Source of the DNA: Trametes villosa
Lineage: Eukaryota > Basidiomycota > Agaricomycetes > Polyporales > Polyporaceae
Direction: 5' to 3'
Length of the DNA: 64,000 nt
Assembly (NCBI GenBank): GCA_002964805.2
Contig: PUDQ02000057.1
Location: forward strand, 620,001-684,000
Positions 1-64,000 of the stretch are shown here, piece after piece. A program made the translations under genes and the position numbers. Each line of letters begins with the position of its first letter. The stretch's first letter is position 1. The notes under the pieces are model-generated. The model was not told the origin of the DNA. It ran no database searches and saw nothing but the letters and a program-made list of their open reading frames with translations.

Positions 1-910
1 GCTCTAACTGCGAAAGTTCAAAGTGGACGTTAACACTCGCTTCGCTTACGTTTCCCCCCTCTCCAGTAACGCATGGTACTAAGGGTAGGCCCCAGACTTT
101 GCTTCGCTCGCTATCAAGAAACTGGAGAGTTCATCCGCGCTCTTCTCTCCAGACCATCGACCACTCCATAAAGCAACGCCACTGGCATTACGTGCGGCAA
201 AACAGGCACATCATGAGCGAAGCAACAGATGAAGGAGCTTGAAAACTTCACGAATCGCAGGTGAGAGTACGCGCCCTTCGCTCGTTTGTCAAAACATTTG
301 TCCGACCCCGTCGCCGGGTGCGGCATGACAGGAGTTTGGGGGTGTTTCGGACATACGGACAACATGTTCCGAGACTTTGAGCGACGTCAGTAGCATGTGT
401 TACATGTACCTGAGCCACGACCGAGCCACAGTGGTTGACTGGTTCGCCAAAACATAGCCGGGCTGATAATGGGAGGACTCATGACCGTGTCAGGATTTCC
501 GTGGAGAAGACATTGTCGGTCGTCAAATCTACGCACATATGCTGACTCTTTTGCTAGGTTCCGATTCAGGCGCTGGCGCTGACGACGGCGGGACTGCGAC
601 CAGGGACGACGCGCCCCCGACCCCACTTCGGAACAATATTCCGCGCTCTACGATCGCAAGTCCCCCGCTTCTCCGCGTATGGAGCCCCGCCCCCAGCCGT
701 GTAAAATCTCTCCGGGAGCGGCGGTCCGGGGGCGCGAAATGTGTGCGATGACGGCACGGCAAGGGAGAGAAGGATGGTCACCAGACCCTCCCGACGCCTA
801 ATTGCCGCCTATGAGCGTCGGCGACGAGCTCGGCAGAGCAATGTGCCTTCTACGATCCTCCTCGCCCTCTTCGCTCTTTGGCAATCACCGACGGGCTTGA
901 TCGCGCGACG
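1..910. other. Intergenic region, no gene seen
   Basis: I see only short overlapping open frames on both strands, with no recognisable domain and no splice-linked reading frame. The right part (about 540-1000) is GC-rich and probably includes the upstream region of the sugar transporter. Confidence 0.5.
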
Positions 911-916
911 GTGCGG

Positions 917-922
917 TATAAA
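917..922 (+). promoter_or_regulatory. TATA box of the sugar transporter
   Basis: TATAAA lies about 100 bases before the transporter start codon at 1020, a usual distance for a fungal core promoter once a short leader is allowed for. Confidence 0.55.
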
Positions 923-1019
923 GCTGCAGCGAGCGCGACCTGAAGCTGTCGTGCTCTTGCTCGGGTCACACCCCTCCTCCACACTCAGCGCGGACAGGCA
1001 AGAATAGGACGGGCTCACC

Positions 1020-3244
1020 ATGTCCAAGCTCTCAGGAAGGAGACTGTACTATACCATCAATGCCGTCGCAGGACTGGCAATTTTCTTGTGAGTCGTCCGC
1101 GTCCTCACGAGACCTACGGTCAGCTCACGTACAATACAGCTTCGGCTATGACCAAGGCATGATGGGAGGCACGTCTCTGTGACCCATATCTAGGCCCACG
1201 TTCTTATCGGGTTTGCGTGCAGGTGTCAACACTTCCCCCGACTACGTTCGGGTTATGAAGCTGGGATATTCCACGTGAGTTCTCTACACGTCTACACATT
1301 CTCCGGATAACTAACTGAAAGCGCTTCACTTCCAGATACGAAGGCCCTTCTGAGGGCTTTGTAGCAACTATCACGGAGCCCACACGGCAAGGCGGTATTG
1401 TCAGTATCTACTACCTCGGTACGCTCATCGGTTGCCTTATGGGCGGTGTACTCGGAGACCGGTATGTCGTCACATTGAGCGAGGAGTCTGAGCTGACATG
1501 GTCCGGATAGGCTCGGGCGTATCAAGACGATGGTCATTGGCAGCATTTGGGTCCTCTTCGGCGCGGCTCTCCAGTGTTCGGCGCAGAACATCGCATGGTG
1601 AGTTATGATACATTGTTCGTGCGCGTGTATCTACTGACGCCGTGTAGGATGTGCTGCGCTCGTATCATCAACGGCATCGGCACGGGCTACCTGAACGCTA
1701 TCGTTCCTGTATGGAGCGCGGAAGTTGCCACACATACGTCTCGAGGCGCGTTCATCGCGAGCGAGTTCACTCTCAACATCTTCGGCGTCGTCGTGGCCTA
1801 CTGGCTCGAGTTCGCGCTCGGGTTCATAGGGGACGGGATGTCTCAAGTGCGGTGGAGGGTACGTAGCTAGCGTCTTACTCTCTCCGCGAGCGCGAATTAA
1901 CCGCCATGGCGTCTTCCCAGTTCCCGATCGCGTTCCAAATAGTGCCGGTGCTCGCGTTTATGGTACGTACAAGCCTACGCATGACGTCGTCCTCTACTCA
2001 CTGCCCTCTTTCTATAGGCCTGCCTTCCTTTGATGCCGGGTACGTCGACGCCCACCCTCAAACCTTGCCCTCAACTCACCGGTGTGCCGCTGCGCAGAGT
2101 CTCCCCGTTGGCTCATCAAGATGGGGCGGAACGCAGAGGCGCGCGAGATTCTCGGCCGCCTGCGCTCGGACGACGGCAACACCGAAGCGCCGCGCGCCGT
2201 GAGTGAGTACGAGGAGATCATCGCCACCGTCGCGCTCGAGAAGGAGCACGCAAGCCGGAACTCGTACCTCGGCATGTTCTTCGGACGCAATGACGGGGGC
2301 CTCCACATTGCCCGGCGCGTCCAGCTGTCCATCTGGCTCCAGATCGTCCAGGAGTGCGTCTGTTGTTTTATACGTCTTGTGTTTCGCCCTCTGACCGCTA
2401 CCGAACTCACAGATGGGTTGGTATCGCGGCGATCACGGTCTATGCGCCCACCATCTTCGCGGAGGCCGGCTATGCCGCACGCAAGTCCCAATGGCTGTCT
2501 GGCCTCAACGACGTACGTGTCAACCGTATGGACTCATGCTGGTGCCGCCAACCGCTCTGCGCTCCCTACTATAGATCACGTACATGCTGAGCACCCTGCT
2601 CGCCGTCGTCACCATCGACAGACTCGGCCGTCGCATCGGTCTCTGGTGGGGTGCTGTCGGCCAGGGCATCTCGCTCATCCTCGCTGGCGCCTTCGCCCGG
2701 CTGCTCAAGGACCACCCCGAGAAGGCATCGGAGTACGGTGGCGCTGCGGCGCTCTTCGTGTTCATGTACACTGCCATCTTCGGCGCGACGTGGCTCACTA
2801 TCCCCTGGGTGTACCCCACCGAGACCTTCCCGCTCGAGGTGCGCGCCAAGGGCAACGCGTTTGGTGTAGTCGGCTGGTCTATCGGTACGTCACTGCGATC
2901 TGTTCACGCATTGCCCAGCCTCTGATACGGATGTATGCGCAGGCAACGGCTGGCTCACGCTCTTGAACCCGGTGATGTTCAACCGCATCGGCGAGAACAC
3001 GCTGCACGTCTTCGGCGCGATCAACTTCCTGAGCATCCCGCTCGTGTGGGCGTTCTACCCGGAGACCGCGAACCGGACGCTCGAGGAGATGGACTACCTG
3101 TTCATGAGCAAGAGTCCGTTCGTGTGGGACGAGGAGGAGAACTTCCGCCGGATGAAGGAGGAGGCCGAGCAGGCGCGCCTCGAGGGCAAGGCGGCCGCGC
3201 CGCGCGCGACCGAGGTCGTCGATGTCGCCGACGAGAAGGACTGA
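1020..3244 (+). CDS. MFS sugar transporter (hexose/sugar porter family)
   Basis: This is a multi-exon gene for a plasma-membrane sugar:H+ symporter of the major facilitator superfamily. After splicing, family signatures appear in order: an N-terminal helix with FGYDQGMMGG, the GDRLGR loop between TM2 and TM3, RIINGIGTGYLNAIVPVW, PESPRWLIKMGR before the central loop, IDRLGRR, and the C-terminal PETANRTLEEMDYLF. Twelve transmembrane helices are expected. The tail is charged (Glu/Lys-rich). The first Met, at 1020, begins MSKLSGRRLYYTINA, the usual short cytosolic N-terminus. At least eight short introns are needed; for example, one splits GYD/QGMMGG from NTSPDY. PETANRTLEEMDYLF resembles fungal quinate/hexose permeases, so the substrate cannot be fixed from sequence alone. 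U6 and tRNA-Ala lie downstream. Confidence 0.93.
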
Positions 3245-3492
3245 GCGGCGTCCCCGTTCTGCACGGCCGGCGTGTGGGCCCGAGGCATTGTAGAGTACTA
3301 GAGCGGGCTTCTGCGCAGTGGTCGTGTATGTGTCCCTTGATGATCTTCATGTTTTGTATCGATTTCTTGGATGTATCTTGACGAATAGAACGAACCTCAT
3401 TCTCCAACGCCTAGGGTGATCCGTCGCGTGCAGTGGGAGCTTACAGCTGAGCACAAGTTGTGCCGGTGAGGAGTTGTGGAACCCAAGTGGAC

Positions 3493-3558
3493 AAAAATAA
3501 ATATTGAGACCCGTAGGTCTACCACTCCGGGAAAGCGTGTCATCCTTGTGCAGGGGCC

Positions 3559-3589
<31 letters not shown>

Positions 3590-3613
3590 TTCGTATGTCA
3601 CCCCGAAGGGGAC
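3493..3613 (-). ncRNA. U6 spliceosomal snRNA
   Basis: Read on the minus strand, the gene starts with a stable 5' hairpin (CCCC-TTCG-GGGG type). It continues through the invariant U6 core AATTGGAACGATACAGAGAA, including the ACAGAGA box that pairs with the 5' splice site. GATTAGCATGGCCCCTGC follows, with the AGC catalytic triad, and then AAGGATGACACGC. A 3' stem-loop (AGACC-TACG-GGTCT) and a TTTTT Pol III stop at 3497-3493 close the gene. U6 is the catalytic snRNA of the spliceosome. No intron is visible, unlike some yeast U6 genes. The exact 3' end is uncertain because the tail is longer than in human U6. The gene is divergent from a tRNA-Ala 110 bases away. Confidence 0.95.
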
Positions 3614-3723
3614 ATTCCAAGGCTCGTGGCTCCACGCCGTCTGGTGGAACAATTGTATTTCGTTGAAGTCCCGGGTCGGTCACTGCCATCTGATGTTATT
3701 TGACGCTGGCGCTACATGCGTAC

Positions 3724-3797
3724 GGGCATGTGGTGTAGTTGGTTATCACGCTCGCTTAGCATGCGAGAGGGGTCCGGTTCAATCCCGGACATGTCCA
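3724..3797 (+). tRNA. tRNA-Ala(AGC), copy 1
   Basis: The acceptor stem GGGCATG/CATGTCC contains the G3:U70 wobble that identifies tRNA-Ala. The anticodon loop TTAGCAT gives anticodon AGC. The T arm is GTCCGG-TTCAATC-CCGGAC. There is no intron. A TTTTT terminator follows at 3801-3805. Identical genes lie at 9660-9733 (minus) and 27989-28062 (plus). Confidence 0.97.
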
Positions 3798-4281
3798 ATG
3801 TTTTTATGTCCGCTGCCCGAACATCGCACGCCAACACTGAAGCGCACGCAGACATGCCCGATAATCGGCGTGGCGCGGCCAAGGCGCAGGCATCCTGCAG
3901 CACGAGCATCTTGATCGGACCTGCCTTCGTTCTCATTTTGCGAGGAACAATTCATATCGCCAGGCGACGGCGCAGAATCAACATGGAACCATTCACTTCT
4001 CAAGTTCCGTGCGTAATGACCCTCAGATGTCTGCCAAACCTCTAGCTCACTCGCTTGTACGTTTAAAAGCAATGTACTGTGCATGAGATGTCTCGAACAC
4101 AAGAGAACCTACTACAAACATAGCGACATCTTGATCTAAAGTAGAACATCGTGGGAATAGAAGCACTAAGACCAGTTCAAAAAGTCGCGAGCATGGTTGC
4201 CGACCTCAAGGTTCCTTGCCTTTCTCCCCCACCTTCCCCTCGCTGCCACAAGCCCTCAAGGCAACTCGCTCGCTGTTCAAG

Positions 4282-5132
4282 ATGCGCTTCTCCCTTGTCG
4301 CCCTTGCTCTCCCCATCGCTGCGGCCAGTATGTTGCTTAAATCATCAGTTATGGCCCTGCGGACCGAAATTGACTAGAATGCCTGTAGGTGCTCTGGAAA
4401 TCTCTGCCCCGTCCGGCTCGTCGTTCTGGTAAGTGTCATGTTTTTGGACGAACGTCGAGGATGCGCGTTCACGCGACGTCTTTGCAAAGGGTGCAAAACA
4501 CCAGCAACACGATTACCTGGACCTTCAACCAGGGCGACCCCAGCCCTATCAACATCAACGTCGTGAACTCGGACAACCGCACCCTCAATGGCAACTTCTC
4601 GATCGCGTCGTTTGTTAACATTTCCGCCCAGGTGAGGCTTCTAGCGCACTGTAGTCATTATCGCTAGCTGACAGAGTATCCAGTCCTTCACTGTGTGAGT
4701 ACGCGCCTGCTTCATCTTCGCGGTGCCATCCTGAATGTGCGGGGATGCAGCACCAACGTGACCCTCAAGACGGGAGACAATTACCAAGTCCAGTTCGTGA
4801 ACACCTCCGATCCCTCTCAGGTGTTTGCCAGCAGCGGCGACTTCTCCGTCAAGCCCCCCGGCAGTAAGTAATGCTATATTGCAACGCTGTTTCTACCGTC
4901 TCACGGAGCGTTAGCTGCCCCTGCTCCCACTTCGAGCGCGGCGAGCTCTGCCTCGGCTTCCGGCTCTGGTGCCAACCCTTCGGCTACCTCGCCCAGCGGT
5001 TCCGGCAGCTCCGGCGCAAGTGCTACCCCCACTGGCGGCTCGAACGGCGCTCTCAGCTTGGCAAGCAGCCAGGGTATCGCTGGCGTCATCGCTGCGTGCG
5101 GCATCGCCTCGCTCTCTGCTCTCCTCTTGTGA
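4282..5132 (+). CDS. Kre9/Knh1-like Ser/Thr-rich GPI-anchored cell-wall protein
   Basis: This is a small secreted protein. A signal peptide (MRFSLVALALPIAAAS) is followed by a domain resembling the yeast Kre9/Knh1 N-terminal fold: SAPSGSSFW, then NTITWTF, then LKTGDNYQVQFVNTSDPSQVFASSGDFSVK in spliced register. After that come a Ser/Ala/Gly/Thr-rich stalk and a hydrophobic C-terminus (IAGVIAACGIASLSALLL) typical of a GPI-attachment signal. Family members act in beta-1,6-glucan or wall assembly. The model has five introns. One exon, 4684-4694, is only 11 nt and supplies SFT plus part of a Val codon (SFTV); homologous domains need these residues, so I regard the micro-exon as real. Family assignment is moderately sure; the wall location is well supported. 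Confidence 0.85.
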
Positions 5133-6749
5133 GAGCTCTGAAGCCGAGAGCATTCGACGAGCTTAGGCCCCTGCCCTCCGCATGCCTCCCCGCCTCTCCC
5201 CTTGTGCAGCACACATCAACTTCCACCGCCTACCCCACTATTGTGAACAACGAACACGTTTCCGTCTTCGTTCATTCGTCCACTCCTTACGGACTCGCCA
5301 TACTTTTGGGCCCCCTGTTGTGATTTTCCTGGGTTGTATTCCTCGATACCTGCCCGTTAGGTGTACGCCCCCCAAGTCATCTTGTTCTGCTTTGCCATGA
5401 TCGTGCTTTGTGCTTTATGTAGCTTTTGTCTAGCCCTATGCGCGCTACGTTCGCACGATGTACAATACCTATGTCACGCTCTACTTAGGTGTACGCAAAT
5501 GCGAGCCTTGGCTGTTACTTGCATCATGGTCCTCTGAATCTTCTATATAGGAAAGGAGACCGGTTTGGTTGTTTTTGGGCCTCGTCCATCTGTTCTTATG
5601 ACTTCGACACTGAGAACGGCGGCCCTCACACCGCGACCATCGATATCTGCTGAACCCCACTACCTCCAGAGCAGCGATGAGTGCAGCTGGCCGTGAATGG
5701 GAGTCTTTGAACTTCATGAACTGCGCGATTACCGGATCCGAACTTGCCGGTCACTAGCTCGTGCGATATACTCGGTGGGTCACTAGGTGTGCAATTTGCG
5801 CCATAGACGTAGGCTGGAGGCGGCAGGCGAAACCATATGCATGCGAATGCCCTACGGTACTTCGTACTCGTACGCCGTGCAGCGCACTCAGTATCAAATT
5901 CAAGCTTGGTCTATGCGGCTCGTTTGACCCTACAAAATCTGCTTATTGTTGAGGATTACCGGGCTGATCTACGATGAGCACGAGGTCTTGTTGTGTTCAT
6001 GAATCAAGGCGCCCTCGAGCTACAACTGTGGTCTCTAGCTGGTACTTACTACTTTCCTCCGGATCCCCCAACCCCCGAGTCACCGTGATCCTGGCACTGT
6101 TCGTACCAGGTACGGGTGTATCACTGCCGTCCGGGTATGAGGCTGCGTTATTCTGCGGCCTGCCTGACAGCCATCGCACGCCGCGCCTCGAAGGCACGGC
6201 CCGAAGCTTCAATCGAACTGTAGAGGCCCATTCCTATGACCACAGGCAGAATTGGGGCGGATTGTTGTACTTTCAACCAATTTACTCGCGATTTGTACTG
6301 TTCAATGTACCTTCCCAAAACACGCACGGATTCTGCTGTTGTCTGTGTCGATACGCCTTCCAGCCTGTACGAACATCCGGCGTTGCACCTTAAATTCGCT
6401 GGCCTTTAGCTTCCCGCCGAATCGAGCTGCATGCGCAACAGGCTGCAACTTATCTCCGCCCTTCATCTCCCTCACTTCGCCATTCCTGTTCCCACTTCCA
6501 CACTCGCTTGGCGTCGTGGGCACACATCTACCGTAACCCCGGGGCGTCGATTGGCCGTGGCGGGAGTGGTGATCCACAGTGCCGGGTACGCAGCGGCGCC
6601 GAAAGCGACTTTCCCGCGAACGCCCCTTGGAACGGGCCACCATTCACACTCCCGTCCGGGCGGTACCACGCTCTTCTCCTACCCGAGTCCCTGGCCCTGG
6701 GTACGCCAGCGACAACGGCAGTGGCAGCGCTGCTTCATGACTTACCACC
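5133..6749. other. Intergenic region, no gene seen
   Basis: The first few hundred bases are the likely 3' UTR of the Kre9-like gene. The remaining open frames show no recognisable domain and no consistent splicing. Nothing else stands out. Confidence 0.45.
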
Positions 6750-9397
6750 ATGCCCCCACGACCGACATCTGCGAACGCCATGGCCGGCCCTAGCCAAGCC
6801 CAAGACGAGCTCACCGCGACCGTGTTCGGTGCGGTCGAGTCCCTCAACCAGACCCGCAAGGCCAACTTCCTGCTGGAGACCGCGCTTGCGCTGATAGAGA
6901 GCGGGAGGTGCGTGCGTTCACTTCGTGCCGGGTGTGCATGTTCTAGCGGTCGGAGGGGATACAACTTTCGTCCCCGAGCGCACACCGCTTCAAGAAATCA
7001 CTACAGCATCGAACAGCGTGCATTTGGGGGGAGGGGGACGTCCTGAGTTAGAGTGGCGTACAAGTTGCCCCCACCGCATACCGCTGTCCTGGGCCTCCAT
7101 TCATCGATCCTGCAGCACCCCACGGAGCGTATTGCTCATGTACGATATCTACCAGGTACGGCGAGGAGGTGGAGAACTACCTGGATGTCTACCTGCGCAC
7201 GCCGGGCCTGGAGAAGAAGGATGTAGCGAGGGCACTCCTGGCGCGGGGGAACGCACGCAAAATGGCCGGGGACAAGCTCTTGGCGAGGGCGCAGCAAGAC
7301 TTCCAGGCGGTAGCAAAGCTCGACCCGACAAATCGAGAACTGCAGGGATATCTCAGGCGAAGCAACATGGTGAGTGTGCCTTGCTTCCTTGCAGCCGGAC
7401 GCTAGAATAGTGCACTTCGCCGCCCCGGTGCTCGTAGGCAGCCCCCGCTAGCATTCCCGCGCCTCCCCCGGGTGGGAGGGACTGAATCATTGGACAGTGC
7501 TTCAACCGTTGTTGTGTTGTCCGCAGCATATATGCGGTGTGCCTCCGTCTTTCTTGGGCAAAGGGGCACACTCTCGCGGCGTGGAGTACACCTGAGAGTG
7601 TTCCACGCGGATCAGACCGGGCGGCAAAGGGCTCTGTGAAGCAGAGCACCGTTCTGTGCGGCGTACCTGCTACGCAGAGCGGTGCTATGCGTGCAAAGTT
7701 CTGCTACGAATTCCCAGTGTTGGCGTCGGCTGACTCATTCACAGATTCACTTCGTAGACGAGCCGGCATCGCAGCGTGCTCCCCCTGAGATTTGGGAGCT
7801 AATCGCCCGCTTTATCCCACGCTATCACCTTCGCACCTGGCTCTTTGTGTCCGCCTTCCACCGGGAGATCGCGGTGCGGCTCATCTTCCACACCATCGAC
7901 CTCTACTTCGGCGAGGACCAAGACCTAAATCGTGGGCTCGACATATTCGACAGGGTGAAGGCGGATCCGGTATTCGCCAGCCGCGTAAAATGCCTGCGGT
8001 TGCACTGGGCGTACGAAGAGAACGACATGTTCGACCTCATGACGCGTATGTAGCTGCGCTTCCCACCCCACCGATCGAGTTTCAAACTGACCATATGGTT
8101 CCCAGGAATGTTCAAGTCCGCGCTACCCGCATTTCGTGCCCTCCGAGAGTTCGAATGGATAGGGTATCCGGAGCTGCGCGCGGAAATGGTGCAGGCCGTC
8201 CTCGAGACGCACCCCAAGCTCCAGTCGCTCGGCCTGATAGGCTGGCACTTCGACGCAGTCGGTGTGGTACGTTCTCTTCGCCATCAACCCAAACGTCCGC
8301 TCTCTGATACATAGCCGTGACAGTCCGCGTTCCGTGGTCTTCGCAAGTTCATTCTGCGCGCCGAAGACGACGATGGTTTTGCTGATATGGGCGAGGTCCG
8401 CACGGTGCTCGATCAGAACCAGGGGACTCTTCGCCACCTTACTCTGGGCGCCTACCTCGAGCGGAATCACTCGTGGGACCACGCGTTCCAGTCGGCGACG
8501 ATTCGCAACCTCACGCACCTCGAGCTGGTCGACACCCGCATCTCGCACGTCGTCCTCGCACGGATAGCGCACGCGCACCGACTCGAGAGCCTGACGCTCC
8601 ACGGTACGTTCGAAGAGCCCTGCTCAGCGAGCGTCGTGTTCGGGAGCGACCATGTCATCGACGGCGTGCACACCTTCCTTCCACACCTCGAAGAATTCCG
8701 GTTCATCATGGTTGGCCACGACGACGACCTCAACCTCTTCCAGTCGGTCACACAGTTCCTGCGCCAGCGGCCCAAGCTGCGGCGGCTCGACCTGGGCTGT
8801 TGTCCGTGGGATTACGTGCAGGGCGTCCTTCCGAACCTAACGGATCTCCGTGCACTTCGGGTACGCATCGCGAACCTGAATGACACATCGTTGCGCGCGT
8901 TGCTGGATGCAATACCGAGAGCCTTGACGGCACTCCACTTAGAGACCGTTGTGACAGCCAAACCAATAGTTCGTCTTTTCATCCATTTTTGCCCACCTGA
9001 CGCTGACCACATCTTCCAGCACGAATATGCGCCCGCATTCTCCGTCTTCCCCTCCCTCACCATGCTGCACCTGAACGGCAACCGACGGCGCCCCCAGCCA
9101 AACCTCCTCTCGGACAAGGAGTTCCAGGTGCAGACGGAGATGTGGGCGTCGAGCGCGCGGAGCATCGCGCGCGTCCTCCCCGCACTCGACTTCGTCGGCT
9201 GGCACGGCGAGCACTACGTCGTCGTGCGCGGCGGCGCGGACGCTGGCAAGTCCGAGAAGGTCGAGCTGAAGGAGCTGCCGTCGCGGCGGCGGCTGGACTG
9301 CGCGAAGGGCGTGGACCTCGGCACGGACGACGCGGCGTGGACGGAGCGCAAGGACCTCCCGATGGACTATGAAACGCCGGGGCTGCAGCAGACGTGA
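6750..9397 (+). CDS. F-box protein with N-terminal TPR-like segment and leucine-rich repeats
   Basis: The spliced protein has three parts. An N-terminal helical segment (ALIESGR/YGEEVENYLDVYL, then ALLARGNARKMAGDKLLARA and DFQAVAKLDPTNRE) looks like a TPR pair. An F-box-like stretch follows (APPEIWELIARFIPRYHLRT with LFVSAFHREIAVRLIF). A long C-terminal half has repeated leucine-rich units (LPHLEEFRFI, RPKLRRLDLG, LPNLTDLRAL, FPSLTMLHLNG). F-box proteins are substrate receptors of SCF ubiquitin ligases, and such families are expanded in basidiomycetes. The start at 6750 gives MPPRPTSANAMAG; the Met at 6780 is an alternative. Introns include two long ones, 6908-7155 (248 nt) and 7370-7744 (375 nt), then short ones near 8045 and 8267. 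The target is unknown. Confidence 0.85.
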
Positions 9398-9659
9398 TCG
9401 GCGTGTTCGTCTGCTGCTGTGTTTTCCCGTTGTGTCTGTCGCTTTGTCGCTCTCGCTGTCGTTGTTAGCTGCATGTTGAATGGTGTATCATACTGGCTTC
9501 CTTCTCACATTAGTACTATCTCAACCTGTCCTAGCACGGGTTCTTAGAAAGTGAACATGCTGGCAACTGTAGTACGTCGTTCAAACACCGGACAGCTGCA
9601 CTGGGTTCAAGTTGCGCGGTGCATGGTAAGCACGAATTTGGTGACATCCAGAAGAAAAA

Positions 9660-9733
9660 TGGACATGTCCGGGATTGAACCGGACCCCTCTCGCATGCTA
9701 AGCGAGCGTGATAACCAACTACACCACATGCCC
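9660..9733 (-). tRNA. tRNA-Ala(AGC), copy 2
   Basis: The sequence is identical to the genes at 3724-3797 and 27989-28062 over 74 nt, including G3:U70 and anticodon AGC. A minus-strand T-run terminator follows at 9659-9655. Confidence 0.97.
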
Positions 9734-11113
9734 TTGATATATCTGACCGCACAGGTATTACTCAGTTCTCGGGCGTTAGAATCGCCAGTTCTTTGCACTT
9801 CCAGCTCGCTCGTCGCATCCTCGCGATTCAGGTTCCTACCCTCATGCTTCTCGACAGATTTGCGAAAGCATCCCCCCGGAACTACACAAAAACCCAGACA
9901 ATAACGGAGCTGATGTAGCCAATTATGACAGCCAACATACAACTCAAGTTTACCTGCCGGAACAGCACGTCTTCAACGGGCGCACTCGCCATGGGTGCTC
10001 GTAACTCGGAACTCTACATTACATGGCCTGATATTCTCCTCTCCGCTTCGCTCCTGACATATAACCCGTGTCGCGGTACGTACATGGTGTCCAATCCCAG
10101 ACCATAAGTGTTGCTCATTGCCTCTATCCAGTCTATGTAGGGAGGGCGTGCTGCTCATATCGTGCCGTATTCACCCCAGGCTGTGCTACCGGGATAGCAA
10201 ACATCCCTTGAAAATACCCTCGGTTCCCGCGTAACGGCTATGTCTTTCTGTTAGGCCGAATCAACCCTCACCAGATGAGCTCTCTCGCGTCCCACTCAGA
10301 TCATCTCAAGTATATATATCTGCAGTCAGTGAATCCCGAGATTTCCCGTATCGACGGAATGTGAAGGTCTGTACGGATCGTCTCATGATGCCTCTGTCGT
10401 AGCACGGCTTATAGGCGGGTTCCTGGTAGTCAACGGATCCTGGCAGTCGACGGATCTAGACCCCGCATATAAGTCAGTGCGGACGATCATGACTCTCCAG
10501 CGCACGAAACCTGCACGGAAGGGGTCGGCTAGGCCATAGCATTTTGCAGGTCGTTCGTTGATGGCATATGCGGTTTTCACCGTTGGTCACGGCTGTGTAC
10601 ATCCAGACCTAGTGCAGCGTTTGCACATGGTCGTACCGCAGGGGGACGAAACCGGTAGGGTTTCTAGTAGAGCCATATGGGTCTGTGGACTAACCGTGAG
10701 CTGACGGAGAACGCGCCGCGTCGACGGGATGAATCAGCACTACTGAGTATCTGCCGTTTTTCAGGTCCATATACTGGGGAAATTCATGTCGCAACCGTGA
10801 TTCCAAGGTCTGCACACCCATACATTAGGCACTCACCCTCGGGCTAGAACGCAGGCCATATGATAACACGGAAATAGCGCCACGGCGGACCGGGTTGTGA
10901 GAGAAAGAAGCGATACCTCGGTGAGCCTTAGTAAGTACGTCCGCTCGCTCGTACTACGCGCGGAAAAACATAGCTGACGGCCTTCTCATGCCATAGGCGT
11001 TTCCGGGAGCATTTAAGCTGTATGCGTATTCTCAAGCCTCATCCCAAACTGCCAACTTCCTTCAACCCACCATTGCAGGTTCTCTCACTGTCGCGTCCAA
11101 GCCGCCAGCATAC
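9734..11113. other. Intergenic region, no gene seen
   Basis: No frame here joins into a recognisable protein. The region is the upstream flank of the first old yellow enzyme gene. I see no clear repeat or RNA. Confidence 0.45.
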
Positions 11114-12530
<1,417 letters not shown>

Positions 12531-12974
12531 AACGTGTAGAGATGCGCTAGACGCAGTCACAAGCTACAACGGAGGTCGATATTCCAGCTGTGCGTTGCTT
12601 TGTGCCGTGGATCCGACACGACGATGTCGCGATCTTGCATAATAAGTCTCGGAAGCAGAGACCCGCGCGGCGGGGCCTGAAGTCCCGCATGACAATGCGG
12701 GAATAAGGTCTGACCGCCCTGGACGGTGTGAGAGCGACTAGCAGGTGACTATATGCGGCATTAGTAAGTGAGTACCTTCGTTCAAAAGCATGTGGGGGCC
12801 GGTAGCATGGGTGTTCGTGCAACTATCATGACTAATGGACTAAAACCCTCCTACTTAAGAGCGTACAGCTCGACACCGATAAGCTAGTCCTGCAGGCTAC
12901 AAGCTGGCCACCACAACGCGACCATCCGACGAAGGTTGAAGCTAAGTCTTCGTCCGCCAATCAGTAGTACGCAA

Positions 12975-14399
<1,425 letters not shown>

Positions 14400-14896
14400 A
14401 AGTGACAGTGAAACTCGAAACTTGTTGGGTCCATATGGATGGATAGAATATGATATGCTGCTGTAGTACATGCTTAGCGAGATACTAACTCACACTAGGA
14501 GAACTTAGCTGGAACGCAATTATCGACAGACCGCGACATGGTGGCAGGACGCAAGCTGGCCGCACACTTGTACACTAGTCTCCCCTAGGCAGACGTACCG
14601 AGGTGCTCTATGAGGGCGGGCAGGGACGAGCACCACGGACCTTGTACACACTTGTGCGATACCTCGATAGTCCGGTCCGAAGACCCGGCGGGGTGCGCGA
14701 TGGGCGCTTAGACTCCGCTGCGCGCAGTCGCGCCGCGGCCGCTCACTCTCCTCGTTCAGACCACGACCTCCACAGTCTTGACTACTCTCCGGGCTTGCTT
14801 TTCTCTTCGATATAACTTTTGCTTTGTGCTCGGCTACTGAAGGGGGCTGGATAAGCGACATACCTCTTGCTCGTAGCGACGTAAGCTCTCCGCACA

Positions 14897-16964
14897 ATGT
14901 CGGGGACCATGCAGGCGTACGGCCTCCAGTCTGCAGTGCTCTTGGTAGCGAGGTGCGAGCATCTCGATAAATCGGAGCGGGGATACTCGTCTAACATTGC
15001 CTGGGCAAGAGGCATGTTGTATTACGCATGCAGAAGATACCTCCTCCACAACTTGTATCATGATCTACAGGACCTGTCGGCGCGGGTCTCGTCCGACCGG
15101 GGTACGCTCATATTCGATGCGGGAGAGACCGAACTGGAGTCACTACCCACGTCTGCAACTACGCCGAGCACACCAACTGGAAGCGTACGCAAGCGCCCCT
15201 TCCATTCTGCTTTGTCGCGAGCGCTCTTCTCCCTGTGTTTCTCGGAGGCATGCATGCTGTTCTTGCTGCTCGTATGCCAAGCGATAGATATACTACACCC
15301 CAGGTAAGCACAGCATGAGCGCATCTTCCGTGGTTGCATGTATCCGGAACTCAGCCTGTTTGTCTAGGGTCCGGCTGGCACATTGGCAAATCTCGCTGTC
15401 TGTACTACTGGTCTCTATTGTGCTCGTCATCCCGCTATCCTATAGTCTTGTGCTCAGTAATGGTTCAGGTCCCCCCGGTGGTGAGTCTACCAGGCGAGCT
15501 CGACTTTGCGCATGCTGAGTATCTGTAGTATCGCCCACTCGCCAACAGATTCTATCGCCGAGCCTGGGGCTTTACCTGATTCCCAATGTGCTGTTCCTCC
15601 TGGCTCTGTCATACGTCCCGCTACCGGCCGGGATGCCTACGCACACAGTCCTAGCATCGACGCTGTCACGTTTGACCGTAATAGGAACCGTCATCCTTGG
15701 CTTGCTATCCGGGTTTGGTGCGATATACACGGCGTGGGACTTCTTCCCGGTCTTCTCTCGGAATGCCAAGTGCGCATATATCCAGGTCGCACAACGTGCA
15801 ATGTTCCAAGAGCTAATGGATCTTTACACAGGGCACATCCCACGGACGACGAGGTACGCACCGCCGAAGCAGGGTTGCAGCGCATACGAGAGGACCTTGT
15901 CCAACGCCAGAAGGATCTTCGAGCGCTCGAGGCTACGAACGTCAGTGATGTCGACCGTGTAGCGGACCACTCTCTGATACATTTACAGCAACCGAAGAGC
16001 CAGTCTAGTTGGCTGTCCAGGGCGCTTCCGAGCTGGCAAGGGAACAGCGGTTCGTGCGACGCCCTCCTCCTACCGTCCTCTGCTGACCATCGTTACACAG
16101 AGTCGTCCTCTATCGCTCAAGAAATCACTGGATTGCAAGCGCTGGAGTATGAGATGTCTCGGAACGTGGAGGTGCTCAAGCAGCGCCAATCCGATGCGAA
16201 GTTCTCGAGAACATTGGCTGGGCAAGCCTTCAACTGGGGCGGACGGCTCTTCGCGGTGTACTGCATTTACCGCATCCTCGCAGTATGTCTTCGCTCCTCC
16301 TAGATTAGATATCTTACTGATGCACATCATAGTGTCTTCTCAATCTCATCATACCTCGGTCACCGCCTGCCAACCCAGGGGAGTCAAGCACCACCAACGC
16401 GGATATAGTCAGCTTCGTGCTCGCATATCTGCTTTCCTATCTTCCCTTCATCCATCTACCGCAAGGCAAGATTGCCGTCATCTCGCGCCAGATCAGCTTG
16501 GGTTTGGTGGGCGCGATCATCCTCAGCAGCATTCGTCGAGTGTTACGGGGAGTGGCTAGGGTCAGTCTTACCCGCTGCACCTTGAAGCCGTCGGTCTGCT
16601 GACATCGACGGTATTCAGCTTTTGCGGGTCACCAGTAGGTCTCTCGGCGCCTCCCTCATGCTACTCACCCTTGCCCAAGTCATGGTCGGTGTTGGTTTGC
16701 CATTCAAGGCTTGTCAGGGAAGCTGCTGACTCTACTTCACGCATACACTAGGGCATCTACCTCCTGTCGACGCTGATTCAACTCCGTACGGCATTCCCTC
16801 CGCCACCATCTCGCCCTGAAGTCGAACCCGACGTCGGCGTCATCAACCTGTTCGCGACGCTACCCGAGTGGCAATTTTTCGGCTCGCTATTCGACGGGGC
16901 ATTCCTCCTCTCGGCGGCCGTGAGCGCAGCGGTACGGTGGCTCGGCGATCGGGTTTCGGCCTGA
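14897..16964 (+). CDS. Golgi pH regulator (GPHR/GPR89-type) multi-pass membrane protein
   Basis: The key signature is VIGTVILGLLSGFGAIY, the counterpart of the highly conserved LMALLSGFGAV segment of GPHR/GPR89. Further matches in order are RGMLYYACRRYLLH near the N-terminus, AHWQISLSVLLVSIVLVIPL, a charged coiled-coil loop (DDEVRTAEAGLQRIREDLVQ and then ALEYEMSRNVEVLKQRQSDA), KFSRTLAGQAFNWGGRLFAV, ISRQISLGLVGAIILSSIR, LAQVMGIYLLSTL, and the final WQFFGSLFDGAFLLSAAV. About nine membrane helices are expected. Family members are anion channels or regulators of Golgi pH. About nine introns are needed, including 15481-15528 (48 nt). The first intron (about 14953-15009) is in frame, so the start region is the least certain. 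The stop is TGA at 16962-16964. Confidence 0.88.
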
Positions 16965-17607
16965 ATGGGGAGGGGTGTCTTATGCCTACGCGCCGGATTT
17001 TAGGGGTCGTATGGATGACGTTAGGCGAGTCCTTTCAGGCTCGCGCTGCTGTCCATCTGCCACTTTGTGACTGATTACCGACATACACAAGACGCTCTTG
17101 TAATGCTCGCATCTGCGCCGTAATCGATTTCTGTTTCGTACCGGAATTGTAGCAATGCAGCAACAAGCCACCTCGCATCTAGCATGTCAAACCGTTGGTT
17201 TCCTGGCAGACAAACCCGGCAGCGCCCTGCAAATGGCGCATATACCCACATCGAGCATGAGAACGGCTGAGGAGCGTGGTCGCCGAGTCGTTGTCCCATT
17301 CGCGATGGGTGAACTCGAAGTGAGGAACACGCTGAATATCTGAAGTTGATTACCTAGATCATGCGCTGCCGGCTGCTCACGATTCGCTGAAGTCTGGACT
17401 ATACCTGGAGCTGTGTAAATGGTGAATTTATGCGCATCATTGTGTTCCCTAGCATGTACCATTGCTCGATGCTGACTTGCGCATGCAGGATACGCGGTCG
17501 GTTCCCAGGCTCGCCGGCAGCCTCCGAGTGTATTGGTTGGACCCGGCGCCCGTCCGCACTGCTGTGCACGTATCCTCGCCTTTGTATGCCACCCTTCATG
17601 AGCTGAG

Positions 17608-18638
17608 ATGACCGCGCAAGTGGATGACAGCACTCCTTCCTGCGACACGACGGATCGATCCGCCGTGCCCGCCCCCACAGCTTACGACTCCGTACGCTTG
17701 GACCGGCGCGTTCGTGTGCGGAAGGTTGCCCGCCACTGTATGCGGCGCAGTCATACGTCTATCAGCCTCTTCCTCCGCAGTGGCTTACAGCGGAATTCAT
17801 ATCGATAGACCGTTCGAATTTTACGCTGCTCATGGAGCTTGGAGCACCCGAGCGCCCTACCCCCACGTGCCACGCCGTACCGCGAATACTGGCCAGACAG
17901 ATAGTGCTCGCTGCTTGTGCGGAAGCAAGGGCAAGTCAGGTAAATGAGCGTGCAGGTATCTCGTAGCACTTCCTCACGCCGTCCTCAGCAGGTAGTAGTA
18001 GCCTTATGGCAGTTTACGAGGGGCGCGAGCAGCGAACTCACCCGATCGAGGGCGCCAACCCCGCCCGACTGCCACAGCAAACGCCGGCGAGACTCTGCGA
18101 GTTCGTGGTGCACCGTGGTGCGAGGTGGCTCAACCTACCAAATGGGGTTGGTTGGCTCCAAGGATCCCTGAGCAGCAAGAAATCATAACGGTCTATCGAT
18201 ATGAATTTCGCTGTACCAAAACAAGCCTGGTACGGCTTCGGACGTGGGCGGTATTCATCAGCTTGCGTGGCATCCCTTCCGGGTGCATTCTGTCCGCTGC
18301 AGCCGCCTTGGCCGCATGCACATACCGCGCGAACGAGGCCACCCATGCGGTCTTCTCCCGCCCAATTGCACCCCGCGACGCGCCGCGGGGCGACCTTGGC
18401 AGGCGCGATCCTGGGCAGCATCACCAACCGCCGGTGGGGCATTTCTGGGACATTTTTATGTCATGCTTACACTGACGTTCGTTTAGGATTCGAGGGCATC
18501 CGCTCTTTCCGGCGCTGGGTTATGAGGCGGCTTCGCGGGCTCGGAGTCAAGCGGGAGCCGAGAGACTTCGCCGTTCAATTAAACGCACTGCTTCCCGAAG
18601 TACGCGAGCGGGGCAGGCTGCAGCTCGTGGCTCCTTGA
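17608..18638 (+). pseudogene. Possible decayed membrane-protein gene interrupted by a MITE
   Basis: Fragments look coding but sit in shifting frames. They are a Thr/Ser-rich N-terminus from 17608, a hydrophobic stretch after 17690 (GAFVCGRLPATVCGAV), and, beyond the MITE, GIPSGCILSAAAALAACTYR followed in another frame by GATLAGAILGSITNRR. The last fragment is joined by a perfect 54-nt intron (GT near 18433, CTGAC branch, TTTAG near 18486) to FEGIRSFRRWVMRRLRGLGV and a stop at 18636-18638. The convincing last intron argues that this was a gene. The frame changes and the mobile insertion argue that it is broken, or that my splicing is wrong. The function is not recognised. Confidence 0.3.
17788..18213. 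mobile_element. 426-bp MITE with terminal inverted repeats and TA target duplication
   Basis: The left end (CAGCGGAATTCATATCGATAG) reappears as its reverse complement at the right end (CTATCGATATGAATTTCGCTG). The mirrored similarity extends inward about 55-65 bases, with a few mismatches. Both ends are flanked by TA (17786-17787 and 18214-18215), the target-site duplication of Tc1/mariner-type insertions. The interior has no transposase frame, so this is a non-autonomous element mobilised in trans. Confidence 0.82.
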
Positions 18639-19707
18639 CGACCGAGCTAGACTCGACATCGACACGAGGCTCACTGCCAGGCGAAGCGAAGACCACGGAC
18701 GGAAGAAGACCAAAAGCGTCCTCCAATTCTCGCTGCATACAGCCAGCCACTCGTCCGTATGGCAGCCTTGCCGTGCGGCTGTTGCAACCGTTGCCTGCGC
18801 TGCAGGCCGCACGCACACTTTCGACCCGCTCACAAGAGAACGTGCCGCTACCATCGGTTCGGTTTGTAGCGCCAGCCTCCGCCTTACGGTATGTTCTTGC
18901 TTCATAACGGGCGTCATATAAAGTTAATCAACCCCCGCAGCTATGCGAGTACCGTGGCTGCACCCCCAATGATGCCAATACACACTCTTTGGTTGCCGAC
19001 GCCTCCTACTGTGAGCAAGATTGAAGGTTTGAGTTACAAGCTGACACCGCGCGGCGCCGCATCGCGGACCTTTGTCAGGGGTATTGCATGGGCCTCGCGA
19101 CTGTTACTAGCTCCGATCAAGCTGTCGGTTACGCGCATACGGCTGCATACGGGTTCTCGGAATATCCACGGGGTTGGAATCGCCAAGTTGTAACCGTTGT
19201 AACATAGCACGTGGCGTCCGGAAAACATACCCGGTCCCTCTCTCTACCTTGTTGCTCGCATCTGCGTGTTAGCATGCCTTGGACAGTGCGTTCTTCTCAT
19301 ATCGACGACAGAGATTCGAGAGTGAAACGAAAGTCTTGTGTTCCTGAACGTGCCTGATTTGTTTGGCGAAACAAGCGACCGGCATAGAATATCGGTGGCG
19401 GAGTTTGTGGCGTCGCGCACACACCTCTTGCCTCCTCCGTCCATGTACCATCCCCCCGGATATCCCTGCCGGCGGTGAATCGTGATCTCGAGCTTTGCGA
19501 CCGATCCGCCTCGTCGTCGCCGTCGTGGTCATATGCCGCAGAGGGTCGTGGGAGCGATAGAAGCCTTCCCTCATCAAGCCTTATACCCGGGCGTCCGCCG
19601 CCCGCAGATCGCCTGCACACCCCCACAGACCCAGCCAATCTCAGGCCTGTCTTCGCCGCCTCGCTAGCCGCTTACCGAATCCTCGAGCTTGACATTGACC
19701 GCACGCC
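18639..19707. other. Intergenic region, no gene seen
   Basis: No recognisable protein or RNA is visible. The last 200 bases are the upstream flank of the G-alpha gene. Confidence 0.4.
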
Positions 19708-22362
19708 ATGGGAGTTGGACGCGCCGTCGACGAGGACCCCCTTTCGCGCCTGCTCGCGCCCCCGCCGAACGAGACACCCGAGGAGCGCGAGCTCCGACTC
19801 AGGCTTGAGGCGGAGGCTCGTCTGAGGAGCGAGCGCATCGATGACCAGCTGAGGGCGGAGAAGGCGGCGCTCAAGAAGAACAAGCCCGTCAAGGTCCTGT
19901 TGCTCGGTCAGAGCGAGAGTGGTGCGTCTTGGGATGCTATTGCGAGGTGGTTCCTCCATTCATCCATGCGTTCTGTCACCAGGGAAGTCCACGACATTGA
20001 AAAGTGAGTGTTTTCAACATTTCGGGTGCACTGTGGTGTTTCCATTCGTCCCGCTCTCCCCCCTATCATTGTCAAGCAGCGGCTCGTGCGTATGCTAATG
20101 GTGGGGCTCCTGTCTACTTTCCTACCGGTGGGCAGAGGACCCCGCCGTTCACAACCGTATTGCAAGTGTCCCCGGTTATCCTAGTACTCAACCTTGGGAG
20201 GCTATGGACCGAAAGCGCTTTCATGTCTCGTTCTGCTCGTTTGCGGCTACCTCTATCCTGAGTACGACTACCCATTATTCAAGATATTCCACCGAGCGCG
20301 GCATATTTGTCGCAGTGGTGCGATATCCTACCTACTCAGATTTTCACTGCGATGTGTTGGTATTTTGTCGCGGAGGGGGGCGTGTGTTGTCATTATTCCA
20401 CCGTCTCCGGACGTTCCGGACTGGAGTGCGGGCCTTCTCCCGTCTCTTGTCACGGATCGTGCTGGAGGGAGGGAAATTGAGCGTACACCCGGTCTCGGGA
20501 TTGCACCTGCCGTTGAGAGCACCCGGACATTCAGCCCAAGGCGATAGGGGGGAAGCGACTGGCTTGACGACTGAATTCTTCTCTGCTTCTCATCGTGATT
20601 GTTTCTCACCAGCAGCGGCTCAAAGCCGGAGCGCATCATGGGAGGTTCCTGAGTCTCTTTGCTTGCGCTTCGTGTTCCAGGATTCTTCTGGGAAAGTCCG
20701 ATCGTGCGCGCACAGTGACATTAGGGAATGAATGGGCTCGGTGCGGCTTGTGACATCACCCCGAACGTGTGCTAATTTCTCTTTCGCAGACTTCCAGCTG
20801 GCGTACTGCCAGGACCAATGGGAGGCCGAGCGTGCGTCATGGCGGATGGTCATCCAGCTGAACCTGGTCCGAGGCATCAACAGCATTCTGGACATGCTCG
20901 CGGAAGAGATGTCAGGAGGTGCCGCTCCAACCATGGTTGATTCGGACGTGAGCGATGACGAGAGCATCCCACCCCCGCGTGCGACCGGCGCACTCCATAT
21001 CGGCGCGAAGCACCGGCTGCTCAAGCTGCGGCTCGCACCGCTGCGTACCGTGCAGCACGACCTGGAGATGCGCATCGGCATTTCTGCTGGCGGCGATATT
21101 CACGACGTGATCAACTCGCCGCCGAGCTCGCCTGTCCTAGGCTCGACAGGGCGCAAGCAGCAGGAGTTCTTCGTGCGGTCTGCGACGAGCTGGAAGCAGC
21201 TACACAACCGTGCACCCAGCGACGCTACGAATGCGAAGTTCCAGGACGCCCAGATCCGCGAGACCGCAGACATCATCGCCGGATGCGCGGAGGACATGAA
21301 GGAGATCTGGAACGACCCTGTCGTCCGCGAGATGCTCGGTCGGAAGGGCGTGCGCATGGAGCTCACTCCTGGATTGTGCGTACTGCGTTTCTTTAGCAGG
21401 TTTGCTGACGCTGACGATACATGTAGCTTCCTGGACGACATTGACAGGATCGCAGTCAGGGAGTACGAGCCGACGGACGATGACGTAGTGCGCGCACGTC
21501 TGCGCACCTTAGGCGTCCAGGAGCACCGGATCAAGTTCAACAAGGGTATGTCCGATGAGAGACGTGGATATATGCGTGCTAAACTGCTTGCTAGGGCCGG
21601 CCGCTGGGTCAGAGTGGTGTTTGTACGATGTTGGAGGGTCACGCACTCAGGTATGTCTTCGTCGTTGACTGTATGCTGGGTGTCGGCTGATTCAGAGCCT
21701 TTTCTTGAAGCGCATCGCGTGGTACCCCTACTTCGACGACTGCGACGCCATCATCTTCCTTGCACCAATCAGCTGTTTCGATGAACGCCTAGCAGAGGAT
21801 CGCCGCATCAACCGCCTCGAGGACAGCTACATGCTATGGAAGGCGGTCGTCTCGTCTAAACTCTTGGCGAAGACGTCAATCATCTTGTTCCTCAACAAGA
21901 GCGACCTGCTCGACAAGAAGCTTCAGGGGGGTGTGCGCATCCGGGACTACGTGCAGAGCTTCGGTGACCGGCCCAACGACCTCGAACATGCCGTCAAATG
22001 TCAGTGGTTTGTTTAGCTCTGCCGTATCGATCTCATGGGCGCATTGCTGGTACAGACTTCCAGCAGCATTTCCGTGATATCTTGCGGAAGCACTCGCCTG
22101 AACCGCGGCCGTTCCGGTCTCACATCACCAATGTCGTGGTACGTCTGGTCCGCTCATCTTCACAACCTCTGGTTCTCACTCGGTGCCTGCAGGATACGCA
22201 GGCCACTGCTGTCACGCTCTCTGTCGGTAAGTCTTGCGGTCTATTTCTCCCCTTTCCTCCCCTATGTGCGCTTCGTTGTCGCGTGCGACATTGACGCATC
22301 GAACATCCACAGTCGAAGAAGGCATCCTCCGGGACCACCTCCAGCGGGCGGATCTCCTCTGA
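19708..22362 (+). CDS. Heterotrimeric G-protein alpha subunit, non-canonical fungal type
   Basis: This is a membrane-associated GTPase that couples receptors to effectors. The start MGVGRAVDEDPL keeps Gly2, the N-myristoylation site. The N-terminal coiled helix leads to the P-loop GQSESGKST, then LKNFQLAY, a long helical-domain insert typical of basidiomycete paralogues (acidic SDVSDDES region), switch I RLRTLGVQEH, switch II LYDVGGSRTQ, the NKSD guanine motif (ILFLNKSDLL), and the C-terminus VEEGILRDHLQRADLL. Two points are odd. Switch II has DVGGS where the GTPase glutamine (DVGGQ) should be. The P-loop Gly-Lys-Ser-Thr is coded by a 21-nt exon (19983-20003), followed by a 786-nt intron (20004-20789). 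The lost glutamine suggests slow or altered GTP hydrolysis (inference). Confidence 0.92.
19983..20003 (+). other. 21-nt micro-exon encoding the G-alpha P-loop
   Basis: The exon reads through the end of Gly, then Lys-Ser-Thr-Thr-Leu-Lys, and one base of the next codon. It joins GQSES-G to NFQLAY exactly as the family requires. It lies between a 61-nt intron and a 786-nt intron. Confidence 0.88.
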
Positions 22363-23380
22363 TCCACGCAGCTGCTTCGCTTTCGTCCGCCAACTCCCAT
22401 CTTGCCTCTCCCTCGTTGCGATTTCCTCGCGTAGTCGCTGTTCCCCGTTTACCCTGTTGGTGGCAGGCGCCCACCTTTCGAGCTTATTCCCGCGAATTGC
22501 GCACCCCCTCCCCTCCCCGTTCACCCCCTCGAATGTGCGCAACGTTGACCCTGCTTGCTCTCCTGCAGTCAAAGACAGCATCTTCGTGAAAAACCTCCGT
22601 GAATCTGATCTGACGTGATCCGGCCCCCGCTCCGTTCCTGCGGCTACTGTACCATAGTCTTGCGGTGAGCTTCTCCCCGCCGCTCTTCTCCCTTATCGCA
22701 ACCGCTCACGAGCCCCGCAGATTTATTCCCTATCTACCCCCCGTGTAGATGTAGTATTCCCCTCCGTTCCGATTCGTATATCCCTCCCTTACTGCGCGTA
22801 CGTATGCTCCACTCTAGTATTGCTAGAACGATGTCGCCATCGACTCCCTAACCCCGCCTACTTCCCCCTTCGCCTTCGTGTTGTATGTATGCTTGTACCG
22901 CGACTGCTGCTTCTTGGCATCATCCGTTCACGGACTCCTGCTGTGTCGTGCCGGTTCCACCATGTTCCGTACGCTAGACGTCTGTATTAATATCTGCGGC
23001 TGCGCGCCGCGCTCTGCACCCGTCTTCCCAGCGGAACCGCGAAGTCGCGAAGCTGACCGCAGTCGTCGGCGCAGCTCGTGCGTAGGTTGGACGGCCCTCC
23101 GAGCTCCTTCGGCCCCGGCACGAGAGCTTCTGGCCGGTCGAAGACATCGGGGAACGCAGACGAAACACCTTCGCTCAACAAGCACCGAATGCGATAGCGG
23201 CGGCGGTACAAATACATAATCGTACAAAGCGCGGAGCCCAGTCCAAAAGACACAACATAGGTATACTACACGACCGCCCCCGTCTCCTACGGGGGATTAA
23301 CGCGGCCTGCGCCGCGGAGAAAACAAGACCGAGAAGAGAGCAGAATAAATAGGGACGAGGTGAGGTCACCCCGCGCTTGC
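22363..23380. other. Convergent intergenic region
   Basis: This stretch lies between the 3' ends of the G-alpha gene (plus) and the bHLH gene (minus). The sequence is C/T-rich on the plus strand. I see no coding or RNA feature. Confidence 0.45.
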
Positions 23381-25340
23381 CTATTCGACTCGCGGCCTCT
23401 TGGACCGGTCGTCGCCGTCCGCGGCCTCCTGCTCGTTTCCGTCCGCGGCGTCGCCCTCGTTTCGGTCACGCTTGCCGTTCTCCTTCGTGCCCGGAACTGT
23501 CGCTGTTACGGGCGCGGGTACCGGGGCCGGCGCGGATGCGGGGGCGGGGGCGCCGGAAGCGGGGGCATGGCCGCGGAGGAGCTCGAGCTCGGACTCGGCG
23601 CGCTGCCGCGCGACGCGCTCCTCCTCCCACATGCGGCGCATCTCCTCGAGCTGCGCCTGGAGGTCGCCCATCGCCTGGTCCATGAGCAATTTCTCGAGCG
23701 TCCACTTCTCGATGTTCCGCGCCTCGTTCTCCTTGAGGTGGTGGATGTACTGTACGGCGCGGCTGAGTATCGCGCCCTTCGCCTTCTCGCCGGAGCCGTT
23801 CGGTACGATCCGACCGAGCTCGTTGATCCCCTCGTTGATGTTCCCGCGCCGTCGGCGTTCGACTTCTTTCTGCAGTTGGGGTAAGCGTCGATGTCGAGGA
23901 ACGAGTGCGAGTACGAGGCACGTACATGGTTGTCCTTACGGATTCGGGCCCACTCGTCGTTGGACATAGTGGAACTTCGGCCGTTCCGACGTCCAGACGA
24001 CTTCCCCGTGGACGTAGGCCTCTCGTTGTCGGGAGAGTCGTCCTCTTGGGGAGAAGGACTATCCTGTGGTGGCCCATCCTGAGACGCGGATGGTGGCCGG
24101 GCCTCAGCAGAAGGCGAGGGTTGTGGTGGGTTGGCCTGCAAGGCAGTCGCGACCGCAGAGAGCTGCCCTAGATTCGGAGGGCCGCGGGGATGGGAGGAGG
24201 GCCCGGGCTCGCCGGGCAGGCCGTTGTGTTGTAGTGGCTGGATACCGTGCGGCGGGAATTGCCCGGGGTGTGCTTGGGGGAGGTGGTGCTGGAAGGCGGT
24301 CTGCGAGAGGTTGGAGAGGGCTTCGGCCGCAGCGGAGTCCTTGAAGTCGCCCTAGTGATAGTAGAGCTGGATGAGCGACATGACAACTCGCTGTATAGAT
24401 CCGGGTGCTAAACAATATCTTGGGTATGTCCCACAAGGATTTGAGCACTTTCGATGAGACCTTTGGTCACCGTGCATCTCTGTTCACCAAGGCTCGTCCC
24501 CGATGTCGAGGTACGGTAAATGGTGGTGAACGAACAAGAATTATGCCAAACTCCAGCAGGCGGCTGTGGGTTCGCGGCGGAGGTCAAGCGAGGTTCAGAA
24601 AGGGGGTGCCCCCCTCAATCTAGCAGGAAGAGTAGAGTGAAGCAATGGCGTTGATAAGAGGACGTCGTGGATTCCGAAGGTAGAACGATTACTGTACCAC
24701 AACGGCTGACGAAGAGTCGCCCGAGGACGTGAGCCCAGGATGGGCCGTAGGTGAAATGTCTCTGATCATCAGCGCATGTGGTCTGGATATTCCAGAGTGC
24801 GGCATGACAGCCTGCGGAGGCGGTTTGTAGCTTAGAGTTGCAACAAACGCCGACGGCAAAGATAGCACGAAGGTCAGGCACCTTATACCTGAGTTTGACA
24901 GGCGATCCAAGATAACCCTCATCCGCAATTTGGCACAGACGTCGCCATAGATGCGGGCGGGGAAGGGTACCGCGCCCGCTTCTCTGGATCGCGGCGTGCG
25001 CGCACGCGCACATCGCGGTCACCACCCCGAACGTGACCGATGCGCTCGATCACGTGGGGGGCGCGCGCGACGCATTTCGGCGCAGCGTGCAGCACGGTCT
25101 ACGTGCGGACATCGCAGCACGATGATGGGGAATGGGGAGACTCACCCTGGTAAACATCTCGGGAATGTGCTTGAGCAGGGCCATAACCTGCTCATTTGGC
25201 ATACCCGGGATCAGGTTCGCGGGGAGGTTGGGCGGCGAGCCGCCCTGACCAGGCTGGGTGCTGGCGGGCTGCTGGACATTGGAGGGCGCGGGCGGGGCGT
25301 GTGTGAGGGCGGGGTCGTGGGCGGGCTGTGCGGATGCCAT
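23381..25340 (-). CDS. Cbf1-like bHLH transcription factor with C-terminal coiled coil
   Basis: This is a nuclear DNA-binding protein. The basic region and first helix read NDEWARIRKDNH-KEVERRRRGNINEGINEL across a 56-nt intron (23925-23870). The loop and second helix follow (VPNGSGEKAKGAILSRAVQYI), then a long coiled coil (EKWTLEKLLMDQAMGDLQAQ to ELELLRG) and an acidic/basic tail ending SKRPRVE. The His/Glu/Arg pattern NHKEVERRRR predicts CACGTG binding, as in yeast Cbf1. The N-terminal part is Pro/Gln-rich (MASAQPAHDPALTHAPPAPS). Exons are 25340-25146, 24351-23926 and 23869-23381; the first intron, 794 nt, is unusually long. An upstream Met at 25391 is an alternative start. Sites with CACGTG lie in its own promoter and first intron. 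Confidence 0.87.
25049..25054. promoter_or_regulatory. CACGTG E-box in intron 1 of the bHLH gene
   Basis: The site reads ATCACGTG, a match to the Cbf1 CDEI consensus RTCACRTG. It lies inside the long first intron of the bHLH gene itself. Confidence 0.4.
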
Positions 25341-25579
25341 GGTCCGGCTAGGTCTGTATCCCGGTTGTGCGGTGGTCGAGGGGTCGAGCAAATAGCGGGA
25401 AAGTGGGGGGTAGTTAAGACCCTACGCCAGTATATATTGTGCTCGTCGTGTAGGACAGCGACCACCGGTGCTTGCTCGCCGTGCAGGGCAGCGAGGGCGG
25501 GGGGACAATTGCGGGGAGAAGTGATCACGGGGGAGGAAACGAGGTCACGTCTTAGTCACGAGGCCGTATATATAGCCTG

Positions 25580-25585
25580 CACGTG
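25580..25585. promoter_or_regulatory. CACGTG E-box upstream of the bHLH gene
   Basis: A perfect palindromic E-box lies about 240 bases upstream of the minus-strand start codon at 25340. It is next to TATATATA at about 25567-25573. Self-regulation is an inference. Confidence 0.4.
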
Positions 25586-26163
25586 AGAAATCCCGGTAAA
25601 CAGCGACAAATAGCCGCCCAAAGCGGGCCACTTCGAGCGCACGGGCCATGTCTCCATGTCTGCTCTCTGCCGCTGTGTCCGTCGTCGACGACGAGCGCGA
25701 CGATGTCCTACAGTTCTCCCTCGTCAACGTCTATTGCACCGCCCGGAGAATCTCTGTCAAGGTACCAATTTTGAAGCATGAATGCGCAGCCCTTGGCGGT
25801 GGCCCCGGTCCCCGGGCCTCGCTAGTTCCGCAGTCGTCGCCTCAGAGCGGAATGGAGCAGAGGGAGAGGATGGAAGCTGCTGGTGAGCGGTCAAGCTCTG
25901 GTTTCTAGTGGCTCACCGCAGGGAAGGCCGCAAGCCGCGAGCCCGCCGACAAAGGCGAGCACTGTGAAGGAGGCCGTTGCATCATCGACCTGCACCTCGT
26001 TCCAACCTCGTGGCTGTTGACTGGAACGTTTCGTAAGAATAGAGCCCGCCTTGCCTCGGATGGCTGCACCGCTCCATCCAGGCTATTCTCATAATCCTTC
26101 TCCCCCAGCGGCTATGATCGCAAGTGACGAACGTCGGACGCTGCTGCGCTTCCGGGGGTCCTG

Positions 26164-26170
26164 TATATAA
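26164..26170 (+). promoter_or_regulatory. TATA-like box of the GH16 gene
   Basis: TATATAA lies about 180 bases before the start codon at 26351, with a C/T-rich leader between, a common arrangement in highly expressed fungal genes. Confidence 0.4.
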
Positions 26171-26350
26171 CCCGGCAAAACACAAATATATCTCTTCCGT
26201 GCTCCCCTGTTCTCTTGCGGCCTGCAGTCAGCCTCCATCCAGCGAGCACCTCGGACTTCCATCCCCCTCCACAGACTTGCTCGACATCTCGCTGCAGATT
26301 TTCCTCATCCCTCCTCAACAGTCTACCGACTTTCGCTGAAGTCTTCGAAG

Positions 26351-27818
26351 ATGCACGTAACGGCAGCAACGGCGGCGGTTCTGTTTGCATCGACTCCCGC
26401 CCTTGCGGCATACAACCTGGTGAAGGAGTACTCGGGGACGGACTTCTTCTCCGGATGGGACTACTACGGCAACTACGACAATTTGACGAGCGGTACGCCC
26501 TTCCGTTTGCGACTCGCTTCCGCAGCCGCTCAGATCCCCCCAGGTGATGTCATATGGGTGGACCAGGCGAACGCAACGCAGTCGAAGCTTGCGTATGTGA
26601 ACGATGCAGGCCACGCGATCATCAAGGTGGACAACACCACGAATGTGCCGTACAACGAAAAGCGCGACACAGTACGTCATTCCTTCCAGCGATAGCCGCC
26701 GTGCTCATGCCTCGTGCAACCTATAGGTGCGGATCACGACCCAGGACTACTTCCCCATCGGCACGATTCTTGTGTTCGATGCTACCCATCTGCCGTACGG
26801 GTGCTCGGTGCGTACTTTCTAACACGATACTCCTCATGGGTCTCATACTCGTCGTAGGTATGGCCATCTTTCTGGACGAAGGGCCAAAACTGGCCCATTG
26901 GCGGCGAGATCGACGTCATCGAAGCGGTCAACCTCATGACCTACAACCAGATGGCGCTGCACACGCAAAACGGCTGCACGCAGCCTTCGTCTGTCACCCA
27001 GTCTGGTTCAACGGGCAACACCAACTGCTCGACGGACGCGGGATGCACCGTTGCGGAGAAGCAGGATAACAGCTTCGGCGAGTCGTTCGCGACCGCAGGT
27101 GGAGGCGTGTGGGCCACGCAGATCGACACTTCTGGCATCTAGTGAGTTTCAAATCAGCTCCACCGCAAGAGAGTTAGTTGCTGACCCCGCACGATAGCAT
27201 CTGGTTCTGGAGTGTGAGTATATGCGCCCGTTTGAGCGTATCTTGTCTAACAGACCGTGATCTTCTTTGCAGAGGAGCTCTGTTCCGTCGTCCGTGTCTA
27301 GTGCGACAGACTCGATCGACCCATCTTCCTGGGGCACCCCTTCGGCGTCGTACCCATCCTCGTCCTGCGACATCAGCGAGTTCTTCACGCCCCAGCAGCT
27401 CGTGCTCGACATCACCCTCTGCGGTAACTGGTACGCCGCACCTTCCTCCCGCATATACCCTTTCAACTAATCTCTCAATTATAGGGCCGGCCAATCATCC
27501 GTGTATTCCGCGACGTGCGGCGGGGACGGCACCGCGACGGCGTGCTACATCAACAACGTCATCAACAACGGCTCGAACTACGCGAACGCGTACTTCGAGA
27601 TCTCGTACATCAAGGCGTTCTCGAACAGCTCCGCGCTCGTCGCCACCGCCTCGGGGGGCTCCACCGTGCTGGTGTCGGCCACGGCCACGGCATCGGGCTC
27701 GTCGGCATCCAGCACGAGCTCAGGCTCGAACGGGAGCCCGTCGGAGGTCGGTGGGCGGGCGTATGTCGCGCTTGCGGGCGCGACTGTGCTGGCTGCGCTT
27801 TCGTGGGTCCTCTTGTGA
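26351..27818 (+). CDS. GH16 endo-beta-1,3(4)-glucanase, secreted and GPI-anchored
   Basis: This is a glycoside hydrolase of family 16 that cuts beta-1,3/1,4-glucans in the wall or substrate. A signal peptide (MHVTAATAAVLFASTPALA) precedes AYNLVKEYSGTDFFSGWDYY. The catalytic motif GEIDVIEAVN (E-x-D-x-x-E, nucleophile and acid/base Glu) lies in the middle. TQDYFPIGTILVFDATHLPYG and FWTKGQNWPIG come before it, and DISEFFTPQQLVLDITLCGNWAG after. A Ser/Thr-rich stalk and a hydrophobic end (YVALAGATVLAALSWVLL) form a GPI signal. Six introns of about 50-60 nt are needed, one leaving a very short exon around YIWFWS (about 27199-27212). The length matches the laminarinase-type subfamily. Confidence is high. 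Confidence 0.92.
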
Positions 27819-27988
27819 TCTGGTTCATGATTAGACGACCTCGATACGACTACGGACTACTAGCGACGCGTATAGAGACCACACGGACTATTATGTATCG
27901 TTACATGTAGCATTCAACGAGTACTGGTGCTTGCCTCTCGGCATTTGCCCCCGATCAACCCTAAGATGAGGAGTACTGGTGCAAACAA

Positions 27989-28062
27989 GGGCATGTGGTG
28001 TAGTTGGTTATCACGCTCGCTTAGCATGCGAGAGGGGTCCGGTTCAATCCCGGACATGTCCA
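27989..28062 (+). tRNA. tRNA-Ala(AGC), copy 3
   Basis: The 74 nt are identical to the copies at 3724 and 9660. A TTTTT stop follows directly at 28063-28067. Confidence 0.97.
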
Positions 28063-28222
28063 TTTTTGGCCGCCCGCCGTCCTACTTTGGACATGATCGG
28101 CGGGCGATCGAGCAGAATTCAGTGGGTTTACTGCACCTCGTACATCCCGCCCTCATCGTCCGAACCCTCTTTCGCTCTTCGTCCTTTGTTACTATCTGGT
28201 CTGCATAGCTCAGGGCTCCAGC

Positions 28223-29685
28223 ATGTCGACAACGACTTCGCCCGCCGAGGAGGAGCTCAAAACCGCGCTCGTTGAGCTCAAAACTGCGAACCCAGCTCTG
28301 GGTATCACCAAAATCCACGCCCTTCTGCTCGCTGCACACCCCGAGTGGACGGTGAGCGAGAAGCGCACACGCAAGGTCCTCCAAAGCGAAAACCTAGTGC
28401 TCGGCACTCAAACCACATCCACGAAGTTCTACCCGACGTCTAAGGTGATCGAGGGCCTGGACGTCTCGAAGTGGACGACGAAGGCGGAGGTGAAGTACTT
28501 CAGCAAGCTCAAGGGCAAGGGCCTCGTCGCGAAGGAGCCACTCGCGCTGGGCGAGACGATCTGGAAGGAGGACCCCTTCGCGCTCGCGCCAGAATGGTGA
28601 GTCCCACCCCGCCGCAGCCACGCCCGCGCCCGCGCCGAATGCCTGACGACCGCGCAGGAACCTGTACGACCTGCAGATGTCCTCGCACGCGTGCGGGTAC
28701 TGCTCGAGCCCGCTCACGACGTCGCCGTTGATCGTGCCGTGCGCGGCATCGACGTCCTCGACGCCCTGCCCGGTGCGCTTCTGCAGCCGCCTGTGCCTGT
28801 CGCGCTCGGGCAGGACGCATCCGCTGCTGTGCGCGTCGCGGAACCCCGCGTCGGCGAAGCTGCTGCACTTTGCGAGGCGGCACCAGTGGATGGCGCTGCA
28901 TGCGCTCGCGCAGTGTACGGCGCGCGTGCTGCTCACGTACGAGCAGGACGCGAAGGCGTTTGAGGAGGACTGGGAGGTCGTGCGCTCGTTGGCGCAGCTG
29001 GGCATGGAGGAGCGCGCGAAGGGTGGCTGGTACGTTGAGCTTCTGGTGGCATCCTCGCATCGCGCTGATTGTATACAGGCTGAATGGAGAGCCAGACAGA
29101 GCGATGTGGAAGGAGGCACACAAATTCTACATGCAGGCATTCCAAGAGCCATCGACGGATGCCGAGAAAAAGCGGCTAGCGAAGCTGCTCAAAAAGCCCG
29201 TGCGGCAAGACGTCGCCGACACGCTCTTCGGCTACGACGCGTTTCTGCGCGGACTCGGACGAATGAGCCTCAGTGAGTGGCCAGCTCCGACCAACCAGCG
29301 CATACAGTCACTTACGGGACCCGCTCTGCCAGACCTCGAGGCGCACGGCGGACTCTACGTGCTGCACTCCCATCTGAACCATTCATGCACGCCCAACGTC
29401 TCTGTGCGACACCTTGACCAGCGCACAGCGCTCTCACGCATCACTGTCATCGCGCGTCGCGACATCGCCCCAGGAGAGGAGCTCTTCATCACCTATGTCA
29501 ACCCGGACCTGCCCCTGGAGCAGCGACGGAGGCAGCTCATGGAGTGGGGCTTCGGGAAGTGCGAGTGCGAGCGATGTGTCACGGAGGAACGCGAGCGGAA
29601 GGCTACCGGCGCCGTAGACGGCGCGCAGACGGAGGATACGGCGGATCTGGAGGCAGAGCTGAAGGCAGGCCTGGGCGTCATGTGA
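28223..29685 (+). CDS. set5: Set5-like SET/MYND-type protein lysine methyltransferase
   Basis: The N-terminal module LKTANPALGITKIHALLLAA followed by HPEWTVSEKRTRKVL is characteristic of the Set5 family, which in yeast methylates histone H4. The SET domain starts with KGKGLVAKEPLALGETIWKE. It is interrupted by a Cys-rich zinc region (ACGYCSSPL, CPVRFCSRLC) and resumes with LHSHLNHSCTPNVSVRH, where Asn-His-Ser-Cys contributes to the SAM pocket. The GEELFITY strand and a post-SET Cys cluster (CECERC) follow. The start MSTTTSPAEEEL is the first Met of the frame. Three introns are seen, near 28599, 29029 and 29272. About 450 residues is normal for the family. The gene converges on the ALKBH6-like gene. 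Confidence 0.9.
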
Positions 29686-29883
29686 GCAGAGGAAGAGGCA
29701 AACAAAACATGTGTACCACTATTGGATATGCGAGACGTCCAACACAACCCATCCTTGACCTTCCTGCAGTGTGCCGTCGGTGGACATGTTGCCACGAGCA
29801 GGACGCTGCTAGAAGTACATATTTTGTCTGCGCGGGATTCCCTACTGAACTTGGTTGGGGCTAGCTAATCCATGCGACAGCCA

Positions 29884-31080
29884 TCATGCCTGGCCTCTCA
29901 GCTTCTTGAACAGCGCGCCGCCTCCAGCAGCCACCTTCTCCACATCCCGACACGTCAAGCTATACCGCATCCCCCTCTCCAACAGCCCCCCACTCGCCAC
30001 CGCCGCCTTCTCCGCCTCCCCGCGCAGCATGTCAAAGTTCGCGATGCGCTCGCGCGGCGGCCGCCCGTCCTCCACGAACTTATCCTCCAGCAGCTCGTCG
30101 ATCCCATGCAGGTGTGCGGTGTACAGCGACGCGGTGGTGATCACGAGGCTGCGTGGCTCGAGGAGCAGCGAGAGCACGGGGGCGGGGTCGATGGGCTTGC
30201 CGCTCCCGGAGGCCTGCACGGGGCCGGTGGCGGTTGTTGTGCCAGCGGACTGGTCGGCTGGGGCGGGCGGGGAGGCGTCGTCGTCGGTCCTGTACTTGTA
30301 GTAGTGGAAGACTGTGTGCGAGCCGAGGGAGAGAGTTGCGACGACGGGGTGGTAGGCCGGTCCGTCTTCGTGAGGCTATGTACGGTTTAATCCGCGTGAA
30401 TCTGGAGAACTAGGTGAAGGTAGGACCAGACCTTACCATGATGCCTTGACCAGGCGCGTACTGATGTACATGTTAGAATGTTATTCGAAGGACAGGGGCA
30501 GGGGTGCAAACTTCATTCATGATGATGTGATTTGGCTGGCCGTGCGCAGAGTGCTGGAAGACTCCCGTTTCTCGAATGCGACCGATGATGTCTGGGCTAA
30601 CGCAGACTTATCATATCTCTCTCGAAGCCGGAAGCTAGCACACATACTACTGGTTGACAAATGAAGGCATATCCTGGGGTATCAGAGCTTTCTTGGCTGT
30701 CAGATCGCCGCCTAGAGGAGGCAACGATGCTTAGCATCTATGTCATCGTTTCGCTCTGGCGGAGGATAACTTACCCCATATTTGTAACCTGTGGAGGATT
30801 ATATGTGAGCTAAGAGGTTGCTTTCTGGATTCATCGGCACAGTGCGTTCTTGCCTGCGATTCGCGAGGCGTTTCCACCATGGTTGTGGTGCTTCATGGAT
30901 CTAGAATGGTACCGATATCCGAGAATCCTCGTGGTGAGTCGAGCGCCAGTCCCCTGCGATATTCCCCGGACCTACCTTGCGAATGAGGAACTCTTCCTCC
31001 TCTTCAGTCACAAACTCGGGGATGTAGTACGTGTTTGACGTCCCGGGGACCAAGTACTCCTCGATGTTGATCGTGGTCAT
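29884..31080 (-). CDS. ALKBH6-like Fe(II)/2-oxoglutarate dioxygenase
   Basis: This is an AlkB-family oxygenase, closest to animal and plant ALKBH6. In order the spliced protein has IEEYLVPGTSNTYYIPEFVT, EAPQPWWKRLANRRLQIWGG, QDMPSFVNHPDIIGRI, NEYAPGQGIM, the iron-binding PHEDGPAY (His-x-Asp), VATLSLGSHTVFHYY, LLLEPRSLVITTASLY, LHGI and RYSLTCRDV, whose Arg should hold 2-oxoglutarate. The protein ends KKLRGQA. Two splice features are unusual. One intron has a GC donor (30853-30852). It precedes a 14-nt exon (30788-30775) that completes RLQIWG. Six or seven introns are needed in all. The family's substrate is not established. A Pro/Ala/Thr-rich insert follows the FHYYKYRT strand. Confidence 0.88.
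30775..30788 (-). other. 14-nt micro-exon after a GC-AG intron in the ALKBH6-like gene
   Basis: The minus strand reads CACAG then GTTACAAATATGGG then GTAAG. Joined to the previous exon, which ends in ...CGCAG, it gives NRRLQIWG. That motif is conserved in ALKBH6 proteins, so the small exon and the GC donor upstream (30853-30852) are supported by homology. Confidence 0.8.
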
Positions 31081-31298
31081 CGTTCAAGCTAAGTTGTGGC
31101 CACACAGCCACCGAGGTACGGAAGGATCAAGGAAGTCAAAGCGCCTACGGCGATCACACGCGAGGATGGTGTAGTTGGTCGAGTAGATCTATTGGACATA
31201 TTATACTGTTACACACATGTACGAAAGCAATGAGAAGTTCACGAGAGACCCAGATACAATGTCTGTAGTAGTAGCACAATGAAAACCGTGAAGTTCGT

Positions 31299-33815
31299 CT
31301 AGGCGGCATCGACGTCCGACCACTCGCTGTCACTCTTCGCCTCTGCCTCCTCCTTGCTAATCACCTCCAGCTCATCCGCGTCGTCCTCTACCCGCGTCTG
31401 GTGTTGCTTCCGCTTTGGCGCGTCGGCGAGGGGCGTCGAGGAGAGCAGAAACGTCTCTGAGGCGGAAGACGGCGTGCGCGTCATGGGCTCGGGGGTGGCG
31501 TCAGAGGGCGAAAAAGGGGTGGAATCGGCAGTGACGAAGGTTGCTTCGGAAGTGGAGGAGGTCTCGCGGGTGATCGCTTCGGGTGTAGGGACAGAGGTAG
31601 GGGGGAAGGTGGAAGGAGCGGTGGTGATGGTCGCGTCAGATGGTTCCGAAGGTGAGGCGGGAGGGATGGACTCGGGAGCTTCGTTCGTCTGGGAGGCCTC
31701 TTCTGCTTCGTCAGCCAGAGACTCCACGGTTGCCGCTTCGGGCGTGGCAGAAGGCTCGCTGACGGTGGCGTCAGTGGGAGTCGCAGGGGAGGTGACATCC
31801 ACGAGTTCGACGCTGACGGTATCAGCCTCTGGCGCATCGACGACGTCGGCAGAGGCAGCAGAAGGTGCAGAGTCGACTAGCGAGGTGGGCTCGGAGTTCG
31901 ATGATGGGGTTTCGACATTCGCGGGTTCCTCAGAGACGGTATCGACGGTAGGGGTAGCGGAGTAGTCAGAGGTGAGGGGGTTGGGAATGACGTCGGTCGG
32001 GGCGATGGTCGCGGTGTCCTCAGGCTTGGGGGTATCGACAAGAGCCACTGAAACGGTATCGGCCTCGGGGACCTCGCTGGCGACCTCAGGAGCAGGCGTC
32101 ACCTCGACACGCGCCTCGGGCTTCACGCCCTCCCTAACCGTCACATCGTCATCCTCCTCCACATCAGAAGGAGCAGGGGACGAAGCAGCGCTCCGGCGCC
32201 GCTCCCTGCTCCGCTCACGCTCGCGCTCACGGCTCTCCTCGACCCGGCGCTCGATCGCCTCGAGCGCGCGCTCGACCTCGCGCACGACCTCCTTGCGGCG
32301 CCCGCGCACGGCGAGGTCGCCGTTGCTCGCGACCGCGTCGAGCTGCGTGAGCAGCCCGTTCAGCGCGTGCTCGTACGTGTGCACCGGCGTGTTGTTCGCC
32401 GTGTACGCCAGCGCGCCCGGCTCGTCCGCCCCCTCGGTATCAGTGGCGGCAGGGTCGGAGGCGGAGTTGGAGGTAGGGTGGGATGGGGACTCGGAGGTGG
32501 GCGTGCCGGCGGGGTGGACGAAGTCAAGGTGGGCGGGGAACTCGAACGCGGCCTCGAGCTTGCGCAGCGCGTCCTCGACCGCGGTGATCTGCGCGAGCGA
32601 GAGCTTGCGCGCGCGGCGCGCGTGGTAGAACTTGAGCAGCTTCTCGGCGACGTGCGGCGGGAGCGCGCCCGAGCGGTGCAGGTCTGCGCCTTCAGTGGGG
32701 GTCGGCGTGGTGGGCTCGGGCGTAGCGGGCTTGGTCTCGGCAGCCGGAGTCGGAGTGGACGAGGAAGGAGCGGGGGAGGAGGACCTGGCGCGCGTGGGGG
32801 TGGAGGGGCCCGCGACGGGCTGCTCGGAGGCGCGCGGGTGGAAGACGTCGAAGATGTCGGAGTAGAGCTTGACGAGTGATTCCTGCACCTCCGGGTCGGT
32901 CTCGTTGCGCATGCGTGCCTCGAGCTCCTCCTTCAGGGTGGGGACGTGCTTGGGCTGCTGGGGAGCGGGAGTAGGAGCTGGGACCGGAGCGGGAACCTCG
33001 ACGGCCTTTCCCTTGCCCTTCACGTCCACAGGCTTGGGCTGCTCAGCCGGAGTAGGACGAGTGAGTTGGGAGAGGTAGCCTTGAAGAGCGGCGTAGAGCT
33101 CGTCTTCCGGGACATCGAGGGTATCACGACGAGCGGCCGCTGGCGCAGGGGCCTGAGGGCGGCGGGTAGGCACAGGCGCACATCGCACGTAGCTGGGGAC
33201 GCGAGACTGCAAGCGCAAGGTCAGGACCAATGGATGGTTGCGATGTGTATGAAGAAAACACACCTGCTGGACGGGAGCTGGAGCCTGAGAAGCGGTGGAG
33301 GCGAGACCGAAGAAGGCAAGGATGGCTTGCTCCTCCCTCGCCCGCTGAGCTTCTTGCTGAGCGCGCGCACGCTGCTCTGCCTCTTGGCGCTGGCGGGCCT
33401 CGGCGATAGCGTGGGCCCGCTGCGCCTCGCGTTGGCGCGTGACGAGAACACGACGGCGCTCCTCCTCGAGACGAACGCCATACGCGAGTTCCTCCATACC
33501 GAACGAAGACGCCCGGCGTGCAGGCGCGTAAGCTTGTGTGCGAACGGAGGTGGCGATGAGCCGCGACTGCTCGTGGTAGTAGTTGTCGAGCGCCGCTTGG
33601 CGGCGAGAGGCCTCCTGGATGTAGCGTTGGCGCTGCGCTTCCTCGCGCTGCTGCTGGACGGCCTGGAGGCGCGCCGTGGCCGCGGCGTACTCCTGGGCCG
33701 CGCGCTCGGCCGCAGCGTCGAAGTAGTCGAGGTCGGAGTAGACACTCAGAGGCGGCGCAGGCGCACGACGCGCGCAAGGGGAGTAGTGGGCTGGGACTGA
33801 TGTGAAGGCCAACAT
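31299..33815 (-). CDS. BAG-domain co-chaperone-like protein, large and disordered
   Basis: One long frame of about 820-838 residues. The N-terminal third is a charged coiled coil rich in Glu, Arg, Gln and Ala (residues about 30-170). The middle has KVDV-type Lys patches and HLDFV. A BAG-like three-helix region (THEYEHALNGLLTQLDAVAS-type stretch, then RRKEVVREVERALEAIERRV) lies around residue 450-530. BAG domains bind the Hsp70 ATPase domain and act as nucleotide exchange factors. The C-terminal third is a Ser/Thr/Pro/Glu-rich acidic tail with repeated VSVALVDT/VSVELVDV and TPE motifs, ending EWSDVDAA. An in-frame 57-nt intron (33263-33207) with good GT-AG ends is probably spliced, removing 19 residues after VQQ. 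The start MLAFTSVPAHYSPCARRAPA is the first Met of the frame. Confidence 0.8.
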   Translation of the reverse strand: MLAFTSVPAHYSPCARRAPAPPLSVYSDLDYFDAAAERAAQEYAAATARLQAVQQQREEAQRQRYIQEASRRQAALDNYYHEQSRLIATSVRTQAYAPARRASSFGMEELAYGVRLEEERRRVLVTRQREAQRAHAIAEARQRQEAEQRARAQQEAQRAREEQAILAFFGLASTASQAPAPVQQVCFLHTHRNHPLVLTLRLQSRVPSYVRCAPVPTRRPQAPAPAAARRDTLDVPEDELYAALQGYLSQLTRPTPAEQPKPVDVKGKGKAVEVPAPVPAPTPAPQQPKHVPTLKEELEARMRNETDPEVQESLVKLYSDIFDVFHPRASEQPVAGPSTPTRARSSSPAPSSSTPTPAAETKPATPEPTTPTPTEGADLHRSGALPPHVAEKLLKFYHARRARKLSLAQITAVEDALRKLEAAFEFPAHLDFVHPAGTPTSESPSHPTSNSASDPAATDTEGADEPGALAYTANNTPVHTYEHALNGLLTQLDAVASNGDLAVRGRRKEVVREVERALEAIERRVEESRERERERSRERRRSAASSPAPSDVEEDDDVTVREGVKPEARVEVTPAPEVASEVPEADTVSVALVDTPKPEDTATIAPTDVIPNPLTSDYSATPTVDTVSEEPANVETPSSNSEPTSLVDSAPSAASADVVDAPEADTVSVELVDVTSPATPTDATVSEPSATPEAATVESLADEAEEASQTNEAPESIPPASPSEPSDATITTAPSTFPPTSVPTPEAITRETSSTSEATFVTADSTPFSPSDATPEPMTRTPSSASETFLLSSTPLADAPKRKQHQTRVEDDADELEVISKEEAEAKSDSEWSDVDAA

Positions 33816-33882
33816 GGTGAAGGATGAGGGAAGTTGTGGTTGTGTGAGAGCTGTGGTGTTGTAAGAAGAGGCAAGTTACTTT

Positions 33883-33897
33883 GTCGGGAAACCCGAC
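33883..33897. promoter_or_regulatory. 15-bp palindrome in the BAG gene promoter
   Basis: GTCGGG-AAA-CCCGAC is a perfect inverted repeat, 68-82 bases upstream of the minus-strand start codon and just downstream of a TATA-like box. It could be an operator-like factor site. No known factor is assigned. Confidence 0.4.
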
Positions 33898-33901
33898 GCG
33901 A

Positions 33902-33909
33902 GCTCTTAT
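33902..33909 (-). promoter_or_regulatory. TATA box of the BAG-domain gene
   Basis: On the minus strand TATAAGAG lies about 90 bases before the start codon at 33815. Confidence 0.5.
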
Positions 33910-33989
33910 AGGAGTCGCTGCTGCGCTTGGTCAGCGCTGAGGACGACGCGTACACCGACGCGCGTCGTCCTCATCGCCTGACTCATTGA

Positions 33990-36790
33990 CCTCGGAGTAC
34001 GCAAGCATCGTCGAGCGAGTCGTGGAATGCGCTCGACCATCGCCATTCTGAGTAAGACCGCCGAAAGCGGAAGCGGCGCACTGCTCGGAGGCGCGGGAAA
34101 GCGCCAGAAAACGCGAGAACATATCCGGCACGTGATTCCCGCCCGCCATCCCGCCCGGCGCTTAGCGCCACCGCTCCCCGCGTCTCGATGGGAGTAGACC
34201 GTAGGAGCGCCACGATGTATACGCGTTGATTGCTCAGGCAACACTCGTCTTGTGGCGTCGAGAGAGGCTGGCATGGGTCGCCATCCCGGTTCAACGAGTA
34301 AATCAGGTCCTGAACGTGCAGCGCAGCTTCCTTGCGAGAGCACAACAAGCGGGCGCACGTACTCTGGAGCTTCACTGGTCCGGCAGGAACCGCCTCGGAG
34401 AGTACTCCCCCGACTTCACTCGCCACTTGCACCCCGGTGCAGGCGTTCCGGAAATAAGCGTCCGTCGACCTCGAGGCGAATGCATCAAGCGAGAGGAGGA
34501 AGGAGGAGGAGCGATTATCTGTCTGGCTCGCCGCCGCAGGCATTCCGTGTACAGCTTCAATTCAGTAGGTCATGGATTAGCCGATAGCTCGCCACCAGCG
34601 TTCACGTCACTTCACACCGCCGTGAGGGCAGGTTGTCTGAGGGTAGGGCTGGATTGGCCATATGCGGAAGGGGGAACACGGGTATCCCGGGCTTATCGCC
34701 TTCCACTTTGCGACCATCGCAACGAGTCAGACGTCCTTCTGCAAGCAGAATAAGTCAAACCTCAAGAGGCAGTCCGAAGACGTTCCATAGGACTACTCAC
34801 AGGCAGTGCACGAAGTCGCGCCACCGTGACCTCCGATGCGCAAATCCGGACGGACGACGATCTTTTGAGCACGGGTCCTGCTACCCGCTCTCCACGTTGG
34901 CGATGACAATAAAGCAAGTCCCAAAGGCTGATTAGAATCGCGTTTAGAAGGAGATTTTCTGAATGGCAACACAGCGTGAAGCGCCGGATTGTCGCGCCGG
35001 AGCATCGATGTCGAATCTGCACATCCTGTTCGGATCCTATGCGCATTTTGTAAACATTGCCCTTTTCCCGTAATCTCAGCAGAATCCGTGCATGCTATGG
35101 CGATGCTGAAGGGATTTCTCTTCAGGCTGGGTGTACGTCAGCACCAAACCGAGGTAAATAACGAACCCCACCTTGCTCCGCCCCACAATAACGTTGACTC
35201 TTTCCCCATTTCCCCCTGCCAACCTATCAACCTCGCACTCACCCCGTTTCCCGCACCTGTATATCGCACCGTCTCATCAGTATCAATCAGGATGGAGAAA
35301 AGGCGTGAGGACGACAGTGGCTGTAGCTCAGGGTTAAGCTCGCGAAGGTAAGCAAAGGTAAGCTCGCCGCTCGGCCATCGGGTGAGTGCAGTACCCAACA
35401 TATCGCGCGGCATCATTCACGCCCATGCTCACTTTACACGAACTACTCACTTCTGACATTACTATTAGCGGTCTTGCTCTTCCTGGGGTCTGGTCCCGGC
35501 GACTACTAGAGGACTCTCTTAGGCTGGCGACTACTTGCTCATATCTGGGAACTACCAGGCTGGCCGCCGGTGTCTAACTCTTGGCCACGGTAAGTTTGCT
35601 TCAGTTTCACGGGACGTTCTGCGCGTTTTCGGAACGGCAATAATATGTATGCTCATATATCTTGGTGCTTACAGGTACTCGTACGAGGGCCCGTGGGGTG
35701 CAACTGGAGGTGGGTATATGCTGTATCTCGAGGCGCCCACTGGAGGCCACTGCGCCTAGCGGCGGTGATGATCGTGACGACCATGATGTATATATTCGCC
35801 CCCTTCTGTCGTATATACATATAAATACACTCTCATATCTCCTGATGGCTATGGACTTGTACATATATCTTCCAAACACAAGGGAGGTCGGGATTGAATT
35901 ATTGGACGGGCAGCGGGCGTGCCCACAGGGCCGGGCCCTAGATGCTATGACCCAGGCATGTCGGGGGTATTTGCAAGGAATGTCACTGGAACCCCGCCGG
36001 AACGTGATGATCGCACTGCCATGCTATAACCATGGAAATCCGAGCAAAATGTTTACAGGATGGCACAAGGATCTCAAGATCCGACGCGGATGCGCCGTCC
36101 CCGGAATCCGGCGCTTCACGCTGTGCAAGCCTGAGGTAGCGAGCACAAGGAGAGAGGCGTCTTGAAACGGTCGGAGAGGTGAGAGGCGCGTCGCCTACAG
36201 GAACAAACACAGCCAAATACCTAGGCGCTGACGGGCGCTCTCATTCGAACCCAGCTCCGTTCCAACCTCCACAACACCATCGCCTCTCCCTGCGGCGCCC
36301 TCCCGAAATTCTGAGCTGTAGGTGTCTGATACATTTTGCAGTATACTCAGCGCTGAGACGAGGCGATGCGGACGACTTCTAGCAGGTGAGGCGCTGCTCC
36401 AGCCTCGAGGCTAGGACCCGGAGGCAATAGTGTCCAGAGGGTGGGAACAGGTGGGAACGCGCACGCCGGAATTTCTACTTGGCAGCTTCCGTCCTGTAAA
36501 GCCCCCGAACGCGGCGCCCTAGGACCGCGCGATATTTGGATTCCTGATTATCGCCCTTCCCATCGCGGGAGGCCCCCTCGCGGCTCTGTTGTCTTCCAGC
36601 CTCCGCGCCCCCAGGAAGCTCGTTTGGGGTCGCAACGCCTCACGATCGATGCGCCCAATTCGAGCTCAGCAACAAAAGGGACAGGCGGACGCCGCTGCAC
36701 GCCCCTCGCCGCCTTCCATAGAGAGGCGCGCCCTTGTTCTCGCCCCACGCGCGCGGGCGCTGCTCTCCTTCGGGCCAGGGTCGATCCTGG
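33990..36790. other. Long intergenic region, no supported gene
   Basis: Several open frames of 100-190 codons occur on both strands. None contains a recognisable domain, a signal peptide with a sensible continuation, or linked splice sites, and composition looks non-coding. The right end grades into the upstream flank of the RNA-repeat locus. Confidence 0.4.
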
Positions 36791-36802
36791 GGCCCGGCCG
36801 CG

Positions 36803-36809
36803 TATAAAA
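36803..36809 (+). promoter_or_regulatory. TATA box heading RNA-repeat unit A
   Basis: TATAAAA follows a GC-rich stretch. It is the first of three TATA-like boxes, each preceding a copy of the repeat arrangement. Confidence 0.5.
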
Positions 36810-37185
36810 GCCCGCGGGTCGACGCCCTCCCTTTCCTCAGCACCTCCACCAGCTCTCATCCCCCGAGTCATCCAAAGGCGTGCGCTGCAATCGCGGTGCA
36901 CGCAGCCCTCGAGTGGGATCGGCCAGTACGTTCTCTCCTCACCCTCTGGGCGACCTCATCGCTAACCTCTCGGGCCCTCGCGCCGTCATCTGCACAGCTC
37001 ACATCGATTGTAAGTAGCTCTCGCTTAACTCGCTCCTCATCTCGCTCACTGTGACTGCAGGTCGTGTCCAACGCGACGACCGATGGTGGCGGCCCGCACC
37101 TCAGCGGCGGGCAGCGCTGATCCCGACGCGAATGGTCAGTCTATTTCCTCTCTTCCTTCTCATTGTGGCGCTGACCTCCATCCAG

Positions 37186-37321
37186 TTGGTTCGCGTCGAA
37201 CATGGTTCGAATCCCCAACACGGGCCCGGGGACAGCTAAACGGCTGAACTCGGGCTACGGCGTGGGCCTCCTCGGGAGGTCCGCCGGGGACGCCACCTAG
37301 TCCGGGCCGCTTAAACCTGGG
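37186..37321 (+). repeat. Exon X, copy 1
   Basis: An acceptor (CTGACCTCCATCCAG) comes before TTGGTTCGCG and a donor (GTGCGT) follows. The exon contains GGTTCGAATCC, which resembles a tRNA T-arm or B-box, and a strong hairpin GGGCCTCC-TCG-GGAGGTCC inside GGCG...CGCC. The second copy is at 42105-42239 with the same splice edges. Confidence 0.6.
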
Positions 37322-37750
37322 GTGCGTCTCTTGCTACCTCGCGCTATATGCACGATGCTGACGTCGCGCTTTCTATCCAGCCCGCCGCCACCTGTACTGC
37401 CGCCACGGTATCGCACGGTGGCGCCACCTCACTCTCAACTTACGCCCTCCTTTACAGCTAACCGCCCTATGAACGCCACCATGACCGGCACGCGCATCCG
37501 CCACCGCGCATCATGCTAACTCTCCTCTACGCCGTCGCCACCACCGCCACACCACTATGCTTATCAGTATGTATGTCGGCCACCACGCCGCGATTGCACC
37601 GCATCAAGGGGCCGGAAAATGGTCGTCGCACGCGTGCACCACGTAGTGCACGGTGCGTCTCAAGTCGCCGGCGAAGACACAAGAGGCCGAGTAAATGGGC
37701 GTCGCGCGGCGCCACGATTGGCAGCCGCGCGTCTCAAGTCACCGGCCGAA

Positions 37751-37836
37751 GACCCCCGGGGATAGCGCAGGCCTCTTCGTGGCCCCCGGGACTAGTACCC
37801 GCCGCGCTTCGCCGCGGCGGGGAAGCCAACTGCGCT
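37751..37836 (+). repeat. Structured RNA module 1 (L type)
   Basis: CCCGGG can pair with CCCGGG across the GGCC...GGCC hairpin. AGCGCAG pairs with CTGCGCT at long range. P3 is CCCGCCGCG/CGCGGCGGG. The conserved linker is GGGGAAGCCAAC. Confidence 0.7.
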
Positions 37837-37991
37837 CGACAACCAGCCTCGTGAGGACGCCACCAGGTGAGCTGTCCGTCGTTGCTCGCATGCGATTGGC
37901 GGCACTGACTCTGCTCTTCGCAGTGTGCTACCACTATCGAGCGCGCCCCGCTCGAGGGGAGCGTTCGCGCCGCTGCACGCGTCCTCATCGT

Positions 37992-38047
37992 GTGCCTCAA
38001 GACCGCGTGCCTCAAGTCTGCGTGCTTCAAGTCTGCGTGCCTCAAGA
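37992..38047 (+). repeat. 15-bp tandem repeat (four copies of GTGCCTCAAG-type unit)
   Basis: Units start at 37992, 38007, 38022 and 38037 with the pattern GTGCYTCAAGNCYGC. The array runs directly into structured module 2. Other modules are preceded by only one or two copies. Confidence 0.75.
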
Positions 38048-38160
38048 CCCCCGAGGTACGGGGCCGGGCTCGCCCGGCTCCTGGCGCAGGCCTTTTCGCG
38101 GCCCTCGGGATAAGTACCCGCCGCCACACGCTGCGGCGGGGAAACCAACGTGCGCCGAAG
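38046..38160 (+). repeat. Structured RNA module 2 (S type)
   Basis: The 5' hairpin is GACCCC/GGGG, the second hairpin is CCGGG/CCCGG, GGCGCA pairs with TGCGCC, and P3 is CCCGCCGC/GCGGCGGG. GGGGAAACCAACG is conserved. GTAGGTGC follows. Confidence 0.7.
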
Positions 38161-38367
38161 GTAGGTGCTGGTCGGGCCTTGCTCTCCGCACTCGAGAAGT
38201 AGCTTCATGGGGGAGGCCTGCAGGTCAGTCGGTTGCCACTACGTCTAGTAGCTTTGAGCCAGTGCGCTGACGACTCTTTTGGACAGCGCGCTACCATCTG
38301 CAGGTCGCTCTAGCGACCGCCGCCGCCTCTACCTTCCCCACTGCGTGCCTCAACGCGTGTGCCTCAA

Positions 38368-38487
38368 GATCCCCGAGGTACGGGGTCGAGCATCGCGCTC
38401 GACTCCCGGCGCAGGCCTTTCCGTGGCCCTCGGGATAAGTACTCGTCGTCGCTTCGCGTCCGCGGGGAAACCAACGTGCGCCGAAGG
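38368..38487 (+). repeat. Structured RNA module 3 (S type)
   Basis: The second hairpin is TCGAGC/GCTCGA, and GGCGCA/TGCGCC is kept. P3 is weaker, with two mismatches. GTAAGTGC follows. Confidence 0.65.
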
Positions 38488-38772
38488 TAAGTGCGGGCGG
38501 CAACGCCACCAGCACTCGACTCCCAGCCGCTTTGGAGCGCTCGCAGGTGAGCTTCGCGTCTCGGCACTCGTGACTGGTGCAGCGCTGACCTCTCGTCTCG
38601 GTCAGCGTGCAATCATCCCTCGGGCGCGTCGTTGTCGCGGAAACGTACGTGCGCCCTCCTTTCCTCGATGCATGCGGGATACTGATATCGGTGCATCAGG
38701 TCACTTCAACGATCGCGTCCTCCGCCGCTGCGAGTGTCGCCATCGCCGTGTGCCTCAAAATGCGTGCCTCAA

Positions 38773-38900
38773 GATCCCCGAGGTACGGGGTCGTGCGCGC
38801 CCTCGAGCGTGCTCGACTCCTGGCGCAGGCCTCTCCGTGGCCCTCGGGATGAGTACCCGTCGCCGTACGCTGCGACGGGGAAACAAACGTGCGCCGAAGG
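38773..38900 (+). repeat. Structured RNA module 4 (S type)
   Basis: P3 is CCCGTCGC/GCGACGGG, a paired change from CCCGCCGC/GCGGCGGG. The linker is GGGGAAACAAACG. GTAAGTGC follows. Confidence 0.68.
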
Positions 38901-39099
38901 TAAGTGCAGCGGCAAAGCTCGCTACACTCGAGTACCCGCCTCTTCGAAACGCCTGCAGGTGAGCCGAACATTCTTATACTCGCGACCGGAGAGCTGACGT
39001 TCCGTCTGGGACAGCGTGCTACCATCCCCGGGCAGATCGCGCCCAACGCCGCTTCAGCCCGCGTCATCACTATGCGTGCCTCAAGATCGTGTGCCTCAA

Positions 39100-39214
39100 G
39101 ACCCCCGAGGTACGGGGTCGAGCATGCGCTTGGCCCCCGGCGCAGGCCTTTTCGCGGCCCTCGGGATAAGTACCCGCCGCATGCCGCGGCGGGGAAACCA
39201 ACGTGCGCCAAAGG
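39100..39214 (+). repeat. Structured RNA module 5 (S type)
   Basis: The 5' hairpin GACCCC/GGGGTC is perfect. P3 is CCCGCCGC/GCGGCGGG with a short loop. GGCGCA/TGCGCC is kept. This is the last module of unit A. Confidence 0.68.
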
Positions 39215-39326
39215 TGAGGCTAGGAACCTCCGTCGGTTCACATCCCATGGCACGCGGATGCGTGTTCTGCGATAGCGGCACACGCAGCCCTCGTGCGGGA
39301 TGTACCGGTGGTGGGCGGCCGGGGGG

Positions 39327-39334
39327 TATAAGAA
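39327..39334 (+). promoter_or_regulatory. TATA box heading RNA-repeat unit B
   Basis: TATAAGAA lies in GGGGGTATAAG, within a block (ACCGGTGGTGGGCGGCC before, CTCGCCCG and CACCACCA after) repeated almost unchanged around 41220. Confidence 0.5.
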
Positions 39335-40464
39335 CCTCCTCGCCCGTTTCCTCTCCTTATACCACCACCAACCTCGAGCTCGAGTATCCTCTCGAGCCTC
39401 GAGCAGCCGTGCCCGCTCAACTGGCGGGCGGGGCAGCACGCGCCTCCACGTTCGTGGTAAGTCGTCGCGTTGGTTGGCGGCGACGACAGTGACTCACGCT
39501 CGCAACCTTCCAGGTGTCGAGGCGCATCTATACTGACCGCATGCTTTTGTGAGTACTTCTCTGAACATTTCGTCCTTCTGCTTAGCTTACCACCCCTGTA
39601 GAACAGGAAGCGTTCGAGGCATGGCATAAGCCCTCTTGCCACAGTACCACCATGACCGCGGTGTATGAACGGCTCGCGCCTCGTACGTATTCATCTGCAC
39701 CCACTACCGTACGCCGACCCTAACGCGCACTACATTGAAAGGCAGCGCGTCGGCTTCGACACCTAACGGGCATATCAGGACTCCCCTCCGCGGGGTAAGC
39801 GGGAGGTGCCCTATCAGCCCTCTTCGCCAAGTCCGCGCCTCGCGGCTGCGGCACGGCAGTGGACTATCTGCAACGCTCTCCTCCGGGCGACGTCGACGTC
39901 CACTGTGCTCCGGTTGAGGTTCCCGAGTCGGACAGCATTTGCGTGTTCCGGTCTCTCCCTCGGCGCGATCCCCACCGCGGGGCTATCGGAGCGCGCCCCC
40001 ACTCGGGGGCGTCCTGGAAGTGCCAAAATCGGGGAGCGCGAAGCCTTGGGTCGAGCCACCAACTGCCCTCTGGGCGCCGCGTGTGCTTCCTCCCTTGAGC
40101 GCGCTCCTCAGGTGGGCGACTGCGGTTTCGGACCGTGGCGCCGCCGCCCCTCGGTCTACCTCGCGCGCACGCGATCGTGCTCCAGCGCGGCGTGCAAGCG
40201 TGGCTGACCAGTGCTAGCCGGAGCCCTCTGCGCAAAGGCTAACACATCGGCTTCGGCCACCCCATCCTTTCCAGGTCCCTTCAATCTCGCCTCAATTCGC
40301 GGCCATCGCTTGCGAAGATAGACGTCAAGTCAATGCGACAACAAGGATATTTATGCTTACTTATGCTTTATGACCACGACGCGGACAATCAACACCAACA
40401 ATCCTCAGGCCCTGGTGTGCATCAAGAGGCTGCGACTCGCCCAAACGGGCGAGTTGCAGAGTAT

Positions 40465-40548
40465 TCCCCGGGGATAGCGCAGGCCTCATCGTGGCCCCCG
40501 GGTCTAGTACCCGCCGCACCTCGTCGCGGCGGGGAAGCCAACTGCGCT
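40465..40548 (+). repeat. Structured RNA module 6 (L type)
   Basis: CCCCGGGGATAGCGCAGGCC begins the core. AGCGCAG/CTGCGCT and P3 CCCGCCGC/GCGGCGGG are intact, and the P3 loop is expanded. Confidence 0.7.
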
Positions 40549-40730
40549 CGACAACCAGCCTCATGAGGACGCCCACAGGTGAGTTATTCGTCAAATCTCG
40601 TACGCCATTGGCGGCGCTGACGCTGTTCTTCGCAGTGCGCTAGTACCAGTGATGAGCGCGACCTTCTCGAGGGGAGCGTTCGCGCCGCTGCAGGCGTCCT
40701 CATCGTGTGCCTCAAGCCTGCGTGCCTCAA

Positions 40731-40852
40731 GATCCCCGAGGTACGGGGTTGAGCATCGCGCTCAACTCCCGGCGCAGGCCTTTCTGCGGCCCTCGGGATA
40801 AGTACTCGTCGCGGCCTAGTGCGGCGACGAGGAAACCAACATGCGCCAAAGG
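40731..40852 (+). repeat. Structured RNA module 7 (S type)
   Basis: This is the most informative copy. The second hairpin is GTTGAGC/GCTCAAC, a paired change from GTCGAGC/GCTCGAC. P3 is CTCGTCGC/GCGACGAG, with two paired changes. No GT follows AAAGG here, unlike the other nine S modules. Confidence 0.72.
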
Positions 40853-41219
40853 CCCGTGCGGGCGCCGCCTTGCAGCAGTGAGGCTAGCACTCGACTACCT
40901 GCCTCCGTGAGACACCTGCAGGTAAGTCACGCGCCCTTGAACTTGCTCGCGGGAGCTGACTCTTCGTCTCGACTAGCGCGCGATCACTCCTCGGGCGCGT
41001 CGCTGTCGCAGAAATGTGCGCACCTCTCTTTCGTTCCCCGTCCTGCGCTGTGCTAACATTCGCCTCTAGGTCACTTCAGCGACCGTGCTCGCCGCCGCTG
41101 CGGGCGTCACCACCACCGCGTGCCTCCCACGGCGCGCGAATGCGTGTGCTGCAACAGCAGCGCGCGTAGCCCTCGGGCGGGAACGCACCGGTGGTGGGCG
41201 GCCTGGGGGTATACGAACT

Positions 41220-41227
41220 CCCTCGCC
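41220..41227 (+). promoter_or_regulatory. TATA-like box heading RNA-repeat unit C
   Basis: TATACGAA lies in the same sequence block as the box at 39327. Confidence 0.4.
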
Positions 41228-41756
41228 CGCTTCCTCTCCCTTTGACACCACCACCATCCTCGAGCTCGAGTCTTCCCCCGAGCCTCGAGCAGCCGCGCCC
41301 GCTTAACTGGCGAGCGGGGCAGCACGCGCCTCCACCTTCATGGTAAGCTTTCGATTTCATTGACGATGATGACGGTAGCTCACGCTCGCAACACTTCAGG
41401 TGTTGAGGTGCAGCTGAACTCACCCTATGCTTTTGTAAGTACTTCTTTGTTCGTCTTACTGCCCTTCTGAGCTCACTGTCACCGCAGCACAGGATCTGGT
41501 TGAGAGGATTCTCTCCCCAAGGGGCTAGCGGGAGGCCGCCCCTGCTTCGGCCACCACCATCCACTTCCGCCTCGATATTGCCTGAATCTGCAACCATCGC
41601 TTGCGAACATAGACTTCAAGCCAATGCGACAACGTGGATACTCATGCTGATTTTATGATCTATGATTACGACGCGGACAACCAACACCAACAGTCCTCAA
41701 GCCTTGATGTGCATCAAGAGGCTGCGACTCGCCCAAACGGGCGAATTGCAGAGTAT

Positions 41757-41833
41757 TTTCCCGGGGATAGCGCAGGCCTCATCGTGGCCCCCGGGTCCAG
41801 TACTCGCCTCACGGCGGGGAAGCCAACTGCGCT
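41757..41833 (+). repeat. Structured RNA module 8 (L type, shortened)
   Basis: The core GGGGATAGCGCAGGCC and TGCGCT are kept, but P3 is reduced to CTCGCC/GGCGGG. Confidence 0.6.
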
Positions 41834-42104
41834 GGGGCCTGTTCCTCGCTTCATCATGAGCTGGCGGGCCCCTCAAGCCGCCTGTGCGCGACAAACTGGT
41901 GAGTCTCCTTCGCTAGTGTGCGCTTGTGTTATTATGCTGACGTTCATGACGACTGACAGGTCGCGCCGATGACTTGCGTCCAATGCGACGAGCGATCATC
42001 GGTGAAGGCCCGCGCTTTTCCCTGGCGGGCAGCGATGGTCCTGACGCGAATGGTCGGCCTACTGCCCCTCGTCCGTCTCAAACATGACACTGACGTTCGC
42101 TCAG

Positions 42105-42239
42105 TTGGTTCGCGCCAGGCTTGGTTTGAACCCCCATCACGGGCCCGAGGACAGCCAAACGGCTGAACCCAGTCCCTGGCGTGGGCCTCCTCGGGAGGTC
42201 CGTAGGGGACGCCACCCAGCCGGGCCACTGGAATCTTGG
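42105..42239 (+). repeat. Exon X, copy 2
   Basis: The acceptor CTGACGTTCGCTCAG and the donor GTACGT match the edges of copy 1 at 37186-37321. The hairpin GGGCCTCC-TCG-GGAGGTCC is unchanged, while the T-arm-like motif is altered to GGTTTGAACCC. Confidence 0.6.
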
Positions 42240-42674
42240 GTACGTCCCCCGCTCTCTCCCGTGATTGACGCGCTCTGGGCGTGATGTTGACGTTACACTC
42301 CTGTCTAGCCCCCCGCCGCATACATTGCCGTTCTGGCATTGTACTAGCAGGCGCCGCCGTACTCTCAACTCACGCCTTCCTTCACAGCCGACCGCTCTAT
42401 GAACACCGCTAAGCCCCTGTATGCGCGCCCACCACCACCCACCATGCTAACTAGCCTCGCCTGCGCCGCCACCACTATGCTTATCACTGATGTCGGCCAC
42501 CACCGTGAGCCGCATGATTGCACCGCATCAACGAGCCGGACAATGGGCGTCGCATACGTGCACCACGCAGTGCACGGTGCGTCTCAAGTCGCCGGCGAAG
42601 ACGCAAGAGGCCGAGTAAATGGGCGTCGCGCGGCGCCACGATTGGCAGCCGCGCGTCTCAAGTCACCGGCTGAA

Positions 42675-42760
42675 GACCCCCGGGGATAGCGCAGGCCTCT
42701 TCGTGGCCCCCGGGACTAGTACCCGCCGCGCGTTGTCGCGGCGGGGAAGCCAACTGCGCT
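42675..42760 (+). repeat. Structured RNA module 9 (L type)
   Basis: Nearly identical to module 1. P3 is CCCGCCGCG/CGCGGCGGG with a different loop (CGTTGT). AGCGCAG/CTGCGCT is kept. Confidence 0.7.
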
Positions 42761-42915
42761 TGACAACCAGCCTCGTGAGGACGCCACCAGGTGAGCTGTC
42801 CGTCGTTGCTCGTACGCGATTGGCGGCGCTGACTCTGTTTTTCGCAGTGTGCTACCACTATCGAGCGCGCCCCGCTCGAGGGGAGCGTTCGCGCCGCGGC
42901 AGGCGTCCTCGCCGT

Positions 42916-42971
42916 GTGCCTCAAGCCCGCGTGCCTCAAGCCTGCGTGCCTCAAGACTGCGTGCCTCAAGA
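42916..42971 (+). repeat. 15-bp tandem repeat (four copies)
   Basis: Units start at 42916, 42931, 42946 and 42961 (GTGCCTCAAGCCCGC and variants) and run into module 10, as at 37992-38047. Confidence 0.75.
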
Positions 42972-43086
42972 CCCCCGAGGTACGGGGCCGAGCACGCTCG
43001 GCTCCCGGCGCAGGCCTTTTCGTGGCCCTCGGGATAAGTACTCGTCGTCGCTTCGCGACGGCGAGGAAACCAACGTGCGCCGAAGG
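42970..43086 (+). repeat. Structured RNA module 10 (S type)
   Basis: The second hairpin is CCGAGC/GCTCGG. P3 is CTCGTCGTCGC/GCGACGGCGAG, fully paired with one wobble, despite many changes from module 2. Confidence 0.72.
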
Positions 43087-43367
43087 TAAGTGCGGGCGGC
43101 AACGCTACCTGCACTCGACTCTCAGCCGCTTTGGAGCGCTCGCGGGTGAGTTTCACGTCTCGGGATGCGCGAACGAAGCGCTGACTTCTCGTCTCGATCA
43201 GCGTGCACTTATCCCTCGGGCGCGTCGTTGTCGCGGAAACGTACGTGCTCTTCCCTCTTCGTGGCGCACGCGGGGTACTGATATCTGTGTCTCAGGTCAC
43301 TTCACCGATCGCGCCCGCCGCCGCTGCAAGTGTCTCCATCGCCGTGTGCCTCAAAATGTGTGCCTCA

Positions 43368-43496
43368 ACTTCCCCGAGGTAGGGAGTCGCGAACGCCTTC
43401 GTGCGTCGTCGACTCCTGGCGCAGGCCTTTCCGTGGCCCTCGGGATTAGTACCCGCCGCCGTACGCGGCGGCGGGGAAACTAACGTGCGCCGAAGG
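43368..43496 (+). repeat. Structured RNA module 11 (S type)
   Basis: P3 is CCCGCCGCC/GGCGGCGGG. The linker is GGGGAAACTAACG, and GGCGCA/TGCGCC is kept. The 5' hairpin is changed to CTTCCC/GGGAG. Confidence 0.65.
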
Positions 43497-43703
43497 TAAG
43501 TGCAGGCGGGGCCTTGCTCGCCGCACTCGAGAAGTAGCCTCGTGGGGGAGGCCGGCAGGTGAGTTGATTGCCATCGCGTCTTCGTGCGAGTTCAGATGCT
43601 AACGCTTTGCTTGGGGCAGCGCGCCACTATCCGCGGGTCGCTTCGGTGACCGCATCCGCCGCTGCCGCCTTCCCCATTGCGTGCTTCAAACCGTGTGCCT
43701 CAA

Positions 43704-43823
43704 GAACCCCGAGGTATGGAGCCGAGCGTGACGCTCGACTCCCGGCGCAGGCCTTTCCGTGGCCCTCGGGATGAGTACCCGCCGTCGCACAACGGCGGCG
43801 GGGAAACCAACGTGCGCCAAAGG
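43704..43823 (+). repeat. Structured RNA module 12 (S type)
   Basis: The second hairpin is CGAGCG/CGCTCG. P3 is CCGCCGT/ACGGCGG. GTACGTGC follows the AAAGG end. Confidence 0.67.
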
Positions 43824-44120
43824 TACGTGCAACACGCTCCGCCTTACGGCGGGAAAGCTGGCACTCGACTACCAGCATCCGTGAGATGCCTGCAGGTGAG
43901 TCGCACATCAGCGATCTCGCGCGCAGGGATCTGACTCTTCGTCTCCACTATCAGCGCGCAACTACTCTTCGGGCGCGTCGCTGTCGCAGAAATGTGCGTT
44001 ATTTCCCCTCTTGCCTCTGTCCTGCGGGTGACTGACATATGTCCTGCAGGTCACTTCGGCGATCGCGCTCGCCGCCGCTGTAGACCTCACGACTGTGTGT
44101 CTCAAGTTCGCGTGCCTCAA

Positions 44121-44247
44121 GACCCTCGAGGTAGGGGGTCGCGCACGCCCTCGCGCGTGCCGGCTCCTGGCGCAGGCCTCTCCGTGGCCCTCGGGATGAG
44201 TACCCGCCGCCGCACGCTGCAGCGGGGAAACCAACATGCGCCAAAGG
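44121..44247 (+). repeat. Structured RNA module 13 (S type)
   Basis: The 5' hairpin GACCCTC/GGGGGTC differs from other copies but still pairs, with a wobble. P3 is shorter. GGCGCA/TGCGCC is kept. Confidence 0.62.
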
Positions 44248-44444
44248 TACGTGCAGGCCCCTCGTGGCCTTGCACTCGGCTCCCAGCCTCTGTTAGACGC
44301 CTGCAGGTGAGTCGAACCTCCTTATACTCGCGACCGGAGAGCTGACCCTTCCATTGGCACAGCGTACTACCATCCCCGGGCGCGTTGCGTCCGACGCCGC
44401 TGTAGGCGTCATCATCATGCGTGCCTCAAGACTGTGTGCTTCAA

Positions 44445-44569
44445 GATCCCCGAGGTACGGGGTCGAGGCTGAGTGCGTGCTCGGCTCCTGGCGCAGGCCT
44501 TTTCGTGGCCCTCGGGATAAGTACCTGCTGCCGCTACGCGGTCGCGGGGAAACCAACGTGCGCCAAAGG
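44445..44569 (+). repeat. Structured RNA module 14 (S type)
   Basis: This is the last copy. P3 pairs through ten of eleven positions with wobbles. The core GGCGCAGGCC and TGCGCCAAAGG are unchanged. Confidence 0.62.
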
Positions 44570-45047
44570 TGATGCTCGTGTACTCCACTGCGTTCCAGAT
44601 GTATGGCTGGGCAACCTTCATGTACTTCGTTTAGCCGTGGTGTCAATGTCGATGATATCGTTCTGCTGCTCTCAAACCCCTCGGTTTCACGCGCGTGAGT
44701 GAACGAACTGCCAGATGTATTCGTGAGACGTGAGAGAAGATACGACAGGCTACGACAACGGACGGACGAAGATGTCTGGCACGAAGTAAACCGAGAGGCA
44801 CCCTGACGGCCGCCCGGCTGAATCGATGCCGCATACGGAGCTTCGCTCTCCCCCGCATTAGTAACTCCGGTCGTCCATGGGCAGGGACGGGGAGCAGTTG
44901 TCGGGGTGGAAGGTCGCTGCACGGACGCGCGACGGGAGAACGCACACAGATGGAACGGTGCGCGGATGCTAGATGCTAATAATACATGTCTATGTTCAGT
45001 GTTCACCATCCCTGCGATACGAGTTAGCGCGAATGACCTCAGGTTGA

Positions 45048-46011
45048 CTATGCTGCACTTACTAGTCCTGCAAATAGGCGGATATCCGCATGAGTCTCGT
45101 ACTGTCCGCTCTCAGCGCTGTTCACCTTCACCACGTCGAACTTGTTTTCATCTGCGTTCCAGTGGAATATCCGCTTCACGCCCGCCCATCTGCACCACTC
45201 GAGACATCTCCAACACGGCTTCGCGGTCCCGAAACCGTTCTTCGTGAAGCGTGCGACATAGATATCCGCGCCGTTCGCCCGAGGGTCACGGCGCCGGGAG
45301 TCCCAGAGTTTGTCCGTTTCTCTCAGTGGGCGCGTCCGAGATGCTGTTCTAGAGCCGGCGGGGACGCCGCATAGAGAGAAGGAGGAACGTGTCTCGCTAC
45401 TCGGCGAGAGCGAGAGACTCTCGCTGCTGCTGGCTTCGTCGCCACTGGTGCTCCCACTACTGACTGCGCCGCTCACACTCGAGCTAGAAGAATGCCGGCT
45501 CGAGCTCCGCGGGCGCTGCTTGCTCTTCCCCTTCCACGCCTTAGAGCTGTAGAACGGCGGGGAAGGCGGGGCCGTAGTGGTGCTCGACGAGGCCGTCGGC
45601 AAAGGTGGCGGGCCCGGAAGGGAGACCTTCGGGGCCCGCAGCCCCTTTTGGCCCTTTTGTTCGTGGTGTTTTTGGTTGTGCAGGCTGTGAAACCCGACGC
45701 TCCATGCCTTGAACCTGCGTCTTGAACGAGGGGGACATGCCAGTCAAGCTGAAGATCGCGTGCATCTCCGCGTGCATCGACACGGGCTATACTTCTGTAA
45801 GCGTGGCGCGCGATACCGAGGCTGGTTCGAACCGAACCTTGCGGTGCCCGTGCGTCCTTACGTCAGAACCGTCGTAGTGCGGTCGATGGTGGTTGTACCC
45901 CGACGAGATGACCTTGCCGCCCTTGACCATGACGGCGCCGAGGGTGAAGCACATCGGGCTCTTCGACGCGGCGTCCGCACACTGGGAGAGGTAAAACTGG
46001 GTCTTGTTCAT
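45048..46011 (-). CDS. CMP/dCMP-deaminase-like zinc protein
   Basis: This is a cytidine/deoxycytidylate-deaminase fold protein. The start MNKTQFYLSQCADAASKSPM leads to CFTLGAVMVKGGKVISSGYNHH. Spliced exon two gives PVSMHAEMHAIFSLTGMSPS, where His-Ala-Glu supplies the zinc ligand and catalytic Glu. Further on, KPCWRCLEWCRWAGVKRI has the Pro-Cys-x-x-Cys zinc ligands. Between the two motifs lies a long Ser/Arg-rich, probably disordered insert (RPRSSSRHSSSSSVSGAV). A frame change between MSPSFKTQVQG and the Ser-rich part needs an intron whose edges I could not fix. The protein ends RLFAGLVSAA. The substrate could be a free nucleotide or RNA; the family does not settle this. An alternative upstream Met lies at 46074. 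Confidence 0.75.
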
Positions 46012-46369
46012 GGTGGCTTGTATGTGAAGCTGTAAGGCTGATGCGCACACGATCAGTTGTATGTTCGCCTGCACGCCTTCAAACGACCTACCGGCACGTT
46101 GGGTAGTCTAGGAATGTTTGCTGGTTGCGCAAAACGACGACGAGGGGGTCGAGTAGGACGAACGAGACGGCGAGGGCGAGGATGCGGCGAGGCGTGTGCT
46201 GCGAGTCGAACGGGGAAAAGCAGCGATGATGTCAGGAAACGCCGGCCGTCGCGTGCGCCTGCCCTCAACCAGTCACGGGACGCCATAAAATTCAGATCGC
46301 GTCCGGCGCCTATACACCCATCCCTCCTCATCGATTCCCTCGTCCTCGAAAATCTCCTCGTCGTTCGCC

Positions 46370-47427
46370 ATGTCTGCCAACCTCGCGAAGCTCGAGTCCC
46401 ACCTCGCTACCCGCTCCTACGTCGAGGGGTGAGTGTCCTTCTTTTTCGTGATGCTCTAGCGACTTCTCTACGTGATGAACACAACGCTATGGTCCGTGTT
46501 TCCAAGAAGCGACTAGACACCGCTGCTCAAGCATGCCGACAACCAATTTACCTAGCTTTCTGATCCTTCTCATATCTGCGCGATTTTATGATGAGCGCGA
46601 TGCTAATACTCGCCGTATTGCAGGTACACGCCGTCCCAGGCTGATGTCGCCGTCTTCAAGGCGATCTCTGCCGCCCCCGCCGCATCTGCCAACCCCCATG
46701 TCTCGCGCTGGTACAACCACATCAAGTCCTACTCCGCGGAGTTCGACTCCCTCCCCGGCTCCAGCAAGGCTGGCGAGGCCTTCCTCGGCGACGAGTCTGC
46801 CCCCGCCGCCAAGGCGGAGGCGGAGGACGACGACGAGGTCGACCTCTTCGGCTCCGACGATGAGGAGGACGCCGAGGCTGAGCGCGTCAAGGCCGAGCGT
46901 GTCGCCGCCTACAACGCGAAGAAGGCCAACAAGCCCAAGACCGTCGCCAAGGTCAGTCGCTCGTCCACCTACCGTACTATACCGCTATATCGTAGTCATC
47001 ATGTATATAATGTCGCATTTTCGAACACGATGTTGACTTTTCTGCGTCATTAGTCCGTTGTCACCCTCGACGTGAAGCCTTGGGACGATGAGACCGACAT
47101 GGTCGAGCTTGAGAAGTCCGTCCGCTCGATCGAGAAGCCCGGTCTCGTCTGGGGTGCCAGCAAGCTCGTCCCCATCGGCTACGGTATCAAGAAGCTCCAG
47201 ATCACCCTCGTTGTCGGTATGTGCTCTCAGCCGGTGCGATCGCGGACGATTCTGAACGCGATTGTATATTTCAGAGGACGAGCTCGTTTCTCTCGACGAG
47301 CTCCAGGAGCAGGTCGCCGAGTTTGAGGACTACGTCCAGAGCTCCGACGTCGCTGCCATGCAGAGTGAGTCATACTTCTTTTCTGCAACTGCGCTCTTGC
47401 TGATTGTATCCTGCGATAGAGCTCTAG
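46370..47427 (+). CDS. Translation elongation factor 1-beta (eEF1B-alpha)
   Basis: This is the guanine-nucleotide exchange factor of eEF1A. The N-terminal GST-like domain starts [20 protein letters not shown] and continues [18 protein letters not shown]. The acidic linker [19 protein letters not shown] carries the conserved CK2-type site. The C-terminal exchange domain has [34 protein letters not shown] and [20 protein letters not shown], ending AAMQKL. Four introns were found. The last exon holds only the final Lys-Leu-stop (47420-47427). Intron 1 is about 195 nt, which is long for this window. The length of about 215 residues fits the family. The gene is expected to be strongly expressed. 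Confidence 0.95.
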
Positions 47428-48040
47428 AAAGCTTTCCTCTCGTTTCCTCTTGGGTGTATGGTGGGATGTATCGATGCTGTGTACGGAAGACAGAAAGGTT
47501 GAAAGTAGTAAATCATCTTGTTGTTGTAACCATCTCTAGAATGCGATGTTGCGTTCGTGTCTCCTACCAAATCTACGAGGGGATATCCGTGCTGCCTGAC
47601 AAGCAGTTCATATCTTCTGTGTCAGCAGAAGTATCCCCATCATGCCAATCCTCGTTGATCAGCGAGCTGCTGTCTTCCGCTGTGCAGATAGTCCCTCGAA
47701 GCATGCCCGCATCTACCAGTACGTGGTTTCCCCTCGATCTCGATGCGTTGAGTGCTAAACACGCTGAAAGACAGGGTGGTACTGGTCCTTGCGCACCCGC
47801 TTGCACGTGCACGAGACTCCGTGTGACGATATCCGCGATCGCAATCCTTGCTCAGTCTGCTGCCCAGCCGCGAATGCACCCGCGTCTTCGTCAGGGAGCA
47901 CCACCCTCGCGCTCCCATGACCCCCTTCGAATAGCGTCTGCCGGAGCGCTCCTGCAACCCATGAGAGCAGGGGTGCGCACCGCTTCCCACCGCTCTCCCA
48001 GGCCCACTCTGAATTGCGTGCCGAGGGATGCCTTCGAGGG

Positions 48041-48047
48041 TATATAA
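48041..48047 (+). promoter_or_regulatory. TATA box of the cyanamide hydratase gene
   Basis: TATATAA lies 95-101 bases before the start codon at 48142. Confidence 0.55.
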
Positions 48048-48141
48048 GCTCTGAATTCAGGCTCAGCGGTCGACCCTCCACTGAGCACCCTTGCTCACAC
48101 TTAACACTACCAGCGACTCGAAGGAAGACTCCGACACCAAC

Positions 48142-49219
48142 ATGGCCGCAGAAGACTGGAAACTGTACGGATTCGCGCCTGTGCCGCGCGACCCGGATGT
48201 GCTCTTTAAGGACCACCCCACCGCGTCCGGTGCGAACCCGAGGCAGGACCTGTTCACCGCGGACGACTTCCCGCTGCCCGACACGCCTGTCGTGCGGGAG
48301 GTGCGCGCATTCGCGCAGGTGCGTCCTAGCATTTTGTTTGTCGAAGAACGGGAGGCTGACTGATTGGGGAGTAGAAAGAATTGGACGAGCAGACGTTCAA
48401 CCATAGCAACCGCGTCTTCATCTACGGTACGCCCCGCGCCCTCAGGCAACTCAACCCAGAACCTGGAACTCGCGGCTGACGACGCGTCATGTAGGCTCTG
48501 CGCTCGCGAAAACCCACTTCCCGGAGTGGGCGTACAGCGAGACGCCGAGCATGGTCGAGACGTACGCGCTCGCGTGCCTGCTGCACGACATCGGCACCGC
48601 GGAGCACTTCCTCGCGACGACGTATCTGTCGTTCGAGTTCAAGGGCGCGATCGTCGCGCGCGACCTCATCCTGTCCGTGGGCGGGGCGGAGCCTGCGGCG
48701 GATGGCGTGGCGGACGCGATTATCCGGCACCAGGATATCTTCGTTAAGGGGTACGTTGAGTCTTAGGTTGAGGGGGACGGGAAGGTTGACGGGGGTGATT
48801 GTGTAGGGGGAATATCACGGTTGTTGGCCAGATCTTGCAGCTCGCGACTATCCTCGGTGAGCGCTGCAGTCAGAGTATTTGTTTTCGTGCCCACTCACAG
48901 GGTTGCGTTCTCGTTGCGTACAGACAATATTGGGCTGTAAGTACTTCTCCTTTCTTTGACCTCCTGCAGGTGGCTAACGAGCGAATCTCCCTTGCTCAGG
49001 CGCGCGAACCTCATCCACCCGAAGCTGATCGAGACGACGACGAGCAAGTTCCCGCGCAAGGGCTGGTCGGAGCACTTCGCGGGCGTGATCGAGAAGGAGC
49101 TCACGCTCAAGCCGTGGTGCCACACGACGACCTTCGAGGTCCCTGGCTGGAAGGCGGGCGTGCAGAGCAACTTTGCGACGGACGTGCGCGGGAACGAGGT
49201 CATGCGGCCGTTCGACTGA
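48142..49219 (+). CDS. HD-domain cyanamide hydratase (Ddi2/Ddi3-like)
   Basis: This enzyme hydrates cyanamide to urea and belongs to the HD metal-hydrolase superfamily. The spliced protein starts MAAEDWKLYGFAPVPRDPDV. It has NHSNRVFIYG (first His), YALACLLHDIGTAEHF with the His-Asp pair, VADAIIRHQDIF, ILQLATILDNIG, LIHPKLIETTTSKFPRKGW and HTTTFEVPGWKAGVQSNF. It ends VMRPFD. About 245 residues is usual. Introns are short. One exon, 48924-48936, has only 13 nt and codes the conserved DNIG turn. The start is the first Met of the frame, shortly after the TATA box. Confidence 0.88.
48924..48936 (+). other. 13-nt micro-exon in the cyanamide hydratase gene
   Basis: TACAG is followed by ACAATATTGGGCT and then GTAAG. 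Joining it yields ILDNIGLRANLIHPKLIE, the expected HD-domain turn. Confidence 0.75.
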
Positions 49220-49765
49220 GCGCCCCCCCCCGCGTCTCTGGGAGGGTTTCCCGGACTGTTCAGCGAGCTGAGGCCGTTGGAACGGTAGGAAGAAGTGTAC
49301 GAATATCGTGTAATGGGGAAAAGTATGAATTTGAATGGCGAATATCGCCTGACTCCGATGTCAATGCTTCAGTGCACAGTGACATAGCTCGGAGAACATC
49401 ATGGATTCTGCTCGCTCGAAGAACGCATATATGAACTGACAGCATCCCGCTATGTCCTCCCAACGATGACTATTTTTTCGCGGGTGTCTCACGCACGGAC
49501 AAGGTGTCCAGGCCCTGGCGGCTGCCATCGAACATTTGAATGAGCACGGCGAGGGGCCGCCGCGGTGCGAGCGCCAGCCACCAGCGGCAAATTCCGCCAA
49601 GCCAGGGTTTGTTTGCACATGTTGTCCTAACGACGCCCAACACGTCCTGCTCGACCTGCCCCCCCTCTTGCTCAGGTTCGCCATTACCAGACTCTCCCCG
49701 CCGCCGTCCTCGTCGACTCTAAAGAACACGTCCGCTCCTTGCGCGTATATCCTACACACTTCGCC

Positions 49766-51264
49766 ATGAAGTCTATTGCAGCAGCCGCCCTCTTCGCGTC
49801 GGTCGTCCTGGCCCAGTCGGTGAGTATTTCGCACTTTTGGCTTGTCGCGGCAAACATTCGCCTTTCCCCGCAACACCCGGCACAACCAAGGAACACGAAC
49901 CACAGTTTCTAAGCCAGGGAGCTGTCTTTTATGCTACTCTGGCATGCAAGCTGTCGTACCAGTTCGCAGGTTCATTGAAGTCACTGCGTTTTTGAATGTT
50001 TGCCATGTACCCGCTGGGAAGAGCGGCGGGGAAGAAAGGGAGATACGAGGGGAAGTGAACACCCTCGGCATGTCACCCAGCGCATCTTGCGTTACTCCGA
50101 TACGCTTGCGGGCGTGTTCTATGCGCGTCAAGTCGCTCACATGCAACAGTGAGCAACGACCCTCCCCAGAACCTCGACGCAACCACCAAATGCATCGCAG
50201 CTCTCATCTCAGGGAGTTGCGTTCGTTGTCACCCTGAGATGGGAGCTGTAGAGCAAGCTTCAAGGCGCGTCAGAGCTACTGGAATCCGGGAATGCGTGCT
50301 GTATGGCGCCGCCACCTCCCTTTTCTCTACGCCCTCAGATGTCCATCCATGGCTGTAAAACTTTTGCTGACATCTGCCCCCGCAGGCTTCCCTCATTCCC
50401 TCGGGAATCAGCACTCAGTGCTCGGACTTCCTGACCACGTTCAACAAGGACAGCTCCTTCACCAGCTGCACCTCTTCCCTCATCAACGCCACCTCCGCGT
50501 TCGCGCCCAGCACGAACGCATCTGCGGCTACCACGTCCCACTCCGCCTCTACCATTAATGCGGCACTCAACACCGCCTGCGGGTCCGCTTCCGCGTGCTC
50601 GGAGACGACCGTCCGCTCGAAGCTCGCGGACTTCTACACCGCGTGCGGCCCCGAGCTCACCTCGAGCCCGAACAAGGATGTGATCAAGATCTACGACGTT
50701 CTCTACGCCATCACGCCCCTCCGGAACGCCGTCTGCACGAAGGATGAGAGCAGCCGGTACTGCGCGACGCAGATCGCGGCCAACTCGACGTCCTCGTCCA
50801 GCACGGTCGCGACCATCTCGAAGTTCATCTCGTCGGGCGGCGTGTCCCTGACGCGCCGCGCGACCGAGCAGTCCGTTGTGGCGATCTCGCCGAACGCGAC
50901 GACGTTTGCGGACAACAACCTCCTCTTCCTCATGCTCCGCCCCGATATGCCCTCGGCGCAGCTCTGCTCGACCTGCTCGCGCAACGTGATCGTCGCCTAC
51001 GTCAACTTCGAGTCCTCGACCCCCTACGCGCCCGGCCTCTCGAACTCCGCCCTCCTCCCCGGCCAGCCGAAGCTGTACGAGGGCATCACGAACGTCTGCG
51101 GCGCGAACTTCCTCAACGGTGGTGTCGCTGCCGCGGCGGCGGCGGGTCTCTCCGGCGGCATCACCGGCAATCTCTCGGGCGGCGCGTCCTCGCTCATGGC
51201 GGGCACCAGCTTCGCGAGCGCGCTCGTCGGTGCACTCGTCCTCGCGTTCAGCGTGGCGTTGTAG
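49766..51264 (+). CDS. GPI-anchored extracellular protein, DUF7729-like
   Basis: This is a secreted protein with a signal peptide (MKSIAAAALFASVVLAQS) and a conserved Cys pattern: STQCSDFLTTFNKDSSFTSC, then LNTACGSASACSETTVRSKL, AVCTKDESSRYCATQI, LCSTCSRNVIVAYVNFES and NVCGANFL. It ends with a Gly/Ser/Ala stretch and a hydrophobic GPI signal (ASALVGALVLAFSVAL). This matches fungal GPI-anchored wall proteins of the DUF7729 type, whose role is not known. The only clear intron, 49820-50384, is 565 nt and begins right after the signal peptide. It contains a strong inverted repeat. N-glycosylation sites (NAT, NAS, NST) are frequent. Confidence 0.82.
50198..50248. repeat. Perfect-armed inverted repeat inside the 565-nt intron
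   Basis: AGCTCTCATCTCAGGG (50199-50214) is mirrored by CCCTGAGATGGGAGCT (50232-50247), with one mismatch in 16 and a 17-base loop. As RNA it would form a stable hairpin in the intron. Confidence 0.65.
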
Positions 51265-51744
51265 GGCGGAGGGAGAGTGGTTGCTCTAGAGTATGCTTTT
51301 CCTCCGTGACGCTTCGGCGTCATGAGCGCTATCCGATGTCAGTATACCCCCCGTAGTGTTGTTGCCTCCAATCACATCCGTCCCGCCGCCTCCAGTAGCG
51401 GGCTCTGCATAATTGTGCGCTGATCGTCTGGCCATCTAATTAAAGTCTGTGAACATTACGAACGGCGCTCGTCGGTCCTGGGATCCATAGGCTGCGTATG
51501 TTCTGGTTGTGCAATATAGTCTTCTCTTCTGCCAAGTCTGCCCGTAAACACTAGCATAGTTTGCTACGCTGCTCTGAGAGTGCTGTCCCGCAATGAGTTC
51601 TGCCAGTCGCACTGTCCTCGCGGTCTTTCGCGGACTTCGCTCAGGCAGTACCCGTGCGGTCCGGGATAGCCGCCCCCGGCGCTAGTGGCTAATCCGTCGA
51701 GTGAGTACAATGACTATGTACAGCGGTAGGCGGAGCACACACAT
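51265..51744. other. Intergenic region
   Basis: This is the 3' UTR of the GPI protein and the flank of tRNA-Ser. Nothing else is seen. Confidence 0.4.
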
Positions 51745-51848
51745 GACACCATAGCCAAGTGGTTAAGGCGACAGATTAGAACGACTTCTCCGAAGCATGT
51801 ATCATCTGTTTCTCTCTGAGAGCGCAGGTTCGAACCCTGCTGGTGTCG
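51745..51848 (+). tRNA. tRNA-Ser(AGA) with a 22-nt intron
   Basis: The acceptor is GACACCA/TGGTGTC with discriminator G. The anticodon stem is ACAGA/TCTGT and the loop TTAGAA gives anticodon AGA at 51778-51780. The intron is 51782-51803, after position 37 as usual. A long class II variable arm (CTC...GAG) and the T arm GCAGG-TTCGAAC-CCTGC follow. A TTTTT stop lies at 51858-51862. Confidence 0.95.
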
Positions 51849-52034
51849 GAAGATTCCTTTTTGGGCAATGACGCGACGGTCACATGATGCGTCGCCTATT
51901 TCCCCGGACTGAGATGGGCGCCTAGTCCGGACTGTGTCTTGATTCTCGCCACGCGCTCTGCCTCCGAGAGTTTCTCATCCCTCTCTCTTCCCTCACACCA
52001 CGACCCTCTCTCTACCCCTGGTAGTCGCTCAGAA

Positions 52035-53771
52035 ATGTCCTGGGTACATCATGGTATCCCCTTCTCGCGGTACGTGGTGTTGTTGCTCTTCTGAAACCCA
52101 ACCACGAGGCTGAGACCGGGAGCAGAAAACGCACTCTCAGCTCGCTCGACGATGAAGACTCAAACTCCAGCAAGAGGCTTCGTCGCCAATCTACCCTTCC
52201 TTTCGATACTCCTATGAGCACTGTACGTAGAGCAAGGCCTCCGACGCGTCTTGTGGCTAACAACACGTCGCCCAGCTATCCCCGGGCCCTTCACGGCCGG
52301 GCCCGTCCCGGACGCGATCCCTGATGGATGAAGGCCACGATGAACTTGCTCGCGCAATCCACACAAGCCCTCGTCGTCCCCGACTGAGCGGGGCAGCTTC
52401 CTTCGCATACTCCAACTCGCCCTCGCGGGCGTCTTCAATTGCCGGCGACGGTATTGGCTCCGGGTTCGACCTGATGCGGACAAACTCGCTCAGCGACATC
52501 CGCCGGAAGCGCGAGTCGATGACCCCCGCCGAGCCGACGTACGCCCCGCACTCCGCATACCACGTCCTGCGCTCGGTCCACAACATCGACTACTCGGTCG
52601 CGCCGGCCGGGGACGCGGCAGACTCCGCGCCGGCATCGCCGGTGAGCTGGTCGCAGGCGAACGCCGTGGTGTTCGGCCGCGGGAACCGCGTGCACTACAA
52701 AAACATGGCCGATACGGAGGACGTCGCGCAGCAGTTGTGCAAGGTCACGAGCAGCCTGGGCAACCTGCGGCTCGTGCAGTGCGGCGGGAAGGACCAGCCG
52801 AACGTGGTGGCGCTCGCGACGTCGAACGGGTGGATCCAGCTGTGGGACCTTGTCGCGAAGAAGATGCTGATGAACTGGAAGATGAAGAGCGCGACGTCGG
52901 TGTGCTTCGGGGAGAACATGCTTACCATTGGGGACGAGAAGGGCACCCTTCGGCACTACGACCCCCGTGCGACCGACTCGACGAAGCTGAAGGAGCAGCT
53001 GAAGAAGGTCACCCGTCACCAGGGCCGCATCCTCAACGGCGCCTGGAAGGAAGACGGGAAGTTCTTGGCCACTGGCGACCAGAACGGTCTTGTGTTGCTG
53101 TGGGATGCGCGTCGACCCCGAGTTCCTTTGGAGGTTGGAGAGATGGTCCAGCGTAGGCGCAAGATGCAGCACGGTGGTGCGGTTACGGTGGGTGTCCTGC
53201 TGAGTGTCCTGTGTTGCGTGTCGCTTATGTTAGCGTGCAGGCTCTTGCGTGGTGCCCTTGGCAGAGCAAGTACCTTGTGACGGGTGATTCGGCGACCGAC
53301 GGAACTGGAACGATTCGCGTCTGGGATGTCAATGCGGTCGATGATAACGCGTCGGTGTCCGAGTGGCCGACGAAGATCGAGCTCGATGCTCAAGTCACCT
53401 CCCTGCACTTCTCGCCCCACATCCGCGAGATGCTGAGCACCCACGGGCCGGGCAAGGTCGCCCCTGCCAACACGACCCCTTCTACTCCCATCACCCCCCT
53501 GGATGATCCTTTCTCGAGCATCCCTGTTCACGTCGATCCTTTCACCTCCCGCATCAGCAACTCGGTGGTCGTCCACCAGTTCCCGACTATGCGCCATGTG
53601 ACGACCGTCTCCGTGGCGAAGAAGAACATTGCGGACAGCGTGCTCAGCCCGAACGGCCACCGTATCGTCTTCGCGGTGCCAGAGGAGTCGCAGCTGAAGG
53701 TGTGGGACGTGTGGGGCAAGTTCAAGGCTCCGAAGCCGCCGAGCTTGTACGAGGCGTGCGCTATCCGGTAG
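52035..53771 (+). CDS. Cdc20/Fizzy-family WD40 activator of the anaphase-promoting complex
   Basis: This is a WD40 protein related to Cdc20, Cdh1 and Ama1. The N-terminal part is Ser/Pro-rich (KRTLSSLDDEDSNSSKRLRR). The sequence SVHNIDYSVAPAGD-SPVSWSQANAVVFGRG marks the family entry into the propeller. WIQLWDLVAKKML, MLTIGDEKGTLRHYDPRA, FLATGDQNGLVLLWDARRPR, LAWCPWQSKYLVTGDSATDG and LKVWDVWGKF are later blades. The protein ends with Ile-Arg, the IR tail that docks APC/C activators. I see no clear C-box (DRYIP-like) near the N-terminus, which suggests a divergent, perhaps meiotic, activator or a mis-modelled first exon. Introns: about 52070-52123, about 52219-52275 and about 53190-53241. The first exon is the least certain. 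Confidence 0.8.
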
Positions 53772-55375
53772 GGCCGCGGAGAAGCCTGCGGAGGACGATC
53801 CTGCAGGTGAGCTTTCCCTGTGCTCATGTTCAGGGCGGGTGTTGACGCGATGTCGCCGTGCCGCTCAGGGCTATCGCCTCCGCTACCGCCGCCGATCAGT
53901 ATTTCTTCCGCAATGCGTCACCTCAACCACAGCTTCACGAGTAGGTAGGTCCCCCCGGTTTAATTGTATAACTTATTATGTAGCCCTCTCCGATGTATCA
54001 ATGCTCTCTGCGCGCGGCGGTACTATGATGTTGTATGTACCGCGTACGACACGCGCGGTCGGTGTACTTGTCTTCCCTCCCTCCCTCCCTCTTCCCCCAA
54101 TCCCCTCAATCTTTCCCGCCTTCCTCTCTCTTTCCGAGTACCGACACGAGGTATCTCGAGGGCTCTCGCAGTCTAGCTGGATATGGATACTATGTAGGAC
54201 TTCCGTGTTGTCGAGTCGTCGAGTAGTAGTGGTGGTGGATGCAAATCGTGAATGATGATGATGATTACCCAGAAGAAGCCGGGGTCGGATGGTCAGCCTG
54301 ATGGGCATTACAACGGAAGTCAGGGATGGGTGGGTTTCCCATCAGAATAGACACACGACTTTAACGTGTTGCGATGCTGGTTCGAGCAACGCTGTTCCGA
54401 ATTCGAATCTGCGGTCTCGACTGACTGGGTGTTTGCGGTTGTGGGTCCATCTCTCTGCGCCGCCTCGATCGGCGGCGCCTATCCTTCTTGACTCTGACCA
54501 CAACCACCTCATCCTCTGACTGCGTACTGCCTCATGAGTGGTTCACCTTGTCCACCGTCAATGAACGACCTCGGATTCGATCGCATCCATGAAGATGATC
54601 GCAGGCCGAAATAGCTGCAGAACGCCGGCACAGCCCAGCAATGATGGCTTAATCAACGTGGTGACGCTATCCCAGGATGCCCCCCCTGCTCGCGGTGCAG
54701 ATGCGCGGATGTCGAGCGCGCGGTGCGGCACTATCACGAGCAGTTGTCGCCATGGCCCACCGCGACCGCTCGCCCAGGCCCGCGAACTATCACCCATCGT
54801 GGATGGCGGAGAGACGGCCGTGATCCGCCCCCGGCCAGTGCATCATGCAGGGGGGCACTGGAGTCTGGCAGGGGATAAGCGACGCTCCGCAGGTGATGCA
54901 AGAGCAGCCGGCTGGCGCGGACGCGACCCGCGCGCCCCTCGCGCACCTTTGACGAGGTCGTCCATCTCGTCTGGCACCGGCGGGCCCTTTTCCTTCGACG
55001 GCAGGCTGGCTTGCTCTTGCCCTCCCCTGCGTTCGGTTTTGCCCCCCTTCTCCTTCTTCGTTCGCTGCTCCCGGTGAGCCCTGCTTTGCTTCTTGGGCTG
55101 GTCTCGGTCTCGGACGCGTCTCTTTCCGCTCGCTGTCCCGGTCCCCCCTCGTTCGCTCCTCGCGCGGCTCGGTCCTCGGCGGAGCGTGGCTTTGGGAACG
55201 ACACGACCCCTTCGACGGCGCTCAAGAACAGGCATTTCCCCTTCTCGTGTGGATATTGGACACTTTGCATTTCCCTGTGTGAGTAGTCGCTCAGATGTGG
55301 CGCGCGCCTCCACGTTCATTCTGAATGTTCGTACTGCTACAGACCAAAACCCCTGCTTGACGACCCTTGCCCTCG
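53772..55375. other. Intergenic region, C/T-rich stretches
   Basis: This is the 3' flank of the Cdc20-like gene, with C/T-rich runs near 54070-54130, then the upstream flank of the next gene. No recognisable coding unit is seen. Confidence 0.4.
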
Positions 55376-57409
55376 ATGTCCGACACTACTAACGACACTC
55401 CCTTGGACCCCGGTTCCTCGCCCGCTCCTCCCGACCCCAACTCAGCCGGTTCAAGCACGGATCCGAACCTGAGCAACCCGGACCCTAACCTCGGCAATCC
55501 TGTGGACTCCGGCACTGGCACAACCGATCCTACTTCCGGGACGACCAACGACCCTTCCGGGACTACGTTCCAGGATGGGACAAACTCTGGTACCACCGAC
55601 GGGACGCTTCCCCCGGATGGCGTGAACACGCCCCCTGCACCCCTTCCATCTCAAACCGGACTTCCGATGTGCGTATGCTATGCATTGTGTCCGGACTGCC
55701 TGTGCTAATAATTTAGCAAAGCCCCACGCCAATAACGCTAGGCAGTGGCCTGCAGCCATCCCCGACTCCCAACGCGCTCCCAGATAATGGGAATGCCAAT
55801 GGTAACAACGCATCGCAAAGATTGGGCGGCAAGAGGTGCGAGCATTGTTTCGAATCGCGTGGGTGCGCGTTCGTTAATAGACTGACCACGCATCCCATCT
55901 AGCGACGACAACACTACGACTATCATCATTGCGTCCTCAGTGAGCGGGGGTGTGGCGATCATCCTGGCCCTGCTCGTGATCATCTGGGTGTACCGCCGCC
56001 GCAACAACAGACGCAGAGACACCGGGTTCGTGGATGCCGTTGTCCGACCCGCTCGCCGCGGTAGCGACGCAACCTGGATCGGGCCCAAGGCTGAATCTTC
56101 CTTCGACGAGAGCAAGCTCGAGGCCGGGAACCGGAACAGCGACGCGAGCATGGAGTCTGAAGCCACCACCCTCGCGGACTTCGCGGCAGCACGCGCGAAG
56201 TCGGGCGCGTTCAGCACTCCCTCGCACACGCCGCGGCCTTCTCTCGACAAGATCAAGACGCAGATGGACCCCATGGTTCCCAGCGACCCCTTCGAGAAAC
56301 CACGCCTCTCCATCGTTGACAAGCCCCGCTCCTCGCTTGACCAGGTCCCCACACAGCCGGTACCGCTTCCGCGCAAGCGCAAGAGCGGCGCACCCACCAT
56401 CCGCATCAACTCGAACAGTAGCTTCAACAGTTCCGTGGAGATCGAGCAGGGCGACGCGCTCGGCCCGCAGTCGCCCGGGTCGCCCATGCTCCCGCTTGTT
56501 ACGCCCGTCTCGCCCCCATCTGGCTGGCGCGGGGCGATGATGGACTACATCCCTGCACCGACCCGCCGCGCTTCCATGGTCTCGCTCTCGCGCCAGTCGT
56601 CCCGCGCGTCCTCGCGCAACTCGCAGGTCTTCGACGCGCCAGAGCCGCAGGGCGCGAAGACCGGCGCGAAGGGCATCTTCTCCTCGGCACTGGCGAAGAA
56701 GCGCCGCTCGCGCGCGGACAGCATCGACCCCTTCCGCAAGTCTGCCGCCACCATGGCTGCGGCGCGCCGCAAGTCGCGCGCCGAGAGCATTGCTTCCACT
56801 CGGCACAACGGCGCGCCTGGCGCTCGGCGCAAGTCCCGCGCGGAGAGCATCGCGCAGCCTACGACCCCGGGTGGTCGCCGCAAGTCCCGCGCAGGCAGCG
56901 TCGCCCCGCCGATGACGCCGCGCCGCCGGTCCCAGGCGGCGGGTCTCGTCGAGAGCCCGACGGGGAGCGTGTTTTCCACCTCGCAGTTCTCGTTCGTCGG
57001 CCTGCCGAAGACGCCGCGTACGCCCACCGCCGCTCGTCGCTCGCGCGGGGCCGAGCCGCGCACGCCCACGGCGCGGGCTCCGCGCGCAGCCAGCCTCCCT
57101 CGCGAGCCGCGTACTCCCGTTCGCGACCCTCGTACCCCCGCGACCGTGCGCACCCCGCACACGCCCGGCACTTCGCGCGAGCCTCGCACCCCGCGCACGC
57201 CCGGCGGGCATCCACGGAGGCCGTCCGCGAGCGTGCCGCGCACGCCGACCTCGCTCGACGACGCGGTCGCGTGGAGCACCGTTCCTCTGCCGCCGATCCC
57301 GCCGGAGCCGCGTCCCCTTCCTCCAGCACCGATGTCTGCGCGCGCTGAGCTGCGTCTGTCGGGGCTCTCGCGCGCGCTTTCTGACGTGTCGAGGGAGTCG
57401 CCGATTTGA
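55376..57409 (+). CDS. Single-pass membrane protein with Ser/Arg- and Arg-Thr-Pro-rich cytosolic tail
   Basis: The extracellular N-terminal part is low-complexity Asp/Pro/Asn/Gly/Thr (MSDTTNDTPLDPGSS, DPNLSNPDPNLGNP). No signal peptide is obvious. A membrane helix follows (SSVSGGVAIILALLVIIWVY) with RRRNNRRR stop-transfer charges, as in fungal Mid2/Axl2-type anchors. The long tail has repeated phospho-site motifs: RRKSRAESI three times in about 60 residues, then many RTP units (EPRTPVRDPRTPATVRTPHT). It ends DVSRESPI. A sensor, scaffold or polarity role is only inferred. Introns near 55668 and 55835 restore frame. The R-x-x-S pattern suggests AGC-kinase sites, and TP suggests CDK or MAPK sites. 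Confidence 0.75.
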
Positions 57410-58002
57410 GACGTCATGGTGGTCGATGTTGTGATGTCTGTTGACGAGTTGCGGATGTGGCGTGCTGGAGGCTCGTCTGGACTGTTGTGTAGGATTATGC
57501 GTCCGCCGGTGCCTGAGGTGTAGGGTGTCTTGTTGTACGATCGTTCTGCTCAGCTCTGGGTTCCCTACCAGAGCGTGCAAGTCCCGTCAATTGCAGCCCA
57601 CTGCTGCATTGCATTTTCACTGTTGGGTTTGTGTTTATTTCCTCAGCAAGAGGGGGAGCCAGGTCTGATATGCATGGCGACCGGTAAATTCAATCGGTCA
57701 GCTGCATACAGCATCGTAATTACGCACTCATCCCGCTCGATACTGTCGTGGATCTTGACCCGCTTAGCCTGGTAGGCAGCGAGTGTCGTAGCCGAAAGCG
57801 AACCACACCGTGCCCAGTTGCTATAGCGCATACGCATAGCATGTGTTGACAAACAAGTTGTTCATCCATCCCAAGTACACATAAGTAATACATGACAACA
57901 GTGAACCCCAGCAGACCCCTGTACCGCTCGCACCACGAACTTGAGCATTACTCCACGTACAGACGACACTCGCCGAACTCACCCGCCTGTCCTTCAAGCC
58001 GG

Positions 58003-59342
58003 TCATCCTCTGTACGACGGCGGCGCCGGACCCGTCCCATACTGTTGAGAGTGCTGGCCCAGATCGGCGCGCAGCGCCGCCATCTCGCCTCTCAGCGCGC
58101 CCAACGTAGCCAACAGGTTCCGTTCCACGACCGACGTGGTGTCCGATAGCGCGGCGCGCGGCTCGTCGATCTGCGCCTGCAACGCTTGTATGCGCCGTGA
58201 GAGCTGCGAGAAGCGCTGCCTCTGCGGTGACGGGGTGATCGGTTCAGGAACCGCGCTATAACCTCTGGAGTGAGCGAGGGCCTCTGACGCGATCATCGAG
58301 GGGCGGGACCACCCTAGCAGCCGTTTCGTCGTCAGTGGGTAGTTCATTATGGTTGGCAGATAAACGCGCTGTTGCTCACTGGCTTCTACCTTCGCTCCTA
58401 CGCTGCCTACACTATCGCGCGACGGGGACCGCCCTAGCTCCTCGATAGGGTAGGGCGTCGGAGCGAGCTCCGGGTCGGCCCCGCGATGTTGTTCTTGAGT
58501 CGGAGGTTGTACGCCTCGCGCACGTCGGCGTCGCCAAACACGGTAGTATAAGAAGAGGGAGAGCAAGGCGGCGGTGAGCGCCAAGATCCCGCCAACGACG
58601 CCGCCTGCGATGGTCGCGGTCTCCGTGCGCGGGAGGCCCGCTTGGTTCTGCTGCACCGTCTTCGGGGGCGGTGTCGCCTCCGGCGATGGCGGCTTGGACC
58701 AGTCAGCTGCCCCGTCACAAACGGAAGGGTTATAACACTCACTGCAGATGATGAGGGCAGCAGAGACGATGTTGACGACGATGACTGCGAAGTAGTCGGG
58801 TCGTCCTCGTCCACGGTGTACATAGCGTAGTCAAAGAGAGACACGGTGGTGTCGTCGCCGTACATCACAGCTAGGAGAGAATGCGGAGTGTTGGGCAAGG
58901 ACGTGTTCTTGTACACCAGCGCGTTGTACGACACCTGCCCCGTCCCATCAGATTCGTGCGTGAACGACCCCACTTGCTCGCCATCGAGGTAGAAGAGGAG
59001 TTCCGTGAGCTTGGTGTTATCGCTCACGCCGTTGGTGAGGATGTTGTACATGTACACGGCCGTGCCCGTGAAGTCGATTTGTACGGTCCTATTGGTGTCG
59101 CTTGCCCCATAGCGCGATGTATCATGCCACGTCCCGTCAAGCGCTTGGCTCGGGTCGATGATGCCAGGATGGAAGGAACAGGCGGTGCACGTCTGGCCGA
59201 TGTTCCACTTGTCGACGGGGGTGTAGGTGGGCACGACCCCCGTGGCGCTATCGCCTTTCTGGTCGTCGACGGTACGGTTGGAGGGGATGCCTCGGCCGGG
59301 TTCGATGGAGAGCAGCAGCGCGAGGATCCACGTATAGCGCAT
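58003..59342 (-). CDS. Single-pass cell-surface protein with galactose-binding-like ectodomain, paralogue 1
   Basis: A signal peptide (MRYTWILALLLSIEPGRG) leads into an ectodomain with IPSNRTVDDQKGDSATG, WNIGQTCTACSFHPGIIDPS, LDGTWHDTSRYG, VQIDFTGTAVYMYNIL, LTELLFYLDGEQVGSF and YNALVYKNTSLPNTPHSLLAV. The alternating strands look like a jelly-roll or galactose-binding fold. A Ser-rich linker, a membrane helix (TIAGGVVGGILALTAALLSL), basic RVWRRRRARG and a cytosolic tail ending in a coiled coil (RIQALQAQIDEP) follow. One intron (near 58743-58692) joins SSSA to PPSPEATPPPK. Members of this basidiomycete group lack an assigned function. The paralogue at 62809 is transcribed in the opposite direction. 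Confidence 0.82.
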
Positions 59343-60332
59343 CCCTGTGTGCGTCGCGCGGGGGCAGAGAGCTTGGCCGCGGCGGCGACCTTCCTCTCCC
59401 GGGGTTGGGCTGGTGGGGGGTCGCTGGGCGAGCTGACCGGCACCTACCGCATGGTACGCTTATGAGGCCACGCCCGGGCGATTGGGTTCTTGCGATGCGA
59501 CCACATTTTCAATGCGGGGACCGCTAGTGCGGACCACATGCCGACGTAAACGCCGCAAAGAGAACGGCCTTTGACTGCGGTCCATCCCCATCAGCTTCCG
59601 TATGAGTCTGAGAAAACGGATGCAATGAGCGTGCCCCGGCTAGATACTTAGTTGATGATGTTACGAACCTGCGTTCGGCCTGAGTTCACCAGTCTCGAGC
59701 AGTTTGAGAAGCCTGACAGACCTGGCGGAAATACAGCCACTGCGGCAGTCTGGGCACCGTTTACACCCCGCGCCTAACATGACCTGGCAGCGAGTGAGCA
59801 TGGAACTACTTGCGAATGGTATCCATTGCTCTTCCAAAGGAACGCCAGACGCGCGGATGCATGGGATTTGCTTGACGGATGCAATAGGCTATCCCAGATG
59901 ACGGCGGGATGACGAGGGATGTGTCCCAGGCGTGGATGATCTGCTTGGGCTCTGCAGTAAAAAGTCAGCGGATACATGCCAAGGCTTGGATGATATGTTA
60001 CCGCTTTGTTGAGACTCTTGAGTGAGTAGTGCAAGACTGAAGGCGGCGCCCGCTAGTTGTACATGGTCGGATTTTGCCGAATCTGCCCTGTTAGTATCAG
60101 TACGGTGGCACGTCCTTAAGTACCATGACACCCTCGAGCTCTCGTTACTCGCGCGCCCACAGTGAGCCACAGTGCCGATCCTAGGCGCCCCCTGACTGTT
60201 GTCTCGGACGAACGCGAGGCCGGGAAGAGAGTTGATTATGCGCGCAGCCGGCCCCGCCATATCCTATATTGGTGACCAAGAGGAGGTCCAGTGCCGCCAG
60301 AGCAATTCGCTCCTGCCAAGGAACACGACTCG
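59343..60332. other. Intergenic region
   Basis: No coding or RNA feature is recognised between the surface-protein gene and the F-box gene. Confidence 0.4.
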
Positions 60333-61292
60333 TCATATGATATCCGACGTCTTGACCCAATCATCGTACAACAACGCGAGAGGATCATACCGCCCGGCGT
60401 ACATATGCGAGCGCGGCACCAGGACCGCGCGCGCTGTCGGCTCGTACCTATACACCCGACACGCCTCCTCCAACGCCGCGGCAGCCTCCTCCTTCGAACC
60501 GCTGCAACACACGAGTTCGAGCTTTTCCAGCCCCTCTACCTGGTCGACGCATCCGAGCTGTTGCAGCGCTCCGAGACCGACAGGGTTCGAGAAGAAGCGG
60601 CGTATACGCCGTATGCTCGGCGCGAGCACGATCTGCCGCAGCTCGTCCTCCGTCATATACGTGTCCATCGTGAGGAACTCGCGCGCGCTCGCCGCACAGG
60701 GCAGGTACCGCCAGTCCGCCTTGCCGTGCACGGGCCCGATCCAGAGCGCCTGCACGCCGCGCGGGATGTCGAGCGCGAGGCGCGGCCACGACTTCTGGTG
60801 CACGTTCATGAGCGCGAGCGCGCGCAGCGCGGGGCAGCGGGCGAGGATCGCGCGGATGCGGGGGAGCGGCCAGGAGGGGGAGTTGTAGGAGAGGTCGGCC
60901 TGCTCGACGCTGCTCGTGGGCCCGACCCAGAGCTTGCGCACGAGGGAGGAAGGTTTGGGTTCGAGCATGGGGGCGTCGGCGTCAGAATCCGGTGTTAGGG
61001 AGGCGGCGAAGCGCTCGATCGCGCCCGCAGAGTCGAGCGCGACGGCGTGGAAGAGGATGGGGAGGATCCAGTATCGCGCGGTGGTGCAAACGAGGCAGAG
61101 CTTCGCGCCTTCGGCCTTATCATCGATCGCAGAGCTTTCGAACACTAGCCTTTGGTTAGCGCATTGAACTTGAGCCGGAGGACTCTGCGCTACCTACCCT
61201 GCGGTGCGAGGTCAGTACAATTCACGCGCAGTGGAGGATACAGATGCACGTACAGCCTGTATGACTTCCATGGGGAGTGTATGGCGCGCCAT
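60333..61292 (-). CDS. F-box protein
   Basis: Exon one (61292-61250) codes MARHTLPMEVIQAV. A 105-nt intron (61249-61145) is followed by LFESSAIDDKAEGAKLCLVC and TTARYWILPILFHAV. Together these make a textbook F-box (Leu-Pro-x-Glu-Val-Ile ... Leu-x-x-Val-Cys). The rest is a leucine-rich-like region with repeated Leu-Arg-Lys-Leu/Leu-Trp turns (SSLVRKLWVGPTSSV, RCPALRALALMNVH, GLEKLELVCCSG), ending YDDWVKTSDII. It is predicted to be a substrate receptor of an SCF ubiquitin ligase with unknown target. Length is about 284 residues. Without the first exon the F-box would be broken, so I prefer this start over the Met at 61145. Confidence 0.82.
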
Positions 61293-62808
61293 TTTGTTGG
61301 GCAAAAAGTGTCTTCGTGACTGCTCAGAAGTGAACGCTGCGAGAGAGGGATGATGTGGGGGAGGAGGGGCGATTTCAGGGGGGCCTTCATGATGTGCACT
61401 TAAGCTATAGGGGCGGCGCGAGCGTTTGCAAATGCATGGGTCACCCGCCCCGTGTTGCGGCTGGACGTAACGGCAAAGCCATCGCGCCCTACGGTTCTGG
61501 TCAACGTATCGCCTTACCGGGCGTTCAAGGGGCGATATCATTGATTTCGAAGGGTGGTTTCGGAGGGGTTGTGGGTCCCATGAAACACACAACTCCGGGT
61601 TCGGGACGGTCATGAATGCATGGGATTGTCAAGGCCACAGCGCCAAGCGCCGAGAGAACGTATGGCAGATATATTTCAGTGCAAGATAATCAAATAGTAC
61701 GACGGAGGACTGTAAGGCACCTCGTAAGGTCGACACTTCATGGCAGTAAAGCGAAGGCGGCCGAAATAAATGCCTAGAAGCATTTGTCTTCCCTTTATTA
61801 GCAACTCCCGGCCCGATGGGATATTCGAGTTGGGAGTGAATAGCAAGGGGTACGGATCGCAGTCGAGGTGGCGTTCGCGGGCTCCCAGGAGCATGCCAAC
61901 GTCAAAGCACACATTCCAAGATGGAGCCAAGAGCTAGTAGTATTCCGAGACCGAGCGTCGCAAAAAGAGGAGAGAGAAGAAGAGCGGGTGGATGGGCAGC
62001 GCGCTGGGTTATATATTTTGGGGGGAGATGTTTAGGGCCGGCCTGCCGGGACGTCTGCGAAAGCTTTGAAGACGGCCGCCTCCTCGAACTTCAATTCATA
62101 CAGCCACCATCTCTTTGCACCTCGGAATCATATCTCCCGTAATTCGTCTGTCTATCAGTCTTGGGTTCTCGCCGGAACTACCGACCGAGAGAGCAACCAG
62201 ATCCAGCCCGTGAGGCCCTGCCTCAGCCATGCGCAGACTGAACTCGAAGCCGACTCCGTACACTTCGCGTCTTGCCGAAGCAAGCAATCCCCCGGTGTAG
62301 AAAACTGCTCTGTATGTATGTCGAGCACCGCAGAGGGCTTGTTGCTATGCAATGCGATGCAACCGGTGCTGCTGTTCAGGCCGTCTTGGAGGTGCCGTCA
62401 CCGTCCGTGTAGATCTGGTATGTCAGTTCTGCCCGAACATCTAACTGCCTGTAGGCTTATGCGCACTTTGGAGACTTTCGCCCTGAGAGGCATACTGCCT
62501 ACATTCCTCGACATTTGACCACAGGCCGTCGAGAACCCGGATTAAGCGATGCGTAACCTCCGTCTCTCCGTTTTCCTTCTACTCATCATGAAGAAGTTGA
62601 CGGGAGGGACCGCGGTGGGCGAGGCTATGCACCTCGCATTGGAATACAGGCAGCATGCGGGAGACTGCGATCGACAGTTGCGCAAGAACTCAAATATCGC
62701 CCCATCATAAGGTGACGCTCTTCCGCGAGAGGCTATCGGTCTGCGCCCCCCTTCCCCTCTGCACGAAACGATAGTCGCAAACGAAGTCTACGCCGGCTCT
62801 CGAAAACT
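61293..62808. other. Intergenic region, no supported gene
   Basis: A few frames of 60-150 codons occur but lack domains. The interval separates the F-box gene from the second surface-protein paralogue. Confidence 0.4.
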
Positions 62809-64000
62809 ATGCGGCGTAGCGCTGTCAGGATGCGGCACGCCTCATTCATCCTTGTACTCGTTTGCGTTACCGCCAGCTGTGGTCTTCCGTCCAATCGCAC
62901 AATCGACGATCAGAAGGGCGACAGCGTAACAGGGGCCGTGCCCACCTTCACACCCTTGGACAACTGGAACATCGGTCAAACATGCTTCATCTGCGCCGTT
63001 CATCCCGGCATCGTCGATCCCGGGCAGGCCTTCGGCGGGACATGGCACGACGCGTCCCATTACGGGACGGGCAACGTCAATATCACTGTGCAGATCGACT
63101 TCACGGGCACCGCTATTTATATGTACAACATTCTCGTCAATACCGTCAACACGACAAGCACCCTCACGCAGCTCAACTTCTACCTCGATGGCATCCAAGT
63201 GGGCACGTTCGAGCACAAGCCCGACGAGTCGTCACAGGTGATCTACAATGCGCTCGTATACAAGAACACAACGCTGCCCAACGCGCCGCATTCGCTTCAA
63301 GCAGTGCTCTCCACGGAGAGATCGGGGATAACCCTCTTCGACTACGCCATCTACACAGTGGAGGATGACACCGAAGTTCCCTCTCAGTCGTCGACATCTA
63401 CGTTGCCGTCATCCTCACAAGTGAGTCCCCGCATGCGCCGGCAAGCAAGGAGCTGACATGATTTTGACAGTCATTGCCCGCAGCTCACGATAATCGTCAC
63501 GGCTCGAGCGTCGCGGCTATAGCAGGCGGTGTCGTAGGCGGGATCGTCGCGTTCACCGCTGTCTTGCTAGCATCCCTTTTTCTATACCGCCGCCGTACTC
63601 AGAAACGGCGACGGTTGTCCTCGAGAGCCGGCCAATACTCAACTCCAGTCTGGAAGGGGAGAGGCAGTTCCGGCCTCGCCGCGAGTCCTTACACAGTCGC
63701 AGAAGCGGGGTCACGGCCGTACGTTCCATCCAGTAAGCTCGGTCTTATAGGGGACGATCGTGAGTGGCGCTTGCACTACTACCAGAGATGCCGCATTGTG
63801 GCTGACATAAGACTGGCTGGCAGAGCTGCGACTTCCCGCTACAGCTACCGTGCCCCCTCCGCCGGAAACGCTTCCAGCCAACACGCTGCGCGCCGCAGAC
63901 GATCCGAACGCCCGAATTTCCCCAATAGAGCGCTCAGCTCAGCTCGTGCAGCAGATCCAGGCTCTCCAGGCGCAGGTCGCTGAACTCTGCGCTGCGCGTG
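62809..64000 (+). CDS. Single-pass cell-surface protein, paralogue 2 (cut by the window end)
   Basis: This is a close relative of the minus-strand gene at 58003-59342. It shares LPSNRTIDDQKGDSVTGAVP, WNIGQTCFICAVHPGIVDP, GGTWHDASHYG, VQIDFTGTAIYMYNILVN, LTQLNFYLDGIQVGTF, ALVYKNTTLPNAPHSL and the membrane helix AIAGGVVGGIVAFTAVLLA with RRRTQKRRR after it. Introns lie at about 63421-63470 and at 63760-63823. Removing the second restores QLVQQIQALQAQVAEL, which matches the coiled coil of paralogue 1, and the frame stays open to the window edge. The TGA near 63981 belongs to the unspliced frame. The Met at 62830 fits the paralogue better as a start than that at 62809. Confidence 0.8.

What the first reader, a model, noticed from the sequence alone, without database searches (positions are those of the whole stretch)
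36800..44600. Fourteen copies of an unrecognised structured RNA module in an 8-kb spliced-looking locus
Seen directly: ten S-type (about 115-130 nt) and four L-type (about 80-86 nt) modules, all sharing GCGCAGGCC near the start, NNNNCGNGGCC in the middle, GGGGAARCCAAC and TGCGC(C/T) at the end. No frame is shared between copies, and indels are not multiples of three. All copies are on one strand and lie between conserved splice signals. I cannot match it to tRNA, snRNA, snoRNA, rRNA, SRP, RNase P/MRP, telomerase RNA or the self-cleaving ribozymes I know. It may be a new lncRNA family with repeated protein-binding or catalytic modules.
Basis: partly seen in the sequence, partly recalled or inferred. 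Interest (0 to 1): 0.92.

Follow-up and report, generated by a model that had tools for sequence, protein, structure and literature searches.

The report
Fourteen tandem self-cutting fungal ribozymes
In a fungus likely close to Trametes (bracket mushrooms), one locus holds fourteen copies of an RNA module whose base-pairing pattern matches the fungal form of HDV-type self-cutting ribozymes; they are predicted to cut one likely non-coding locus's RNA into many pieces, and at least 140 further places in the genome match the module's core pattern.

Summary
In detail: 14 modules (4 short-linker L, 10 long-linker S), one strand, 37755-44564. They are not an unknown RNA. Strand order P1-P2-P3-P3'-P1'-P4-P4'-P2', a covarying one-pair P1.1, an L3 U...CG loop and a C-N-A-A joiner give the HDV nested double pseudoknot. 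A C-G pair at the cut site, loop E in P4 and an extra base between P2 and P3 are the three marks of the fungal variant HDV ribozyme (PMC5640933), two members of which cleave in vitro. Rfam has no HDV match. Genome-wide at least 154 places in 105 groups; 139 parsed copies keep the pairs through compensatory changes. A weak protein hit points to the module in T. versicolor. In families A and M, conserved sequence stops near the ribozyme's 3' edge, so there it likely makes the 3' end of non-coding RNAs. The window array, the largest group found, likely cuts the RNA of three TATA-led units into pieces. Ribozyme class: known. Array and gene families: not found in print in my searches. Cleavage, transcription and splicing are untested.

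The parts
37755..37836 (+). L-type ribozyme 1; predicted cut just 5' of 37755
   Evidence: P1 7/7, P2 6/6 pairs
38050..38156 (+). S-type ribozyme 2, with P1.2 hairpin in J1/2
38372..38482 (+). S-type ribozyme 3
38777..38895 (+). S-type ribozyme 4
39104..39209 (+). S-type ribozyme 5, last of unit 1
40467..40548 (+). L-type ribozyme 6, first of unit 2
40735..40847 (+). S-type ribozyme 7 (one L3 change, TG for CG)
41760..41833 (+). L-type ribozyme 8, first of unit 3
42679..42760 (+). L-type ribozyme 9
42974..43081 (+). S-type ribozyme 10
43373..43491 (+). S-type ribozyme 11
43708..43818 (+). S-type ribozyme 12
44125..44242 (+). S-type ribozyme 13
44449..44564 (+). S-type ribozyme 14, last of the array
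36803..36809 (+). TATAAAA, likely promoter of unit 1, followed by a pyrimidine-rich stretch
   Evidence: read from sequence; promoter role inferred
39327..39334 (+). TATAAGAA, likely promoter of unit 2
   Evidence: read from sequence; role inferred; 39361-39563 is 82% identical to 41247-41449 (D12)
41210..41217 (+). TATACGAA, likely promoter of unit 3
   Evidence: read from sequence; role inferred
37867..37923 (+). example of the short intron-like stretch between modules (AG|GTGAG...CTGAC...CAG|)
   Evidence: signals aligned across 10 segments; splicing not tested
40430..40459 (+). hairpin ending 7 nt upstream of the first base of ribozyme 6
   Evidence: read from sequence
41722..41751 (+). 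hairpin ending 8 nt upstream of the first base of ribozyme 8
   Evidence: read from sequence

Best explanation
The fourteen modules carry the base-pairing pattern and the three distinguishing marks of the fungal variant of the HDV-like self-cleaving ribozyme, and they are predicted to cut likely spliced, likely non-coding precursor RNA at fourteen sites, each just 5' of its P1 helix. Shown from sequence: the pairs kept through compensatory changes across 139 genome copies, the C-G pair at the cut site, loop E strands, the P2/P3 extra base, the C-N-A-A joiner, and splice-like signals between modules. Inferred: that the copies cleave here; that transcription starts at three TATA boxes, each unit led by an L ribozyme; that cutting frees a series of RNA pieces, each starting with a ribozyme (5'-OH) and ending in a 2',3'-cyclic phosphate. 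In families A and M elsewhere in the genome the conserved sequence stops near the ribozyme's 3' edge, so there the ribozyme likely makes the 3' end of a structured RNA and the downstream piece is discarded.
For: Fold: over 139 copies (70 distinct cores) P1 pairs in 138-139 of 139 at each of 7 positions, P2 in 136-139 of 139 at each of 6, P3 in 138-139 of 139 at each of 3; both-side changes G-C/A-T at P1 pairs 4, 5, 7, P2 pairs 1 and 2, P3 pair 1; P1.1 (third L3 base with first base after P1') is paired 139 of 139 as T-A 75, A-T 62, C-G 2: 70 of 70 distinct cores against a shuffle maximum of 47. The 3 basal P4 pairs hold in 138-139 of 139. J1/2 forms a hairpin of at least 4 pairs in 67 of 67 copies with a longer J1/2, as in the mosquito HDV-like ribozyme with P1.2 (PMC4908430 passages). 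Fungal marks: C-G first pair 137 of 139 (T-G in 2), AGTA/GAA strands 138 of 139, one base between P2 and P3; compare PMC5640933 section 7. The base before the predicted cut is a pyrimidine in 138 of 139. Cross-species: T. versicolor predicted protein P0041 reads the L module in frame, on a contig of the same length as that of the relative of the window's BAG gene. Conservation: in 16 aligned family A loci, exon-like blocks and splice-site positions are kept, intron-like stretches have drifted, and identity falls to background after the ribozyme; mean pairwise identity in 52 A copies is 0.97 in the core and 0.35 then 0.23 in the next two 30-nt blocks, in 30 M copies 0.98, then 0.40 and 0.19.
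Against: No cleavage assay, RNA-seq or RACE was available. Rfam gives no HDV match at E up to 1 or 10. The first pair is C-G, not the R-Y pair of the general HDV consensus. P1.1 has one pair; the second position is a mismatch in 138 of 139. One control pairing (L3 base 3 with the third base after P1') also exceeds its shuffles, 55 of 70 distinct cores against a maximum of 43, though with 24 unpaired of 139: relatedness inflates these tests. P4 is less regular above its base: 13 of 139 copies pair fewer than 4 of the 5 lowest positions. The extra P2/P3 base is G or T (99 and 39 of 139), not the C said to be commonest. Seven of 139 copies have G for the second A of the joiner. An S-frame protein search found no relative, and the T. 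versicolor hit is weak (E 0.023). In the 52 A copies taken together the stretch 200 to 100 nt upstream of P2 is at background too (0.28) and the next 100 nt at 0.54, so the upstream conservation rests on subfamilies such as the 16 aligned loci. In family G (7 copies) identity falls only to 0.68 then 0.48 past the ribozyme, and L022-L024 share about 1 kb or more downstream, so the 3'-end rule is not universal.
Confidence: 0.8

Rival explanations
1. The modules keep the HDV fold but no longer cleave; they serve as repeated scaffolds or protein-binding sites in a long non-coding RNA.
For: No activity shown here; some trypanosomatid HDV-like copies in 3' UTRs showed no activity in vitro (PMC4035085 passages); one-pair P1.1.
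Against: The joiner's cytosine is present in 139 of 139 parsed copies, and the parser dropped no true module for lacking it; a pyrimidine precedes the cut in 138 of 139; two members of the same variant class cleave.
Confidence: 0.12
2. [quoted passage not shown]
For: At least 154 places, partly clustered; known HDV-like ribozymes at retrotransposon 5' ends (PMC3774820 and PMC4035085 passages); L022-L024 share sequence downstream of the ribozyme.
Against: 0 of 154 places lie within 3 kb, 1 within 5 kb and 4 within 10 kb of the 150 scored reverse-transcriptase matches, against 3.0, 4.9 and 9.9 expected at random (204 RT candidates, 150 scored, so a lower bound). In M, and in the aligned A loci, the shared sequence lies upstream of the ribozyme rather than downstream, and the A loci keep drifted intron-like stretches, unlike retrocopies.
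Confidence: 0.13
3. A repeated protein-coding module.
For: Some modules lie in open frames, and a T. versicolor predicted protein reads one (P0041).
Against: Different frames in different copies; exon-like blocks of family A differ by non-multiples of three, for example block 2 at 127, 128, 133, 134 and 142-145 nt; compensatory pair changes; an S-frame protein search found nothing.
Confidence: 0.02

Closest known systems
Fungal variant HDV self-cleaving ribozymes (Li and Breaker 2017, PMC5640933)
   Same: Nested double pseudoknot; C-G pair at the cut site; loop E in P4; extra base between P2 and P3; varied gene contexts (230 representatives in 26 species).
   Different: Extra base is G or T, not mostly C. 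The words tandem, repeat and Trametes do not occur in that paper's main text; a 14-copy array and RNA genes that end in the ribozyme are not described in the section I read. Its supplement and species list were not readable here.
Large HDV-like ribozyme drz-Agam-2-1 of mosquito (PMC4908430)
   Same: Structured J1/2 (P1.2), which there speeds cleavage (passages).
   Different: Its sequence was not compared here; the S modules have the C-G cut-site pair and loop E of the fungal variant.
HDV-like ribozymes of R2 and L1Tc/ingi retrotransposons (PMC3774820, PMC4035085)
   Same: Fold, 6-7 bp P1, a strictly kept catalytic C, L3 U-G pair; dispersed in many copies.
   Different: There the ribozyme sits at the 5' end of a retrotransposon or its derivative; here 0 of 154 places are within 3 kb of a scored reverse-transcriptase match and in families A and M the conserved part lies upstream.

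Membership tests
Fungal variant HDV ribozyme | Nested pseudoknot with P1, P2, P3, P4 in HDV order | tested here: met
   Pairs kept in 139 parsed copies with compensatory changes
Fungal variant HDV ribozyme | C-G base pair at the cleavage site | tested here: met
   137 of 139, T-G in 2; feature
Fungal variant HDV ribozyme | P4 partly replaced by a loop E motif | tested here: met
   AGTA/GAA strands in 138 of 139; search patterns and parser required AG[CT][AG], so partly by selection; the loop E letters are recalled, not from a call
Fungal variant HDV ribozyme | Extra nucleotide, most commonly C, between P2 and P3 | tested here: met
   One base in the parsed layout of all 139, but G 99, T 39, C 1
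Fungal variant HDV ribozyme | Self-cleavage at the base of P1 | not testable with these tools
   Needs an in vitro assay
HDV-like ribozymes, general consensus | P1.1 pseudoknot pair(s) between L3 and the strand after P1' | tested here: met
   One pair, 139 of 139, three pair types; second position unpaired in 138 of 139; PMC4908430 speaks of one or two pairs
HDV-like ribozymes, general consensus | R-Y pair at the cleavage site | tested here: not met
   C-G in 137, T-G in 2 of 139, as in the fungal variant
HDV-like ribozymes, general consensus | Catalytic C in J4/2 | tested here: met
   C-N-A-[AG] in 139 of 139; the parser required the C but dropped no true module for it
Rfam 15 families | Match at gathering score, or at E up to 10 | tested here: not met
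   Window at gathering score; array at E 10; nine other loci at E 1: no HDV family listed
HDV-like retrotransposon | Reverse transcriptase in the element | tested here: not met
   0 of 154 places within 3 kb, 4 within 10 kb, of a scored RVT_1 match; non-autonomous elements not excluded

The most novel reading that the evidence does not exclude
This fungus has built a nuclear RNA-processing system on self-cleaving ribozymes: around a hundred TATA-driven, structured non-coding RNA loci make their 3' end by an HDV-like ribozyme instead of poly(A) processing, and the window locus has turned this into a polycistron whose up to seven ribozymes per unit release a series of small RNAs, with splicing and self-cleavage competing on each piece.
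Probability: 0.4. Interest if true: 0.87.

Novelty: new variant of a known kind. Interest (0 to 1): 0.7.

Why it matters
The role of HDV-like ribozymes outside viruses and retrotransposons is an open question, and the fungal ones are reported with widely variable gene associations. Here they sit in a repeated, testable context: paralogous RNA loci whose conservation stops at the ribozyme edge, and one 14-ribozyme array. If they cleave, they would be a natural ribozyme-based 3'-end and polycistron processing system in a mushroom. It also shows that Rfam's models miss these copies and that at least one likely copy is listed as a protein.

Tried and rejected
Known Rfam RNAs: none for the modules. 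Protein-coding repeat: rejected. Retrotransposon 5' end: not supported for families A and M. A first guess that the M leader (the GTGCGT family) encodes a short peptide: the distance from TGGGTGG to the cut varies from 65 to 69 nt in the 29 of 30 copies that have it, and the 20-residue peptide gave only one PDB match, at E 0.28; rejected. Second P1.1 pair: absent. IMG/VR scan for the core pattern: one match, in an 8-kb phage-like contig, inside a long open frame; taken as chance. Third protein search with an S frame: nothing. A 5' splice-like AGGT straight after the ribozyme: the pattern tried fits the S spacing only, and 9 of its 10 places are in the window array (2 control matches); among 16 aligned A loci 10 have CAGGTA straight after, so it is a frequent but not general feature. 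Covariance model R1 was built but could not be used on the whole genome. My nine paper searches (listings, cut to the best few) listed no paper on a tandem HDV-like array in a non-coding gene; subscription papers and supplements were not seen.
Full report
Observation. Fourteen copies are present on the + strand at 37755-44564, four L and ten S. The number of seed matches (21) exceeds that in all 100 shuffles. The array is the largest group in the genome: the 154 listed places fall in 105 groups more than 8 kb apart, and the next largest group has 4. The 154 are the 91 places with at most one mismatch listed plus the 63; one search counts 116 with up to two mismatches (2 in its control) but lists only part, so 154 is a lower bound.

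Fold. From 144 core matches in all held DNA, 139 were parsed; of the 5 left out, one is a repeat core (L099) and four are chance matches. Strand order is P1, P2, P3, P3', P1', P4, P4', P2'. P1 is 7 bp, P2 6 bp, P3 3 bp, L3 7 nt. Across 70 distinct cores pairs are kept through both-side changes in P1, P2 and P3, and the first P1.1 pair changes between T-A, A-T and C-G with no exception. Four control pairings next to it pair in 4, 65, 57 and 115 of 139; the last two-off pairing (115) also exceeds its shuffles, which shows how relatedness inflates the test. P3 pair 1 is G-C in 90 and A-T in 49 copies. The three basal P4 pairs hold, higher ones less: 102 copies pair 5 of 5, 24 pair 4 of 5, 13 fewer. 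Limits: the P1 5' strand was chosen as the best 7-mer within 94 nt and P2' as the best of three offsets, so their pairing is partly by construction, above all in the 67 copies with a longer J1/2; in the other 72, J1/2 is at most 5 nt. Search patterns and parser fixed parts of P3, L3 and the strand after P1'.

Identity. PMC5640933 (section 7 read whole; outline and passages) reports 230 fungal HDV variants in 26 species, with a C-G pair at the cut site, a loop E in P4 and an extra base between P2 and P3; constructs from Penicillium chrysogenum and Aspergillus niger cleave RNA, at the base of P1. All three features are met here. Rfam lists no HDV family for the window, the array or nine other loci, in keeping with the paper's remark that two of these features violate the earlier search criteria. 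The general consensus R-Y pair is not met, so this is filed under the fungal variant. S modules carry a hairpin in J1/2; in a mosquito ribozyme such a P1.2 speeds cleavage (PMC4908430 passages). The numbering of HDV residues that guided me is recalled.

Organism and conservation. The window's BAG-domain protein has its best named matches in Trametes versicolor, 62% identical, so the fungus is likely a Trametes or close to one. A search with an ORF spanning two modules found one protein, T. versicolor TRAVEDRAFT_73015 (E 0.023), which reads KTPGDSAGLFVAPGTST and RGSQLRST as the L module here does, after repeats read as VCLKS, which GTGTGCCTCAAG repeats would give. Its contig length, 2,863,008, equals that of the T. 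versicolor BAG protein, which suggests but does not prove synteny. An S-frame search found nothing. No other species' DNA could be searched.

Context. Of the 29 modules first fetched with 1.5-kb flanks, 16 (family A) were aligned: a TATA-like stretch, three conserved exon-like blocks with kept splice signals and drifted introns, then the ribozyme, then no conservation. Block lengths differ by non-multiples of three; covariation in the blocks themselves is weak. Taken over all 52 A-like copies, upstream identity is lower (0.28 and 0.54 in two 100-nt blocks). Family M (30 copies) has a TATA-like GATAAGTA stretch, a folded leader of about 100 nt (one pair is U-A in 26 and G-C in 4, many pairs do not vary) ending in GTGCGT right before, or within a few bases of, the predicted cut. 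Identity falls after the ribozyme in A and M, less so in G; L022-L024 share downstream sequence. In the window each TATA box precedes an L ribozyme: L-S-S-S-S, then L-S, then L-L-S-S-S-S-S. Pairs of L then S also occur on C74, C79, C99 and C103.

Mechanism. Most likely: transcription from the TATA boxes, splicing of short introns, and self-cleavage 5' of each P1. In A and M this would leave a structured RNA with a 2',3'-cyclic phosphate as product and drop the ribozyme and what follows. Within the window's runs the predicted cuts are 268-417 nt apart, so it would give a series of pieces of that size before splicing. Transcription, splicing and cleavage are all inferred. The mobile-element rival is weakened by the lack of reverse transcriptase near the copies, though a non-autonomous element is not excluded.

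Verdict. A known ribozyme class, in an arrangement that I did not find in print (listings), with a clear test.

Noticed in passing
window 3497-3613 (-): U6 snRNA gene (87 bits), about 12 bases longer than the Rfam model, the extra bases near its 3' end.
   Followed up: partly
window 37166-37305 and 42085-42224: A 140-nt repeat, 80% identical, in units 1 and 3, with a tRNA T-arm-like GGTTCGAATCCCC in the first copy; structured-looking, unidentified.
   Followed up: no
T. versicolor TRAVEDRAFT_73015 (P0041): A predicted uncharacterized protein that appears to be a mistranslated ribozyme locus.
   Followed up: partly
window 51745-51848 and ARAGORN calls at 3724, 9660, 22283, 27989: Rfam reports one tRNA; ARAGORN in bacterial mode lists four others that Rfam does not, and misses that one.
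   Followed up: no
L042 and L046, about 180 nt upstream of the family M ribozyme: The TATA-like GGGGATAAGTACC of family M resembles the strand after P1' in the ribozyme; two such stretches match the core regex, by chance or descent.
   Followed up: no
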